From the NCBI GenBank assembly GCA_002712715.1, contig PAUF01000006.1:26378-86584 (forward strand): a DNA stretch of 60,207 nucleotides. Reading direction: 5' to 3'. Every line of letters begins with the position of its first letter. The first letter of the stretch is position 1. Source of the DNA: Flavobacteriales bacterium. Lineage in GTDB: Bacteria; Bacteroidota; Bacteroidia; Flavobacteriales; BACL11. Positions 1 through 60,207 of the stretch are shown piece by piece. The translations under genes were made by a program, and so were the position numbers. Below the pieces are notes generated by a model, which saw nothing but the letters and a program-made list of their open reading frames with translations, had not been told where the DNA came from and ran no database searches.

Positions 1-71
1 AACAAAGTAATTTACAGAAAAAAAAACGATATTTGTTGACTATTAATCACTAAGTTTAAAAACTATTTTTT

Positions 72-1649
72 ATGAAAATAATTATACTTTTTTTAATCTT
101 TTCTTTGAATTCAATTTATTTAATATCACAATCTTTCAATGGTTTTGCTTTATATAATTCTCAAGGTTCAAATACTACATATTTAATTGATGAGAATCAA
201 AATATTGCACATACATGGAATTTAAATTCCGAATGTAATTATACGGTTCTTTTAAAGAAAAATGGAAATTTAATTAGGGGTACAAAATATAATAATAATG
301 TGTTAGGAGGTGCTGCAGATGCTGGTAGAGTTCAAGAAATTTCACCTGATGGATCTATAGTCTGGGATTATATATATTCTAGTGCAGATCATTTAAGTCA
401 TCATGATATTACTCTTGTAGGAGATAATGTTTTATTAACTGCTTGGGAGGTGAAATCAGCATCAGAATTAGTAGATGCAGGATTTACAGGAAATGTTGGC
501 AGTGCAGGAAAATGGCCAACACATTTTGTTGAGTTGCAAGATGATGGAAATGGTAGTGCAAATATTGTTTGGGAATGGCATATTTGGGATCATTTATGTC
601 AAGATGTTGATCCAAATAAACCAAATTATGTGACAAATATTTCAGATTACCCACAATTAATTGATATTAATATGATTCAGGGTGGTGGTGGAGGCCCAGG
701 TGGACAGAGTGGTGATTGGTTTCATGTCAATGGAGTTGATTATAATGAAGAATTAGATCAAATAGTTTTTTCTTCTCGTTTTGCCTCTGAAATATATATA
801 ATAGATCACAGTACTACAACTGCGGAAGCTTCGTCTCATTCTGGTGGTAATTCTGGAATGGGTGGTGATATTTTGTATAGATGGGGTAATCCTTCTAATT
901 ATGGAATGACAGGAGTCCAAACTATTCCAAGTGCAGTTCATGATTCAAGATGGATACCAAATGATGGTAGACCAAATGGTGGATATTTGCAAATTTTTAA
1001 TAATAAAGGTATTAGTAATAATCAATCGACTGTTGATGGTATTAAGACACCATTAGATCCTTCAACTGGTTATAATTATTTAAGAACTCCAGGACAACCG
1101 TATGGTCCATCATCATATACTACTAGATATGTTTGTCAGTTCTCAGCTCCTGGTCAATCTGCTTCTGATAGAATGTCAAATGGAAATATTTTTGTAAATG
1201 CTTCTGGAGGTCAAGGAGGTAGTGGTGTAATGTACGAGGTTGATTCTTTAGAAAATTTAGTTTGGGGTCCATATAATGCTCAATCTCAAAAGGGGTTTAG
1301 GTATGAATGTGATTATCCTGGAATAATAGCACTTAAGCCCTATATGAATACTAATTCGACAAGTTGTTTTGATCATACTGGAAATAACTTGTTATTTAAA
1401 AGTAATATTTTAGTTTCCCCAAACCCTACACATGATTTCATAAAAATAGGTTTGAATCAATATAACAGTGGTGTTGTAAATGTTCAAATAGTTAACGTAT
1501 TCGGCAAAATAATTTACAATGAAATAACTGATGTGTTTTCTAAAAATATAGTTCAAATTGATATGCGTGATTTTTCAGATGGACTATATTTTGTTAATGT
1601 TAATTCAGATAAAAATACTCATACTCAAATAATATCACTAATAAAATAA
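72..1649 (+). CDS. Secreted arylsulfotransferase-like (ASST) protein with T9SS sorting domain
   Basis: 525 residues. A signal peptide (about 1-20, ending ...LISQS) is followed by an ASST-type beta-propeller: the N-terminal signature NTTYLIDENQNIAHTW and the histidine-bearing segments SHHDIT, WFHVNGVDYN and SAVHDSRWIP, which resemble the histidines used for sulfate transfer in the family. Residues about 444-525 form a T9SS type A sorting domain (VSPNPTHDF ... DGLYFVNV), so the protein should be exported and attached to or released from the cell surface. ASST enzymes move sulfate between phenolic compounds without PAPS; whether this member does so is inferred, since many flavobacterial relatives are uncharacterised. 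It is the first gene of the 72-10052 gene set and overlaps the next gene by one base (TAATG). Confidence 0.8.
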   Translation: MKIIILFLIFSLNSIYLISQSFNGFALYNSQGSNTTYLIDENQNIAHTWNLNSECNYTVLLKKNGNLIRGTKYNNNVLGGAADAGRVQEISPDGSIVWDYIYSSADHLSHHDITLVGDNVLLTAWEVKSASELVDAGFTGNVGSAGKWPTHFVELQDDGNGSANIVWEWHIWDHLCQDVDPNKPNYVTNISDYPQLIDINMIQGGGGGPGGQSGDWFHVNGVDYNEELDQIVFSSRFASEIYIIDHSTTTAEASSHSGGNSGMGGDILYRWGNPSNYGMTGVQTIPSAVHDSRWIPNDGRPNGGYLQIFNNKGISNNQSTVDGIKTPLDPSTGYNYLRTPGQPYGPSSYTTRYVCQFSAPGQSASDRMSNGNIFVNASGGQGGSGVMYEVDSLENLVWGPYNAQSQKGFRYECDYPGIIALKPYMNTNSTSCFDHTGNNLLFKSNILVSPNPTHDFIKIGLNQYNSGVVNVQIVNVFGKIIYNEITDVFSKNIVQIDMRDFSDGLYFVNVNSDKNTHTQIISLIK

Positions 1650-3961
1650 TGAAGTTGTATAATTATTTATTAGTAGTTATTTGTATTGTCAATATCAATT
1701 TATTTTCTCAAAATAATTTTTACAATATTGATTCAGTTAAAGAAATTAAAATGGAATTTTATGAATCTAATTGGGATTATATTTTAGATAGTTTATATGT
1801 ATTAGGGCAAAAAGATAGAGTTTTGGCTGATGTAATTATTGACGGAATTAGATATGATAGTGCAGGAGTTAGATATAAAGGTTTCAGTTCTGTTAGTATT
1901 AATAGGATAAAGAATCCATTTAATATCAAACTAGATTATATCAAAGAAGATCAAAATCATTTAGGAATAAAAAAATTAAAATTATCTAATGTTATTCAGG
2001 ATCCTTCTTTTATAAGAGAGGTTTTATCTTATGAAATTTGTCGTAAATATCTCCCATCATCTCAGGCGAATTTTGCTAACTTATATATACATGATACTTT
2101 ATGGGGGTTATATACAAATGTCGAAGCAGTAAACAAAAGCTTTCTGTCAAAGCACTATGGAGAGAAGTATAATCCCTTTTTTAAATGTAATCCTGATCAT
2201 CTTAATATCCAAATTGGAGGAGAGAATTCAAATTTAAGTAATACTCATGGTACTGATAGTTCAGATTATTATTCATATTATGATATGGAGTCTAATTATG
2301 GATGGGAATCTTTATATGAGTTAATAGATACATTAAATATGTTAGGTGGTCTTTTTTTAAATACGGATGAAATTATAAATAGAGATCGGACTTTATGGAT
2401 GCATGCTCTAAATTATTCAATGATAAATTTTGATTCATATATTGGATATGGTCAAAATTACTATTTATATAAGGATCAATCTAATCAATGGAATCCAATT
2501 ATTTGGGATTTAAATATGTCTTTTGGCAGCTTTAGATTAACTGATGCTTCGCAGTTGTATTTTAATGGATTTAATATTAATCAAGCTCAAAATATGGATC
2601 CATTAACACATTTGAAATATATTTCAATATCTCCAAGACCATTAATAACAAATATGTTTACATCTCCTATGTACATGAGAATGTACCTTGCACATATTAG
2701 AACTATTATTAAGGAAAATTTTATCAATCAAGACTATTTTCACAGAGGACAATATATACAGGGTATAATTGACCAGCATGTACAAAATGATACAAATAAG
2801 TTTTATACGTATTCCGATTTTATTGCAAATTTAACAGATCAGGTTGCGTTACCATCCTCTATGTGTCCTGGCATCACGCAATTAATGGATGCGCGTTCAT
2901 CGTATTTAAGTTCTTATATTTATTTTGATACTGTAACGAATGCTGTAACAGCATATAGTGGAGAACCAACCATTAGTAACATAACGCATCTTCCTCAAAA
3001 TTTTTCAAATGGAGATGATTTGTATATACTAGCAGATATTAGTAATGCAAGTCACTCAAACGTTTTCAACTCGTCTGTAAAGGTGTTCTATAGATTTGGT
3101 AAAAATCAAAGATACAGGTCTGTAAATATGTATGATGATGGAAATAATTACGATGGTTTAGCTAATGATGGGGTATATGGATCTAAAATTGAAAATGTCA
3201 GTAATTCTATTGATTTTTATTTATATGCAGAAAATGATACCGCTGGTATTTTCTCACCTGAAAGAGCCTCTTATGAGTATTACACGATTAAAACTAATGT
3301 TGATTATAAAGATTTAGTTATCAATGAAATCATGTCTAATAATGAAAGTTATCTCACAGATAATAGTGGTAAATATGAAGATTGGATTGAGATATATAAT
3401 TCTAAGAGTTATCCGATTTCATTAGATGCATTGTATTTGTCAGATACTATTTCTGATCCGTTAAAGTTCAGTTTGCCAAATTATGTTTTATTGCCGAATC
3501 GTTACTGTGTAATTTGGGCTGATAATGATGGTCATCAAGGTGATGATCACGCAAACTTTCAGTTGTCTAATTTAGGAGAAGTACTTATTTTATCTAATTC
3601 TGATTCTTCCATAGTTGATTCTATAAATTTTATTTCTCAACCTGAGAATCTAGCTTATGCAAGGGTCCCAAATGGAACAGGATCTTTTGTGCTTCAACAA
3701 CCAACTTTTAAAGCAAATAATGATATTACATCAGATCATGAATTAAATTACGAGCAAATATCTGTATTTCCAAATCCTTTTGATAGATTTTTGAAAATTT
3801 TTTCAGATTGCTCTTATAATGTCAGTGATCTTTATGGGAAACTGATTATTAATAAATCTAATAATAATATAATCAATACATCAGGTTGGTCTTCTGGTAT
3901 TTATTTCATAAATTTGGATTGTGAGGAATTACAAAAAGTTAAGGTTATAAAAGTTAATTAG
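1649..3961 (+). CDS. Secreted CotH-kinase family protein with lamin-tail and T9SS domains (copy 1)
   Basis: 770 residues. Signal peptide (1-20), then a CotH-like kinase domain (about 25-430), recognised from the GVRYKGFSS segment, the LWGLYTNVEAVNKSFL strand-helix, YNPFFKCN, and the motif IIWDLNMSFGSF with Asp287. CotH proteins are atypical secreted kinases related in fold to FAM20C; Bacillus CotH phosphorylates spore-coat proteins. Residues about 553-690 form a lamin-tail domain (LVINEIMSNN ... EDWIEIYN ... YARVPNGTG), and about 704-770 a T9SS type A sorting domain. The usual D-x-D metal motif reads D-L-N here, which I recall as common in Bacteroidota relatives. Stop and next start are directly adjacent. 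A paralogue lies at 5223-7418. Confidence 0.85.
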   Translation: MKLYNYLLVVICIVNINLFSQNNFYNIDSVKEIKMEFYESNWDYILDSLYVLGQKDRVLADVIIDGIRYDSAGVRYKGFSSVSINRIKNPFNIKLDYIKEDQNHLGIKKLKLSNVIQDPSFIREVLSYEICRKYLPSSQANFANLYIHDTLWGLYTNVEAVNKSFLSKHYGEKYNPFFKCNPDHLNIQIGGENSNLSNTHGTDSSDYYSYYDMESNYGWESLYELIDTLNMLGGLFLNTDEIINRDRTLWMHALNYSMINFDSYIGYGQNYYLYKDQSNQWNPIIWDLNMSFGSFRLTDASQLYFNGFNINQAQNMDPLTHLKYISISPRPLITNMFTSPMYMRMYLAHIRTIIKENFINQDYFHRGQYIQGIIDQHVQNDTNKFYTYSDFIANLTDQVALPSSMCPGITQLMDARSSYLSSYIYFDTVTNAVTAYSGEPTISNITHLPQNFSNGDDLYILADISNASHSNVFNSSVKVFYRFGKNQRYRSVNMYDDGNNYDGLANDGVYGSKIENVSNSIDFYLYAENDTAGIFSPERASYEYYTIKTNVDYKDLVINEIMSNNESYLTDNSGKYEDWIEIYNSKSYPISLDALYLSDTISDPLKFSLPNYVLLPNRYCVIWADNDGHQGDDHANFQLSNLGEVLILSNSDSSIVDSINFISQPENLAYARVPNGTGSFVLQQPTFKANNDITSDHELNYEQISVFPNPFDRFLKIFSDCSYNVSDLYGKLIINKSNNNIINTSGWSSGIYFINLDCEELQKVKVIKVN

Positions 3962-5194
3962 ATGAGGTATATAGTACTATTTGTGTTTTTAATTAAGTCA
4001 TTTGTAAATGCAGATGCTCAAATATTAGTAAATTATTCCACTATAGATGGATTATCTTCTGATTTTGTTGAATGTATTGAGGTAGATATTTATGATAATA
4101 TTTGGGTTGGAAGTTCACTAGGTGTTCAGAAATTTGATGGATTGAATTGGACTTTGTACAATACAAATTCCTATCCATCAATGGCTTCAGATAACATAAA
4201 GGTAATTTCCTCTATTAGTAATGGTGATATATGGATTGGTACAGATTTTGGAGTTAGTAGATTTGATGGAATTGATTGGTTTACATATGATGTTACAAAT
4301 GGATTAAATAATAATCAGGTTTACTCTATTGATGAGACAGACGATGGTATTATATGGATTGGAACACATTCAGGTGTATCTTTTTATGATGGTAGTAATT
4401 GGAACTCGTATGGTTTTCCAGATATTCATTGGAGCGGTGTGAATGGAGTAACTAATGACATGAATGGTCATGTTTGGTTCTCCACTCCTCTAGGAGGTGT
4501 TATACATAAGGTTAATAGTAATTTTATTACATATGATACTTCCTCAGGACTTTTGTCTCAAAATACAACAAGTATTGCAATTGATAATAATAATAATAAG
4601 TGGATTGGCACAGGCGGAGGAGTATCTGTATTAGATTCATTAAATTATATATTTACTCATCATACAAGAATGTATATTATGCCACCTCCTGATACACTTA
4701 ATCCTGTAGTAGATATTGAAATTGATTACAATAATAATCCATGGATAGCTATTTATGTAGGATATTTAGCTGAGGGTGGAGTAGCTATGTGGAAACATTT
4801 GACTAGTGATTGGTTAGATTATGATCATACTGATGGATTAGTAGGAAAAAATATTAAAGATATATCTATAGATTCAGAGAACAATATTTGGATAGCTACT
4901 ACCACCGGTGTATCTAAGTTGATTCTGGATGTGAATTCAGATAATTATGAAAAATTTAATAGAAATGAGTTAATTTTTCCAAACCCTTCTAATGATATTT
5001 TAACAATTAGTCATTTTCATAATCAAATTTTGAATTTTAAGATTTTCAATAATTTTTCACAGTTAGTATATTCTGGTTTAATTGAAGGTAATGAAAAAGA
5101 ATTAGATATCTCACATTTAAATAAAGGAATATATTATTTGATGATTCAAAAAAATAGTAATGAAATTATTAGTTATAAGTTTATAGTTCAGTAG
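3962..5194 (+). CDS. Secreted two-component-regulator-type beta-propeller protein with T9SS domain
   Basis: 410 residues. Signal peptide (1-19, ...NADAQ), then about seven propeller repeats (20-325) of the Reg_prop type: NIWVGSSLGVQKFDG, IWIGTDFGVSRFDG, IWIGTHSGVSFYDG, VWFSTPLGG, KWIGTGGGVSVLD, PWIAIYVGY and IWIATTTGVSKL. Residues about 336-410 are a T9SS type A sorting domain (IFPNPSNDIL ... LNKGIYYLMI). Such propellers usually form the sensor half of hybrid two-component systems, but here no membrane segment, histidine kinase or regulator follows, so it is a free exported propeller, probably a binding or scaffold protein. It sits between the two CotH paralogues, which suggests a shared substrate or complex (inference). 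Confidence 0.8.
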   Translation: MRYIVLFVFLIKSFVNADAQILVNYSTIDGLSSDFVECIEVDIYDNIWVGSSLGVQKFDGLNWTLYNTNSYPSMASDNIKVISSISNGDIWIGTDFGVSRFDGIDWFTYDVTNGLNNNQVYSIDETDDGIIWIGTHSGVSFYDGSNWNSYGFPDIHWSGVNGVTNDMNGHVWFSTPLGGVIHKVNSNFITYDTSSGLLSQNTTSIAIDNNNNKWIGTGGGVSVLDSLNYIFTHHTRMYIMPPPDTLNPVVDIEIDYNNNPWIAIYVGYLAEGGVAMWKHLTSDWLDYDHTDGLVGKNIKDISIDSENNIWIATTTGVSKLILDVNSDNYEKFNRNELIFPNPSNDILTISHFHNQILNFKIFNNFSQLVYSGLIEGNEKELDISHLNKGIYYLMIQKNSNEIISYKFIVQ

Positions 5195-5222
5195 TTTTGT
5201 TTAATGATTTTAAATTATATAG

Positions 5223-7418
5223 ATGTTGAATAAATTAATTACATATATTTTTATCTTCAGTGTTTTACTTTCTAATTCTCAGAATGTTTTTGATGATAAT
5301 GTTAGAGATATTAAAATTTATTTTTCCAATCTAAATTGGAACAATATTTTACACACATACGTTTCAAATAATTTAGGAGAGAGGCTAATCGCTGATTCCA
5401 TAATTATTGATGGATATATAGATGAGGATGTTGGAGTTATGTATAGAAATAATAGCACCTATAATTCTAATAGCATAAAAAACCCAATTAATATTAAGTT
5501 AGATTATATCAATAATGGTCAATCTATAAATCGTTATAATATTTTGAATTTATCTAATGGATATGGTGATCCATCCTTTGTTAGAGAGGTCTTGGCTTAT
5601 GATATTGCAAAAGACTATATGCCTTCTCCTAAGTCTTCTTATGCTAATGTTTATATTAATGATACTTTGATTGGACTTTTTACATTGATTCAATCAATTG
5701 ATGATGATTTTACAAATGAAAATTTTTATGAAAGAAAAGGTCCTTTATTTCAAGTGGTAAATACAGGAACTTCTGTTGCTGGATGTTCTTTATTGTCTGG
5801 AGTATTGGAATATAATTCTGATACCAATTGTTATCTGCAAGCATATTCTATGCAGTCTTCAAATGATTGGCAAAAACTCAACAATTTCTTAGATACTTTG
5901 AATAATACTTTTTCTAATATTGAAGAAGTAATGAATATTGATAGAGCTATCTGGATGCTAGCATTTCAAAATTTGCTTGCAAGTTTAGATGGTCCTGCGA
6001 ATTCTATAGCTAATAATTTTTACTTATTTCAAGACAATAATAAGAGATTTTCTCCAATTTTGTATGATATGAGTATGTCATTTGGATCTTATGGCAGCCT
6101 ATCAACGTCGTTTAACATAGTAGATTTGCAACAATTAGATGTTTTTCACAGGTCAGATGATATGTCAAATAAGTTAACATCAACTATTTTTTCAAATGAT
6201 CGATTTAAGAAAATGTATGTTGCTCATATGCGTACTATAATAAATGAAAAGTTTGCAAATAATTATTACCTTAATCATGCTTTAAATCTGCAAACAATAA
6301 TTTCTAATTATGTTAGTTTAGATCCAAATGGGTTTTATAGTTTTAATGAATTTATTAATAATATTAATTCATCAGTTGCGGTTATCCCTGGAATATCAGA
6401 ATTAATGGGTGATAGAATTTCATTTATTGAAGGTTTAAATGAGTTTAATTTAAATACTCCAATCATTTCCAATATTTCTGATGATGCAGTTTTGCCTCAT
6501 TCTAACATATTTGTTACAGCTGAGGTTGATAATGCTAATTATGTATGTTTAGGATATAGGTTTGAATTTTCTGAAGATTTCAAAAAAATCCAGATGTTTG
6601 ATGACGGTAATAATGGTGATGGTATAGCTGGTGATGGAGTTTTTGGTGTTAGCATTGATGTAGATGCAAGGGATTTACAATTTTATATTTATGCTGAGAA
6701 TATTGAGTCGGGTATTTTTTCACCTGAAAGGGCAGAGCATGAGTTTCATCAGTTACCTGTAGTTAGTGGTTTAGTAATTAATGAAATTATGGCATCTAAT
6801 TCAAATTCAGTTTCTGATCAAGATGGCGAGTTTGATGATTGGGTAGAGCTATATAATAGAGGTACATCAACTATTAATTTATCAGGGTTTTATTTGTCTG
6901 ACAATAAAAATGATTTAAATAAATGGACTTTTCCTAATATAAATATTATGCCTGGAGAGTATTTAATTATTTGGTGTGATACTGCGGGAACTACTCAAAA
7001 TGGTTTACACACTACATATAGATTATCCGCTGATCAGGAAGAAGTATATTTAACTGACCCTAGTGGCAATGTTATTGATGCAGTCCATTTTGTCAATATG
7101 CCCACAGATATCGCTTATGCTAGAGTTCCAAACGGGAATGGGGTATTTAGATATCAAGATCATTCACAATCTTTAAATAATCAGATTATATCATCTAATT
7201 TTGTAAATAATGACGTGTATGAAAGTTATCTTTATCCAAATCCTGCTAATAAATTAATAACTGTTGTTGGTTCAGAAGAAAGTGTTTATATATACGATAT
7301 TACAGGTAAGTTAATAATTTCTTCTGATGAATTAGAAAACATTGATATTTCTATTTTAAATCCAGGACTATATATTTTAAATACTGGATCAATTAGATTA
7401 AAATTTATAAAGAATTAA
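5223..7418 (+). CDS. Secreted CotH-kinase family protein with lamin-tail and T9SS domains (copy 2)
   Basis: 731 residues with the same architecture as the protein at 1649-3961: signal peptide (1-19), CotH-like domain (about 20-400; GVMYRNNSTY, LIGLFTLIQSIDDDF, and ILYDMSMSFGSY with Asp282), lamin-tail domain (about 516-655; LVINEIMASN ... DDWVELYN ... YARVPNGNG) and T9SS type A domain (about 668-731; YLYPNPANKL). The metal motif is D-M-S, further from D-x-D than copy 1, so weaker or lost kinase activity is possible. The two copies are clearly paralogous but diverged along their whole length, so the duplication is not recent. Four bases separate it from the lipoprotein gene. Confidence 0.85.
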   Translation: MLNKLITYIFIFSVLLSNSQNVFDDNVRDIKIYFSNLNWNNILHTYVSNNLGERLIADSIIIDGYIDEDVGVMYRNNSTYNSNSIKNPINIKLDYINNGQSINRYNILNLSNGYGDPSFVREVLAYDIAKDYMPSPKSSYANVYINDTLIGLFTLIQSIDDDFTNENFYERKGPLFQVVNTGTSVAGCSLLSGVLEYNSDTNCYLQAYSMQSSNDWQKLNNFLDTLNNTFSNIEEVMNIDRAIWMLAFQNLLASLDGPANSIANNFYLFQDNNKRFSPILYDMSMSFGSYGSLSTSFNIVDLQQLDVFHRSDDMSNKLTSTIFSNDRFKKMYVAHMRTIINEKFANNYYLNHALNLQTIISNYVSLDPNGFYSFNEFINNINSSVAVIPGISELMGDRISFIEGLNEFNLNTPIISNISDDAVLPHSNIFVTAEVDNANYVCLGYRFEFSEDFKKIQMFDDGNNGDGIAGDGVFGVSIDVDARDLQFYIYAENIESGIFSPERAEHEFHQLPVVSGLVINEIMASNSNSVSDQDGEFDDWVELYNRGTSTINLSGFYLSDNKNDLNKWTFPNINIMPGEYLIIWCDTAGTTQNGLHTTYRLSADQEEVYLTDPSGNVIDAVHFVNMPTDIAYARVPNGNGVFRYQDHSQSLNNQIISSNFVNNDVYESYLYPNPANKLITVVGSEESVYIYDITGKLIISSDELENIDISILNPGLYILNTGSIRLKFIKN

Positions 7419-7421
7419 TTT

Positions 7422-7826
7422 ATGAAAAATTTATATTTTATTTTGTTATTATTACTATTTTTTTCATGTTCAAAAGGACCAGGAGAAGGAGGAACATCAA
7501 TGATTAATGGAAGGGTGATTCATTATACTACTGAGTATAATACTCAAACATCTACTAATGATACCTTATATTTTCCTAAAGCTGGAAAAGATGTTTATAT
7601 AATTTATGGTAATGACATTCATGATATTTATGATGATAATGTCGAAACAGATTGGAATGGTAATTTTCAATTTGATTTTCTTCGTAAAGGTGAGTATGTT
7701 ATTTACACTTATATTGACAGTAATCTAACAGGTTCGGTTGATTATGATTTTCCAGTATTTAGAAATATTACAATTAATGACAATAATAGCATTAATACTG
7801 TTAACGAATTTATTTTAGAAAATTAG
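7422..7826 (+). CDS. Small lipoprotein, function unknown
   Basis: 134 residues. The N-terminus is a lipoprotein signal with lipobox LFFSC (Cys16) followed by SKGPGEGG, a Gly-rich stretch resembling lipoprotein export signals for surface exposure in Bacteroidota. The mature part looks like one beta-sandwich (MINGRVIHY ... GNFQFDFLRKGEYVIYTYID), similar in pattern to carboxypeptidase-regulatory-like domains but with no sure family match. The stop codon overlaps the start of the polyphosphate-polymerase gene by one base, so the two are probably translated together. It may be an outer-membrane anchor or partner for the CotH proteins, which is inference from position only. Confidence 0.75.
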   Translation: MKNLYFILLLLLFFSCSKGPGEGGTSMINGRVIHYTTEYNTQTSTNDTLYFPKAGKDVYIIYGNDIHDIYDDNVETDWNGNFQFDFLRKGEYVIYTYIDSNLTGSVDYDFPVFRNITINDNNSINTVNEFILEN

Positions 7827-8572
7827 TGGACAAATTAACATCCATAGTTAATAATTTTAATTCTATTTCCCTTTCACAAATGGATAAGGTGAAATTGATG
7901 AAGAGAACTGATACAAAATATGCATTTCATTTTTCTAAGCTATCATTGCTTTTATCAAAATTGCAACATCATTATTTAATTTTAGAAATAAAAAAAAATA
8001 GGATGCAGTCTTATCGTTCATTATATTTTGATACTGTTGAAAGAAAATTTTATTTAGATCACCATAATCAAAGAGTAAATCGTAATAAAATCAGGTTTCG
8101 TGAATATATTGAAAGTAAGTTAGTTTTTATGGAGATAAAAACTAAAAATAATAAGGGTAGGACAACAAAAAAAAGAATTAAGGTTTCTTCAATACCAACT
8201 TCCCTTAATGAAATTCATCATAATTTTATACATGAAATTATTGGTAAGGAATTAGATGTTCAGGCTCAACAATGGATTAATTTTAATAGACTTACTTTTG
8301 TAAATATTTTGAAAAATGAAAGATTGACAATTGATGTGAATCTTAATTTTAGTCAGAATAATCATAGTGTAGAGATGTCTGATATTGTTATTGCCGAGTT
8401 AAAACAAGAAAGGATGAGTAGACGATCTGAATTTATAAGAATTAGCAAGGATTTAGGGATACATCCAATGAGACTTAGTAAATATTGTTATTCCTCCACT
8501 CAGCTTAATCCTAATTTGAAAAAAAACAGATTTAAAAAGAAGTTATTATATATCAATAAATTAGTTGCTTAA
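7826..8572 (+). CDS. VTC-domain polyphosphate polymerase family protein
   Basis: 248 residues, no signal peptide or membrane segment. The whole protein matches the VTC/CYTH-like tunnel fold seen in yeast Vtc4, which makes polyphosphate from ATP: MKRTDTKYAFH, SLYFDTVERKFYLDHHNQR, NRNKIRFREY, FMEIKTKNNKGRTTKKRI, and the late SRRSEFIRIS segment. The basic Arg/Lys residues expected to line the tunnel and an acidic Glu (MEIK) are present. The start is GTG at 7826, overlapping the lipoprotein stop (TAGTG). In many bacteria this family neighbours DUF4956 and CotH genes, as here. The substrate could be another triphosphate, but polyphosphate synthesis is the best-supported guess. Confidence 0.85.
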   Translation: MDKLTSIVNNFNSISLSQMDKVKLMKRTDTKYAFHFSKLSLLLSKLQHHYLILEIKKNRMQSYRSLYFDTVERKFYLDHHNQRVNRNKIRFREYIESKLVFMEIKTKNNKGRTTKKRIKVSSIPTSLNEIHHNFIHEIIGKELDVQAQQWINFNRLTFVNILKNERLTIDVNLNFSQNNHSVEMSDIVIAELKQERMSRRSEFIRISKDLGIHPMRLSKYCYSSTQLNPNLKKNRFKKKLLYINKLVA

Positions 8573-8587
8573 TTAAAAATTTATAAA

Positions 8588-9430
8588 ATGAAAAAAATAT
8601 TTTTTACATTAATATTAGTTGTTTCTTCAGGTATTGTATTCTCTCAGAATATTAAATCTCCTTCAATTGAATCTTTAGAAAAAACAATAGATAGTCTCGA
8701 AAATATTATTTTGACACTTCCTGCTGAAGAATTTAAAAGTCATGATAATATTGATGATATGATTAAGATACTTAAAGAGAAGAAAGATATTTTATTAGAG
8801 ATTGAAGAATCAAACATTGATACTTACTTTGGTGCTGAATTATATAATGATGAAGATTTTTGGAAATTAATTATTAAGGGTGTTTTCAATCTATTAGTAG
8901 TCATTATACTTGTTAGATATATATATTATCCTATTACTAGAAATAAGGACTATTTATTTACGTATTTATTAATCAGTTTGACCGTATTTCTTTTGTGTTT
9001 CCTCTTGGATAATGTAAAGTTGCAACTAGGATTTGCATTGGGTTTATTTGCAATTTTTGGTATCATTAGATACAGAACTGACCCAATTCCTATTAAAGAA
9101 ATGACTTATCTCTTCTTAGTAATTGGCGTATCTGTAGTTAATGCGCTTGCAAATAATAAAATTAGTCATGCGGAATTACTATTTGCCAATCTTCTTATAG
9201 TATTTGTTACTTATGGAATGGAAAGACTTTGGTTGTTGAGGCATGAGGCTCGTAAGAATATTATTTATGAAAAGATTGATTTGATTGCTCCTGAAAAAAG
9301 ACAAGAACTCATAAAAGATTTAAACAAAAGAACGGGGTTGGATATTACTAGAGTTGAAATTAGGAGAGTAGATTTTTTGAGAGATGTGGCAAATATTAGA
9401 ATCTTCTATTATGAGGATATTACGGAATAG
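8588..9430 (+). CDS. DUF4956 membrane protein
   Basis: 280 residues. An N-terminal signal or anchor (1-20, ...VFSQN) is followed by a short extracytoplasmic helical part (25-90) and then four or five membrane segments: about 97-118 (LLVVIILVRYIYYP), 124-140, 148-163, 170-187 and 193-210. The core GLFAIFGIIRYRTDPIPIKEMTYLF and the soluble C-terminal domain (about 215-280) are the hallmarks of DUF4956. Its function is unknown. It repeatedly occurs next to VTC-type polyphosphate polymerases, so a role in moving or sensing polyphosphate across the inner membrane is plausible, as inference. It overlaps the following gene by 20 bases. Confidence 0.85.
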   Translation: MKKIFFTLILVVSSGIVFSQNIKSPSIESLEKTIDSLENIILTLPAEEFKSHDNIDDMIKILKEKKDILLEIEESNIDTYFGAELYNDEDFWKLIIKGVFNLLVVIILVRYIYYPITRNKDYLFTYLLISLTVFLLCFLLDNVKLQLGFALGLFAIFGIIRYRTDPIPIKEMTYLFLVIGVSVVNALANNKISHAELLFANLLIVFVTYGMERLWLLRHEARKNIIYEKIDLIAPEKRQELIKDLNKRTGLDITRVEIRRVDFLRDVANIRIFYYEDITE

Positions 9431-10052
9431 TATTTGTTTTTTTATAATATTCTCAATAAATACATTTTCACAAGAGAATGATTTTCAAGTTTGGGAAAGT
9501 ATTAGGATTAGTAAAAAAATATATAAGAGAACTAATGTGTATTTATCTCATGGATTAAGATTCAGAGAAAATTCAACTATTCTTGATAAAAATTATTTAG
9601 ATATAAAAATTGCTCATCGAATTCGAAAAACTGATAGACGCATTATAATGGGCTATAGGATTTCTAATATTTTAGCAGGATCCTATTCTTATAACAGAAA
9701 CAGGTTTTATTTTGATTACATTCCGAATTATACTTTTAAGAGATATAAGTTTTCTTTAAGAAATAGGGTAGAATATGAGGGTAATAATAACTCTTATAAT
9801 TGGTTTTTTCGTGAAAGATGTAATATATCATATAATATTAGAAAGAATCCACTCGAACCATTTATTCAAGTTGAATATTTTTTAGATATTAAAAAGAATA
9901 TAATTGATAAATTACGGTATTCTTTTGGAATATCATATCCTATATTTAATAATGTTGATGCTTCACTTTATTATAGATTACAACAGGAAATCAATGTGAA
10001 AAATCCTAATGATCTTTATATTTTAGGAATTAAATTAAAATATAAGATTTAG
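9411..10052 (+). CDS. DUF2490 outer-membrane-like protein
   Basis: 213 residues from ATG at 9411. An upstream in-frame ATG at 9384 is rejected because only the later start gives a clean signal peptide (MRILRNSICFFIIFSINTFSQ). The mature protein has the DUF2490 pattern: DFQVWESIRISKKI, then alternating amphipathic strands with many Arg/Tyr, such as RFRENSTILDKNYLDIK and RFYFDYIPNYTF, ending in an aromatic strand. This predicts a small outer-membrane beta-barrel. The function of the family is unknown. It is the last gene of the 72-10052 set and converges with the DtxR-type gene, overlapping it by four bases. Confidence 0.75.
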   Translation: MRILRNSICFFIIFSINTFSQENDFQVWESIRISKKIYKRTNVYLSHGLRFRENSTILDKNYLDIKIAHRIRKTDRRIIMGYRISNILAGSYSYNRNRFYFDYIPNYTFKRYKFSLRNRVEYEGNNNSYNWFFRERCNISYNIRKNPLEPFIQVEYFLDIKKNIIDKLRYSFGISYPIFNNVDASLYYRLQQEINVKNPNDLYILGIKLKYKI

Positions 10053-10708
10053 TTTTCTTCTTTCTTTACTAGTATATTTCTTGCTAATTCTAGGGTAATT
10101 AGGTATTCTTTCTTGTTGATTTTGATTTCGATAGAATCATCGAATTTAAGTATATTTTTTACCTGAATAAATGATCCAATATTAAGACCAATTTTATTTA
10201 AAAACATTAGAAATTCTTTATTGTCTTGAAGTACCCCCATAACAGTCCCCTTTTCATTAATTTTGAGTTTATTTATTGCGATCGAGTTAGTTTTAGGGAA
10301 TGTCCCATGAGTATTTGGTATAGGGTCACCATGAGGGTCAAATTCTGGATAACCTAAATAGTTATCTAACAAACTAACTAGTTTTTCTGAATCTATATGT
10401 TCTAATTGTTCAGCCACTTCATGCACTTCATCCCATTTGAAATTCAATTTTTTTACAAGGAATGTCTCCCATAGTCTATGTTTTCTTACAATTGTTGTAG
10501 CAATTTTTTTGCCCTTTACAGTAAGGCTAACTCCATTATATTTTTCATAATTTAAAAGTCCCTTATCTTTCAACTTTTTTAACATGTCTGATGCTGAGGA
10601 TGCTTTAATTTTTAATTTCTTAGAAATTTCATTAGTAGTAACAACTTTATTATTTTCAGATAATAAAAAAATATTCTTTAAATAATTTTCTACAGTTTTT
10701 GATATCAT
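10049..10708 (-). CDS. DtxR/MntR-family metal-dependent transcriptional regulator
   Basis: 219 residues. Residues 1-60 form a winged helix (VENYLKNIFLLSE ... TTNEISKKLKIKASSASDMLKKL), about 63-140 the dimerisation and metal-binding domain (HRLWETFLVKKL, HEVAEQLEHIDSE, EFDPHGDPIP) and about 150-219 an FeoA/SH3-like C-terminal domain. The His/Glu/Asp pattern fits binding of Mn(II) or Fe(II), making it a repressor of metal uptake genes. No metal transporter is next to it; the closest candidate is the metal-type TonB receptor at 13564. A -7-like box TATTTTTG lies only five bases upstream of the start codon, so its use here is doubtful. Confidence 0.9.
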   Translation of the reverse strand: MISKTVENYLKNIFLLSENNKVVTTNEISKKLKIKASSASDMLKKLKDKGLLNYEKYNGVSLTVKGKKIATTIVRKHRLWETFLVKKLNFKWDEVHEVAEQLEHIDSEKLVSLLDNYLGYPEFDPHGDPIPNTHGTFPKTNSIAINKLKINEKGTVMGVLQDNKEFLMFLNKIGLNIGSFIQVKNILKFDDSIEIKINKKEYLITLELARNILVKKEEN

Positions 10709-10741
10709 TTTTCAAAAATAGTAAATATTTATTTTGTTGAT

Positions 10742-10867
10742 TCATAAACTATATAATATCAAATTAAGAATCCATAATAATATCATTAGATCTAGTATTA
10801 GCGAAATTGCAAATAATCTTGGATTATTGTGGTATAGATCTTTTACGAATTGTATAAATGATTTCAT
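10742..10867 (-). CDS. 41-residue single-pass membrane miniprotein downstream of rlmD
   Basis: A short open frame of 42 codons whose ATG directly follows the rlmD stop codon (TAAATG on the minus strand), so translation is probably coupled. The product starts MKSFIQFVKDLYHNNPRLFA, a basic amphipathic stretch, followed by one hydrophobic segment (about 20-40, ISLILDLMILLWILNLIL) ending near the C-terminus. The composition is what a genuine small membrane protein would show, not random AT-rich sequence, and the frame fills most of the gap between rlmD and the DtxR-type gene. I do not recognise a family. Function unknown. Confidence 0.65.
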   Translation of the reverse strand: MKSFIQFVKDLYHNNPRLFAISLILDLMILLWILNLILYSL

Positions 10868-12265
10868 TTATATGATGGATTCTAGTAATATAATATTTTC
10901 TACATGATGAGTTTGAGGAAACATATCTATTGGTTGTATATATCTTACTTTATAACTTTTATTTAATAATTCTATGTCTCGAGCTTGAGTTGAAGAATTA
11001 CAGCTAATATATACGATTTTATCAGCGTTAACTTTTAGTAACATTTCAATTACTTTTGGATGCATTCCATCTCTTGGTGGGTCACTAATAATAATATTTG
11101 GTCTACCATTTTCTTTTAAAAACGTTTCAGTGAGTATTTTCCTCATTTCTCCATGAAAGAAATGACAATTTTTGATCTTATTATCTTTAGTGCTTTTTTT
11201 AGCAGCATTAATCGCTTCTCTTACTGTATCAATACCAATAACTTTTTTAGCGTTTTTTGATATGAATTGGGCAATAGTACCTGTGCCTGTATATAAGTCA
11301 TAAACTATATTAGTTTTTTGTATGTCAGCAATTTCCCTAGTTTTTTCGTAAAGTATTTTGGTCTGATTTATATTAGTTTGAAAGAAAGATTTTGGACCAA
11401 TTTTAAAATTAAGATTTTCTAATGATTCTGTAATATATTTTTTGCCATAAAAACAAATAATATTTTGATCATATATAGTATTATTAGCTTTTGTATTGAT
11501 AGTATATAATAAAGAAGTAATTTGAGGGAATTTTATTTTGATAAAATTCATGATACTATCTATTCTATTACTATCATTCATTCCAAATTGAACAAGTACC
11601 ATAATATCTTTTTTTGAAGAGGTCCTAATCATCAGATTTCTGAGTAGCCCTGTTTGTTTCCTAATATTGTAGTATTCAATATTATTTTGAATAGAAAATT
11701 CATGTATACTGTTTCTAATTTCATTTGAAGGCTCCTTTTGTAAATGACAATGATTAATATGTAACACTTTATCGAACATTGAAGGAATATGAAGTCCACA
11801 TCCTCTTCTTTCTAAGAAATCTTTTTTGGAATCAATTTCTTCTTGTGTGAGCCATCGATTTTGTGTGTAAGAAAATTCCATTTTATTTCTATAGTAAAAT
11901 TTATCTTTACTCTCAATTATTTTTTGCACCTTAAAATCTTCAAGTTTTCCAATTCTTTTTAGATTTTCAAATACTTCCTTCTCTTTGAATTTTAATTGAG
12001 AAGGGTATTTTATATTTTGCCATTTGCATCCACCGCATACTCCAAAATGTTCACACTTAGGTACACACTTGTGTATAGAATGTTTGTGAAGTTTAGTGAT
12101 GATTCCCTCAAAATATTTTTTTCGTCTTTTGAAAATTTTAATATCACATATATCACCTGGAACTCCTCCTCTTATAAATATTGTTAGGCTATTATGCTTA
12201 GCAATACTCATGCCTTTTTTTGCTACATCAATGATTTCAACTTTTTCAATAATCTTATTTTTCAT
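10868..12265 (-). CDS. rlmD: 23S rRNA (uracil-5-)-methyltransferase RlmD/RumA type
   Basis: 465 residues, normal for the family. An N-terminal TRAM-like domain (about 1-60) precedes the iron-sulfur cysteine cluster CEHFGVCGGCKWQ (C-x5-C-x2-C) with a later Cys in NHCHLQ. The SAM-binding fold begins at VYDLYTGTGTIAQFI, continues through IISDPPRDGMHPKV, and the catalytic cysteine lies in VYISCNSSTQARD. The enzyme makes m5U in 23S rRNA (U1939 in E. coli); Bacteroidota members may use a different uridine, so the exact site is not certain. Transcribed divergently from rocD, with a candidate -7 box at 12283-12290. Confidence 0.92.
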   Translation of the reverse strand: MKNKIIEKVEIIDVAKKGMSIAKHNSLTIFIRGGVPGDICDIKIFKRRKKYFEGIITKLHKHSIHKCVPKCEHFGVCGGCKWQNIKYPSQLKFKEKEVFENLKRIGKLEDFKVQKIIESKDKFYYRNKMEFSYTQNRWLTQEEIDSKKDFLERRGCGLHIPSMFDKVLHINHCHLQKEPSNEIRNSIHEFSIQNNIEYYNIRKQTGLLRNLMIRTSSKKDIMVLVQFGMNDSNRIDSIMNFIKIKFPQITSLLYTINTKANNTIYDQNIICFYGKKYITESLENLNFKIGPKSFFQTNINQTKILYEKTREIADIQKTNIVYDLYTGTGTIAQFISKNAKKVIGIDTVREAINAAKKSTKDNKIKNCHFFHGEMRKILTETFLKENGRPNIIISDPPRDGMHPKVIEMLLKVNADKIVYISCNSSTQARDIELLNKSYKVRYIQPIDMFPQTHHVENIILLESII

Positions 12266-12282
12266 AATTTTATATACATATA

Positions 12283-12290
12283 CAAAATTA
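12283..12290 (-). promoter_or_regulatory. Candidate promoter -7 box for rlmD
   Basis: On the minus strand the bases read TAATTTTG, a full match to the Bacteroidota -7 consensus TAnnTTTG, 18 bases before the rlmD start. No convincing TTG -33 element is seen at the expected distance. Confidence 0.4.
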
Positions 12291-12311
12291 GATATTTATT
12301 GTTTAATAACA

Positions 12312-12319
12312 TATCTTTG
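12312..12319 (+). promoter_or_regulatory. Candidate promoter -7 box for rocD
   Basis: TATCTTTG matches TAnnTTTG and is followed by C, as often in flavobacterial promoters. It lies 40 bases before the rocD start, giving a leader of roughly 30 bases. The -33 element is unclear. Confidence 0.45.
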
Positions 12320-12358
12320 CATAATATCTAAAAATTTATTATTTTACAATCAAATTTT

Positions 12359-13576
12359 ATGGAAAATTCAAATAAATATATTGATTTAGAGAACAAATAT
12401 GGAGCACATAATTATCATCCTCTTCCAGTTGTTCTTAATAAAGGTAAAGGTGTTTTTTTATGGGATGTTGAAGGTAAAAAATATTATGATTTTCTTTCAT
12501 CATATTCAGCTGTAAACCAAGGCCATTGTCACCCAAAGATAATAAGTGCATTAAATCATCAGTCTAGTAAGTTGACTCTAACTTCTAGAGCTTTTTATAA
12601 TGATACTTTAGGCGAGTATGAGAAGTTTATTACTAGTTATTTTGGTTATGATAAAGTCTTACCTATGAATACAGGTGCTGAGGCTGTTGAGACAGCTATA
12701 AAAATTTGTAGAAAATGGAGTTATCAGAAGAAAAAATTAAAAGAAGGATCTGCAAAAATCATTGTATGTGATGGTAATTTTCACGGTAGAACAACAACTA
12801 TTATTTCATTTAGTAATGATCCAGACTCAAGAAATGAATTTGGTCCTTATTCTCCAGGATTTATAAATATTCCATATAACGACATAGATGCATTATCAGA
12901 AGTTTTGAAACGAGATGATATTGCAGGTTTTTTAATTGAACCAATACAAGGTGAAGCTGGTGTTGTTGTTCCGGAGGAAGGATATTTGAGGCAAGCATAT
13001 GACATGTGTAAAGATTCAAATGTTTTATTTATTGCTGATGAAATACAAACTGGTATTGCTAGAACTGGAAAAATGTTAGCAGTGGATCATGAAAATGTTA
13101 GGCCAGATATTGTTATTCTTGGGAAAGCTATTTCAGGTGGAGTAATCCCTGTATCCGCAGTTTTGGCAGATGATGAAATTATGATGTGTATTAGACCAGG
13201 AGAACATGGTTCTACTTTTGGAGGAAATCCGTTAGCTAATATAGTTGCTCAGACTGCTCTCCAAGTAGTGAAAGATGAATCATTATGTGAAAACGCTTAT
13301 AATTTAGGCGTTAAGCTTCGAAAAAGACTTAAACTGATAAAATCTGATATGATTGAGATTGTTAGAGGAAAAGGACTTCTAAATGCTATTTCAATTAAAC
13401 CTAAGAATAATAAAACAGCTTGGGATGTTTGTCTAAAACTTCGTGACAATGGGTTATTAGCAAAGCCTACTCATAAAACTATTATTCGTTTTGCACCTCC
13501 ATTAGTAATTAACAATGATCAGCTAGAGGATTGTTGTGATATAATTGAAAATTCGATTATTGAATGCGATACATAA
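12359..13576 (+). CDS. rocD: Ornithine--oxo-acid aminotransferase
   Basis: 405 residues, standard size for a class III PLP aminotransferase. The start [22 protein letters not shown] is typical of ornithine aminotransferase. Seen motifs: [15 protein letters not shown] (cofactor phosphate site), [43 protein letters not shown] with the PLP-contacting Asp, and [18 protein letters not shown] with the Schiff-base lysine. It converts ornithine and 2-oxoglutarate to glutamate semialdehyde and glutamate, linking arginine breakdown to proline and glutamate. It overlaps the downstream TonB-receptor gene by 13 bases, so both are probably on one message. Confidence 0.92.
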
Positions 13577-15777
13577 TTATTATTCTTTTAGTCTTTATAA
13601 GCTTAAATATTTTTTCTCAAAAAATAGATGGAAAAGTTTATAGTTTTTTTGATTCAGATAAAGAATATTTAGAAGGAGCAAACATCTCTATTAAAGATTC
13701 TCCTTATGGTACAACTTCAAACAAGAATGGAGATTATAGTCTATCGTTTAATTTAGATTTTCCTGTAACTATAATTGTTTCTTTTGTTGGATATGAAAGT
13801 TTTGAAAAAACTATAGCTAATTCAGGAACTTATAATTTTGAATTACTTCCATCTCTTAATATTGATCAGGTTAATGTGAAAGGTAATTCCTTTACTACTA
13901 ATGTGAATCTTTTTGAGCCATTGAATATCCAAACCCTAACTTCTGGAGAATTAGAAAAGGCTGCCTGTTGTAATCTTTCAGAATGTTTTGAAACCAATTC
14001 TTCTGTCGATGTTTCTTATTCTGATGCTATCACTGGAATTAAAACAATTAGTTTATTAGGTCTAAATGGGATATATACACAAATTACAAAAGAAAATATT
14101 CCATTTGTTAGAGGTTTATCTTATGGATATGGCATTAAATATATTCCTGGATCTTGGATTGAATCAATCAATATTATTAAAGGGTCAGGTTCAGTTGTTC
14201 AAGGTTTTGAATCACTAACAGGTCAAATTGATGTTATTTGTTATAAACCATCTTCATCACCAAGATTATTATTCAATACTTATGTTAATAAAGATGGTAA
14301 AATAGAGAATAACTTAATATATTCACTAAAAGAGAACAAATGGAAAAAAAGTATACTTGCTCATATTTCTATTTTCAATCAAGAAATTGACAAGCATGGA
14401 GTTTATCATAAGTCACATCATCATGAAGGGGATGGATTTCTCGATATGCCAATTCATAGTGATATAAATTTAATGAATAGGTGGGAGTATGATACTGATA
14501 AATATTTTCTATCATTTGATTTACATGGAATTTATGAAGATATTGATGGTGGTCAAAGTTCAAATATCTTAGATATTGAAAGATATATTGTAGATATAGA
14601 TAATAAAATTATTGAATTAAATTCTAAAATTGGATTGAAACAACCTAATATAATAAATAAAAATATCGGTATTATTTCTTCGATTAGATTACATGACCAG
14701 CAAGTATATATTGGCAATAAAACTTATAATTCTATTCAAGAAAGTATTTATTTCAATTTTATCAGACAGAGTTTCTTGTTAAATGAAAGCAATACTTTTA
14801 AATACGGTTTGAGTTTCAACCTTGACAAGTATACTGAAAGTTTTTTTGGTCCTAGAATAAGTACTCCCTATAATGATTCCTTAATATTTTATAGAAACTT
14901 AGGGATTTATAGTGAATATTCATATAACACTAATTCTCTATATAGTATAATTGCTGGTTTAAGATTTGATTATTATGATTTTTCCAATTTTTACTTACTG
15001 CCAAGATTGAATGTAAAGTATAATCCATCCGATCAATCCGTAATTAAAATTTCTATGGGCAGATCATTTAGGAATTCAAAAATTATTTCTGAAAATCTTA
15101 ATTATTTAATGTCAAATAGAGAAGTAGTTTTTAACGAAAATTTAAGAAATGAAGTGGCATGGAATTATGGATTGAATTATTCTCAATGTTTTTATTTTTT
15201 TGATAGAGAGGGAAAATTTTTATTAGACGTTTATCGAACTACTTTTGAGAATAAAATCATTGTTGACATAGAACAAGAAAGCATTTTAGAGTTTTATAAT
15301 TTAGATGGGATTGCTTATGCGAATACTATTCAATTAGAATTTTTGTATGAAATATTAGATGGTTTTCATATTAAGTCTTCGTATAAAATTAATGATTCTT
15401 ATTTCACAGTAGATGGCTCAAAGAGAACTGTCCCTCTGACTCCAAAGGATAAAGCGATGTTTAATATTTCATATGAATTTAAAGAAAAAGTGTTAGTGGA
15501 CGCCACTATGAATTATACAGGATCATCAAGAATTCCAAAGCATTCATTACTTGATTTAGAATCTTCTAATTCTTATTACATTATAAATTCACAAATTACT
15601 AAGAAATTTGGCAATCTTGATTTGTATATTGGTGTTGAGAATTTATTAGATTATGTTCAAACATCACCAATTTTGGATTACACATCACCAGACTCAGATC
15701 TTTTTGATGCTTCTTTAATTTATGCGCCAACAATGGGGAGAAATATTTATTTTGGTATAAGGTGGTCCTTATATTAG
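13564..15777 (+). CDS. TonB-dependent outer-membrane receptor, heavy-metal type
   Basis: 737 residues. Signal peptide (1-18, ...NIFSQ), a carboxypeptidase-regulatory-like domain (about 19-95), a TonB plug (about 110-225) and a 22-strand-type barrel ending in an aromatic residue region ([10 protein letters not shown]). The plug has the signature [19 protein letters not shown] and [23 protein letters not shown], which marks the receptor group found in Bacteroidota next to heavy-metal-associated (copper) proteins. A His-rich loop ([14 protein letters not shown], around residue 279-292) fits metal handling. The transported ligand is not proven. The start codon lies inside the end of rocD. Confidence 0.85.
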
Positions 15778-15781
15778 TTTT

Positions 15782-18781
15782 TTAAGATAATAGTTTATTT
15801 AATATTTGACTTGCTGAATTAGCTATATTAGATCCTGGACCAAATATATATTCTACTCCAATTTCTTTTAAAAAACCATAATCTTTTTTAGGTATTACTC
15901 CTCCAAGAATTATCATAATATTGCTTTTTCCAAGTTCTTTCATTAGTTCTGGTATTAAGGCGTTATGTCCTGCTGCCAAGCTAGATATTCCTAATATATG
16001 AACATCATTTTCTAATGCTTGTTTAGCAACCTCTTTAGGAGTTTGAAAAAGTGGTGCTATATCAACATCAAATCCAAGGTCAGCAAATGATGAGGCAATT
16101 ACTCTTGCACCTCTGTCATGTCCATCTTGTCCCATTTTAGCAATCATTATTCTTGGTCTTCTACCAAACTTATCAGCAAAATTGTTTGATAGTTCTAAAA
16201 CTGTTTTATATTGTTTATTTTGTTTAGTTTCCATTTTGTAAATTCCTGTAATTGTTTTATGACTTGGATAGTATCTTCCATATTTTTTTTCAAGAGCATA
16301 TGATATCTCACCTAGTGTGGCTCTTTCTTTTGCTGCGTTAATAGCCAATTTGAGTAGGTTTGTATTTTTATTTTCGCATGCTGATTCTAATTTTTCAAGG
16401 CATTTTTTTACTTTATTTTCATTTCTGTTATGTTTGATTTTTTGTATTTTCTTAATTTGAGATTCCCTAACTTTTTGATTATTTATCTGTAATGTTTCTA
16501 TCTCTTTTTCTTCTTGAATAATATGATCATTGACTCCAACAATTATATCTTTTTTAGTATCAATTCTTGCTTGTTTTCTTGCAGAAGCTATTTCTATTTT
16601 TAATTTGGGAATACCTTTGTCAATAGCCTTGGCCATACCTCCATTTTTTTCAATTTCTTTAATATGTTCCCATGCTTTCGATGCTAGTTCATGAGTTAGT
16701 TTTTCTATATAAAATGATCCTCCCCAAGGATCTACTGTTTCACATATGCCAATTTCTTTTTGGAGATAAATCTGTGTATCTCGTGCTATTTTTGCTGAGC
16801 CTTTACTTGGGAGAGCTATCGCTTCATCCAATGCATTTGTGTGCAAGCTCTGTGTTCCTCCCATTACTGCAGCTAATCCTTCTATACAAGTTCTAGTAAC
16901 ATTATTATACGGGTCTTGTTCTGTAAGACTCCAACCACTTGTTTGACAATGTGTTCTAAGAGCCATAGACTTTTCATTTTTTGGATTAAATTTCTTTATG
17001 ATTTTTGCCCATAGCAATCTTGCAGCTCTTAGTTTCGCAATTTCCATAAAGAAATTCATTCCTATTCCAAAGAAAAATGAAATTCTTGGTGCAAAATCAT
17101 CTATTTTAAGACCAGCAGATATCCCAGTTTTAACATATTCAAGTCCGTCTGCTAGGGTATATGCTAATTCTAAATCAGCTGTAGCCCCAGCTTCTTGCAT
17201 ATGATAGCCAGATACAGATATGCAATTATATTTTGGCATTTCTTTAGAAGTATATTTAATAATGTCAGAAATTATTCTCATTGATTCTTTTGGTGGGTAA
17301 ATAAAAGTGTTTCTTACCATAAATTCTTTTAAGATATCGTTTTGAATAGTTCCAGATAAACTCCGTTTATCTACTCCTTCTTCTTCTGCAGTTGCTATAT
17401 AAAATGCAAGAATTGGTAAAACAGCTCCATTCATAGTCATTGATACAGACATTTGATTTAGTGGAATATCTTTAAATAAAATTTTCATATCTTCTATTGA
17501 ATCAATTGCAACACCCGCCATCCCTACATCCCCACTTACTCTTTCATGGTCTGAATCATATCCTCTATGTGTTGCTAAGTCAAATGCAACAGATAGGCCT
17601 TTTTGGCCTTGATTTAAGTTGTCTTTATAAAATTTATTAGACTCCTCGGCAGTTGAAAATCCAGAGTATTGTCTAATAGTCCAAGGTCTTGTAGTGTACA
17701 TAGTTGAATATGGACCTCTTAAAAAAGGAGGTTTCCCAGCAATGAAATTCAGATGGCGTAAATCTTTTAAATCTGTACTTGTGTAGTAGTTATGCAATTT
17801 TATACCTTCTGCAGAATTCCATGATTTTTTATTGATTTTGAAATCGTTTTTGATATTTAGTATTTTATACTTTGAAAGTATGTTTTGAATTAAATCATTC
17901 ATGTAATATGATCCAAGAGTTGGATCTTTTACATTTCCAATGTATGATTCTTTTTCAAGTATAATTTGTTGATTTCTTGCTATTCTTAGAGTGAATGCAT
18001 TATGTGTTTCCGTATAACTATGGTTTATTATTCTATTAGAACCTCCAAATATAGCTGACATTAATTGAGTAGTGTAACCTATAAGATTATTTGTCTGTTC
18101 TTTTTGTTTATGGTCTTGTCGAGATGTTTCACAAAGTATATCCGCATCATATCCTGTTTTTTCTTTCCATATTATTCTAAAGGCTTTTAATTTAGCAATT
18201 TCTAAGAAAAAATGTTGCTTCATAGTGAAATGGAATACCACATTATTGTTTAACTTAATTCCTTCTGTTAATGCGTAGTCTAATTCTTCTAGTAGATTTG
18301 ATTTTTTAATTTTAATTATTTTTTTGGAATTATAAATTTGATCTTTATCAAAAATAATTTTACCATGATCTATTTTTTTATTTATTATGTATTCTTTCCA
18401 TTCATTTATAAATTTATTTTTGTATTTACAGAAAATAATATTTGTATTTGTTAGTGATATATTTTCTAAAAGTTTTGGTAATGTTGTAGGTGATGAGAAG
18501 CATATTCCTTTAACATTATTTTTGATTGCTTGCAATGCGTGTGAATTTGCTAAGATAGGATTGTCATTTGTCTCAATATATTGGTAAGCAATATTTTCTT
18601 TAGGAAATTGGGATAAAAATTTATCTTGATTACAGTCATTTAAATGTATAGGCGCTGAATTTATGCCTTGATTTTGGTGAAATAAAGATAAATATTCAGT
18701 TTCTCTTTTTAGATCATGTTCTATGTTCTGAATCCATTCTTTTAGACTATATTCTTTGAATTCGGCAAATAATTTTCCCAT
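15782..18781 (-). CDS. Methylmalonyl-CoA mutase, small and large subunits fused in one chain
   Basis: 999 residues without interruption. Residues about 1-330 resemble a shortened beta (small) subunit: [41 protein letters not shown] and [14 protein letters not shown], without its own B12 domain. Residues about 333-999 are a complete catalytic subunit: [16 protein letters not shown] with Tyr362, Arg490 ([10 protein letters not shown]), His527 ([12 protein letters not shown]), and a B12-binding domain (about 872-999) with DGHDRG, His888 being the expected cobalt ligand. It interconverts methylmalonyl-CoA and succinyl-CoA. In other flavobacteria I know, the two subunits are separate adjacent genes next to a septum-initiator gene, as the latter is here. 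Confidence 0.93.
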
Positions 18782-18782
18782 C

Positions 18783-19085
18783 TTATTCTAAAATAATAAT
18801 ATGTTCATTAGGTTTTTTCATTAGGAACTCCTCTCTAGCGTGTTTTTCTTTGAAATAATCTAGTTTTTCCAAATTTTCAATTTTTTCTTTTTTTTCAGAA
18901 TTTGCTTTTTCTTGTTCTTCTATTGTCTCAATATTTTCATTATATTTATAATAACTATTCTTTAAGCTTCCCAGATTAAATTCTTCAAAAAATGTCACCC
19001 ATATTAAAAATATTATAGTTACTATAAAATATTTATTTTTGACTAGTTTTGAACTATATTTTAAATATTCTTTGATTTTTTTCAT
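18783..19085 (-). CDS. DivIC/FtsB-like septum formation initiator protein
   Basis: 100 residues from ATG at 19085; an in-frame TTG six bases upstream is rejected because it falls in a TATATTTG box. A basic cytoplasmic tail, one membrane segment (about 22-38, [15 protein letters not shown]), a coiled coil (about 45-80, rich in Glu/Lys) and the short C-terminal motif [23 protein letters not shown] are typical of the family. FtsB/DivIC proteins join FtsL and FtsQ in the cell-division complex. It sits one base upstream of the mutase gene, an arrangement that recurs in flavobacteria. Confidence 0.85.
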
Positions 19086-19173
19086 ACGCAAATATATATG
19101 TTTTTCGTTTTTTTGTTAACAAGTCTAAATTCTATTTTTATTTTAAATAATAAATACTAATTAAATTTACAGC

Positions 19174-21273
19174 ATGCAACTTCTTAAAACCCCTATTGAA
19201 TATTTGAAAGGAGTAGGTCCTAAGAGAGCAAGTTTGCTTAAAACTGAATTAGCTATTTCTAAATATGAGGATCTTTTATACTACTTTCCATTTAGACATA
19301 TTGATAAGACTCAGATATATACTATTAAAGATTTAGATGCATCACTTCAATTTATACAATTAAAAGGTCGTGTTATTAGATGTGAAGATTTAGGTCATGG
19401 AAAATCTAAGCGTTTCGTAGTATATTTTTCTGATAATCATGATACTATAAAATTAGTGTGGTTTAAGGGAATAAGATGGATAAAATCATCTTTAGATTTT
19501 AATAAAGAGTATTATGTTTATGGTAAACCTAGTTATTTTAATAATGAAGTTAATATTATTCATCCAGAAATACATTCATCAGACATGCAGAATAATGCTA
19601 TGTATGGAAGCATGCAAGGGGTATATAGTACTACAGAAAAGTTGGTTTCAAAGGGTCTAAATAGTAAAGGAATATATAAATTAGTTAATAATTTAATACC
19701 TCTTGTTGAAAATGACATTCAGGAGATTTTATCTGAAAACATTATTCAAGATTTAAATTTACCAACTTTAAAGCAAGCTCTTGTAAATATTCATTTTCCT
19801 AAGAATAATAATGATCTGGAAAGAGCAAGAAAAAGATTAAAATTTGATGAGTTGTTTTTTTTACAGCTATTTCTGATAAAGAATAAAATTATTCGTAAAA
19901 ATAAATTTAAAGGATTAGAACTTATTAAAATTGGAGATCATTTTAATGATTTTTATCAAAAACATCTTCCTTTTGAATTAACTGGAGCACAAAAAAGAGT
20001 TCTAAAAGAAATAAGAATGGATGTAAAAGGACCTTCACAAATGAATAGATTAATTCAAGGAGATGTTGGTAGTGGAAAGACTTTAGTTGCTTTTTTAAGT
20101 ATGCTCATGGCGGTAGATAATGGTTTTCAGTCATGTATAATGGCACCTACTGAAATCCTAGCTCAACAGCACTACCGAACTATTTTATCATTGATTAACA
20201 CTATGGATATTAGTGTTGAGATTCTTACAGGTTCTACAAAAACTGGTAAAAGAAAAGATATACTCGAAAATTTATTAAATGGTGAAATTGATATATTAAT
20301 TGGTACCCATGCAATTATTGAGGATAGAGTTCAATTTGATAATTTATCTATGGTAATTATTGATGAACAGCATAGATTTGGAGTAGTTCAAAGATCTAAA
20401 TTGTGGGCTAAAAATCATAAACCACCCCATATTTTGGTGATGACTGCTACTCCAATACCAAGAACATTATCGATGACCTTATATGGAGATCTAGATATTT
20501 CTATTATTGATGAACTTCCTCCAGGAAGAAAGCAAGTTAAAACTTTATGGCAAAATGATTCTAATAGACTAAAGGTAATTGGTTTTATTAGAGATCAGAT
20601 AAATAACGGGAGACAAGTATATATTGTTTTTCCTCTTATTAAAGAAAGTGAGACACTAGATTATAAAAATCTAATGGATGGCTATGATAGTTTGCTTAGG
20701 GATTTTCCATTGCCTAAATATCAGGTAAGTATAGTTCATGGTAAAATGAGTAATGAGGATAAAGAATTTGAGATGAAAAGATTTGTAGAAGGAATTACTA
20801 ATATTATGGTAGCTACAACAGTTATTGAAGTAGGAGTAGATATTCCCAATGCTTCTGTAATGATAATAGAAAGTGCTGAACGTTTTGGTTTGTCTCAACT
20901 TCATCAATTAAGAGGTAGAGTTGGACGAGGTTCTGAACAATCATATTGTATTTTAATGAGTGGAAATAAATTAAGTGATGAAGCAAAATTAAGATTACAA
21001 ACAATGGTAAATTTTTCTGATGGATTTAAGGTTTCAGAAGTAGATTTACAAATTAGAGGAGCTGGTGATATGTTAGGTACCAAACAAAGCGGATCTTTAC
21101 AGTTTAAGATTGCTGATTTAAGTCAAGACCAAAATATACTTATTTTCGCTAGAAAATTAGCTTTAAAATTATTGTCAGAAGATGAAGGTTTTTCAAAAAA
21201 AGAAAATATAAATATTTCAAGACATTTTGAGCTGTATTCTAAAGAAAAGAAAAAGTGGATTCATATTTCTTAA
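19174..21273 (+). CDS. recG: ATP-dependent DNA helicase RecG
   Basis: 699 residues, full length. An N-terminal wedge domain (about 1-250; TPIEYLKGVGPKRASLLK, and the OB-fold) is followed by the two helicase lobes: Walker A LIQGDVGSGKTLVAF, motif Ia MAPTEILAQQH, DEQH box MVIIDEQHRFGVVQR, motif III MTATPIPRTLSMTLYGDLD, motif IV-VI IVHGKMSNEDKE, ATTVIEVGVDIPNASVM and QLHQLRGRVGRG. RecG remodels stalled replication forks and Holliday junctions. The gene reads toward the SRP RNA gene on the other strand, with only seven bases between them. Confidence 0.97.
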   Translation: MQLLKTPIEYLKGVGPKRASLLKTELAISKYEDLLYYFPFRHIDKTQIYTIKDLDASLQFIQLKGRVIRCEDLGHGKSKRFVVYFSDNHDTIKLVWFKGIRWIKSSLDFNKEYYVYGKPSYFNNEVNIIHPEIHSSDMQNNAMYGSMQGVYSTTEKLVSKGLNSKGIYKLVNNLIPLVENDIQEILSENIIQDLNLPTLKQALVNIHFPKNNNDLERARKRLKFDELFFLQLFLIKNKIIRKNKFKGLELIKIGDHFNDFYQKHLPFELTGAQKRVLKEIRMDVKGPSQMNRLIQGDVGSGKTLVAFLSMLMAVDNGFQSCIMAPTEILAQQHYRTILSLINTMDISVEILTGSTKTGKRKDILENLLNGEIDILIGTHAIIEDRVQFDNLSMVIIDEQHRFGVVQRSKLWAKNHKPPHILVMTATPIPRTLSMTLYGDLDISIIDELPPGRKQVKTLWQNDSNRLKVIGFIRDQINNGRQVYIVFPLIKESETLDYKNLMDGYDSLLRDFPLPKYQVSIVHGKMSNEDKEFEMKRFVEGITNIMVATTVIEVGVDIPNASVMIIESAERFGLSQLHQLRGRVGRGSEQSYCILMSGNKLSDEAKLRLQTMVNFSDGFKVSEVDLQIRGAGDMLGTKQSGSLQFKIADLSQDQNILIFARKLALKLLSEDEGFSKKENINISRHFELYSKEKKKWIHIS

Positions 21274-21280
21274 TAAAAAA

Positions 21281-21376
21281 GGGTAAGCTACTTATATCGC
21301 ACCGCTACAACCTAATACCCTTGCTACATTCCTGTCCTGGGGGATTCTTAGGGAGCTGGTCGCACAAGACTTACCC
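21281..21376 (-). ncRNA. ffs: Small signal recognition particle RNA (4.5S type)
   Basis: On the minus strand a 96-base RNA is closed by the terminal stem GGGTAAG...CTTACCC. Near the apex it carries the conserved SRP core CCCAGGACAGGAATGTAGCA, matching the CAGG / GGAA-type loop / AGCA internal loops that bind Ffh. A T-rich tract (TTTTTTATTA) directly follows the 3' stem, so the closing helix probably doubles as terminator. A well-formed promoter lies just upstream at 21386-21414. tmRNA and tRNA were considered and do not fit. Confidence 0.9.
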
Positions 21377-21385
21377 TTAAGTGTG

Positions 21386-21414
21386 CAAAATTAACATTAT
21401 TCTTATTTTTTCAA
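21386..21414 (-). promoter_or_regulatory. Promoter of the SRP RNA gene
   Basis: The minus strand shows a -33 TTG (21412-21414, within TTTTG), an 18-base spacer and a -7 box TAATTTTG (21386-21393). This is close to the Bacteroidota consensus TTG-N19-TAnnTTTG and places transcription start within a few bases of the predicted RNA 5' end. Confidence 0.7.
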
Positions 21415-21422
21415 AATAATTT

Positions 21423-21448
21423 TTGACTTCTATTTTTCTGTATATTTG
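21423..21448 (+). promoter_or_regulatory. Candidate promoter for the GT2 gene
   Basis: TTG at 21423-21425 and a perfect -7 box TATATTTG at 21441-21448, spacer 15 bases, which is short. It is back to back with the SRP RNA promoter and 17 bases before the glycosyltransferase start. Confidence 0.5.
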
Positions 21449-21464
21449 CTTAAAATAGTACATT

Positions 21465-22412
21465 ATGGATATTAGCGTAATAGTTCCTCTATTTAACGAA
21501 GAGGAATCCTTATCTGAACTTAGTAATTGGATTCATAAGGTAATGGGAAAGAATAATTTATCCTATGAAATTATTTTTATTGATGATGGTAGTAATGATG
21601 GATCTTGGAATATAATTCAGAATTTATCAAGTGTAAATGCTTCCATTAAGGGATTTAAGTTTAGAAGAAATTATGGAAAATCAGCAGCTTTAAATGTTGG
21701 TTTTGAAAAATCAATGGGTGAGGTAGTGATTACAATGGATGCTGACCTTCAAGATTCTCCTGATGAAATTCCTGATTTATACAACCTTATACATGAAAAA
21801 GGTTATGACTTAGTTTCAGGATGGAAGAAGAAACGATATGATCCACTTTCAAAAACTATACCAACTAAACTGTTTAACTGGGCCGCAAGAAAAGCCTCTG
21901 GTATTTATCTTCATGATTTCAATTGTGGTTTAAAAGCATATTCTAGTAAAGTTATAAAGTCTATCGAGGTTCATGGTGAAATGCATCGTTACATACCTGT
22001 TTTAGCTAAATGGGCAGGATTTGCTAATATTACGGAAAAAGTAGTTGAACATCAGTCAAGAAAATATGGGATAACAAAATTTGGATTAGAGAGATTTGTT
22101 AACGGATTTCTTGACCTTTTAACTATAACATTTATTTCTAGATTTGGGAAAAATCCAATGCATTTTTTTGGTGTTATTGGCACATTAATGTTTGTTTTGG
22201 GTTTTGTACTTTTTTCTTTTATTGGCGGATATAAAGTGTATGCAATGTTGAATGACATTAAAGCTGAAAATATTGCAAATATGTCTGGATTTTATATTGC
22301 ACTTACATCCATGATAATAGGAGTTCAATTATTTTTGGCGGGCTTTATTGGTGAACTTATTTCTAGAAATGCGCAAGATAGAAACAATTATCAAATAGAA
22401 CAAGAGATATAG
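21465..22412 (+). CDS. Family 2 glycosyltransferase, polyprenyl-phosphate sugar transferase type
   Basis: 315 residues. The GT-A domain (about 1-225) starts ISVIVPLFNEEESL, has FIDDGSNDGSW, RRNYGKSAALNVGF and the metal motif MDADLQDSPDEI. Two C-terminal membrane segments follow (about 228-255 and 268-295). This is the layout of dolichyl-phosphate mannose synthase/ArnC-like enzymes that transfer a sugar from a nucleotide donor to a membrane lipid phosphate. It starts a three-gene set with the GT4 and MORN-type genes and is likely part of glycan or glycolipid assembly. The sugar cannot be told from sequence. Confidence 0.88.
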   Translation: MDISVIVPLFNEEESLSELSNWIHKVMGKNNLSYEIIFIDDGSNDGSWNIIQNLSSVNASIKGFKFRRNYGKSAALNVGFEKSMGEVVITMDADLQDSPDEIPDLYNLIHEKGYDLVSGWKKKRYDPLSKTIPTKLFNWAARKASGIYLHDFNCGLKAYSSKVIKSIEVHGEMHRYIPVLAKWAGFANITEKVVEHQSRKYGITKFGLERFVNGFLDLLTITFISRFGKNPMHFFGVIGTLMFVLGFVLFSFIGGYKVYAMLNDIKAENIANMSGFYIALTSMIIGVQLFLAGFIGELISRNAQDRNNYQIEQEI

Positions 22413-22414
22413 CA

Positions 22415-23545
22415 TTGCAAAGAAAAGTTATCATAATTGGACCAGCCTTTCCCTATAGAGGAGGTATTGCGAATTTTAATAATTCACTTGCAAAAGAATA
22501 CAGTAATTTGGGATATGATGTAAAAGTATTTTCATTTTCGATGCAGTATCCTTCTTTTTTGTTTCCAGGAACTACTCAGTACGAGTCTGGTCATCCACCT
22601 AAAAATATTCAAATTCTTTCTATTATTAACTCTATTAATCCTTTTAATTGGATTAAGATTGCAAAAATGATAAAAAGTGAAGTCCCTGATTATGTAGTTG
22701 TTAGATATTGGTTGCCATTTATGGCTCCTTGTTTAGGAACAATTGCAAGATTGATTCGTGAAAAAACTAAAGTTATTGCAATAACTGATAATGTTATTCC
22801 TCATGAAAAGAGGTTAGGAGATAATTTGCTTACTAAATACTTTGTAAGTATGTGTGATGGGTTCCTAACTTTATCCTCATCTGTATTAGAAGATTTAAGT
22901 CAATTTACAAGTAATATTAATAAGAAATTTGTACCTCATCCTATATATGATTCATTTGGAGAACTAATTGAAAAGAATAAAGCTCGAGACTATTTAGGTC
23001 TTGATGCAAATGATAAATATATTTTATTTTTTGGATTTGTTAGACACTATAAAGGATTAGATTTACTAATAGAGGCTTTGGCAGATCAAAGAATTAAAAA
23101 AATAGGTATTAAACTTGTTATAGCAGGAGAGTTTTATGAAAATAAGCAAGATTATATAAATAAGATTTCAGAACTTGGTGTTGAGAAAAACATCATTATT
23201 AAATCTGATTTTATTGAAGAAAGTGATGTTAAATATTATTTTTGTGCTGCAAACCTAGTGGCGCAAACTTATCGAACAGCAACTCAAAGCGGTGTTACTC
23301 AGATCGCATATCATTTTGAAAGACCTATGTTGGTTACTAATGTTGGTGGTTTATCAGAAATAATTCCTAATAATAAAGTTGGTTATGTTTGTGATATTAA
23401 TGTTAATCATATTACAGAATCAATTTTGGATTTTTTTCAAAATAATAGAGAAGAAGAGTTTGGTGAAAATGTCAAAATTGAAAAGAAAAGATTTACTTGG
23501 AAATCTGTTATCAATGGTATTGAAGAAATATATAATAGTTTATGA
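22415..23545 (+). CDS. Family 4 glycosyltransferase
   Basis: 376 residues, GT-B fold. The N-terminal Rossmann domain begins KVIIIGPAFPYRGGIANFN; the C-terminal donor-binding domain has YILFFGFVRHYKGLDLLIEAL and the GT4-like segment GVTQIAYHFERPMLVTNVGGLSEII. The start must be TTG at 22415, since no ATG occurs before residue 48 and the first strand would be lost otherwise. It lies two bases after the GT2 stop and overlaps the next gene by ATGA. Acceptor and donor are unknown. Confidence 0.85.
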   Translation: MQRKVIIIGPAFPYRGGIANFNNSLAKEYSNLGYDVKVFSFSMQYPSFLFPGTTQYESGHPPKNIQILSIINSINPFNWIKIAKMIKSEVPDYVVVRYWLPFMAPCLGTIARLIREKTKVIAITDNVIPHEKRLGDNLLTKYFVSMCDGFLTLSSSVLEDLSQFTSNINKKFVPHPIYDSFGELIEKNKARDYLGLDANDKYILFFGFVRHYKGLDLLIEALADQRIKKIGIKLVIAGEFYENKQDYINKISELGVEKNIIIKSDFIEESDVKYYFCAANLVAQTYRTATQSGVTQIAYHFERPMLVTNVGGLSEIIPNNKVGYVCDINVNHITESILDFFQNNREEEFGENVKIEKKRFTWKSVINGIEEIYNSL

Positions 23546-24237
23546 AATTAATAGTATGTCATATATTTTTGATTGTCTTTTATTCTTGGAATATTGTTTT
23601 ATCTGCAAATATTTTTCCATTACAGGTTTTGCAAGATGGAATAAATTTTTTAGATAATTCTGGATTGAAACAAGGTGATTGGAAGGGATATTATTCTGAT
23701 GGAGAACTTAAATATGAAGGAAATTTTTTAGATAATATTGAAGTGGGATTATTTAAATACTATTATTTAACTGGAGAGTTAAAAGCTACAAGAAATTTCT
23801 TTAATGGATCGAAAGCATCATCTGTATACTTTTTTTATAAAAATGGTTCTATTAAAGCTTCTGGTACATATTTTGATAAATTTAAGGATAGTACTTGGCA
23901 TTATTATAATTTTGACAGCATACTTGTTAAGGTTGAGATATATAATAAAGGAAACCTTAATGGTTTGTGTAAAAATTATTATGAATCTGGTGAATTATAT
24001 ATTAAAAAAAATTGGAAAGATGGAAAAGAAAATGGAGTGTTTGAACAGTTTTATATAAATGGTCAAATTAATATATATGCAGAATATAAAAATGGTTATC
24101 TTCATGGTAAATATAATAGTTATGATCATAATGGTTCGATAATTAGTTCTGGATTCTATAATAAAGGAGCAAGAGTTGGTTTTTGGGAATATGAAATTGA
24201 TGGAAAAAAAATTAAAGTTAATGAGTCAAACAAATAG
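23542..24237 (+). CDS. Exported MORN/YwqK-type repeat protein
   Basis: 231 residues. A signal peptide (1-20) is followed by about seven repeats of roughly 22 residues of the form G-x-W-x-x-Y-Y-x-x-G-x-L-K-x-x-G-x-F (for example GDWKGYYSDGELKYEGNFLDN, GLFKYYYLTGELKATRNFFNG, GKYNSYDHNGSIISSGFYNKG). These are MORN-like repeats as in proteins annotated YwqK antitoxin; that toxin-antitoxin label is not supported here, as no toxin gene is adjacent. Overlapping the GT4 gene by four bases suggests a link to the envelope. Role unknown. Confidence 0.8.
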   Translation: MKLIVCHIFLIVFYSWNIVLSANIFPLQVLQDGINFLDNSGLKQGDWKGYYSDGELKYEGNFLDNIEVGLFKYYYLTGELKATRNFFNGSKASSVYFFYKNGSIKASGTYFDKFKDSTWHYYNFDSILVKVEIYNKGNLNGLCKNYYESGELYIKKNWKDGKENGVFEQFYINGQINIYAEYKNGYLHGKYNSYDHNGSIISSGFYNKGARVGFWEYEIDGKKIKVNESNK

Positions 24238-24239
24238 GT

Positions 24240-25334
24240 GTGAAAACGAATAAAGGAAAGGTTTTGATGGCAATGAGTGGAGGTATTGATAGTACTATGG
24301 CTGCTCTGTTGTTGCATGAAGAGGGATATCAAGTAATTGGAGTTACTATGAAAACATGGGATTATCAAAATTCAGGAGGAAGTAAAAAAGAAACAGGTTG
24401 TTGTAGTCTTGATTCAATAAATGATGCGAGACAGGTTGCGGTTGATCATGGTTTTGCTCATATGATATTAGATATTAGAGAAGAATTTGGTGATTTTATT
24501 ATTGATAATTTTGTTGAAGAATATATAGCTGGAAGAACACCCAATCCATGTATTTTATGCAATACACATATTAAATGGCAAGCACTACTTAAAAGAGCAG
24601 ATATGCTTGGTTGTAAATATATTGCCACTGGTCATTATGCTCAGGTTAGAGAACATAAAGGAAGATATATTGTTTCTAAGGGTTTAGATAATAAAAAGGA
24701 TCAGTCTTATGTATTATGGGGTTTATCTCAATCATGTTTACAACGCACTTTATTTCCTATGGGAAAATTTAAAAAATCTTTTATTAAGCAGATGGCAATT
24801 GATAGGGGATATCATGAGCTGGCTCATAAAAGTGAAAGTTATGAGATTTGTTTTATTCCTGATAATGATTATAGGGGATTCTTAAAAAGAAAAGTTGAAG
24901 GATTAGAGGAAAAAGTTAAAGGTGGAAAATTTGTTGATAAGCAAGGTGAAGTTCTTGGTCTACATGATGGATATCCATTTTACACAATAGGACAAAGGAA
25001 ATTAGGAGTTTCTTTAGGGAAGGATCCAAAGTATGTTATTGGTATTGATCCTGAAAAAAATTTAGTAATGATTGGGGATAAAGAAGATTTACAAGAAAAC
25101 ACTATGGATGTTAAGTCAATTAATATGATAAAATACAATGAAATGCCTGATGAAATTGAAGTTATTACTAAGATAAGATCTCAACATATAGGAGAGAGAT
25201 CTATTTTGTATAAGAAAGAGAATGATATTCAAGTAGTTTTCGGTAATAAGGTTGAAGGTATTGCACCTGGCCAATCTGCTGTTTTTTATGAAGGAGATGA
25301 TGTTATTGGAGGGGGCTTTATCAAGAAATTATAA
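24240..25334 (+). CDS. mnmA: tRNA-specific 2-thiouridylase
   Basis: 364 residues, full length. The PP-loop is MAMSGGIDSTMAALLL; family motifs include TPNPCILCNTHIKW with one catalytic Cys, YIATGHYAQV, KKDQSYVLWGL, and SYEICFIPDNDY with the second Cys, then the C-terminal barrel with YTIGQRKLGVSLG. It thiolates U34 of Lys, Glu and Gln tRNAs using sulfur from a relay. The start is GTG at 24240, two bases after the preceding stop; the internal ATG at codon 10 would still keep the PP-loop. Confidence 0.95.
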   Translation: MKTNKGKVLMAMSGGIDSTMAALLLHEEGYQVIGVTMKTWDYQNSGGSKKETGCCSLDSINDARQVAVDHGFAHMILDIREEFGDFIIDNFVEEYIAGRTPNPCILCNTHIKWQALLKRADMLGCKYIATGHYAQVREHKGRYIVSKGLDNKKDQSYVLWGLSQSCLQRTLFPMGKFKKSFIKQMAIDRGYHELAHKSESYEICFIPDNDYRGFLKRKVEGLEEKVKGGKFVDKQGEVLGLHDGYPFYTIGQRKLGVSLGKDPKYVIGIDPEKNLVMIGDKEDLQENTMDVKSINMIKYNEMPDEIEVITKIRSQHIGERSILYKKENDIQVVFGNKVEGIAPGQSAVFYEGDDVIGGGFIKKL

Positions 25335-25378
25335 ATTATTGATAAATTTTATTTATAAAAAATACTTCTTAAAATATT

Positions 25379-25408
25379 TTGTAATCAAGCAAAACAAATC
25401 TAAATTTG
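25379..25408 (+). promoter_or_regulatory. Promoter of rpmH
   Basis: -33 TTG (25379-25381, in TTTTG), a 19-base spacer and a perfect -7 box TAAATTTG (25401-25408), 15 bases before the start codon. This is the best match in the window to the Bacteroidota housekeeping promoter consensus. Confidence 0.75.
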
Positions 25409-25423
25409 CTTAAAATTTAAATT

Positions 25424-25582
25424 ATGCCTAAAAGAACATTTCAGCCTTCAAATAGAAAAAGAAAAAACAAACATGGTTTCATGGAAAGGATGTCAGATAA
25501 AGATGGTCAAAAGGTTTTATCTAGAAGAAGAAAAAAAGGTAGAAAGAGATTAACAGTTTCTGATGAAATTGGTCATAAATAA
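25424..25582 (+). CDS. rpmH: 50S ribosomal protein L34
   Basis: 52 residues, too short for simple gene-length cut-offs but unmistakable: [19 protein letters not shown], then [20 protein letters not shown], ending in [12 protein letters not shown]. The highly basic composition and the first 12 residues are the L34 signature; the slightly long acidic tail is usual in Bacteroidota. It has its own strong promoter and a hairpin terminator, so it forms a single-gene unit. It does not sit beside rnpA or dnaA here. Confidence 0.97.
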
Positions 25583-25606
25583 TTTATGATTTTAAAAAAA
25601 TTATTT

Positions 25607-25638
25607 AAGGTGTTACTTTTTAGTAACACCTTTTTTTT
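25607..25638 (+). terminator. Rho-independent terminator after rpmH
   Basis: An 8-bp stem GGTGTTAC / GTAACACC with a six-base TTTTTA loop, extended by A-T pairs (AA before, TT after), followed by eight T residues. It starts 25 bases after the rpmH stop. Confidence 0.9.
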
Positions 25639-25740
25639 GATATATATTTATCAACATATTGTTAAAATCATATTTTTTTTTAATAAATAATAGTTTTAAA
25701 AAAGATACTATTTAGCTTAAATTCGCAAAAACCTAGAAAT

Positions 25741-28587
25741 ATGCCAAAAGATAATAACATCAAATCTATTTTAATTATTGGGAGTGGTCCTATAGTAATT
25801 GGTCAAGCTTGTGAGTTTGATTACTCAGGCTCTCAATCATCAAGGTCGCTTCGTGAAGAAGGAATTGAGGTTTCATTGATTAATTCTAATCCAGCAACCA
25901 TTATGACAGATAAGGTTGTTGCCGATCACGTATATTTAAAGCCTTTAACTACTCAATCTCTAGAAGAAATATTAAATGAGAGAAGTGTTGATGCTGTCTT
26001 ACCGACAATGGGCGGACAAACAGCGTTAAATCTTTGTATTGAAGCTGATGAGAAAGGTATTTGGGAAAAACATAATGTGAAAATTATTGGAGTTGATATT
26101 GAAGCTATTCATATTACTGAAGACAGAGAAAGATTTCGTAAATTAATGAATAAGATTGATATTCCAGTTGCTCCTGCTCGTATTGCAACATCGTTTTTAG
26201 AAGGAAAGGCTATAGCTCAAGAGTTAGGATTTCCTTTAGTTATTAGACCTTCTTTTACTTTAGGTGGATCTGGAGCATCTTTTGTTCATCATAAAGAAGA
26301 TTTTGAAGAATTACTTTCCAAAGGATTGCACGCTTCTCCAATACATGAAGTGTTAATTGATAAAGCAGTACTTGGTTGGAAGGAATATGAATTAGAGTTG
26401 TTAAGAGATGATAATGATAATGTAATTATTATTTGTTCTATTGAGAATTTTGATCCAATGGGAATTCATACAGGTGATTCAATTACAGTTGCTCCTTCAA
26501 TGACTTTATCTGACACTTGTTATCAGCGCATGAGAGATATGGCGATTAAAATGATGCGTTCAATTGGTGATTTTGCAGGAGGATGTAATGTGCAGTTTGC
26601 TGTAAGTCCTGATGAAAATGAAGATATTATTGCGATTGAAATAAATCCACGAGTTTCTAGATCTTCAGCACTAGCATCAAAAGCAACAGGATATCCAATA
26701 GCTAAAATCGCAACTAAGTTAGCAATAGGATATACTTTAGATGAATTAGATAATCAAATAACTCAATCTACTTCCTCATTTTTTGAGCCTGCTTTAGATT
26801 ATGTAGTTGTTAAGTTTCCAAGGTGGAATTTTGATAAATTTAAAGGAGCTGATAATAAATTGGGTTTACAGATGAAATCTGTAGGAGAAGTTATGGCTAT
26901 TGGAAGATCTTTTCAAGAGGCGATGCAGAAGGCGTGTCAATCATTAGAAATTGGTAGGAATGGTTTAGGTGCTGATGGAAAAGGGGAAACAGATCAAGAC
27001 AAAATATTGTATTCATTAGAACATGCTAGTGGGGATAGAGTTTTTAGAATCTATGATGCTATGCGGATTGGAATTCCAACTAGTAAAATCCATAAAATAA
27101 CCAAAATAGATTATTGGTTTTTACATCAAATTGAAGAATTAGTTGTTTTTGAAAGAGAAATTGAAAAATATAATATTGATAGTTTGCCTGCAGATCTTCT
27201 ATTAGAAGCTAAAATTAAAGGATATGCTGATAGACAAGTAGCTCATCTAATTCAATGTCTAGAAAGTCAGGTGTATCAATTAAGAAATGATAAGGGAATT
27301 AAAAGAGTTTATAAATTAGTTGATACTTGTGCTGCTGAATTTAAGGCTAAAACTCCTTATTATTATTCAACTTTCGAAATGCCTCAAAAGATTAGTGAGA
27401 ATAAATTTACTGAAAATGAAAGTATTTCTTCAAGTAATCAAAAAGTTATTGTTTTAGGGTCTGGACCTAATAGAATAGGTCAAGGAATCGAATTTGATTA
27501 TTCATGTGTTCATGGAGTACTTGCTTCTAAAGAATGTGGATATGAAACCATTATGATTAATTGTAACCCTGAGACGGTGTCTACAGATTTCGACACAGCT
27601 GATAAATTATATTTTGAACCTGTTTTTTGGGAACATATTTATGATATTATTAGGCATGAAAATCCAATTGGAGTTATTGTTCAACTTGGTGGGCAGACTG
27701 CATTAAAATTAGCTGAGAAGTTAGAGAGATATAATATAAAAATATTAGGAACTTCTTTCAATGCTTTAGATGTAGCTGAAGATAGAGGAAGTTTTTCGGA
27801 ATTATTAAAAAAACATGATATACCTTATCCAAAATTCGCGGTCGCTAGTACAGCTGAGGAAGCTATTAGTATTTCTAAAGAATTGAATTTCCCTATACTT
27901 GTTAGGCCTTCCTATGTTTTAGGAGGACAAGGTATGAAGATAGTTATAAATGAAGAAGAATTAGAACATCATATTGTTGATTTACTCAAAGATATGCCAG
28001 GTAATAAAGTTCTTTTAGATCATTATCTTGATAAAGCTATAGAGGCAGAGGCAGATGCGATTTCTGATGGAGAAGATGTTAAAATTATTGGCATTATGGA
28101 GCATATTGAGCCCTGTGGAATACATTCTGGTGATTCTTATGCAGTTTTGCCTACTTTTGATCTTTCAGATAATGTGAGGCAACAGATGATAGATATTACC
28201 CAAAAAATAGCTATAGCATTGGAGACTGTAGGTTTGATTAATATTCAATTTGCTATTAAGAATGAAAAGGTTTATGTTATTGAAGCTAACCCTAGAGCTT
28301 CTAGGACTGTCCCTTTTATTGCAAAAGCTTACGATGAGCCTTATGTTAATTATGCTGCTAAGGTAATGTTAGGAAAGAAAAAAATAAAGGATATAAAATT
28401 TAATCCTACTAAAAAAGGGTATGCAATAAAGGTTCCGGTTTTTTCCTTTAATAAATTTCCTAATGTTAATAAAGAATTAGGGCCAGAAATGAAATCAACA
28501 GGTGAATCTATATATTTTATAGATGATCTTCATGATGATTATTTTACAAAAGTTTATTCTGAGAGAAATCTTTATTTAAGTAAATAG
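25741..28587 (+). CDS. carB: Carbamoyl-phosphate synthase large subunit (short form)
   Basis: 948 residues. Two ATP-grasp halves are present: the first starts KSILIIGSGPIVIGQACEFDYSGSQ, with EINPRVSRSSALASKATGYP; the second starts KVIVLGSGPNRIGQGIEFDYSCVH, with VIEANPRASRTVPFIAKAY. The protein ends just after FNKFPNVNKELGPEMKSTGE, so it lacks the roughly 120-residue MGS-like allosteric domain present in E. coli CarB. Shorter CarB proteins of this size occur in flavobacteria as far as I recall, so this is probably not a broken gene. It makes carbamoyl phosphate for arginine and pyrimidines. No carA is adjacent. Confidence 0.95.
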   Translation: MPKDNNIKSILIIGSGPIVIGQACEFDYSGSQSSRSLREEGIEVSLINSNPATIMTDKVVADHVYLKPLTTQSLEEILNERSVDAVLPTMGGQTALNLCIEADEKGIWEKHNVKIIGVDIEAIHITEDRERFRKLMNKIDIPVAPARIATSFLEGKAIAQELGFPLVIRPSFTLGGSGASFVHHKEDFEELLSKGLHASPIHEVLIDKAVLGWKEYELELLRDDNDNVIIICSIENFDPMGIHTGDSITVAPSMTLSDTCYQRMRDMAIKMMRSIGDFAGGCNVQFAVSPDENEDIIAIEINPRVSRSSALASKATGYPIAKIATKLAIGYTLDELDNQITQSTSSFFEPALDYVVVKFPRWNFDKFKGADNKLGLQMKSVGEVMAIGRSFQEAMQKACQSLEIGRNGLGADGKGETDQDKILYSLEHASGDRVFRIYDAMRIGIPTSKIHKITKIDYWFLHQIEELVVFEREIEKYNIDSLPADLLLEAKIKGYADRQVAHLIQCLESQVYQLRNDKGIKRVYKLVDTCAAEFKAKTPYYYSTFEMPQKISENKFTENESISSSNQKVIVLGSGPNRIGQGIEFDYSCVHGVLASKECGYETIMINCNPETVSTDFDTADKLYFEPVFWEHIYDIIRHENPIGVIVQLGGQTALKLAEKLERYNIKILGTSFNALDVAEDRGSFSELLKKHDIPYPKFAVASTAEEAISISKELNFPILVRPSYVLGGQGMKIVINEEELEHHIVDLLKDMPGNKVLLDHYLDKAIEAEADAISDGEDVKIIGIMEHIEPCGIHSGDSYAVLPTFDLSDNVRQQMIDITQKIAIALETVGLINIQFAIKNEKVYVIEANPRASRTVPFIAKAYDEPYVNYAAKVMLGKKKIKDIKFNPTKKGYAIKVPVFSFNKFPNVNKELGPEMKSTGESIYFIDDLHDDYFTKVYSERNLYLSK

Positions 28588-28593
28588 ATACTA

Positions 28594-28848
28594 GTGTTTG
28601 TTAATTTTTTATTAGGTTTTGTAATTTTTATTTTAATACTTAGATTAGTATTTAGATATTTGCTTCCAATTCTTTTAAAAAGATTCCTAAGAAGTCAGAA
28701 AAATCGATTTCAACAACATTTTCATAAATATCAAAATAACCATACTAAAAATGATGGTGATATAACAATTAATAAAAAAGTAAAGAAAAAAAATACTAAA
28801 GATAATTTAGGCGAATATGTTGATTTTGAAGAAATTGAAGATAATTAA
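28594..28848 (+). CDS. DUF4834 family small membrane protein
   Basis: 84 residues from a GTG start at 28594, six bases after carB; no ATG is available in this frame. One membrane segment at the N-terminus (about 3-28, NFLLGFVIFILILRLVFRYLLPILL), then a basic stretch and an acidic tail (GEYVDFEEIEDN). This matches DUF4834, a small Bacteroidota family of unknown function often found near glycosyltransferase or purine genes. It lies just upstream of the YfhO-like gene. Confidence 0.75.
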   Translation: MFVNFLLGFVIFILILRLVFRYLLPILLKRFLRSQKNRFQQHFHKYQNNHTKNDGDITINKKVKKKNTKDNLGEYVDFEEIEDN

Positions 28849-28871
28849 TTTGTATATTAGAAAATAAAATT

Positions 28872-31523
28872 ATGATAGAAAAAATTAAAGAAAAAATATT
28901 TTTATATAAATCTCACCTTTTTGCTGTTGCAGTTTTCTTGGTGATTTCTGGCGTGTATTTTTCTCCAGTATTTGATGGTTATAAATTTGGAGCGCAGGAC
29001 ATCAATCAATGGTATGGAATGAGTAAAGAAATAGTTGACCATCGTGATAATACTAGTGAAGAATCCTTATGGACAAAACGGATGTTTTCTGGAATGCCTG
29101 CATATCAAATTTCTACCAAGTCTCCTTCTAATTTAGTTCAGTATGTTTCAGAATTGATACAATTAAATTCGCCACGTCCTATGAATTTATTGTTTTTATA
29201 TTTGGTTGGTTTTTATATTCTGTTAGTCAGTATGAAAATAGATTTTAGGTTGGCAATTGTAGGATCTATTTGTTATGCTTTTTCTACTTATTTTTTAATT
29301 ATTATACAAGCTGGTCACATGACTAAAGCTCATGCAATTGGTTATATCCCTTTGATTGTAGCATTTGTTTTACATACTTATCAGAAAGATAAATTCATAT
29401 TTCCATCAATTTTAATGTGTTTGTTTTTAGCTTTACAACTACATGCTAATCATTATCAGATAACTTACTATACACTAATTATGTTAGTAATAATCGGTTT
29501 AGTCGAGTTTTTTAAGAATCTTAAAAATAAGAATTTAGTACTTTTTGTGAAAAAATCTATAGTATTAGTTTTAGCAGGTTTGTTAGCTTTAGGGGTTAAT
29601 TATACAAGGATTACTACTACAATGGAATATGCTCCTGAGACACAAAGAAGTAAATCTGAATTAAAAGAAAAAGATGATGAGGTGTCGGATGGTTTAGATT
29701 ACAGTTATATTACTGATTATAGTTATGGTATTTCTGAAACTATGACCTTTTTAATTCCTAATTTTATGGGAGGAGCTTGGGAAGAAGATATTAATGAGAA
29801 TTCCGATTTGTATCAAAATTTTAATAGTGGTTTTAAAGCACAATATGGACGTAATATTCCAGGCAGCATGATATATTGGGGAGATAAAGGAGCTGGTGCA
29901 CCTACATATGTAGGTGCAATAGTTTTTTTCCTATTTATTTTAGGAATTTTCTATTTAGAAAAAAGTACATTAAAATATTGGATAATTATTTCTGTAATCA
30001 TTTCTATTATGTTAGGATGGGGAAGAAACTTTTCTTTTTTAACTGAGTTTTTTATAAATTATATACCTGGATACAATAAGTTTCGTGCTATTACTATGGT
30101 GATGGTTATTGCGGAATTTGGTATTGCATTGTTAGCGGTACTAACACTGAACAAGTTGTTGTTTTCTAATATTGAAAAGTTAAAATTGAAGAAGTTTTGG
30201 GTTACATATATTATATTAGGTGGTATAACTTTATTGTTATTTATAGCTCCTACACTTGCTGGTGATTTTCTTCCTCCTGGACAAAAGATAAGTGGTAATG
30301 ATTTTGTGCAGGAGTTAGTTGAGTATAGAAAATCTATTTTGTCAAATGACTCCCTTAGATCATTTTTCTTTATTTCTTTGGCTGTTATTGTTTTATGGAT
30401 GTTTGTTAAAAGTAAATTATCTAATATATACGCGGTAATTATATTAGGTGTTTTAATTCTTGGTGATATGTGGATGGTAAATAAAAGATATCTAAATGAT
30501 GAATCTTTCTCAAAACCATTAGCTATATATGATAGAAATAACAGTGGTGAATTAGAGCGAGGGGAGTTACGGAAGAAAAAGAATGATGAGGAAGCTATTG
30601 GTGGAGTTATTAATCCACCTTTTATGTTGTTGCCAAATAGGGCCGATATAAAAATTATTGAAACTAATAAAAAAGATAAAGTCAATTATAGGGTTTATGA
30701 TTTAGGGAATACTTTTAATAGCTCTAGATCTTCTTATTTTCATAACTCCATTGGAGGGTATCATGCGGCAAAACTCAAAAGATATCAAGATCTTATAGAT
30801 AAGTATTTATCTAGAAGTATTACGATAAAAGATGAAAGTGGTGAAGATAAACTAATAATTAACCCTGATTTTAGTTCTGAGGTATTAAGTATGTTGAACT
30901 GTGGCTGGTTTATAAATGGAAGTAATGCTATTAAAAGCAGTGAATTCAAATCAAACCCTGTAATTAATAAGGGAGATATTATTCCATTAGGTAATGCTTG
31001 GTTTATAAACAAAATACACTTTGTTGATAATGCAATTGAGGAATTTGACGCTTTATCTGAAATAAAAGAAGGAAATAAGTTAATAAATTTTAATCCTGAA
31101 ACAGTAGTGATTATAAATAATAAGGATCGTGCAATTTTAAATTCAAGAAATTCTTATAAAAAGGAATCTTCTGAGAAAATAAAATTACTCGAAAATAGCT
31201 ATAAACCTAATCATTTAACATATTCATTAGCAGAAATTAGTTCTGATCAATTTGCTGTATTTTCTGAAATTTATTATGAACATGGGTGGAATGCATACAT
31301 TGATGGAAAACTAACTCCTCACGTGCAGGTAAATTATGTTTTAAGGGGTCTTGAAGTTCCAAAAGGTTCTAAGAAGATTGAATTTAAGTTTGAGCCAGAT
31401 GTATATAATATTGGAGAAAACGTATCGTTGATAAGTTCAATATTACTACTATCCTTATTAGGATTCTTTGGATTCAAAGAAATTAAAGAATATAATGGAA
31501 GTATTAAAGAGAACAAAAGTTAA
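28872..31523 (+). CDS. YfhO-family multi-pass membrane protein (GT-C-like)
   Basis: 883 residues with about a dozen membrane segments through residue 560, starting LFAVAVFLVISGVYFSPVF, and a large extracytoplasmic C-terminal part (about 560-860) before a last helix (SLISSILLLSLLGFFGF). The stretch FAVFSEIYYEHGWNAYIDGK and GLEVPKGSKKIEFKFEPD is typical of the YfhO family, distantly related to GT-C glycosyltransferases that use lipid-linked sugars. In Gram-positive bacteria YfhO glycosylates lipoteichoic acid; the Bacteroidota role is unknown. It leads the polysaccharide gene group 28872-37120. Confidence 0.85.
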   Translation: MIEKIKEKIFLYKSHLFAVAVFLVISGVYFSPVFDGYKFGAQDINQWYGMSKEIVDHRDNTSEESLWTKRMFSGMPAYQISTKSPSNLVQYVSELIQLNSPRPMNLLFLYLVGFYILLVSMKIDFRLAIVGSICYAFSTYFLIIIQAGHMTKAHAIGYIPLIVAFVLHTYQKDKFIFPSILMCLFLALQLHANHYQITYYTLIMLVIIGLVEFFKNLKNKNLVLFVKKSIVLVLAGLLALGVNYTRITTTMEYAPETQRSKSELKEKDDEVSDGLDYSYITDYSYGISETMTFLIPNFMGGAWEEDINENSDLYQNFNSGFKAQYGRNIPGSMIYWGDKGAGAPTYVGAIVFFLFILGIFYLEKSTLKYWIIISVIISIMLGWGRNFSFLTEFFINYIPGYNKFRAITMVMVIAEFGIALLAVLTLNKLLFSNIEKLKLKKFWVTYIILGGITLLLFIAPTLAGDFLPPGQKISGNDFVQELVEYRKSILSNDSLRSFFFISLAVIVLWMFVKSKLSNIYAVIILGVLILGDMWMVNKRYLNDESFSKPLAIYDRNNSGELERGELRKKKNDEEAIGGVINPPFMLLPNRADIKIIETNKKDKVNYRVYDLGNTFNSSRSSYFHNSIGGYHAAKLKRYQDLIDKYLSRSITIKDESGEDKLIINPDFSSEVLSMLNCGWFINGSNAIKSSEFKSNPVINKGDIIPLGNAWFINKIHFVDNAIEEFDALSEIKEGNKLINFNPETVVIINNKDRAILNSRNSYKKESSEKIKLLENSYKPNHLTYSLAEISSDQFAVFSEIYYEHGWNAYIDGKLTPHVQVNYVLRGLEVPKGSKKIEFKFEPDVYNIGENVSLISSILLLSLLGFFGFKEIKEYNGSIKENKS

Positions 31524-31534
31524 TCGATAAATAA

Positions 31535-32815
31535 ATGATGAAAAAAGTTTTAATCATCACATATTATTGGCCCCCATATACTGGATCTGGTGTTCAAAGA
31601 TGGTTAAAATTTTCAAAATATCTGCCTAATCATGGATGGAAGCCTTTTGTTTATACTCCTGAAAATCCTGCAATTAGAACAGAAGATAAAGATCTTCTAA
31701 TGGAGATAGATAAGAGTGTTGAGGTATGGAAAAATAAAATATTCGAGCCTTATAGTCTAAAGGAGTTTTTTTTTGGTACAAATGATAGTGATAATTCAGG
31801 TTTACTATTGCATAAACAGTCACTCAAAGATAACTTTCTTACTTGGATTAGGGGTAATTTATTTATTCCTGATCCAAAGATGTTCTGGATTAGACCTTCT
31901 ATTAAATTTTTGAAAAAAAAGATTAGAGATGAAAAGATAGAGTATATTATATCAACTGGACCTCCTCATTCAATGCATTTGATTGGTTTGGGACTAAAAG
32001 ATTTGTTTCCTAATATTAAATGGATAGCAGACTTTAGAGATCCTTGGTCTAATTTAGATCTTTTAGAAAATTTTAGATTAACTAATTATTCAAAGAAACG
32101 GCACCAAGCATTAGAGAATCAGGTAATAGAAAATGCTGATGTAACTTTAACAGTTAGTGAGAGTTGGTCTGATAATTTTAATATCTTAGGTTCAAAGAAT
32201 ACTTTGATTATTACTAATGGTTTTGATAGTAATGATTTTTTAAATTATAATATCGATATAAATCATGATAAGTTTGTCATTGGTCATTATGGTCTTCTAA
32301 ATAATTTAAGAAACCCCGTTAGACTATGGGATATGTTAGAGAAATTATGTGTAGAAAATAAACTTTTCAGAAACAAGTTAGAGATTAGATTGGCTGGAAT
32401 ATTAGACCCTAGCGTTAAGGATTATTTAGACAAGCTGCCATATTTAAAAGATCGGTATAATGATTTAGGGTTTTTATGTCACAAGAGTATCATTGAGGAG
32501 TATGCTAACACATCAGTGTTACTATTATTAGTTTTTAATTCTAATAGTGGTAAAGGAAATTATCCTGGCAAATTATTTGAGTATATGGCTGCTAAGAGGC
32601 CAATTTTAGCATTTGGTCCTGAATGTTCAGATACAGAAAAAATAATTCATTCTAGATCCATAGGTTTTTTTCATACATATGAAGGAGATGATTTACTTAA
32701 AAATAATATTTTAGATTTGTTTCATAGAAAATTAGATGTGTCAAAATCCTCTATTGAAGATTTTGATAGAAAGAAATTAACTCAGAAACTTGTTGATTTA
32801 TTAAATAGTATATAA
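31535..32815 (+). CDS. Glycosyltransferase (GT4-like)
   Basis: 426 residues, GT-B fold. It begins KVLIITYYWPPYTGSGVQRW, a common start in WcaI-like transferases; other segments are ISTGPPHSMHLIG, WIADFRDPWSNLDLL, and the donor-binding part FNSNSGKGNYPGKLFEYMAA followed by KRPILAFGP. No membrane segment. It probably adds a sugar during surface-polysaccharide synthesis. It is followed without gap (TAATG overlap) by the flippase gene, so the two act on the same product by inference. Confidence 0.85.
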   Translation: MMKKVLIITYYWPPYTGSGVQRWLKFSKYLPNHGWKPFVYTPENPAIRTEDKDLLMEIDKSVEVWKNKIFEPYSLKEFFFGTNDSDNSGLLLHKQSLKDNFLTWIRGNLFIPDPKMFWIRPSIKFLKKKIRDEKIEYIISTGPPHSMHLIGLGLKDLFPNIKWIADFRDPWSNLDLLENFRLTNYSKKRHQALENQVIENADVTLTVSESWSDNFNILGSKNTLIITNGFDSNDFLNYNIDINHDKFVIGHYGLLNNLRNPVRLWDMLEKLCVENKLFRNKLEIRLAGILDPSVKDYLDKLPYLKDRYNDLGFLCHKSIIEEYANTSVLLLLVFNSNSGKGNYPGKLFEYMAAKRPILAFGPECSDTEKIIHSRSIGFFHTYEGDDLLKNNILDLFHRKLDVSKSSIEDFDRKKLTQKLVDLLNSI

Positions 32816-34380
32816 TGGGTATAGTAATTAAACAAAGTATAAATAATTCTATATTTTTTTATGTAGGGATGACATTTGGAGCAATCTCTACAGTAATTGG
32901 CTATCCATATGCTTTTGAATCAAATGAAGAACATTTTGGATTATTACAGACTATAATATCTTATTCAATTCTAATTTCCACATTTTCTTATTTAGGAGTT
33001 CCTAAAACTCTGATACGGTTCTTCCCTAAACTTGAAAGTAAAAATGAGTTGATAACTCTTGCTTTTCTTGCTCCTGTTATTGGCCTTTTATTCTTGTCTT
33101 TTTTGTTTATTTCCTTTAATGAAAGTATGTTAGAGTTTATAAAGCCATTAGAGAGTCAGTTTTCAAATTATAAGGATTTTTTAGTTGAGATGAAGACTCA
33201 TCTATTATTACAAGAAAATATTTATTTAATCTTCATTTTGATTTCTTCGCTCACTTTTTTTGAAGTATTATCTTCCTTATCTAGATGTTTGCTTAAATCA
33301 TCCACTCCAATTTTTTTAAAAGAGCTATTAAGAAAAGGGACAACTGTATTTTTACTCTTTCTTCATTGGTATATTCCTGATATTATTGATTTCCCTACAT
33401 TTCTTGTATTATATGTAAGTCAATATATATTTATGACGGTTTTTCTCTTCATAAAGATCTTTAATGATTCAGAATTCAAGATGAGTTTCAATTTTAAAAT
33501 ATTACCCCTCAACAAGTTATTAACTACTGGTTTTATTTTCTTTTTGGGAAGTTCTTTGGCTGTTAATATTACAAAATTTGATATGATAGCTATACAGAAA
33601 TTTATTGGGTTCAAACAAGTTGCAATTTATACTATCGCTTTTTTCATTGGGAATGTCATTATGATCCCTGGGAGAGCAGTTGGTGCTATTGCATCGCCAT
33701 TAATTTCAAAGGCATGTGAGAGGGAAGATATTAAGGAGATTAGTGAGATTTATAGAAAATCTTCTTTGAATCAATTATTAATAGGCGGATTAATGTTCTT
33801 AATAATATGGATTAATATTGAAGATTTCTTTAATTTTCTTCCTGATGTATATCGAAGTGGTCAGCTTGTCGTATTATTTATTGCAATTTCTCAATTATTT
33901 AATATATCTGCTGGAGTTAATGGGATTATTATAACTAATTCCAGATATTTTTGGTTTGATTTATTATCAACTATTATTTTAGTTATTATTACAATTTTGA
34001 CTAATTTATCTTTTATACCTGAATCTAGTCCATTGTTGGAATATGGAATTTATGGAATAAATGGAGCTGCTTTTGCAACAGCATTATCGATACTTTTATA
34101 TAATTTCATTAAGATGGTTTTTTTATATTTCACAATGCATATTCAGCCTTTTACAAAAAAATCGATAACAGCACTTCTTCTTCTATTTTCTTCTTATTGT
34201 ATTGTTGATATGTTACCTGTAATTGATAATGTTAATATGAGTTTAAATATCTCTATATATAATTGTTTTATCAGAACTCTTTCTTTATTGTTAATTTTTG
34301 TACCAATTCTATTATTTCTTGAAATTTCTATAGAGATTAAGTCAACTTTACTTTCATTGAAAAAGAAAATTCTGAAATAA
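32815..34380 (+). CDS. Wzx-type oligosaccharide flippase
   Basis: 521 residues with about 12-14 membrane helices across the whole length and no soluble domain. Segments such as IFFYVGMTFGAISTVIGYPYAF, YLGVPKTLIRFFPKL, NVIMIPGRAVGAIASPLISKA and YGIYGINGAAFATALSILLYN are typical of polysaccharide transporters of the MOP superfamily. It would flip undecaprenyl-linked oligosaccharide across the inner membrane. Neighbouring glycosyltransferases and sulfotransferases support this. A Wzy polymerase is not recognised nearby. Confidence 0.85.
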   Translation: MGIVIKQSINNSIFFYVGMTFGAISTVIGYPYAFESNEEHFGLLQTIISYSILISTFSYLGVPKTLIRFFPKLESKNELITLAFLAPVIGLLFLSFLFISFNESMLEFIKPLESQFSNYKDFLVEMKTHLLLQENIYLIFILISSLTFFEVLSSLSRCLLKSSTPIFLKELLRKGTTVFLLFLHWYIPDIIDFPTFLVLYVSQYIFMTVFLFIKIFNDSEFKMSFNFKILPLNKLLTTGFIFFLGSSLAVNITKFDMIAIQKFIGFKQVAIYTIAFFIGNVIMIPGRAVGAIASPLISKACEREDIKEISEIYRKSSLNQLLIGGLMFLIIWINIEDFFNFLPDVYRSGQLVVLFIAISQLFNISAGVNGIIITNSRYFWFDLLSTIILVIITILTNLSFIPESSPLLEYGIYGINGAAFATALSILLYNFIKMVFLYFTMHIQPFTKKSITALLLLFSSYCIVDMLPVIDNVNMSLNISIYNCFIRTLSLLLIFVPILLFLEISIEIKSTLLSLKKKILK

Positions 34381-34435
34381 TTTTTAGTATTTAATTACCA
34401 TATGATATTTATTTTAGAATTAATTTAAATTACAA

Positions 34436-34443
34436 TATATTTG
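34436..34443 (+). promoter_or_regulatory. Candidate promoter -7 box inside the polysaccharide cluster
   Basis: Perfect -7 box TATATTTG seven bases before the start of the next glycosyltransferase, in the only real gap (70 bases) of the cluster. It may start a separate transcript for the glycosyltransferase and two sulfotransferases. No clear -33 TTG. Confidence 0.4.
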
Positions 34444-34450
34444 TTATTAA

Positions 34451-35500
34451 ATGGAGCGAGAAAAGTTATTGTTTATTTATCCAAAATTATTTACTTTTAT
34501 AGATACTGAAATAAAGATTTTATCAGGTTCTTTTGAAGTGATTATAATAAAACAGAATTGGACAAATAAATTTTTATTGCCTATTAATTTTTTCATACAA
34601 TTTATATACTTATTGTTCAACATACATAAATTTAGAGTCATTTTAGTTTCTTTTGGGGGTTATTGGTCATTTTTTCCCGTATTTTTTTCAAAATTATTTA
34701 ATAAAAAGATTGCAATAGTCGTACATGGAACTGACTGTGTTTCCTTTCCTGAAATTAATTATGGAAATTTAAGATCCCCATTAATGCGTTTTTTTACAGC
34801 TTACTCTTATAGAAAATCTGATATAATTTTGCCAGTAAGTCAATCTTTAGTTGATACAGAAAATACATACTATAAGAAGAATGAAATATATAAATTTGGA
34901 TATTTAGTGCATTTAAGTAATATTACAACTCCACATACTGTTATTCCTAATGGATTAATTTTAAATGACTGGAATCCTAATCCAGATGTCAGTAAGATAC
35001 ATAAAACGTTTATTAGTGTAATGACTAAAGATCAGTTATTAAGAAAGGGTGCTAATTTAATTTTTAAGACCGCAAATTTGTTGCCAGATTGCACTTTTTA
35101 CATTGCTGGAACTGCTAATAATGAAGTGGATATAAAAGTTTCTGAAAATGTTATTTTTTTAGGTAGATTATCTCCTTATGATTTGAAAATATGGTATGAG
35201 AAAACACAATTTTATCTCCAATTGTCATTATTTGAAGGTTTTGGTGTTGCTATTTGTGAGGCGATGTTATGCAAGTGTATACCTATTGTTTCAAATGTCA
35301 ACTACTTGCCAGAAATCGCTAAGAATGTAGGATTTGTTTTGAATCATAGAGATACTGAGATGTTATATAATTTAATTATTTCAATTTTGAGCAATGATAA
35401 AATTGATAATTATGGCACTTTAGCTAGAGATAGAATTCTTAAAAACTATTCTTCTGAAAATAGAAGAGATATGATAATTGATGTTCTTAATAGATTATAA
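34451..35500 (+). CDS. Family 4 glycosyltransferase
   Basis: 349 residues. The C-terminal half has the GT4 signature: FYLQLSLFEGFGVAICEAML with the E-x7-E pair, then CIPIVSNVNYLPEIAKNVGFVL. The N-terminal half is weakly conserved but contains KIAIVVHGTDCVSFPEI and the SDIILPVSQSL segment expected of this fold. It overlaps the sulfotransferase gene downstream by one base (TAATG). The sugar and acceptor are unknown; its product is likely the substrate of the two sulfotransferases, as inference. Confidence 0.85.
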   Translation: MEREKLLFIYPKLFTFIDTEIKILSGSFEVIIIKQNWTNKFLLPINFFIQFIYLLFNIHKFRVILVSFGGYWSFFPVFFSKLFNKKIAIVVHGTDCVSFPEINYGNLRSPLMRFFTAYSYRKSDIILPVSQSLVDTENTYYKKNEIYKFGYLVHLSNITTPHTVIPNGLILNDWNPNPDVSKIHKTFISVMTKDQLLRKGANLIFKTANLLPDCTFYIAGTANNEVDIKVSENVIFLGRLSPYDLKIWYEKTQFYLQLSLFEGFGVAICEAMLCKCIPIVSNVNYLPEIAKNVGFVLNHRDTEMLYNLIISILSNDKIDNYGTLARDRILKNYSSENRRDMIIDVLNRL

Positions 35501-36234
35501 TGAAAAGAGTTAAAATATATGGAGAAAGGAATACAGGAACTAATTATTTAACTAAATTAGTTGAAAATAATTTTAAAGTTGATATCTTAAAAGGTAAGAT
35601 ATCCGATCATAGTATCTTTATGTATAGAGAATGGACCAAGGATCTATATTTTAGTTTAACAAAAAATATAAATTATGGTTGGAAACATTCAATGATTAGT
35701 AGGGATTTTTTAAAATTTTATAGAGATAATGTTGTTGTAATTACAATTAGTAAAAATCCATACTCTTTTTTACTTTCATTATTTAAAAGATCTTATCATT
35801 ATGTTGGAGATAAACCTCATACATTTAGTGAATTTATAAGATCAGAATGGAAATTAGTTAAAAGGGATAATATCTGTAATAAAAATTCATTAGCAAATCC
35901 GATAGAATTATGGAATATTAAGAATAAGTCATATATAACTCATCTGTCAAATTTTGACAATTCTATATTGTTAAAATATGAAGATTTATTAGATAATCCA
36001 TCAAAAGTATTTAATGACATATCTATTTTACTAGATCAACCGTTGAAAAATGATTTTAGTAACTATGAAAATTCTACCAAGGGAGATAATAAGAATTCAG
36101 ATGATTATAGAAAATATTATCTAAATGAAGAATGGAGGAAAGAAATGATTGTGAAAGATATACAATATATTAATCGATATTTAGATCATGATGTCACTAG
36201 TTTTTTTAATTATAAAATTTTGAATCATGAATAA
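35500..36234 (+). CDS. Sulfotransferase-like protein (copy A)
   Basis: 244 residues. It starts with a P-loop-like 5'-phosphosulfate binding loop, VKIYGERNTGTNYLTKLVENNF, and has a 3'-phosphate element VVVITISKNPYSFLLSLFKRS, the pattern of PAPS-dependent carbohydrate sulfotransferases. The later segment SILLKYEDLLDNPSKVFNDIS is also typical. There is no membrane segment, so it is cytoplasmic and would act on a lipid-linked or nucleotide-linked sugar before export. It overlaps the next gene by eight bases. Confidence 0.8.
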   Translation: MKRVKIYGERNTGTNYLTKLVENNFKVDILKGKISDHSIFMYREWTKDLYFSLTKNINYGWKHSMISRDFLKFYRDNVVVITISKNPYSFLLSLFKRSYHYVGDKPHTFSEFIRSEWKLVKRDNICNKNSLANPIELWNIKNKSYITHLSNFDNSILLKYEDLLDNPSKVFNDISILLDQPLKNDFSNYENSTKGDNKNSDDYRKYYLNEEWRKEMIVKDIQYINRYLDHDVTSFFNYKILNHE

Positions 36235-37120
36235 GATGTATAAAATATTAATGTATAGGTATCTTATTTTTCCTTTTGTTACTGTCATTCGACATTTTTC
36301 AAAATCAGGTTCTAATGTTGATCAACCTCATTTTTTTATTTTTGGGTCAGGCAGAAATGGTAGTACATTATTAGCTACGATTTTAAACGCACATAAAAAT
36401 ATATATATACCTCCAGAAGAATTTGTTCTTCCTTACGCAATTATTAGAAGATATTTTTTCTTTTTTTGGAGTTCTAACAAATGGATGACCGATGTATTGA
36501 GATTATTTCATAATCCATCAAAAACTATTAAGTGGAGTACTGATTTTAATAGTAATCAATTAAATAAAAAGGATATTCCATTATTATTTTCTTCGATTTT
36601 CACAAATCAAATGAAGAAAAATAAGCCTGAAGCAATTATTTGGGGTGATAAATCTCCATTAAATACAAATTTTGTAAAATACATATACCCTGAGTTTAAA
36701 CAAGCAAAATATATTTTTCTTATCCGTGATCCTAGGGACGTTGCATTATCTTATCGTAAGTATCTGGGTAATAAAGCATTTACATTTGGTATTTGGAAGT
36801 GGAAAGATAGCGTACGAACTTATAAATACTTATGTAAACGCACAAATGTCTTGTTAATTAAATATGAGGAATTAGTATCTAATCCTCAAGAACAATCTAG
36901 AAGAATCTCTGAATTTTTATGCGTGCCTCATATTGTTGATCTTGCAAATGATAAAGTCTCTGCTGAGAAAATGGGAGTTGAAGCAGATAGCCATCACAAA
37001 AATTTGAGAAAACCAATTTCAACACGATCTGTAGGTAAATGGAAGAGTGAGTTGTCAGGCTCAGATCTTAAACAATTTAATAAAGTTCAAAGTTTTATGA
37101 AATATTTTGATTATAAATAG
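36227..37120 (+). CDS. Sulfotransferase family protein (copy B)
   Basis: 297 residues. The 5'-phosphosulfate loop is FFIFGSGRNGSTLLATILNAH and the 3'-phosphate motif is YIFLIRDPRDVALSYRKY, both clear for PAPS-dependent sulfotransferases. Further typical pieces are EAIIWGDKSPLNTNF, LLIKYEELVSNPQEQSRRI and RSVGKWKSELS. It differs too much from copy A to be a recent duplicate. Its 3' end overlaps the 3' end of galE on the other strand by 26 bases. Confidence 0.88.
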   Translation: MNKMYKILMYRYLIFPFVTVIRHFSKSGSNVDQPHFFIFGSGRNGSTLLATILNAHKNIYIPPEEFVLPYAIIRRYFFFFWSSNKWMTDVLRLFHNPSKTIKWSTDFNSNQLNKKDIPLLFSSIFTNQMKKNKPEAIIWGDKSPLNTNFVKYIYPEFKQAKYIFLIRDPRDVALSYRKYLGNKAFTFGIWKWKDSVRTYKYLCKRTNVLLIKYEELVSNPQEQSRRISEFLCVPHIVDLANDKVSAEKMGVEADSHHKNLRKPISTRSVGKWKSELSGSDLKQFNKVQSFMKYFDYK

Positions 37121-38102
37121 TTTCTTCCCAAGAAAAAGCTGTTTTCATACTATCTTCAATTGAAACTTGAGTATTCCATTTTAATTCTTTTTTTGCAGCT
37201 TCTACGTTTGCGAAAATTGCTTCAACATCTCCACTTCTTCTAGGTCCTATTTTATAATTAATTTTAAGATTATTTGATTTTTCAAAGTATTTTATTATTT
37301 CCAGAACACTAATGCCCTTACCAGTACCAATATTGAATATTTTTTTTATTTGATTCTTTATTAAGTATTCTAGTGCGTATATGTGAGCATTTGATAAATC
37401 TATTACATTTATAAAATCTCTAATACAGCTGCCATCAGAAGTATTGTAGTTATCTCCATTAACGGTTATAAATTTTCTTTTTCCTACTGCTGCTTGAGCT
37501 ATTAATGGAACTAGATTATTTGATTCGCTTTTTGAACAATCTCCAATTAAATTGCTTGAATGATTTCCAATTGGATTGAAGAATCTTAATGATATAGTAT
37601 TCAAATCTGTTTTTTCTAGCATCTTTTCACAGATTTGTTTTGTCTCAGAATAAGGAGATAGTGGTGCTTTAAAATCAGCATTCTCTTCTACTGGAATATG
37701 TTTTGGCTCTCCATAAACTGTACATGATGATGAGAATAATAAATTTTTAATATTTAGTATTTCCATTATAGAAATAATGTTTTTTAATGACCCTATATTG
37801 TTTTCAAAATATTTTTTAGGTTTCTTAATAGATTCTTTGATTGATTTAAAGGCTGCAAAATGAATAACTCCTATAATTTCTTGTTCTTTTTTAAAGATTT
37901 CATATAGTTTTTCGTATTCTAGGCAATCGATATTATACCATTTAACACTATAATTAATCAGTTTGGATATCCCTATAATGTTATATTCAGAAGAATTAGA
38001 TAGATTATCTATAATAATTGGAGTAAAACCCGCACTATGCAGCGCAACCGCAGTATGTGAACCAATATATCCTGCTCCTCCTGTAATTATTACCTTTTTC
38101 AT
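37095..38102 (-). CDS. galE: UDP-glucose 4-epimerase
   Basis: 335 residues, full length short-chain dehydrogenase of the extended type. NAD-binding motif VIITGGAGYIGSHTAVAL, HFAAFKSIKES, LLFSSSCTVYGEPK with the catalytic Ser/Thr, and Tyr-x3-Lys in SPYSETKQICE; the C-terminal part has NIGTGKGISVLEIIKYFEK and GPRRSGDVEAIFANVEAA. It interconverts UDP-glucose and UDP-galactose (or the N-acetyl forms), feeding the glycan genes on the opposite strand. Its ATG directly follows the stop of the peptidase gene (TAAATG). Confidence 0.93.
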   Translation of the reverse strand: MKKVIITGGAGYIGSHTAVALHSAGFTPIIIDNLSNSSEYNIIGISKLINYSVKWYNIDCLEYEKLYEIFKKEQEIIGVIHFAAFKSIKESIKKPKKYFENNIGSLKNIISIMEILNIKNLLFSSSCTVYGEPKHIPVEENADFKAPLSPYSETKQICEKMLEKTDLNTISLRFFNPIGNHSSNLIGDCSKSESNNLVPLIAQAAVGKRKFITVNGDNYNTSDGSCIRDFINVIDLSNAHIYALEYLIKNQIKKIFNIGTGKGISVLEIIKYFEKSNNLKINYKIGPRRSGDVEAIFANVEAAKKELKWNTQVSIEDSMKTAFSWEETIYNQNIS

Positions 38103-41100
38103 TTAGAATGTTTTTCCTATACCTACCATCCATCTGAAATCTAAATACTCTTCTCCATAAGGGGGTCTGTTCAAAAATATAGGAAAATCTACTTTTATTG
38201 TTAATGGTCTAATAGTTTCTAGTGGACCCCAGTTTTTTCTAATATAGTACAAACCAATTCCTGCATCAGCTCTAAGCTCTGTAAAAGCTTCATTATAGTT
38301 ATTTCTATTAATATCTAAAACATTGATTATTCCTGCATCTCCAAATAAATAAGATCCAATATTTTGTCTTTTGATACTTTTTGGTAAGATTGATGTAAAA
38401 TCAATTTCTATTGTAGCAGAAGCTCCGCTGGTACCAAAATTAGTATTTCTAATTAGTTCACCATTATCATTATATTCTGGGGCCAAATATCCACTATATC
38501 CTCTAATATTTAATCCACCAGTTTGGTGTAGATTACCTATATGATAATTGTTATCTATTAGATCTTTAGAGACAATCCCAATTGATCTTGTGATTTTATT
38601 ATTCATTAATCCTTCGTTGTTGCTTCCGGATAAACTTAATAAACTTTCAGGGGCCCAATTTTTTCCTTGTCCTAATTGTAAAAATAATCTAGTATTAACT
38701 TTTAATCTATTTATTTTATTCTCATTAATTGATGTAAGTGAAATATTAGAGTAATTATAATCACTTCCAATAGTTGAGGTTTTTAAAGATATCTCTATAT
38801 CTCCTTTTCCAAAGTTATATTTGTACTGATGACTCAAATCTATATCTATTCTGTTATTGAATTTTTTAACATTCCAATATTCTGGTATTAGGAGATAATT
38901 TAAAGATGAATTACTGTGTCTGTATAATGATTTAAATGCAATTTTTAAAGATGTTTTATCATTATCGCCTTTTTTTGTTAAGTATAATTGGTTCTTATAA
39001 AGTCCCTCAGAAAAAATAGTGATTAAATTAATTTTCGCGTTAGTTGTTAATTTATCTAAATTGGTTTTATAACGTAAACTATATGAAAATTTATCACCAT
39101 CATTAAGTTCCATTTTACTTTGAATTTTGCTGTTTATCCAAATATTAAGATCAAATAGATGATGATGATTTAAATATCCACCTTTTAAGTTCATACCAAT
39201 TTTCACTCCATCTATATCATTAAACCAAATGTTAGGTTGATATTTTAGTTCATAGTTTTTCCAATCAGGGTATTTCCATAGATTGGAATTAAATTCCCAG
39301 TTAATATTACATTTAGTATTGTTATCTGGCATATAAGAATCAGCAAGCCTTTGGGTAGGATCAATTATTACTTCTTTTATACCAGATTTTATTTCAAGTA
39401 TTGTAGTATATTTTGGATAGATTTTATCCCATCCGTGCCATTTTTCAAGAACTATTGCGTCAGTTTCTTTAATAAACCAATTGTTTGGGATATGAAAATC
39501 ATGAATCATTCCATTTTTAGCAATTATTCTAAAATCAATTGGCATTTGCATTCTCCCTTTTCTTCTAAAAGTAATTTGATATTCTTCATTATTTAATTTT
39601 TTTGAAGATACCGAATAGTCAATTCTTTTATCAGTATCTAGCCATTGATCAAAAAACCAATTTAAATCTACTTTTGTATACTGTATAATGGAGTTTCTAA
39701 AATCCTCATTATAAGGATGAGCAATTTTCCAGGTTTCAAAATAGTGTTTCATAGCGTCTAAAAAAAGATCATCCCCTAATACATATTGTAGGTTGTATAA
39801 CATCGCTGCAGTTTTATAATATACGTGTCTATATCCACCTCCATGTCCTAGCGCTCCATCAAATTCATGAGAATGCGTAGAAATTACAGGGTCATTTAAT
39901 TTAGTTGCATCTTTTATATAAGAGTAATATACCCTGCTGTCAATTGCTTTTACTGGCTTTGAAAATATTTTTTTGTATGTACTATTTGGAACATTTTGGA
40001 CTAGATTTTCTCCATCTATTTTTATTAGTGCCCACGCTGTTAAGAATTGAGTAAACCCTTCATCTAATAATGCTCGATAAGTCTCATTATTCCCAACTTG
40101 TCCAAAAAACCAATTATGCCCAATTTCATGTGCTAATAATCCTCGATATCCAGGATCGTGCCCTCCATCTAAAGTTACCATCGGGTATTCCATTCCGTCT
40201 CTTGCATCAGCTACAATCATTTTGTGGTATGTGTATCTCCCAAAATCTTCTGAAAATATTTTTACACATTTAGCTGCATAATCTGCAGCGTTTTGCCACC
40301 TACTTGCATGAGGTTCTTGCACTAATGAATAACAAACTTTATCTTCCCACCAAGCTTCACCAATTCGATAAGTTGGATCAGCAGTGAAAGCAAAATCATG
40401 AACATTTTCAGCGTGATATTTCCATGTTTTAGTTTTTCCTTTTTCATATTCAATAATAGTCGATGGATGTTCATTCCATTTTTTTTCTTTAAAGTTTTTA
40501 ATATCAATTTTTTCTCTAAGAACTTTAGGTAAAACTTCCTCTCTATTAATTAAAAAACCTGTGGCTCCTACAATAAAATCTGCAGAAAATGTTAATTCAA
40601 CATCAAAAGCTCCAAAATTTCCATAAAACTCCTTTCCTAGATGTTGATCTTTAGTCCATCCAAATTTAGCGTCATATACACATATTCTTGGATACCAGTG
40701 CACGCCATTGTAATGTTTGAAACCCCAAGAATTATAGAGTTTCATTCTTCTTCTTACGCTGCCATTATCGAAGTATGTTTTGAAATTGAAATCAAATGTG
40801 ATGCTATCGTTTTTTTTAAGTCTTTCAGGAAGGTATACTTTTAAAATTGTATTATCTAGTTCAGTTTTCACTTCTTTTCCATTTACAGTGATCTTCTGAA
40901 TAGTAGTTCCTAGTTTTTGTGACTCATATTTCCCATATCTAGGATTTTTATTATTTTCTTTTTGTAGATTGTCATAATATGAATCTGGTTGAAAAGCATT
41001 TTGATATAAATGAAAGAAGACGTGTTCTAATTCATCCGGAGAATTGTTCCAATAAGTTAATTTCTGTTCCGCTGTAATAATATCAGTGGTTTCATCAATT

Positions 41101-41282
41101 GTTGCTTTAATGTTATAATATACATCTTGCTGCCAGTACCCACTATGAGGCATTTTGTTTTTCCAATAATTTGGATTATCAGCATTTCTATAAGTATTTG
41201 GTTTTAATAGAGCATTATATTTTTCTTGTCCAAAAGAGATAATCGTAAATGATATTAATAATATTGCTATCTTTATTTTCAT
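38103..41282 (-). CDS. M1-family zinc metallopeptidase with a C-terminal barrel-like domain
   Basis: 1059 residues. Signal peptide (1-19, ...ISFGQ), then an M1 peptidase domain (about 45-640) with the zinc motif H385-E-I-G-H389 and Glu408 in LDEGF, plus RDGMEYPM (362-368) in place of GAMEN. After about 670 the sequence turns into alternating strands (GVKIGMNLKGGYLNHHH, TSLKIAFKSLYRHSN, LNIRGYSGYLAPEY, YLFGDAGIINV) and ends in GIGKTF with a terminal Phe, as in outer-membrane barrels of the surface-antigen type. This suggests a peptidase anchored in the outer membrane by its own barrel (inference). Substrate unknown. Confidence 0.85.
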   Translation of the reverse strand: MKIKIAILLISFTIISFGQEKYNALLKPNTYRNADNPNYWKNKMPHSGYWQQDVYYNIKATIDETTDIITAEQKLTYWNNSPDELEHVFFHLYQNAFQPDSYYDNLQKENNKNPRYGKYESQKLGTTIQKITVNGKEVKTELDNTILKVYLPERLKKNDSITFDFNFKTYFDNGSVRRRMKLYNSWGFKHYNGVHWYPRICVYDAKFGWTKDQHLGKEFYGNFGAFDVELTFSADFIVGATGFLINREEVLPKVLREKIDIKNFKEKKWNEHPSTIIEYEKGKTKTWKYHAENVHDFAFTADPTYRIGEAWWEDKVCYSLVQEPHASRWQNAADYAAKCVKIFSEDFGRYTYHKMIVADARDGMEYPMVTLDGGHDPGYRGLLAHEIGHNWFFGQVGNNETYRALLDEGFTQFLTAWALIKIDGENLVQNVPNSTYKKIFSKPVKAIDSRVYYSYIKDATKLNDPVISTHSHEFDGALGHGGGYRHVYYKTAAMLYNLQYVLGDDLFLDAMKHYFETWKIAHPYNEDFRNSIIQYTKVDLNWFFDQWLDTDKRIDYSVSSKKLNNEEYQITFRRKGRMQMPIDFRIIAKNGMIHDFHIPNNWFIKETDAIVLEKWHGWDKIYPKYTTILEIKSGIKEVIIDPTQRLADSYMPDNNTKCNINWEFNSNLWKYPDWKNYELKYQPNIWFNDIDGVKIGMNLKGGYLNHHHLFDLNIWINSKIQSKMELNDGDKFSYSLRYKTNLDKLTTNAKINLITIFSEGLYKNQLYLTKKGDNDKTSLKIAFKSLYRHSNSSLNYLLIPEYWNVKKFNNRIDIDLSHQYKYNFGKGDIEISLKTSTIGSDYNYSNISLTSINENKINRLKVNTRLFLQLGQGKNWAPESLLSLSGSNNEGLMNNKITRSIGIVSKDLIDNNYHIGNLHQTGGLNIRGYSGYLAPEYNDNGELIRNTNFGTSGASATIEIDFTSILPKSIKRQNIGSYLFGDAGIINVLDINRNNYNEAFTELRADAGIGLYYIRKNWGPLETIRPLTIKVDFPIFLNRPPYGEEYLDFRWMVGIGKTF

Positions 41283-41302
41283 ATTAGTTAGTTTTAGCCA
41301 AA

Positions 41303-42208
41303 TTACAAATCTGAATTTATTTTTTCTTGTTTTTTAGAAGCATTTATAATACTTACATTTAGTTCAAATCCTGTAAGTAAAATTATCGAATTAAAATAAA
41401 TCCATAGAAGTATAATAATTAGTGTTCCAATTGATCCATATATTTGATTATATTGTGAAAAATAGCTTATGTAAATACTAAATAATATAGACGTAATTAT
41501 AATGAATAATGTGGCAAATATTGTACCCGGAGATATGAAAATTAGTTTTCTTTCAAGATTAGGGCCAAGGTGAAATACTGTGGATATACCAATTAGTAGA
41601 CAAATTGATAATAATGTCCATTTCAATATTGTAAATAAATGCATGTTACTAGCAGATATGACTTCATTGATAATTAGATAATTTAAATAGGATTTTCCAA
41701 AAATAATTAGCGTAATAGTTATTAGAACCATCGCACTAAGAATCAATGTTAGTATTAATGCTAGAAGTCTCTGATACAAAATAGATCTAGATTCTTGAAC
41801 ATGGTATGATGAATTAAATGCTTCAATTAATGAGTTAACACCATTTGTAGAAAAGTATAGTGCTAAAATAAATCCAATTGATAATAATCCACCTCTGGGA
41901 TTATTAATAATGTCATCAATTGTTTTAGTTGCAATTTCATTTGTTGAATGAGGAAGAACAGATGATAATATTTCAATTAAATTTTCTTGTAATCCATCTA
42001 TAGGTATGTATGGAAGTAATGTAAAAAGAAAAATTATAGCAGGAAAAAAAGCTAGAAAAAAATTAAAAGCCAAAGATGAAGCTCTAGTAGTTATAGCTCC
42101 ATTAATTAATCCTTTCCAAAAGAAAATAGCTACATCATAAACACTAAGTTTTTGAAATCCCCATGGTTTAATTTTTTTTGCCCAATTTGAAATAAGATTT
42201 AGTTTCAT
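41303..42208 (-). CDS. YihY/BrkB family inner-membrane protein
   Basis: 301 residues with six membrane segments. Family motifs seen: ITTRASSLAFNFFLAFFPAIIFLFTLLPYIP, LSIGFILALYFSTNGVNSLIEAFNSSY and IYGSIGTLIIILLWIYFNSIILLTGFELN. The role of the family is unsettled; it was once called RNase BN in error and later suggested to be a transporter. It overlaps the nadC stop codon by ATGA, so the two genes are probably co-transcribed. Confidence 0.9.
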   Translation of the reverse strand: MKLNLISNWAKKIKPWGFQKLSVYDVAIFFWKGLINGAITTRASSLAFNFFLAFFPAIIFLFTLLPYIPIDGLQENLIEILSSVLPHSTNEIATKTIDDIINNPRGGLLSIGFILALYFSTNGVNSLIEAFNSSYHVQESRSILYQRLLALILTLILSAMVLITITLIIFGKSYLNYLIINEVISASNMHLFTILKWTLLSICLLIGISTVFHLGPNLERKLIFISPGTIFATLFIIITSILFSIYISYFSQYNQIYGSIGTLIIILLWIYFNSIILLTGFELNVSIINASKKQEKINSDL

Positions 42209-43047
42209 AATGCCTTTAGACTTAAGTCGAAATTTTTGACAGTATGAATAATAGATCCAATTGAAATAAAGTCAACGCCACAATTTGCATAATCTCTAAC
42301 AGTATTCTCATTAATTCCACCAGATGATTCTACTTCAAATTTATTTTTTATCAAATTAACTGCTTTTTTAGTTTCCATTATATCAAAGTTATCTAATAAG
42401 ATTCTATCAATTTTTCCAATTTTTATAATTTCTTTAAGTTCTCTTAAGTTTCTTGCTTCAATAATTATCTTAAGATTTTTATTGTGTCTTTTTAAATATT
42501 TTATTGTTCGATTAATTGCTTTTTCAATGCCACCTGCAAAATCGATATGATTATCCTTAATCATAATCATGTCATAAAGACCAAAACGATGATTTTCTCC
42601 ACCACCAATTTTTACAGCCCATTTTTCGATATGTCTATTTAATGGAGTAGTTTTTCTAGTATCTAAAATTTTACAATGTGTATTTATAATTAATTTTTGC
42701 ATTCGATTTGTTTTTGTTGCAATTGCACTCATTCTTTGCATGCAATTTAAAACGAATCTTTCACATTGTAATATTGATTGAGCATTCCCATTTATAGTTA
42801 ATATTGCTTCATCTTTTTTGATAGGGTCCCCGTCTTTTTTTTTAGATTTAATTTTGATATTTCCATCTACTTCTTTTAAAATGATTTCCGCAAGCTTAAT
42901 TCCTGCTATTATTCCATTTTCTTTTGAAATAATTTGAGCAGAATTAACCTCATTTTTATTTATGCAAGCTAATGAAGTATGGTCACCGTCTCCAATGTCT
43001 TCTAGTAACGATTGAGTAATAAATTTTTTTAAATCTTTTTGTATCAT
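42205..43047 (-). CDS. nadC: Nicotinate-nucleotide diphosphorylase (carboxylating)
   Basis: 280 residues, standard length. Motifs: EDIGDGDHTSLACI near the N-terminus, CERFVLNCMQRMSAIAT, ILDTRKTTPLNRHIEKWAVKIGGG with the quinolinate-binding Arg/Lys residues, RFGLYDMIMIKDNHI, IIEARNLRELKE, DRILLDNF and VESSGGINENTVRDYA. It turns quinolinate and PRPP into nicotinate mononucleotide in de novo NAD synthesis. nadA and nadB are not nearby. A palindrome and a -7 box lie upstream. Confidence 0.95.
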   Translation of the reverse strand: MIQKDLKKFITQSLLEDIGDGDHTSLACINKNEVNSAQIISKENGIIAGIKLAEIILKEVDGNIKIKSKKKDGDPIKKDEAILTINGNAQSILQCERFVLNCMQRMSAIATKTNRMQKLIINTHCKILDTRKTTPLNRHIEKWAVKIGGGENHRFGLYDMIMIKDNHIDFAGGIEKAINRTIKYLKRHNKNLKIIIEARNLRELKEIIKIGKIDRILLDNFDIMETKKAVNLIKNKFEVESSGGINENTVRDYANCGVDFISIGSIIHTVKNFDLSLKAL

Positions 43048-43051
43048 ACAT

Positions 43052-43066
43052 ATACTAAATTAGTAT
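43052..43066. promoter_or_regulatory. Perfect 15-base palindrome between nadC and rlmH
   Basis: ATACTAA-A-TTAGTAT is a perfect 7+7 inverted repeat with a one-base centre, four bases upstream of nadC and around the place where its transcript should start. It could be an operator, but AT-rich palindromes of this size can occur by chance. Confidence 0.35.
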
Positions 43067-43072
43067 TATTGC

Positions 43073-43080
43073 CAAAAGTA
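43073..43080 (-). promoter_or_regulatory. Candidate promoter -7 box for nadC
   Basis: The minus strand reads TACTTTTG, a full TAnnTTTG match 25 bases before the nadC start codon. No TTG at the usual -33 distance, so support is moderate. Confidence 0.4.
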
Positions 43081-43087
43081 CAAAATA

Positions 43088-43561
43088 ATGAAGATAGTAA
43101 TAGTCTCTATTGGAAAGACTAATCAAAATCAGATTAAAGATTTGATATATGATTATTATACTAGAATTAATTTTTACCATAATTTGGAAATGGTTGAATT
43201 AGATAGACCAAAGTTTAGTCGAAATTTATCAGATAGAGAAATAGTTAGGAACGAGTCAGAACTATTGATGCAGAAAACTACATCTTCTGATTTTATTATT
43301 CTTCTGGATGAAAAAGGAAAGACTTTTACTACTAAAGATTTTACTTTTAATTTGCAAAAATGGTTTTGTACAGGCAAGAAAAGATTAGTTTTTATTATTG
43401 GTGGTCCCTTTGGATTTGATAAAGCTTTTATGAGTAAAATTAATAATTGTATTTCATTATCTAAGATGACTTTTTCTCATCAAATGGCAAAGTTATTCTT
43501 TGTTGAACAGCTATATCGTTCATTTACTATTATAAATAATAATCCTTATCATCATGAATAA
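43088..43561 (+). CDS. rlmH: 23S rRNA (pseudouridine1915-N3)-methyltransferase RlmH
   Basis: 157 residues. A SPOUT methyltransferase: MKIVIVSIGKTNQNQIKDLI at the start, FIILLDEKGKTFTTKDF, the knot motif LVFIIGGPFGFD and the tail SKMTFSHQMAKLFFVEQLYRS, ending in NNNPYHHE. It methylates the pseudouridine in helix 69 of 23S rRNA. Its last eight bases overlap the start of rdgB (ATGAATAA). Confidence 0.96.
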   Translation: MKIVIVSIGKTNQNQIKDLIYDYYTRINFYHNLEMVELDRPKFSRNLSDREIVRNESELLMQKTTSSDFIILLDEKGKTFTTKDFTFNLQKWFCTGKKRLVFIIGGPFGFDKAFMSKINNCISLSKMTFSHQMAKLFFVEQLYRSFTIINNNPYHHE

Positions 43562-44144
43562 AATTGTATTTGCAACAAATAATATGGGTAAATTATCTGA
43601 AATTAAAAAAATTGTTGAAGATTATCCTATTGAAATTCTTAGTTTGTCAGAAATTAATTGCAAAGATAATATTCCAGAAACTGGCATTACTTTAAAAGAA
43701 AATGCTTTGCAGAAGGCGAAATTTGTTTTTCTAAATTTTGGATATGACTGTTTTGCTGATGATACTGGTTTAGAGGTAAATGCATTAGCAGGCGAGCCAG
43801 GTGTTTATTCAGCAAGATATGCTGGTCCTGAATGTAATGCAGATAAAAACATGCAAAAATTATTAGATAATTTAAGATATTCAAATGATAGATCTGCAGT
43901 TTTTAGAACATCTATTGTTTCGATTATTGATGGAGAAATAAACTATTTTGAAGGAAGTTGTGATGGGATAATTACTAAAGAAAATAAAGGATTAAAAGGT
44001 TTTGGTTATGATCCAATTTTCATGCCTATTGGTCAAAATTTAACTTTTGCAGAGATGAGTATTGAAGATAAGTCTTTAATAAGTCATCGAGGAAAAGCTG
44101 TTAGAGAATTTTGTAATTTTTTAAAATTATTGAATACTTCTTAG
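43554..44144 (+). CDS. rdgB: XTP/dITP diphosphatase (RdgB/HAM1)
   Basis: 196 residues. Family motifs: VFATNNMGKLSEIKKI, CFADDTGLEVNALAGEPGVYSARYAG with the metal-binding acidic residues, GFGYDPIFMPIGQNLTFAEM and SHRGKAVREF. It removes inosine and xanthosine triphosphates from the nucleotide pool. It overlaps rlmH upstream and converges with coaD, with a one-base gap between the stop codons. Confidence 0.96.
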   Translation: MNKIVFATNNMGKLSEIKKIVEDYPIEILSLSEINCKDNIPETGITLKENALQKAKFVFLNFGYDCFADDTGLEVNALAGEPGVYSARYAGPECNADKNMQKLLDNLRYSNDRSAVFRTSIVSIIDGEINYFEGSCDGIITKENKGLKGFGYDPIFMPIGQNLTFAEMSIEDKSLISHRGKAVREFCNFLKLLNTS

Positions 44145-44145
44145 T

Positions 44146-44595
44146 TTATTTTTTTGGAATTAGATGCTTTATATCACCTCCTCTTTTTTTTATATCTCTA
44201 ACTAATGTTGATGAAATATGAGATAAATTTGGTGGTGTTAATAAAAATATTGTTTCAATGGTATCGTCTATTTCTCTATTAAAGTCTGCAATTCTTTTTT
44301 CATAAATAAAATCTTGAGCATCTCTAATTCCTCTGATGATGTATTTAGATGAATATTCATTACATAGGTCTATTGTTAATTTCTCATATGATATGACTTC
44401 AATTTGTTTATTTTTTTTGTAAAGACTTTTGACCCATTTTTTTCTTTCTTCTTGAGGAAAAAAATTATTCTTTTTAGAATTAATTCCAATTGCAATAATG
44501 ACTGTATCAAAAAGTTTAATAGATTTTTTTACAATATATTCATGACCTTTGGTAAATGGTGAAAATGTTCCAGGAAAAATAGCTGTTTTCTTCAT
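44146..44595 (-). CDS. coaD: Pantetheine-phosphate adenylyltransferase
   Basis: 149 residues. AIFPGTFSPFTKGHEYIV holds the (T/H)-x-G-H nucleotidyl-transfer motif; YIIRGIRDAQDFIYEKRIADFNR and LSHISSTLVRD are the substrate and ATP signatures. It makes dephospho-CoA in CoA synthesis. It lies two bases after rsmD in the set DUF3822-rsmD-coaD, an order I know from other Bacteroidota. Confidence 0.96.
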   Translation of the reverse strand: MKKTAIFPGTFSPFTKGHEYIVKKSIKLFDTVIIAIGINSKKNNFFPQEERKKWVKSLYKKNKQIEVISYEKLTIDLCNEYSSKYIIRGIRDAQDFIYEKRIADFNREIDDTIETIFLLTPPNLSHISSTLVRDIKKRGGDIKHLIPKK

Positions 44596-44597
44596 AT

Positions 44598-45122
44598 TTA
44601 TTTATTAAATATACTAAAAAAAACATTTCCGTACTTTCTTTCTTCTATTGTGTTGTCAAATAATTTTATGTTGCCTCCGTGTTCCAAAATAAATATTCCT
44701 TTATTATTTAGAATATCCTGTTCTAATATTTGTTTAATTAATTCTTGATAATTATTGTAATCATAAGGTGGGTCCGCAAATATTACATCATATTTTTTAG
44801 TATTTTCTTTTAAAAAATAAATACTATTTTTATTAATTATATTTATATTCATATTTAACTCATCTTTAGTCTTTCGGATGAATTCTGTAGACTTATAATT
44901 GATGTCTACAGCTGTTAATTTTGAGCATCCCCTACTAGAGAATTCATAGCTAATATTTCCGGTTCCCGAATAAAGGTCTAAAACTGAGATTTTTGTAATA
45001 TCATATTTATTCGTAATTATATTAAATATTCCTTCTTTTGCTCTATCTGTTGTAGGTCTAAGTTTTAATTTTTTAGGAGGAATTATTTTTTTTCTTTTAT
45101 ATTTTCCCGAGATTATACGCAA
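44598..45122 (-). CDS. rsmD: 16S rRNA (guanine966-N2)-methyltransferase RsmD
   Basis: 174 residues. Start MRIISGKYKRKKI, then RPTTDRAKEGIFNII, SAM motif VLDLYSGTGNISYEFSSRG and catalytic DPPYDYNNYQ; late element ILEHG. It modifies G966 of 16S rRNA (E. coli numbering). It overlaps DUF3822 upstream by 10 bases and is followed by coaD. Confidence 0.94.
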   Translation of the reverse strand: MRIISGKYKRKKIIPPKKLKLRPTTDRAKEGIFNIITNKYDITKISVLDLYSGTGNISYEFSSRGCSKLTAVDINYKSTEFIRKTKDELNMNINIINKNSIYFLKENTKKYDVIFADPPYDYNNYQELIKQILEQDILNNKGIFILEHGGNIKLFDNTIEERKYGNVFFSIFNK

Positions 45123-45943
45123 AATATTTGATTAAATATAGTATTGTAATTATGGCTATTTATTTTTTCTAGAAGTGGAGAAAACAAATCCTTCCTATTT
45201 TTTTTTCCAAAAATCAGGTTTTTAATGTAGTCTCTTACTAACAAATAGATTTCGCTATCATTAGTGATGTTTCCATATATGTGTAATGCATGTTTATTTG
45301 TATCTAATTTAAATAGATCATATGTATATAGAATGTAGTATAGCACATCAGTTTTACTGTGTATCTTGAAAAAATTATTAAATATTAGCTTATTGCAATC
45401 AAATAACAACAAGTTAATATATTTTTTTGAATAAAAAATAAATACTTTTCTTTGTTTTGATTCACTATATTGTTCTAAAATATATTGAATCTTAATGCTT
45501 ATATTATGTTTTTCAATTATTTTAGGTTGTATTTTTTTAATAAAGTTATCAATTGAGTTAGGTAGAGAATATACTATTTTTGAGTCAATTATATCTAAAT
45601 TATCATTTTTAATTGAATTAATATCTTCTTCTATGAATTCAAGATATTTTCTTTCATATCTCAATTGATATATTTCTTTAGGAATAATGGTGTGTGGAAA
45701 GTAATCGTATGCAATTGAACAGGATGAGAAGTTTTCTTTAATAAATTTTTCTTTATTTAGTATTGTAACTAGTTCATTTTCTGAGTAAGCAGAAATGTTT
45801 TTTAGAAACACATATTTTAAGTTTATTGTGTCTAGTATGCTGTATTGAATCTTGTTTGGATGTAATTCAATTGATAGGTGATAATTTTTTAAATTCTTTT
45901 GGTTTATTTCACCAACAAAAAACTTATTCTCCCCAATTTCCAT
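45113..45943 (-). CDS. DUF3822 family protein
   Basis: 276 residues, no signal peptide or membrane segment. The order of strands and the pieces LSIELHPNKIQYSILDT, YDYFPHTIIPKEIY and FIFYSKKYINLLLFDCNKLIFNN fit DUF3822, a Bacteroidota family with an actin/ASKHA-like duplicated fold and unknown function. It overlaps rsmD (10 bases) and the upstream coiled-coil protein (20 bases), so it belongs to one operon with them. The 5' part was identified mostly from position and general pattern. Confidence 0.75.
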   Translation of the reverse strand: MEIGENKFFVGEINQKNLKNYHLSIELHPNKIQYSILDTINLKYVFLKNISAYSENELVTILNKEKFIKENFSSCSIAYDYFPHTIIPKEIYQLRYERKYLEFIEEDINSIKNDNLDIIDSKIVYSLPNSIDNFIKKIQPKIIEKHNISIKIQYILEQYSESKQRKVFIFYSKKYINLLLFDCNKLIFNNFFKIHSKTDVLYYILYTYDLFKLDTNKHALHIYGNITNDSEIYLLVRDYIKNLIFGKKNRKDLFSPLLEKINSHNYNTIFNQIFCV

Positions 45944-47642
45944 TTGTTGTGCTTTTCTCTAAGGAACCAACTTTAATCTCTCCTTTTTCACTAGAATTTC
46001 TCATAATTATATTTTCACTATTTAGCCCATGAAATACATCATCATAAGTTGCTGAAATCTCAAAAAAGTAAGATTCTGAAGCTCCTTCTTGTTTTTCTTG
46101 CTCATTAGGTATTTTTGTTTTTGTAGAAAAACTATACCCTTTATTTGTGAAAGGAATAAATGTTAAACTATCTAAATTCGGAAGTTCTCTTTCTTTTAAA
46201 TATAAATTGTCAAAAACTACATCAATAACTGACATTTCAACCTTAGTAATCAAACCTCTATCAAAACCTTCCTGCTCGCTTAAAGATCTAAATTTTCCAT
46301 TTTCATTTATATATGTTTCATTAACTTTATTTATGAAATCTTCACCTAACATTTCTTCGACTAACATTGCTGCTTCAACTTGTGATTTTCTCCATTCGTT
46401 GGGTAAAGTTGGGTAAGTAAATGATGATTTTTTAAGGATTGTTACAATTTTAATTTTCTCATTAAGGGTAAACTTAATTAAAGAATCAATATTTTTCATA
46501 TGTGAATTTATATGATTCATATGAGTGATCTGCATTACTTGAAGATCTAGAAGGTCTTGGATATTTTGCGTCATTTCTTTAATTAATAGATTTCTTGCTT
46601 GAATCTCATTTCTATTATTTTTTATATCTACTTTACACTTATTTACAATTTGTTTATTTGAATTTTCTGTAGAGTCTTGACTTGTAATAGTCTTATATAT
46701 TATTAACTTTCTTCCTTTTAGCTGCTTTTCTTGTTCTTGTTTCTTTTTCGCTTTTTCTTTTACTTTAAGTATAGTTTCCGACCCTATTTCATAAGTATAT
46801 TTTTTTCTTTCTTCTAAAACTTGTTCTATTATTTTTTTCGACTCTTTCTGTTTATCTTTGATATTATTTATATCATTTTCTATTTCCTGAATTTTTTTCT
46901 GATGATTTTTAATAGATTTTGTAATATTTTCAGTGCTAATAGTTGTGTCTCCTGTAGTTATTTGGTTTGTTATTTTATTTATTTCATTAAAATATTTTTC
47001 TAAACTTATTTTTTGAATTATATCTTTACTGAACTTTTGAAACTTCTTATTAAGAGATGTGTAATTCAAACTATTATTTTTTAATGAATTAATATTTGAA
47101 AAATTAATTAAGTCAAGTTTTGCATTTACATTTCTTTTTTGAAGGTAATTTTTATTAAAAGATAAATCAATTGCGTCAAAATATTCAACCTGTATAAGAC
47201 CTGCATTAATTTTTTCTTGTTCACTCATTATTTTCCATTCTCCACCATATTCTTGATAGATTCTTCTTGCTTCTTTTGTGGCATCTATCTGAGATTTCAT
47301 TTCTTTAGATATTCTATTTTGAATGTTCTTATATTTTTCGGTATCTGAAGGTATTGAATCAAGTTCTGCTTTTTCCGAATTTATATATTCTACTTTTGAG
47401 TTGAATAAATATTGCATTAAAGTGTCACCATTGTCAGCATAATATCCCTTGTCTTCTTTAAATTGTTTTTGAATTTGACTTAAATCCTTAAGTCTTTGTT
47501 TATTTTCTGTTAATCTAATATCCATTTTTTCTCTAAGAGCAATTTCATCAGATACATCAACGAAAAAACCGAAATATAATATTATTCCTGCGACAACTGT
47601 AAGAACACTTCCAATTATTATTGACACAATTTGTAACTTCAT
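45924..47642 (-). CDS. Membrane-anchored coiled-coil protein with a duplicated domain, unknown function
   Basis: 572 residues from ATG at 47642 (MKLQIVSIII). A TTG seven codons upstream is rejected because it is part of a TAGATTTG promoter box. One N-terminal membrane segment (about 4-27) is followed by an outside part of the common Bacteroidota type RLKDLSQIQKQFKEDKGYY. Two related blocks (about 137-170 and 449-485) share SEQE, GLI, VE, ID and NxYLxxR. Between them is a long charged coiled coil (about 190-380). The end GEIKVGSLEKSTTNGNWGE resembles shorter Bacteroidota proteins found beside DUF3822. It appears to be an enlarged version of that family. Confidence 0.75.
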   Translation of the reverse strand: MKLQIVSIIIGSVLTVVAGIILYFGFFVDVSDEIALREKMDIRLTENKQRLKDLSQIQKQFKEDKGYYADNGDTLMQYLFNSKVEYINSEKAELDSIPSDTEKYKNIQNRISKEMKSQIDATKEARRIYQEYGGEWKIMSEQEKINAGLIQVEYFDAIDLSFNKNYLQKRNVNAKLDLINFSNINSLKNNSLNYTSLNKKFQKFSKDIIQKISLEKYFNEINKITNQITTGDTTISTENITKSIKNHQKKIQEIENDINNIKDKQKESKKIIEQVLEERKKYTYEIGSETILKVKEKAKKKQEQEKQLKGRKLIIYKTITSQDSTENSNKQIVNKCKVDIKNNRNEIQARNLLIKEMTQNIQDLLDLQVMQITHMNHINSHMKNIDSLIKFTLNEKIKIVTILKKSSFTYPTLPNEWRKSQVEAAMLVEEMLGEDFINKVNETYINENGKFRSLSEQEGFDRGLITKVEMSVIDVVFDNLYLKERELPNLDSLTFIPFTNKGYSFSTKTKIPNEQEKQEGASESYFFEISATYDDVFHGLNSENIIMRNSSEKGEIKVGSLEKSTTNGNWGE

Positions 47643-47660
47643 TCCTTTTTTTGTTTCTTG

Positions 47661-47668
47661 CAAATCTA
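47661..47668 (-). promoter_or_regulatory. Candidate promoter -7 box for the coiled-coil/DUF3822/rsmD/coaD set
   Basis: The minus strand reads TAGATTTG followed by C, a full TAnnTTTG match 18 bases before the chosen ATG. It decides the start of the coiled-coil gene, since the alternative TTG start lies inside the box. Confidence 0.5.
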
Positions 47669-47716
47669 CAATTTTAAACTTAAATTAACGATTTGTTTCT
47701 TTTCTTTGTAAAAAAT

Positions 47717-48268
47717 ATGTTGAAAATAATTTCTAAAATTTTGTTGAGTTTATTAGGATGGAAAATTGTTGGTAATACTAATTTTCCAAAAAAATGCGTA
47801 GTAATTGCAGCTCCTCATACATCTAATTGGGATTTCATATTAGGTAAACTATATAGTTACATAATTGAAATCAATGGAAATTACTTATTAAAAAGTCAGT
47901 TATTTAAACCTATAATAGGTTCTCTTTTTCGCTGGTCTGGAGCTATACCAGTTTATAGGCATCAAAAAAACAGTTTAGTTAGTCAACTTTCTAGATTATT
48001 TAAAGAAGAAGATTCTTTGATATTAGCTATGTCACCTGAAGGAACAAGGGCGTCTGTTAGTAAATGGAAAACTGGATTTTATCATATAGCTAAAGCAGCG
48101 AAAGTTCCTATCGTGCTTTTAAAAATTGACTATCGTTTAAAGGAAATTGGTATTATTAAGTTACTTGATGTATCAAAAGATCTAAATAGTGATTTTTCTC
48201 AAATTGAGAAAGAGTATGTAAAAGTTTCCCCAAAGTTCAAAGAAAATTATAATCCTAAAATATTTTGA
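47717..48268 (+). CDS. PlsC-type 1-acyl-sn-glycerol-3-phosphate acyltransferase family protein
   Basis: 183 residues from ATG at 47717; a TTG eight codons earlier is less likely. The acyltransferase motif I is AAPHTSNWDFILGKLY (H-x4-D), motif II region is WSGAIPVYRH, motif III is LAMSPEGTRASVSKWKTGFYHIA, and motif IV VPIVLLKIDY. This is a compact PlsC-like protein that would transfer acyl chains to lysophosphatidate or another lipid acceptor. It could serve a specialised lipid instead of the main phospholipid pathway, which sequence alone does not tell. Confidence 0.88.
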   Translation: MLKIISKILLSLLGWKIVGNTNFPKKCVVIAAPHTSNWDFILGKLYSYIIEINGNYLLKSQLFKPIIGSLFRWSGAIPVYRHQKNSLVSQLSRLFKEEDSLILAMSPEGTRASVSKWKTGFYHIAKAAKVPIVLLKIDYRLKEIGIIKLLDVSKDLNSDFSQIEKEYVKVSPKFKENYNPKIF

Positions 48269-48298
48269 ATTCGTGTAATTTAAAGTTTATTTTGTAGT

Positions 48299-48943
48299 AT
48301 GGAAAATATAGATATATTTAATAGTAGAGAAGATTATAATAAATCAAAAATTGATTTTAATTGTTTACCTGAAAACCCCATGTTATTATTTGAAAAATGG
48401 ATTGCTATTGCTGTTGAAAATAACAATAAAGAATCTATTCCTTTTGTTTTGTCTACTGTATCAATAAAAAATATACCTTCTTCAAGAGTTGTTCTTTTAA
48501 GGAATATTCTTAATGAAGGATTATTTTTTTATACAAATTATAACAGCAAAAAATCTAAAGATATTGAAGTTAATAATGTTGTTGCGGCCAATTTTTTCTG
48601 GAAGGATTTAGAAAAACAAATTAGGGTCACGGGTGAAGTTAATAAAATATCTAATGAACTTTCTGATGTTTATTTTGCTTCAAGACCAAGAAATAGTCAG
48701 TTATCAGCTTGGTCCTCTAACCAAAGTGAGATATTAGACTTTAATTTTGATCTTGATGACAAAGTAAATTTTTATAGTAAAAAGTTTTTTAATCAAGATG
48801 TTAAGAGACCAGATAATTGGGGAGGATATTGTATTAATCCTCATGAAATTGAATTCTGGCAGGGAAGACCTTCCAGACTACATGATCGAATTAAATATTT
48901 TTTGGATAAAGGAAAGTGGCATAAAATGAGGATTTCTCCATAA
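48299..48943 (+). CDS. pdxH: Pyridoxamine 5'-phosphate oxidase
   Basis: 214 residues. FMN and substrate motifs: PSSRVVLLRNILNEGLFFYTNY, NSKKSKDIEVNN, AANFFWKDLEKQIRVTGEV, SRPRNSQLSAWSSNQS and the C-terminal WGGYCINPHEIEFWQGRPSRLHDR. It oxidises pyridoxine or pyridoxamine phosphate to the coenzyme PLP. The end of the gene converges with fmt, with a five-base gap. Confidence 0.96.
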   Translation: MENIDIFNSREDYNKSKIDFNCLPENPMLLFEKWIAIAVENNNKESIPFVLSTVSIKNIPSSRVVLLRNILNEGLFFYTNYNSKKSKDIEVNNVVAANFFWKDLEKQIRVTGEVNKISNELSDVYFASRPRNSQLSAWSSNQSEILDFNFDLDDKVNFYSKKFFNQDVKRPDNWGGYCINPHEIEFWQGRPSRLHDRIKYFLDKGKWHKMRISP

Positions 48944-48948
48944 TATAT

Positions 48949-49923
48949 TTATATTTCTAATTTGCAATTTGAGTCTATTTTAAATCCAGATAAAAATTCT
49001 GATATATTCATTATTTTTTTACCAGAAATTTGAAGTTTAAGAATATATAAACTATTATCCTCCGCATTAATTTTCATGAATTTTTTATTATCAGTTTCAA
49101 CATTCAAATTTGAGGTGTATGATTTTTTTTCTAATTTGCTTAGAAGGATTTTGACTCTAAATTTCTGGTTAAAGTTGATTAAATTAAACCATGCTCCTGG
49201 CATTATTGGATTTTTTTGATGCATTTCTTTCTCGCTAATAACTGGTGAAAGAGATCGGATTAAGTTATGTACCTTGTCTAGCGAAAGCTTCCAGTCTATT
49301 TTTGTAATTTCTTTTGAAATTTTTGGTGCATAAGTTGTTGATTTTTTTATTTGATGTTTGAGATTTAATTCATTTTTTTTAATTGATTGAATGGTGGTTT
49401 CTAAAATATTAGATCCTTCCAATATTAATTTATTATATAATTTTCCACATGTAGTGTTATTATTTATTTTGATTTTTTTTCTTTCAATTATATCTCCACA
49501 ATCTATATTTTCATTAATGATAAATGTTGAAACACCAGTGTAATTTTCTCCATTCATCAAAACTCTATTAATTGGAGCTGCCCCTCTATATTCTGGTAGA
49601 TATGATGTGTGTAAATTTATGGTTCCTAATTTAGGTATTGACCAAACACTTTTAGGTAAATATCTAAATGCTACAACAATAAATAAATCAACATTTAAGT
49701 TATTGAGTATCGAGATGAATTTTCTTTCTTTTAAATTTTCAGGATTTATTAGTGGGATTGATAATTTTTTTGCAGTAATAGATACATTAGTTGACACTAA
49801 TTTATTTCCTCTTCCTTGTCTTCTATCAGGCCCACTTATTACCAGTATAATCTCATTTTTTTGATTTATTGATTTTAAAATTTTTGATGCAAAATCTGGT
49901 GTTCCAAAGAAAGCGATTTTCAT
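48949..49923 (-). CDS. fmt: Methionyl-tRNA formyltransferase
   Basis: 324 residues. Start KIAFFGTPDFASKIL; the catalytic site NLHTSYLPEYRGAAPIN has the Asn and His, and NIDCGDIIERK has the Asp. SLLP of the usual motif reads SYLP. The C-terminal OB-like domain follows (about 205-324). It formylates initiator Met-tRNA. The gene reads away from the palindromic terminator at 49977. Confidence 0.95.
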   Translation of the reverse strand: MKIAFFGTPDFASKILKSINQKNEIILVISGPDRRQGRGNKLVSTNVSITAKKLSIPLINPENLKERKFISILNNLNVDLFIVVAFRYLPKSVWSIPKLGTINLHTSYLPEYRGAAPINRVLMNGENYTGVSTFIINENIDCGDIIERKKIKINNNTTCGKLYNKLILEGSNILETTIQSIKKNELNLKHQIKKSTTYAPKISKEITKIDWKLSLDKVHNLIRSLSPVISEKEMHQKNPIMPGAWFNLINFNQKFRVKILLSKLEKKSYTSNLNVETDNKKFMKINAEDNSLYILKLQISGKKIMNISEFLSGFKIDSNCKLEI

Positions 49924-49976
49924 ATACTGATTATATTATTTCAAGAAATTTTAGTCAATGTAGTTAATTATTTAAT

Positions 49977-50006
49977 AAAAAAAACCCTCTAATTAGAGGG
50001 TTTTTA
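49977..50006 (-). terminator. Rho-independent terminator, perfect palindrome
   Basis: AAAACCCTCT-AATT-AGAGGGTTTT is a perfect inverted repeat (49981-50004) flanked by A-tracts and T-tracts. It lies 15 bases past the stop of the esterase-like gene on the minus strand and should stop its transcript before fmt. The symmetry allows it to work in both directions. Confidence 0.85.
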
Positions 50007-50020
50007 TATTTTTTTGAGTT

Positions 50021-51661
50021 TTATTCTATTATTATTTTTCTATTAACTTCAGTATTTCTAGTCTTAATTTTCATCAAATAAACTCCGGAATTTAAGTCTT
50101 TAGTACTTATTTGATATTTAGATAAAGTTTCACCATGAATATCTTTAATGATTCTACCTTTAATATCATAGATTTCTATCTTGTCAATTTCAAAATTTTG
50201 ATTAGATACATACACAATATCTTTTGTTGGGTTTGGATAAACTTTAGTTGAATAATCTACTGCGTGGCTTATAGAATTTGTCCCACCAAGATTTAGAGCA
50301 ACATATATTCTTGGGTTTAAATATCCTTGTACTGTATCTATATATGTCTTTCCTTTTTGAGCAGACATATCTGGGTTTCCAAGTATTGAATTAGCTGCCC
50401 CATATCCTGCAGGTGCGCCATTTACCGCTTGAAAGTATTGATCATAAACTATATTGTCCCACCAATCCCATGGAGACGCTTGTTCTTCCTCTAATTCTCC
50501 AAATGCATTTGGTTGGCTAGATGGTGTTGGTGTTTTAAACACATATAATCCTTCTAAGTTATTATTTGTTGTATTCGCGACAGTTGTATAGTTGTCATTG
50601 AAACCAGCATTAATAAATACATCGTTGTTTCCATATTCATTAGCTTTTTGTTGAATGAATCTACTACCAACAACTTCCACAACAAAATCACCAGTTGTAG
50701 GAACTATTACATCCCCAATATCAATTGGAGCATATGGGTCATTTTCACAATGAAATGATACAATTGGAATATCACCAGGTTCTAACCATGAGCTATCTGC
50801 TAATGCTCCTCCTAAGTTAAAAGCCATATTAATATCATTAGAGTATTGAGGGAAATTAGGATAATTAGTAGGGCTAGAAGAGTCTACTCCAATAATATTT
50901 CCTAAACTATCATATAAAGGTAAAAAAGCAAGATTTGTTCCATCAATATTTCCGAAAACTCCAGGAACAACATATGGAACTGGATTTGATGGATCCGTTA
51001 AATCCATGAATTTTGGGAGGTATAATTCATTTTCATCATCTAGTGTGGCATATGCAAGTGAAATATATCCTCCAGTTCCATGTCCTCCTAAAACAATTTT
51101 ATCTGAGTCTATTCCAAATGGATTTCCCATTTCAATGTTTGTCCATCTAAGCCATCTTACAAGTGCTTTTGCATCTTGAACTCCTCTATACGCAGCTTGT
51201 AAAAGGGTAGATGTTCTAACATTTTGATCTGTAGATGTAGGATTCCATCCTTTTCTATTACCCATTGCAATAGCAACATATCCTTTCTTTGCCCATCTAG
51301 TACATTGTTCAATAATTGATGAGTCCTTTACTGATCCTGTAGCTTGTCCATTTGCGACAGGAGGTAAAAAAGATCCAGTATGTGCAACAATAATTACAGG
51401 TCTATTAGTTAAAGTATCAGCTAAAAAATTAAAAGAAGCATCCATATTTCCAGCTGGAATATATACATCACATTCAATTGGCAGTAAATCTGGGGGCATT
51501 CCAAAAAGTAAAGGTTCTATACTTATGTTTACAGCAAACGTGTCAACTTCTTCTACAAGGATCGTATTAAAAACTTCATCTAAATATCGCGTTTGTGCAT
51601 TTAAATTTATGTTTGATATAATTATCGTTATAATAATGAATTTGTATATAATTTTTTTCAT
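50021..51661 (-). CDS. Exported alpha/beta-hydrolase-like protein with T9SS domain, nucleophile altered
   Basis: 546 residues. Signal peptide (1-22, ...INLNAQ), alpha/beta-hydrolase domain (about 60-420) with the oxyanion-type VIIVAHTGSF, and a C-terminal T9SS type A sorting domain (about 470-546; KVYPNPTKDIVYV ... DLNSGVYLMKI). The nucleophile elbow, usually G-x-S-x-G, reads G193-H-G-T-G197, so the serine is replaced by Gly195. The acid loop HCENDPYAPI (Asp308) is kept. It may be a binding protein, use Thr196, or be inactive. It is downstream of a TonB receptor in the same direction, suggesting a shared substrate. Confidence 0.8.
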   Translation of the reverse strand: MKKIIYKFIIITIIISNINLNAQTRYLDEVFNTILVEEVDTFAVNISIEPLLFGMPPDLLPIECDVYIPAGNMDASFNFLADTLTNRPVIIVAHTGSFLPPVANGQATGSVKDSSIIEQCTRWAKKGYVAIAMGNRKGWNPTSTDQNVRTSTLLQAAYRGVQDAKALVRWLRWTNIEMGNPFGIDSDKIVLGGHGTGGYISLAYATLDDENELYLPKFMDLTDPSNPVPYVVPGVFGNIDGTNLAFLPLYDSLGNIIGVDSSSPTNYPNFPQYSNDINMAFNLGGALADSSWLEPGDIPIVSFHCENDPYAPIDIGDVIVPTTGDFVVEVVGSRFIQQKANEYGNNDVFINAGFNDNYTTVANTTNNNLEGLYVFKTPTPSSQPNAFGELEEEQASPWDWWDNIVYDQYFQAVNGAPAGYGAANSILGNPDMSAQKGKTYIDTVQGYLNPRIYVALNLGGTNSISHAVDYSTKVYPNPTKDIVYVSNQNFEIDKIEIYDIKGRIIKDIHGETLSKYQISTKDLNSGVYLMKIKTRNTEVNRKIIIE

Positions 51662-51700
51662 ATTAATTTTTTTTTAATTAGTGTGCAATGATACTAAATT

Positions 51701-54613
51701 TTATTTTAATTCGAATAGTACAGAAATGTAGTTCATTCTGCCAATGTAAGGTCCTCCATATACTTCATAATGTAAGTTATTTAAAAGATTAGTAGAACCA
51801 ATTTTAATAGTTGATGAATATTTTGGTATTTTTTTACTGATTTGACAATCAACTAATCCGTAGGAAGGGATAAATCCCGTAAATTGAGGAGATCCTTCGT
51901 ATTCATAACCTTCAATCCATTTGTAATTAATATTAAACCCATAATTTCTTAATATAGGTTTCTTGGTAAAATGTATTTCTCTACTAGAAAATCCTAAATT
52001 GAATTTATGTTCAGGAGTGTTATATGCTGGGATTATTGGATCTTCAGTTCCTTCTAGATTTAGTTTATTCCAACTGTAGTTGCCATTGAAAGTGAAATTT
52101 TTTGACAAATAATAATTTACCCCTAAAGATGCACCTTTAGTTGATACTATGTTTTCAGCATTAGCCGCCATTCTGTAAGCTTGTATTGAAGGCAATGAAA
52201 TGCCATATGTAGTTTCAGTTGTATCGTTATATTTTTTTTCAAATTTAGCTCCAATTTTATATCCAATAAAGTCTTTGTACTTTGAATAGTATACGTTTGC
52301 ATCTATATATATTTTATTAAAAATTGTTGTTCTATATCCTAATTCAAATGACTTTACTTTCTCTGTTTTTATTGGATCAACTGAGAAGAATTTTAAACTA
52401 TCAGTGCTTCTTTCTTCTAGAGGTGGGAGAAAGTAGTTTATAAGTGATTGTATAGTAACTAGGTTTTCACCATAATCTTGGCCATGACCTGAGAGATTTC
52501 CAATAAGAATAGCTCTTCCAACATTGTAGTATAAGTATTGATCTGATAAAGTTGGATTTCTAATAGCTGATGAAAATGAACATCTAAATACATCATTTTC
52601 ATTGGGAGTATATACTATAGTAGAAGCAGGAGAAAAGTTGTATTCAAAGTTTTGATTTTTATCTACCCTTAAGGTAGCAGTAATTTTTAGATTTTTATTG
52701 CTTTTATAATCTATCCCTGAGTAAATACCATATTCTAAATTTTGTATCTTATCTACTGTATCCATAAAAATTGAACCTCTCGAGTCAGGATTATATCTTC
52801 TAATATTAAATCCAGTAGTTATATTAACTGAATGTCTGTCTTTATAATTTTTGGTATTTTTTTCATCAATATTAAATATATATTCACCATGTATATGAGT
52901 TAATGCTGATTTGTCATAGAAACCTGTACCTCCATCCAAATAGGAAATTCTTGAAGTTATATCATTTAATGAGTTTTGAAAATCTTCAGTTCCGGGTATT
53001 AATCTATTTGTCGCTAAATCAGTTTGAAATCTAGTAAAGTCGTGTGATGATATTATAGTTTCTATGTTAGCATTTAATACAGAGTCACTCATTGCAATAC
53101 CAGTAAAAACTTCAGAAGAGGGTACAATAATTCCATTAAATTCATAAACTGATGAAAATGTATTTGGATCAAAAAATGGTCCATTCACGCTCCATCCAAT
53201 GTCTGACCATTGAAAATTGTTTCTCCAATTGTTCTTGTATGCTGCATACCAATCTTCATTTGTTGTTTGGTTGTGTTCTTGCAATCTAATTGCTGTGAAA
53301 ACAGCATCATAGCTATCTCCTGCATCTTCCTTAGAATTATAGAGCTTTATAAAGAATTTATTAAGTTGTTTAATTTCTATAATATTTTGAAAAAACTCTA
53401 TATTTTTCAGACTATATCTATTGTCCCCTTGATATACAGTTGTACCAGTTCCATAGTTTAATTTATATTGTGCAGTTATATCATCATTAATTTTATAGTG
53501 AAGAGATGTTGAGAATTTTAAATTGTCAGTATTGTAATCAACAATATCGGATTCTAGATATCCTGTTCTATGATATTTTCCTAATCCGGGTGTAACTACA
53601 TATAGTGATCGAAAATCTGTCATATTATTTAAATCACCGTCTGTATCTTCATCACCATAAATATTAACTGCATCATAACCTCCAGGGTTATTAATATCAT
53701 TATTAGTTCCATCAACAGGATTTAAATTATTAGCTTCCCAATCATAAGCTTGCATATAAGATAAGTTTATTTTGTATGCAAAAACATCTATTCCATGTAT
53801 GTTTTTGAATTTCTCAGATATTCTAATTGAATTCTCGTATAAATTTCTGTTACCAAATTTTGTTTGAATATCTATTCCTGTATGTATGAAAGGATCTTTT
53901 GTTTCCATTTTTATTACTCCATTGAAAGCATTAGGTCCGAAGTATGCAGAACTAGCTCCTTGAATTATTTCAACCTTTTGAATGTCAAGTTCTGAAGATC
54001 CTAGAAAGTTTCCAAGTGAAAAGTTCATTCCAGGTGCCTGATTGTCAACGCCATCAATTATTTGTAATGATCTTACAGGTGAGGTGCTATTAAAACCTCT
54101 AGTATTTATAATTTTAAAACCTAAGCTAGCTGCAGAAATGTCTACTCCTTTCAAGGCTCCTAAACCATCATAAAAATTTACAGAAGGAGTCTCTTTGATT
54201 GATATTATATCTAAAGCCTCGATTGTTAGTGGAGATTCTTTCTGTTTTAAAGTTAATCTAGAATCAACTACATTGATTTCTTTAATTAACTTATTGTCCG
54301 GATTTAAATATATAATTAAATCTTTCATATTCATGTTTGACCAATCTTGTTTAGATATAACTATTTCTTTTTTTTCATATCCAATATATGATACTGTTAA
54401 ATGAATTGGAAAAATATTATTTGGTTTTTTAATAGAAAAAAAACCATTATTATCTGATGATACCCCTGTATTAGTTTCCTTGATGATTATATTTGAACCG
54501 ATTAATTCTTCATTAGTATTTTTATCTAAAATTCTCCCTTTAATAGTGATTTGGCTATAGGAAATTACATGAAACAACATCAAGAAATACAGGATAGATA
54601 AATATTTTTTCAT
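51701..54613 (-). CDS. TonB-dependent receptor with carboxypeptidase-regulatory domain
   Basis: 970 residues. Signal peptide (1-20), CarboxypepD-regulatory-like domain (about 21-110; GRILDKNTNEELIGSNIIIKET), plug (about 120-250; SLQIIDGVDNQAPGM, VEIIQGASSAYFGPNAFNGVI), then a large barrel ending YISVLFELK. It is a SusC-like importer for a nutrient too large for porins. No SusD-type lipoprotein follows; instead the esterase-like exported protein is next, 39 bases downstream. The ligand is unknown. Confidence 0.88.
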   Translation of the reverse strand: MKKYLSILYFLMLFHVISYSQITIKGRILDKNTNEELIGSNIIIKETNTGVSSDNNGFFSIKKPNNIFPIHLTVSYIGYEKKEIVISKQDWSNMNMKDLIIYLNPDNKLIKEINVVDSRLTLKQKESPLTIEALDIISIKETPSVNFYDGLGALKGVDISAASLGFKIINTRGFNSTSPVRSLQIIDGVDNQAPGMNFSLGNFLGSSELDIQKVEIIQGASSAYFGPNAFNGVIKMETKDPFIHTGIDIQTKFGNRNLYENSIRISEKFKNIHGIDVFAYKINLSYMQAYDWEANNLNPVDGTNNDINNPGGYDAVNIYGDEDTDGDLNNMTDFRSLYVVTPGLGKYHRTGYLESDIVDYNTDNLKFSTSLHYKINDDITAQYKLNYGTGTTVYQGDNRYSLKNIEFFQNIIEIKQLNKFFIKLYNSKEDAGDSYDAVFTAIRLQEHNQTTNEDWYAAYKNNWRNNFQWSDIGWSVNGPFFDPNTFSSVYEFNGIIVPSSEVFTGIAMSDSVLNANIETIISSHDFTRFQTDLATNRLIPGTEDFQNSLNDITSRISYLDGGTGFYDKSALTHIHGEYIFNIDEKNTKNYKDRHSVNITTGFNIRRYNPDSRGSIFMDTVDKIQNLEYGIYSGIDYKSNKNLKITATLRVDKNQNFEYNFSPASTIVYTPNENDVFRCSFSSAIRNPTLSDQYLYYNVGRAILIGNLSGHGQDYGENLVTIQSLINYFLPPLEERSTDSLKFFSVDPIKTEKVKSFELGYRTTIFNKIYIDANVYYSKYKDFIGYKIGAKFEKKYNDTTETTYGISLPSIQAYRMAANAENIVSTKGASLGVNYYLSKNFTFNGNYSWNKLNLEGTEDPIIPAYNTPEHKFNLGFSSREIHFTKKPILRNYGFNINYKWIEGYEYEGSPQFTGFIPSYGLVDCQISKKIPKYSSTIKIGSTNLLNNLHYEVYGGPYIGRMNYISVLFELK

Positions 54614-54630
54614 TTAAGATATAGTTGAAA

Positions 54631-56322
54631 TTAGATTTTTGAATTAGTTAGATCTAGTATTTCTTTTTCTAATTTACTAGATTTTTTTACTAATTCATCT
54701 CCTTTCTTTATAATTTCTTGAACAAATATCTTATCATTATAATCTCCGCAGTTTATTTTGACGTTAAGAAATGCTCCTAAAATTGCTGTTCTGGCACACA
54801 ATGCTCCTACTGCCGCATCAGTGATAGAATTAGGGTTTCCAATTTCAACCATCACCTTCATAATTTCCATTGAATCAAAAGCTGTTTCCATTATGGTATA
54901 TGGGGTTGTAATAGCATTTTTAGTTGCTGACTGAATTGCTTTTTTTCTATTAAAAACTTCATCTTCACTATTTTTTGGAAGTCTAAATGCTTCAATGATT
55001 TTATTGAATGCTTCAGTATCTTTATCTACTAAATTTAAAAGTTTTTCTTGCAGTAATATTCCTTTTTCAGCCCATCTTGAAAATTCCTCCCACTTATCAT
55101 CCCAACCTCTTTTATGAGCAGAGAGATTAGCTACCATTGTTCCTAATGCAATACCCATAGATCCGCAATAGGCTGATATTGAACCACCTCCAGGTGCAGG
55201 GCTTTCAGATGATGTTTCATATATAAAATCCTTTAGACTTAGATTAATTAATTGTTTCTTATTTTTTTCTTTTAGTAAGAATTCAATGATCCTTTCGTTT
55301 GGATCAAATGGTGCAATTTCATCTAAACCTAAACTTTTTATTGCGATTTTGATTATTTCTTTTTCAGAAATTCCAATAGATCTTTTTTGTTTTTTTAAGA
55401 AATGTATTCCTGCGTCAATTAAAACTTTTTTGGGAACTAGACCAATTAATTCCGAACCAGTGACTCTTAATCCTCTATCTTGAGCTCTTTCACATGTTTT
55501 GTCAAACACCGAATGTAGAGGTGATTTATTAATGTTTGTTAAATTATATGATATTTGCGCTATTCCATATTCTTCTATAAACCATCCTATACCTTTTACA
55601 TCAGTAAATAATCCTGGTTCTCTCATAGGTTTTCCATTTGTATCTGTAATTATTTTTCCATTGAGTTCACCTCCTTCTCTTTTTATTCTTCCGGCTTCAC
55701 GAATGTCAAAGGCTACAGAGTTAGCCCTTCTAGTAGATGTGGTATTTAGATTAATATTATATGCAATTAAAAAGTCTCTTGCAGAAATTGCAGTTAATCC
55801 AGATTTTTTTATAGATTCATTGTATATTGAAGGCCCAAAATCAGGTTTCCATTTGGGATCAGATAATTTCTTTTCTAGTCCTTCGTATTCACCACTTCTA
55901 CAGTGAGCTAAATTTTTTCTAATTTCTTTTTTTGCTGCGTTTTCATAAAAGTAAATAGGTATTTTTAGTTCATCTGCAACTCTTTTTCCTAATATATGTG
56001 CCCATTTTATTGTTTCAGACATTGTAATATTTGAAATTGGAACTAAAGGACATACATCAGTAGCTCCCATTCTCGGGTGTTCTCCTTTATGTTTACTCAT
56101 ATCAATGAGTGATTGAGTTTTTTTTATGAGAAGAAAAGCGGCTTGAATAACATTTTCTGGTTCGCCTACAAATGTAAAAACGGTCCTATTTGTTGCTTTT
56201 CCTGGATCAATATTTAGTAATTTGATACCTGGTACTGATTTTACAGTTTCTGCGATAATTTTAATTTTCTTTTCATCTCTTCCCTCTGAAATATTAGGTA
56301 CGCATTCTAGAATTTGTTTCAT
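54631..56322 (-). CDS. ftcD: Bifunctional glutamate formimidoyltransferase / formimidoyl-THF cyclodeaminase
   Basis: 563 residues, so both domains are fused as in the animal enzyme. The formiminotransferase part (about 1-335) has ILECVPNISEGRDEKKI, PGKATNRTVFTFVG, HPRMGATDVCPLVPI and FDIREAGRIKREGGEL; the cyclodeaminase part (about 360-555) has SSESPAPGGGSISAYCGSMG and ITDAAVGALCARTAILGAFLNVK. It takes the formimino group from formiminoglutamate to tetrahydrofolate and closes it with loss of ammonia, the last steps of histidine breakdown. No hut genes are adjacent in this window. Confidence 0.93.
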   Translation of the reverse strand: MKQILECVPNISEGRDEKKIKIIAETVKSVPGIKLLNIDPGKATNRTVFTFVGEPENVIQAAFLLIKKTQSLIDMSKHKGEHPRMGATDVCPLVPISNITMSETIKWAHILGKRVADELKIPIYFYENAAKKEIRKNLAHCRSGEYEGLEKKLSDPKWKPDFGPSIYNESIKKSGLTAISARDFLIAYNINLNTTSTRRANSVAFDIREAGRIKREGGELNGKIITDTNGKPMREPGLFTDVKGIGWFIEEYGIAQISYNLTNINKSPLHSVFDKTCERAQDRGLRVTGSELIGLVPKKVLIDAGIHFLKKQKRSIGISEKEIIKIAIKSLGLDEIAPFDPNERIIEFLLKEKNKKQLINLSLKDFIYETSSESPAPGGGSISAYCGSMGIALGTMVANLSAHKRGWDDKWEEFSRWAEKGILLQEKLLNLVDKDTEAFNKIIEAFRLPKNSEDEVFNRKKAIQSATKNAITTPYTIMETAFDSMEIMKVMVEIGNPNSITDAAVGALCARTAILGAFLNVKINCGDYNDKIFVQEIIKKGDELVKKSSKLEKEILDLTNSKI

Positions 56323-56344
56323 TTTACGAAATTTATTTATATAG

Positions 56345-56378
56345 CAAATATATCATTCTTTATTTTCTATTTGGTCAA
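56345..56378 (-). promoter_or_regulatory. Candidate promoter of ftcD
   Basis: Minus-strand -33 TTG (56376-56378), a 23-base spacer and a perfect -7 box TATATTTG (56345-56352), 22 bases before the ftcD start. The spacer is at the long end of the range for flavobacteria. Confidence 0.5.
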
Positions 56379-56407
56379 TAATATAAAATCTTATTTTAGC
56401 ATAAAAT

Positions 56408-57031
56408 ATGAATGCAAATATAGACAGCGGAATAGAGTTACCTTTGATGGAATCGTTCTTCACTATACAGGGTGAAGGTTTTTATAGTGGAACTCCAGCT
56501 TATTTTTTGAGGATAGGTGGATGTGATGTTGGATGTTATTGGTGCGATGTTAAAGATAGTTGGGATCCTAAAATTCATCCTTTAATAAGTATTGATGAGA
56601 TTGTGAATCGTGTTTGTTATGAAAATCACAGTAATACTGTTGTTGTTACTGGTGGTGAACCTCTAATGTGGGATATGTATACTCTTACAAATTTATTACA
56701 TAATAAAAAATATTTAGTTCATTTAGAAACTTCAGGATCTCATAAAATTACTGGCGTTTGGGATTGGATTTGTTTGTCACCTAAAAAAAATGAACCACCA
56801 TTAAAAACAATATATTCCGAAGTAAATGAGTTAAAAATAATAGTTAGAAATTCAGATGATTTTAGATGGGCTGAAACGCATCGAAAATTTGTTAGTAAAA
56901 AATGTGTTTTGTATCTGCAGCCTGAATGGAGTGTTAGAGATAAAATAATGCCAAAAATTGTCGATTATGTTTTAAAGAATAATGGTTGGAAAATTTCTCT
57001 ACAAACTCATAAGTATTTAAATATTCCGTAA
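56408..57031 (+). CDS. queE: 7-carboxy-7-deazaguanine synthase
   Basis: 207 residues. A radical-SAM protein with the cluster motif CDVGCYWCDVKDSW (C-x3-C-x2-C), substrate region FTIQGEGFYSGTPAYFLRIGGC, and VVVTGGEPLMWD. The C-terminal part KCVLYLQPEW and ISLQTHKYLNI is usual for QueE. It makes the 7-deazaguanine core for queuosine. No queC or queD is adjacent here. Stop and next start overlap by one base (TAATG), tying it to the OmpA-family gene. Confidence 0.94.
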   Translation: MNANIDSGIELPLMESFFTIQGEGFYSGTPAYFLRIGGCDVGCYWCDVKDSWDPKIHPLISIDEIVNRVCYENHSNTVVVTGGEPLMWDMYTLTNLLHNKKYLVHLETSGSHKITGVWDWICLSPKKNEPPLKTIYSEVNELKIIVRNSDDFRWAETHRKFVSKKCVLYLQPEWSVRDKIMPKIVDYVLKNNGWKISLQTHKYLNIP

Positions 57032-58662
57032 TGAGATTATTTTTTATTTTGTTTTTGTTTATTTCATTAAATTGTATTTCTCAATCCAAAAAAGATTATA
57101 GAAATTATCAAGAAATTTTGGATTTAATTCAAGATGATTATTTAGAAGAGGCTTATCTTAAAGCAGATGTTTTATTTAATAAAACTAATGGATGGAAAAA
57201 AATTAATTTGTTGTATTCTAGCATTTGTTTTGAAAAAAATGAATTTAAACGTTCAGTAGATTATTTCTTTAAATATTATAATGATCACAACCCTACTAAT
57301 TTAAATAGTATTGTATTGTTTGCAAAATCATTGTATAAAATGGGAGCTTATGAACAATCAATGTATTGTTTTAAGATTTGTCAAAATTTAGATAATAATT
57401 TTAACAGCATCTATTCTAAATATATTGAAAATTGTAGATTTTCTATTTCATCTATGTTAAAACCGAAAAAATGTATTTCTGTAAATTTAGGAGGTAATAT
57501 TAATTCTCAATATGCTGAATACCTGCCTTTTATTTCTGCAGATGGAAATAGGCTGTATTTTACTAGAAGATGCCCTGATAATATAAATACTTTTCAAGAA
57601 GATTTTTATTATTCAGATTTATCAAGTAATGGTGTTTGGCAGCAAGCAAAAGGCATGCAAATAAATTCATCTTTAAATGAAGGAGCAATCACTATTTCTT
57701 CGGATGGTAAAATTATAGCTTTTGCCTCGTGTGATAGAGGTGATAGTAAGGGATCTTGTGATATATATATATCTAGAAAAAATGTAGATAATAGTTGGTC
57801 TAATCCAATTAATCTGGAAGTTGTTAATTCTAGGTATTGGGATTCTCAGCCTGTTTTTTCTCCAGACGGTAAATCTATGTATTTTGTTAGTAATAGGAGA
57901 GGAGGTGTTGGAGGAAAAGATATTTGGATATCTGACATATCAAATAATAGGTTTTCTAAGCCATATAATCTTGGTCAAAAAATTAATACTCAAAATGATG
58001 AAATGTCACCTTTTTTACATCATGATAATTTAACGTTCTATTTTGCATCTGATGGTCATATTGGAATGGGGGACTTTGATCTATTTATGTGCACAAGAGA
58101 TAATTCTTATGACATTTGGAGTCTTCCAATTAATTTAGGTTATCCCATTAATTCCCATTTAAATGAAAACTCTTTAGTTGTGTCTCCTGATGGGAAAACT
58201 GCTTTTTTTACTTCAAATAAGGATGGTTATGGAAAGGAAGATATATTTCAAATGGTTCTTCCAGAAGATATTAGAGCTAATGAATTATCGGAATTAGAAA
58301 TAAATATTATTAATAGACCAAAGGGAGAAGAAATAGTTTTAAGTAATATTTTATTTGAATTTGATTCATATGTGTTAAATAAAAACTCATATGTAGAATT
58401 AGAGTATTTGTTAAAGTATATGTATAGAAATTTGGATTTTTCTATTATAATTGAAGGACATACAGACAATATTGGAGGCCCAGTTCATAATCAAAATTTA
58501 TCTGAAAATAGAGCTAAAAGTGTTTATAATTATTTGATTAATAATGGTGTTGATTCAACGCGAGTTTCATATATAGGGTATGGGGATACAAGACCTTTAA
58601 TGAAAAATGATTCGAAGGAGGGAAGAGTCTTAAATAGGAGAACATCATTTGTGGTTCAATAA
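57031..58662 (+). CDS. OmpA-family protein with TPR-like and WD40-type propeller domains (PorE-like)
   Basis: 543 residues. Signal sequence (about 1-18) with a Cys in LNC that is not a clean lipobox. A helical TPR-like part (about 20-135) precedes a PD40/WD40-type propeller (about 150-410; repeats such as FISADGNRLYFTRRC, FSPDGKSMYFVSNRRGG, VSPDGKTAFFTSNKDGYG), then an OmpA peptidoglycan-binding domain (about 430-543; LFEFDSYVLNKNSY, IIIEGHTDNIGG, LSENRAKSVYNYL, GRVLNRRTSFVV). The architecture resembles PorE of the T9SS but has no carboxypeptidase-regulatory domain between propeller and OmpA part. Its role in T9SS is not certain. Confidence 0.85.
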   Translation: MRLFFILFLFISLNCISQSKKDYRNYQEILDLIQDDYLEEAYLKADVLFNKTNGWKKINLLYSSICFEKNEFKRSVDYFFKYYNDHNPTNLNSIVLFAKSLYKMGAYEQSMYCFKICQNLDNNFNSIYSKYIENCRFSISSMLKPKKCISVNLGGNINSQYAEYLPFISADGNRLYFTRRCPDNINTFQEDFYYSDLSSNGVWQQAKGMQINSSLNEGAITISSDGKIIAFASCDRGDSKGSCDIYISRKNVDNSWSNPINLEVVNSRYWDSQPVFSPDGKSMYFVSNRRGGVGGKDIWISDISNNRFSKPYNLGQKINTQNDEMSPFLHHDNLTFYFASDGHIGMGDFDLFMCTRDNSYDIWSLPINLGYPINSHLNENSLVVSPDGKTAFFTSNKDGYGKEDIFQMVLPEDIRANELSELEINIINRPKGEEIVLSNILFEFDSYVLNKNSYVELEYLLKYMYRNLDFSIIIEGHTDNIGGPVHNQNLSENRAKSVYNYLINNGVDSTRVSYIGYGDTRPLMKNDSKEGRVLNRRTSFVVQ

Positions 58663-58670
58663 TGATTTGT

Positions 58671-60125
58671 TTATTTCGGTTTTTCATTAATTCTCCATGA
58701 AAAGTTCTCAAGTTTTTTGTTTTTTTCTGTAATATCTTTCTTTGGAATTGTCTTAGAAATAGGTTCATTTGTATAAGTTATTTTATTGATTCTTTTTTCT
58801 TTAAAATTTAATCTCATACCATAAGACTCAGTAATATTTATTCCTATTATTTCTTTATTTTCTTCTTCTCTTAATACATATATTGATTTGCTATTTCCCA
58901 GTATTGATATTAAATCAATTTTGTTGTTCTTCATGTATGCTATTATTTCTTTCCCTATAATTTGATTAAAAAATTCTGAATCAGTCGGTTTGATTATAAA
59001 TGGGTTTGGAAATAATAATATTTTTTCTAAATCATTGTTTTTTGTGTACATGATCATGCTGTCTGCAGAAATTTGCATATCATTAAACCATAATATAGGC
59101 TTTTTAAATAGTTCAATATTTGAATCAATAGTTTTGTAGCTAAGAGAATCACATCTACCAATCATTTCTTTTTTATAAATAATAACATTTGGAAAAGCTA
59201 AAATGCAATTCTCCTCAACTATTATATTATCTGCTTTTATTTGTAATGTGTCTGTTTTTTGAGGTGATTTAATCATGGAATTTGATTTGACAATTATAGA
59301 ATTGAATGAATTGTAGTGCTCAGCGGTATCACCTAATATCATTGATTTATTTGTCGTGTCATGTATTGAAACATTATGAAAGGCCTTAGAAAAGTTAGTA
59401 TTTATATTATTGAAAATGCTGTCAGCTCTAATTTGATATTGATTTTTGAAGATTATATTATTTTTCTTTAACACCATATGATTTTTTTCAGGATCATATG
59501 TTAACTTGTCACTAAACATTTCTAAATTCAAGTTAGAAATTTTAGTAGGTCCATGAAATGTCATTATTTTTTCTTTTAAAAAATAATTTAATGTATCAGA
59601 GATAATATTGACTTTTTTATAATTTAGAACAACTTCTTCTCTAAAGTAGAAGATTTTTTTATCAATTTCATACCAACCTTTATTTGATTCGATTTCTAGT
59701 TTATTGTCTATAATTTTAGTTTTTTCTTTGTAATATATTATATTACTATCAAGATTAAATTTGATCTTATTCGTTTTTAATTTTGTTTCTCCTCTATAAA
59801 GAACTACACTATCGATAATTTCTCCTGAATTTTTGTTTCCATAGTAAATAAGCTTATTCCCATAAACTTTTAATGATTTTTCTTTTTCTATTTTTATATT
59901 GCTAAATGCGATTATTTTATTAGAATTTTTATAGTGATAAGAAGAGTCACATTCCATAATAGTATTATTATGTTTAAACACTACATTTCCTTTACATACC
60001 CAATAGTTTGAATCCGCAGGACCAAGGATTAACTCATTAGATTTCAGTAACTTAATGTTAGATTTTGTTTGACTATAAAGACTGAAACTAATTGATATAA
60101 TTATTATACTTAAAAATGTTTTCAC
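58671..60125 (-). CDS. OstA/LptD-N-like exported protein
   Basis: 484 residues from GTG at 60125. Signal peptide (1-19, ...FSLYSQ), then beta-jellyroll repeats of the LptA/OstA type: CKGNVVFKHNNTIMECDSSYHY, NIKIEKEKSLKVYGNKLIYYG, LNLEMFSDKLTYDPEKN, IRADSIFNNINTNFSKAFHN. It resembles the OstA-like proteins of Bacteroidota, thought to take part in lipopolysaccharide transport, although no barrel follows as in full LptD. It starts one base after the end of purA. Confidence 0.85.
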   Translation of the reverse strand: MKTFLSIIIISISFSLYSQTKSNIKLLKSNELILGPADSNYWVCKGNVVFKHNNTIMECDSSYHYKNSNKIIAFSNIKIEKEKSLKVYGNKLIYYGNKNSGEIIDSVVLYRGETKLKTNKIKFNLDSNIIYYKEKTKIIDNKLEIESNKGWYEIDKKIFYFREEVVLNYKKVNIISDTLNYFLKEKIMTFHGPTKISNLNLEMFSDKLTYDPEKNHMVLKKNNIIFKNQYQIRADSIFNNINTNFSKAFHNVSIHDTTNKSMILGDTAEHYNSFNSIIVKSNSMIKSPQKTDTLQIKADNIIVEENCILAFPNVIIYKKEMIGRCDSLSYKTIDSNIELFKKPILWFNDMQISADSMIMYTKNNDLEKILLFPNPFIIKPTDSEFFNQIIGKEIIAYMKNNKIDLISILGNSKSIYVLREEENKEIIGINITESYGMRLNFKEKRINKITYTNEPISKTIPKKDITEKNKKLENFSWRINEKPK

Positions 60126-60126
60126 A

Positions 60127-60207
60127 TTATTTAATAAATGTCTGGTTTCTGTTTGGACCTACAGACACGATCTTGATAGGTATATTTAATTTTTCTTCTA
60201 AAAAATT
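60127..60207 (-). CDS. purA: Adenylosuccinate synthase, C-terminal end only (cut by window edge)
   Basis: Only the last 26 codons plus stop are inside the window: NFLEEKLNIPIKIVSVGPNR, then NQTFIK. This ends as PurA proteins do (VPIxIVSxGPxRxQT). The rest of the gene lies beyond position 60207. PurA converts IMP to adenylosuccinate. It is probably co-transcribed with the OstA-like gene, which begins one base after the stop. Confidence 0.75.
   Translation of the reverse strand, partial: NFLEEKLNIPIKIVSVGPNRNQTFIK

Follow-up and report, generated by a model that had tools for sequence, protein, structure and literature searches.

Bacterial polyphosphate synthesis is credited to PPK1 and PPK2 (PMC13318637, PMC10657179). 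In the yeast VTC complex (Vtc1/Vtc3/Vtc4), a channel lined with basic residues couples the synthesis of polyphosphate to its translocation, and the loss of the basic residues at the entrance of this channel empties the vacuolar store (PMC9911596). In Gram-positive bacteria, CotH, a polyphosphate polymerase, DUF4956 and DUF4832 form a published accessory set of Pel clusters, which directly adjoins the pel genes of streptococci and clostridia and has a similar counterpart in bifidobacteria, and a regulatory role was suggested for CotH (PMC7112168). The NELoc-2 locus of Clostridium perfringens likewise groups genes of VTC, a membrane protein and CotH (PMC2879425).

The locus considered here belongs to a Bacteroidota genome of 1.55 Mb (91% complete, 18 contigs), and the window, i.e., the whole stretch of 60,207 nucleotides that was analysed, corresponds to positions 26378–86584 of its contig. 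Positions 72–10052 of the window are filled by eight ORFs of the + strand with junctions from −46 to +28 bp, so the eight same-strand genes with tiny gaps or overlaps described in an earlier note on this DNA were borne out. Pfam and NCBIfam profile searches gave matches to the families named there for seven genes, and the eighth was recognised as a lipoprotein by its LFFSC lipobox, with no family above the cut-off of these searches. The first gene (72–1649) encodes an ASST-like beta-propeller of 525 aa with a signal peptide (ASST PF05935, E=1.4e-10). It is followed by a CotH kinase-fold protein of 770 aa with choice-of-anchor X and Lamin Tail Domain (1649–3961), a two-component-regulator-type propeller of 410 aa (3962–5194; Reg_prop PF07494) and a second CotH kinase-fold protein of 731 aa with a Lamin Tail Domain (5223–7418); the two CotH proteins match PF08757 at E=4e-34 and 8e-34. 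All four of these exported proteins end in T9SS type A sorting tails, as was expected of T9SS-exported partners. Then come the small lipoprotein of 134 aa (7422–7826), for which a transthyretin-like fold is weakly suggested, the VTC domain protein of 248 aa with a GTG start, a predicted polyphosphate polymerase (7826–8572; PF09359, E=1e-23), the DUF4956 inner-membrane protein of 280 aa with a signal-peptide-like N-terminus (8588–9430; PF16316, E=7e-55) and the DUF2490 outer-membrane barrel, a predicted anion porin (9411–10052; PF10677, E=7.5e-21). For the last gene, the start at 9411 is more likely than that at 9384 in the mechanical ORF list because MRILRNSICFF is a signal peptide.

Beyond the window edge, a mazG-like gene of the same strand ends 76 bp upstream of the block. 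On the other side, a gene of an MntR/DtxR-type metal regulator with a FeoA domain (10049–10708, − strand) is convergent and overlaps the end of the operon by 4 bp; in many loci of the same family its place is taken by a cytidine-deaminase-like gene (about 162 aa, as read from sequence). The sole Rfam match of the window is a Bacteroidales-type small SRP RNA at 21277–21383, − strand (RF04183, 109 bits). A defence system was rejected, as PADLOC gave no match apart from a weak one between VTC and a Cas11 model, which was regarded as accidental.

In comparison with the Gram-positive Pel accessory set, the same three families are found and are contiguous: the CotH protein of 731 aa, the lipoprotein, VTC and DUF4956 stand in a row. 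No pel family was recognised in the cassette by Pfam, and nothing resembling a pel gene was seen in the upstream 16 kb, read as ORFs only. The cassette differs from that set in its CotH proteins, which are exported by T9SS and carry Lamin Tail Domains, and in two additions that would be required by a cell with two membranes, namely a lipoprotein and a probable outer-membrane porin. The published contiguity with pel genes allows the reading that modification or regulation of a surface polysaccharide or matrix is the task of the module, as was suggested for the Pel accessory set, with polyphosphate being at most incidental. We consider this very unlikely, as no polysaccharide synthase was recognised in the cassette or among the recurring neighbour clusters examined. 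In our opinion, the operon may rather encode a two-membrane route of polyphosphate synthesis and export with surface effectors; the chances that this reading as a whole is right or wrong appear evenly balanced.

The recurrence of the cassette was studied in DUF4956 loci drawn from its own family, from the phylum and from named genomes, and the genes in these loci were assigned by profiles derived from the proteins of the window. The resulting 127 loci represent one DUF4956 cluster and are not fully independent, since a few of them are one genome sampled by two routes (e.g., L066 and L125). VTC directly precedes DUF4956 in 115 of the 127 loci, on the same strand in all, with a median spacing of −8 bp, i.e., an overlap, and with 113 of 116 gaps not exceeding 50 bp. 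DUF2490 adjoins this core in 82 loci and the lipoprotein is present in 56, mostly directly before VTC, both on the same strand throughout. In the own family, the order VTC-DUF4956-DUF2490 is kept in 24/24 loci and the lipoprotein in 23/24; CotH adjoins in 16/24 and the propeller in 12/24, some contigs ending within the cassette. Many Crocinitomicaceae-type loci contain VTC-DUF4956 without further partners, which, like the limited share of loci with DUF2490, counts against the two-membrane export reading. In 14 loci, including L134, L157, L166 and L175, a second small exported family (about 138 aa, with YDxxGN-type repeats) stands before VTC, either in place of the lipoprotein or along with it, on the same strand in all. 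The shorter DUF4956 type of other Bacteroidota (L108, L110, L113–L117, L124) has a companion gene resembling an HlyD periplasmic adaptor, above the cut-off in L116 and weak or unassigned elsewhere, and this adaptor is possibly a further envelope partner. In about ten related loci (L130, L135, L136, L142, L148, L155, L156 and L184 among them), VTC-DUF4956 stands beside opposite-strand porV/porU-like T9SS genes. These PorV/PorU neighbours, as well as those resembling LpxK, purine nucleoside phosphorylase, GatB and cytidine deaminase, were identified by sequence reading only and were taken as housekeeping synteny.

At the level of whole genomes, VTC was found in 48 of 297 Bacteroidota genomes and DUF4956 in all 48 of these carriers. 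CotH is present in 47/48 VTC carriers versus 60/249 genomes without VTC. When CotH was shuffled within families (excluding 8 genomes for which no family is listed), 37.0 ± 2.1 joint cases were obtained on average, with a maximum of 44 in 20,000 shuffles, versus the 47 observed (p ~5e-5). Among 14 control genomes, VTC and DUF4956 occur in the same three, namely a Bacteroides, the actinobacterium Corynebacterium glutamicum and the archaeon Methanosarcina acetivorans. It was also considered that the cluster might be a chance or purely positional gathering of unrelated surface genes: the ASST-like, propeller and CotH genes are non-adjacent in most loci, and synteny within the own family is inherited. 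However, VTC is present in 24 families, never without DUF4956 and with order and strand kept, and the CotH association exceeds every permutation, so such an origin is extremely improbable for the locus as a whole; it is refuted for VTC, DUF4956, DUF2490 and CotH and is possible for the ASST-like and propeller genes. The VTC-DUF4956 cassette is far above chance, and the grouping is supported as a real, recurring functional unit. The earlier statement that the CotH-VTC-DUF4956 neighbourhood recurs in bacteria agrees with these counts and with the published trio (PMC7112168). Co-occurrence over Bacteroidota, which that note put forward as a check for all eight families, extends beyond one genome for VTC, DUF4956, DUF2490, the lipoprotein and CotH, but the ASST-like protein and the regulator-type propeller are accessory members, belonging mostly to the own family plus few others. 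The former gave no sequence match in PDB, and its designation as a proven sulfotransferase was dropped.

A search of PDB with the single VTC sequence gave no match, and only the alignment was successful: the profile of 54 VTC relatives finds yeast VTC2/VTC4 (3g3o, E=2.5e-4; 3g3q, E=0.0026). Residues K31, R90, R92, K105, R155, R166, E191 and K219 are invariant in 54/54 relatives; in a wider set of 49 VTC proteins including more distant relatives, there is one exception each at K31, R92 and E191 and two at R166. As read from the profile alignment, these eight residues correspond to the active-site residues K200, R264, R266, K281, R361, R373, E426 and K458 of VTC4. The impaired mutant of the cryo-EM work on the yeast complex was R264A/R266A/E426N (PMC9911596). 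The bacterial protein thus looks catalytically intact, and polyphosphate synthesis is predicted for it; in the open literature searched, there was no study of the product of a bacterial VTC and no biochemical proof of polyphosphate synthesis by one, which counts against the export reading. No membrane domain was recognised in bacterial VTC. Its C-terminal tail after the last active-site lysine is basic, with invariant N234 and K237, and would sit where VTC4 continues into its membrane domain.

DUF4956 is supported as an inner-membrane protein suited to be the membrane partner of VTC. In its model (pLDDT 85), there are five membrane-type helices and, at the C-terminus, a ferredoxin-like domain. 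In 58 relatives, the loops predicted inside carry about 3 Lys plus Arg each and those predicted outside 0.4–1.6, from which an N-out topology with a cytoplasmic C-terminal domain is predicted; the N-terminus of the window protein, which resembles a signal peptide, agrees with this. The motif R161-Y162-R163-T164 is invariant in 58/58 relatives and lies where helix 3 is predicted to reach the cytoplasm. By its position, it may be likened to the basic channel entrance of yeast VTC; structural homology is not claimed. A relationship to any solved membrane protein was rejected, because there was no PDB match by profile or by fold (best fold E=0.06), and thus a channel function is not readable from structure. 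The cassette shares with the yeast VTC complex a TTM-fold polymerase with matching active-site residues and a membrane part with conserved basic residues. In contrast to yeast, the role of the membrane part would fall to DUF4956, an unrelated protein separate from the polymerase, and the destination of the polymer would be outside the cell rather than in the vacuole. As the DUF202-type membrane domain and SPX are absent from all cassette proteins by Pfam, the cassette can be said to work like, but not to be, a eukaryotic VTC complex.

DUF2490 is listed as a putative porin, TCDB 1.B.81, without established function (PMC4827864). In PDB, the sole relevant matches of its profile are KdgM (E=0.003) and NanC (E=0.008). 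The model (pLDDT 94) is a small barrel with 11 long strands by DSSP and a short one, the KdgM/NanC family being 12-stranded, and KdgM is the best small-barrel match in Foldseek (E=1.4e-3, probability 1.0, TM 0.49/0.58). With the numbering from the start at 9411, R50, R83 and R134 are invariant, and R98, R117, R119, R136 and R169 are Arg or Lys in at least 87% of sequences; the inward face of the strands bearing them was assumed from the alternation of polar residues. Like the KdgM/NanC porins (PDB 4fqe, 4pr7, 2wjr), DUF2490 is modelled as a small barrel of similar length with arginines that presumably face inward, although the relationship is distant and weak by sequence (about 15% identity). 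It is probably an anion-selective outer-membrane porin of KdgM/NanC-like type. KdgM/NanC-type porins usually take their substrates in, which counts against export. In two loci, DUF4956 is followed by an OprO/OprP-type porin (PF07396), a family of phosphate and pyrophosphate porins also described as uptake channels (PMC9769906). On a Pseudoalteromonas plasmid (E=2e-47), the gap between DUF4956 and the porin is 1 bp and VTC is a 104-aa fragment; in the Bacteroidota locus L107 (E=2.5e-7), the porin is followed by CotH, and VTC is elsewhere in the genome. The plasmid locus (L206, 5261–5957) also contains a Lamin Tail Domain lipoprotein followed by the truncated VTC frame of 104 aa, and this domain recurs near the module even without CotH.

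Outside the Bacteroidota, phosphate genes adjoin the core. In Nitratireductor, the order is DUF4956-VTC-PiT transporter-phytase-like, and in Aminobacter and Shinella it is DUF4956-VTC-phytase-like; in Deinococcus taeanensis, it is CotH-VTC-DUF4956, and in Deinococcus sp. QL22, VTC-DUF4956 lies near an acid phosphatase and phnDCE. Together with the uptake role of the known porins, the transporter, phytase-like and phosphatase genes of these proteobacteria and Deinococcus would suit an inward-directed module, in which external polyphosphate or phosphate esters are scavenged through the porin and DUF4956 and VTC binds or uses the chain at the inner face. This direction seems unlikely to us. The product of the VTC4 polymerase leaves the cytosol (PMC9911596), Gram-positive and archaeal carriers retain VTC and DUF4956, and uptake does not explain the presence of CotH in almost every VTC carrier.

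With regard to PPK enzymes, in the own family (25 genomes of 1–2 Mb) PPK1 was found in 0/25 and PPK2 in 1/25, and the module is kept in 24/25. PPK1 is also present in 18/20 full-length DUF4956 carriers of the phylum sample, so the idea of VTC as a general replacement of PPK1 was rejected; it holds only for the own family and few others. The genome G171 carries VTC and DUF4956 and gave no match to PPK1.

CotH phosphorylates the Ser-rich coat protein CotB in Bacillus subtilis (PMC7821199). A profile made from 35 CotH proteins finds the solved spore coat protein H of B. cereus type (5jd9, E=1e-43). In the numbering of the first CotH protein of the cassette, K88, D262, N270, D287 and R416 are nearly invariant, and equivalents are kept in both window proteins. 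The latter share with the spore coat kinase (PDB 5jd9, 5jda) the kinase fold, by profile, and the catalytic D, N and D, and their phosphotransfer to Ser/Thr is putative. Unlike spore CotH, they leave the cell through T9SS and carry Lamin Tail as well as sorting domains, and no Ser-rich CotB/CotG-like substrate was seen by eye near the cassette. Three own-family loci (L072, L085, L086) and the similar L126 have intact upstream sequence and no adjacent CotH, which suggested that CotH is merely optional, but the genome-level counts reject this: those of the four that are numbered genomes of the Bacteroidota sample carry CotH elsewhere. The dependence is one-way, as VTC occurs almost never without CotH and CotH often without VTC, and this fits a VTC product that is used in a CotH-dependent process. 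It would also fit a module in which the surface kinase receives from VTC-DUF4956 a phosphate donor that is not polyphosphate, or in which these two proteins produce some other anionic polymer, an alternative closest to the nucleotide option of the earlier note; the preserved active-site equivalents of CotH and the binding of ATP or AMP in its solved structures (PMC12189002) are in line with this. We regard it as rather unlikely, because the VTC residues match the site of a polyphosphate polymerase and the neighbours elsewhere are phosphate and not nucleotide genes.

The preferred reading, synthesis of polyphosphate followed by its export through two membranes, may be outlined as follows. VTC, located in the cytoplasm at the inner membrane, would transfer phosphate from ATP to polyphosphate as yeast VTC4 does. 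DUF4956 would supply the membrane part for this VTC without the helices of VTC4, with RYRT marking the mouth on the cytoplasmic side and the cytoplasmic domain lying close to VTC, and the chain would be threaded through it across the inner membrane. The chain would leave through the arginine-lined DUF2490 barrel, which would have the small lipoprotein for a partner in the envelope. Outside the cell, the CotH proteins exported by T9SS would work on the polymer or together with it, so as to take phosphate from it as a donor or to attach it; the use as a donor is putative but plausible. The computed part of this outline comprises gene order, conservation, active-site residues, co-occurrence and the modelled barrel type. 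We infer polyphosphate export itself with fair support; the identity of the polymer, the outward direction, the contact of VTC with DUF4956 and the role of CotH are likewise proposed here. According to the earlier note, polyphosphate or a nucleotide made inside might be passed by DUF4956 and used for phosphorylation of surface proteins where ATP is scarce. This first reading stands in part, namely in the functional unit, in VTC that is intact by its residues, in DUF4956 as the inner-membrane partner and in the association of CotH with VTC even when they are non-adjacent. The probable DUF2490 porin, which would complete the route out, was absent from that account and is added here. A wider and rather doubtful generalisation is that bacteria and archaea share a two-part VTC machine, VTC plus DUF4956, coupling polyphosphate synthesis to export, to which a porin (DUF2490 or an OprO/OprP relative) is added in two-membrane cells, and that surface CotH takes extracellular polyphosphate as a donor where ATP is scarce.

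In relation to the described systems, the conservation of the VTC4 site, the five-helix model of DUF4956 with RYRT and the retention of the module without PPK1 in the own family are new. Also new are the probable outer-membrane porin, the setting among phosphate genes, the dependence of VTC on CotH at the level of genomes, and the two-membrane export model suggested by several independent lines. If the model is true, bacteria would possess a second polyphosphate route, formed by a widespread VTC-type polymerase, its membrane partner and an outer pore, in which the polymer is sent outside. It would suggest how surface kinases such as CotH obtain phosphate outside the cell and would provide the first function for DUF4956 and DUF2490. 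The proposed exit pore in the outer membrane makes the function of the previously listed core testable, and the marine family studied here, which lacks PPK1 and keeps the module in genomes of 1–2 Mb, offers a clean case.
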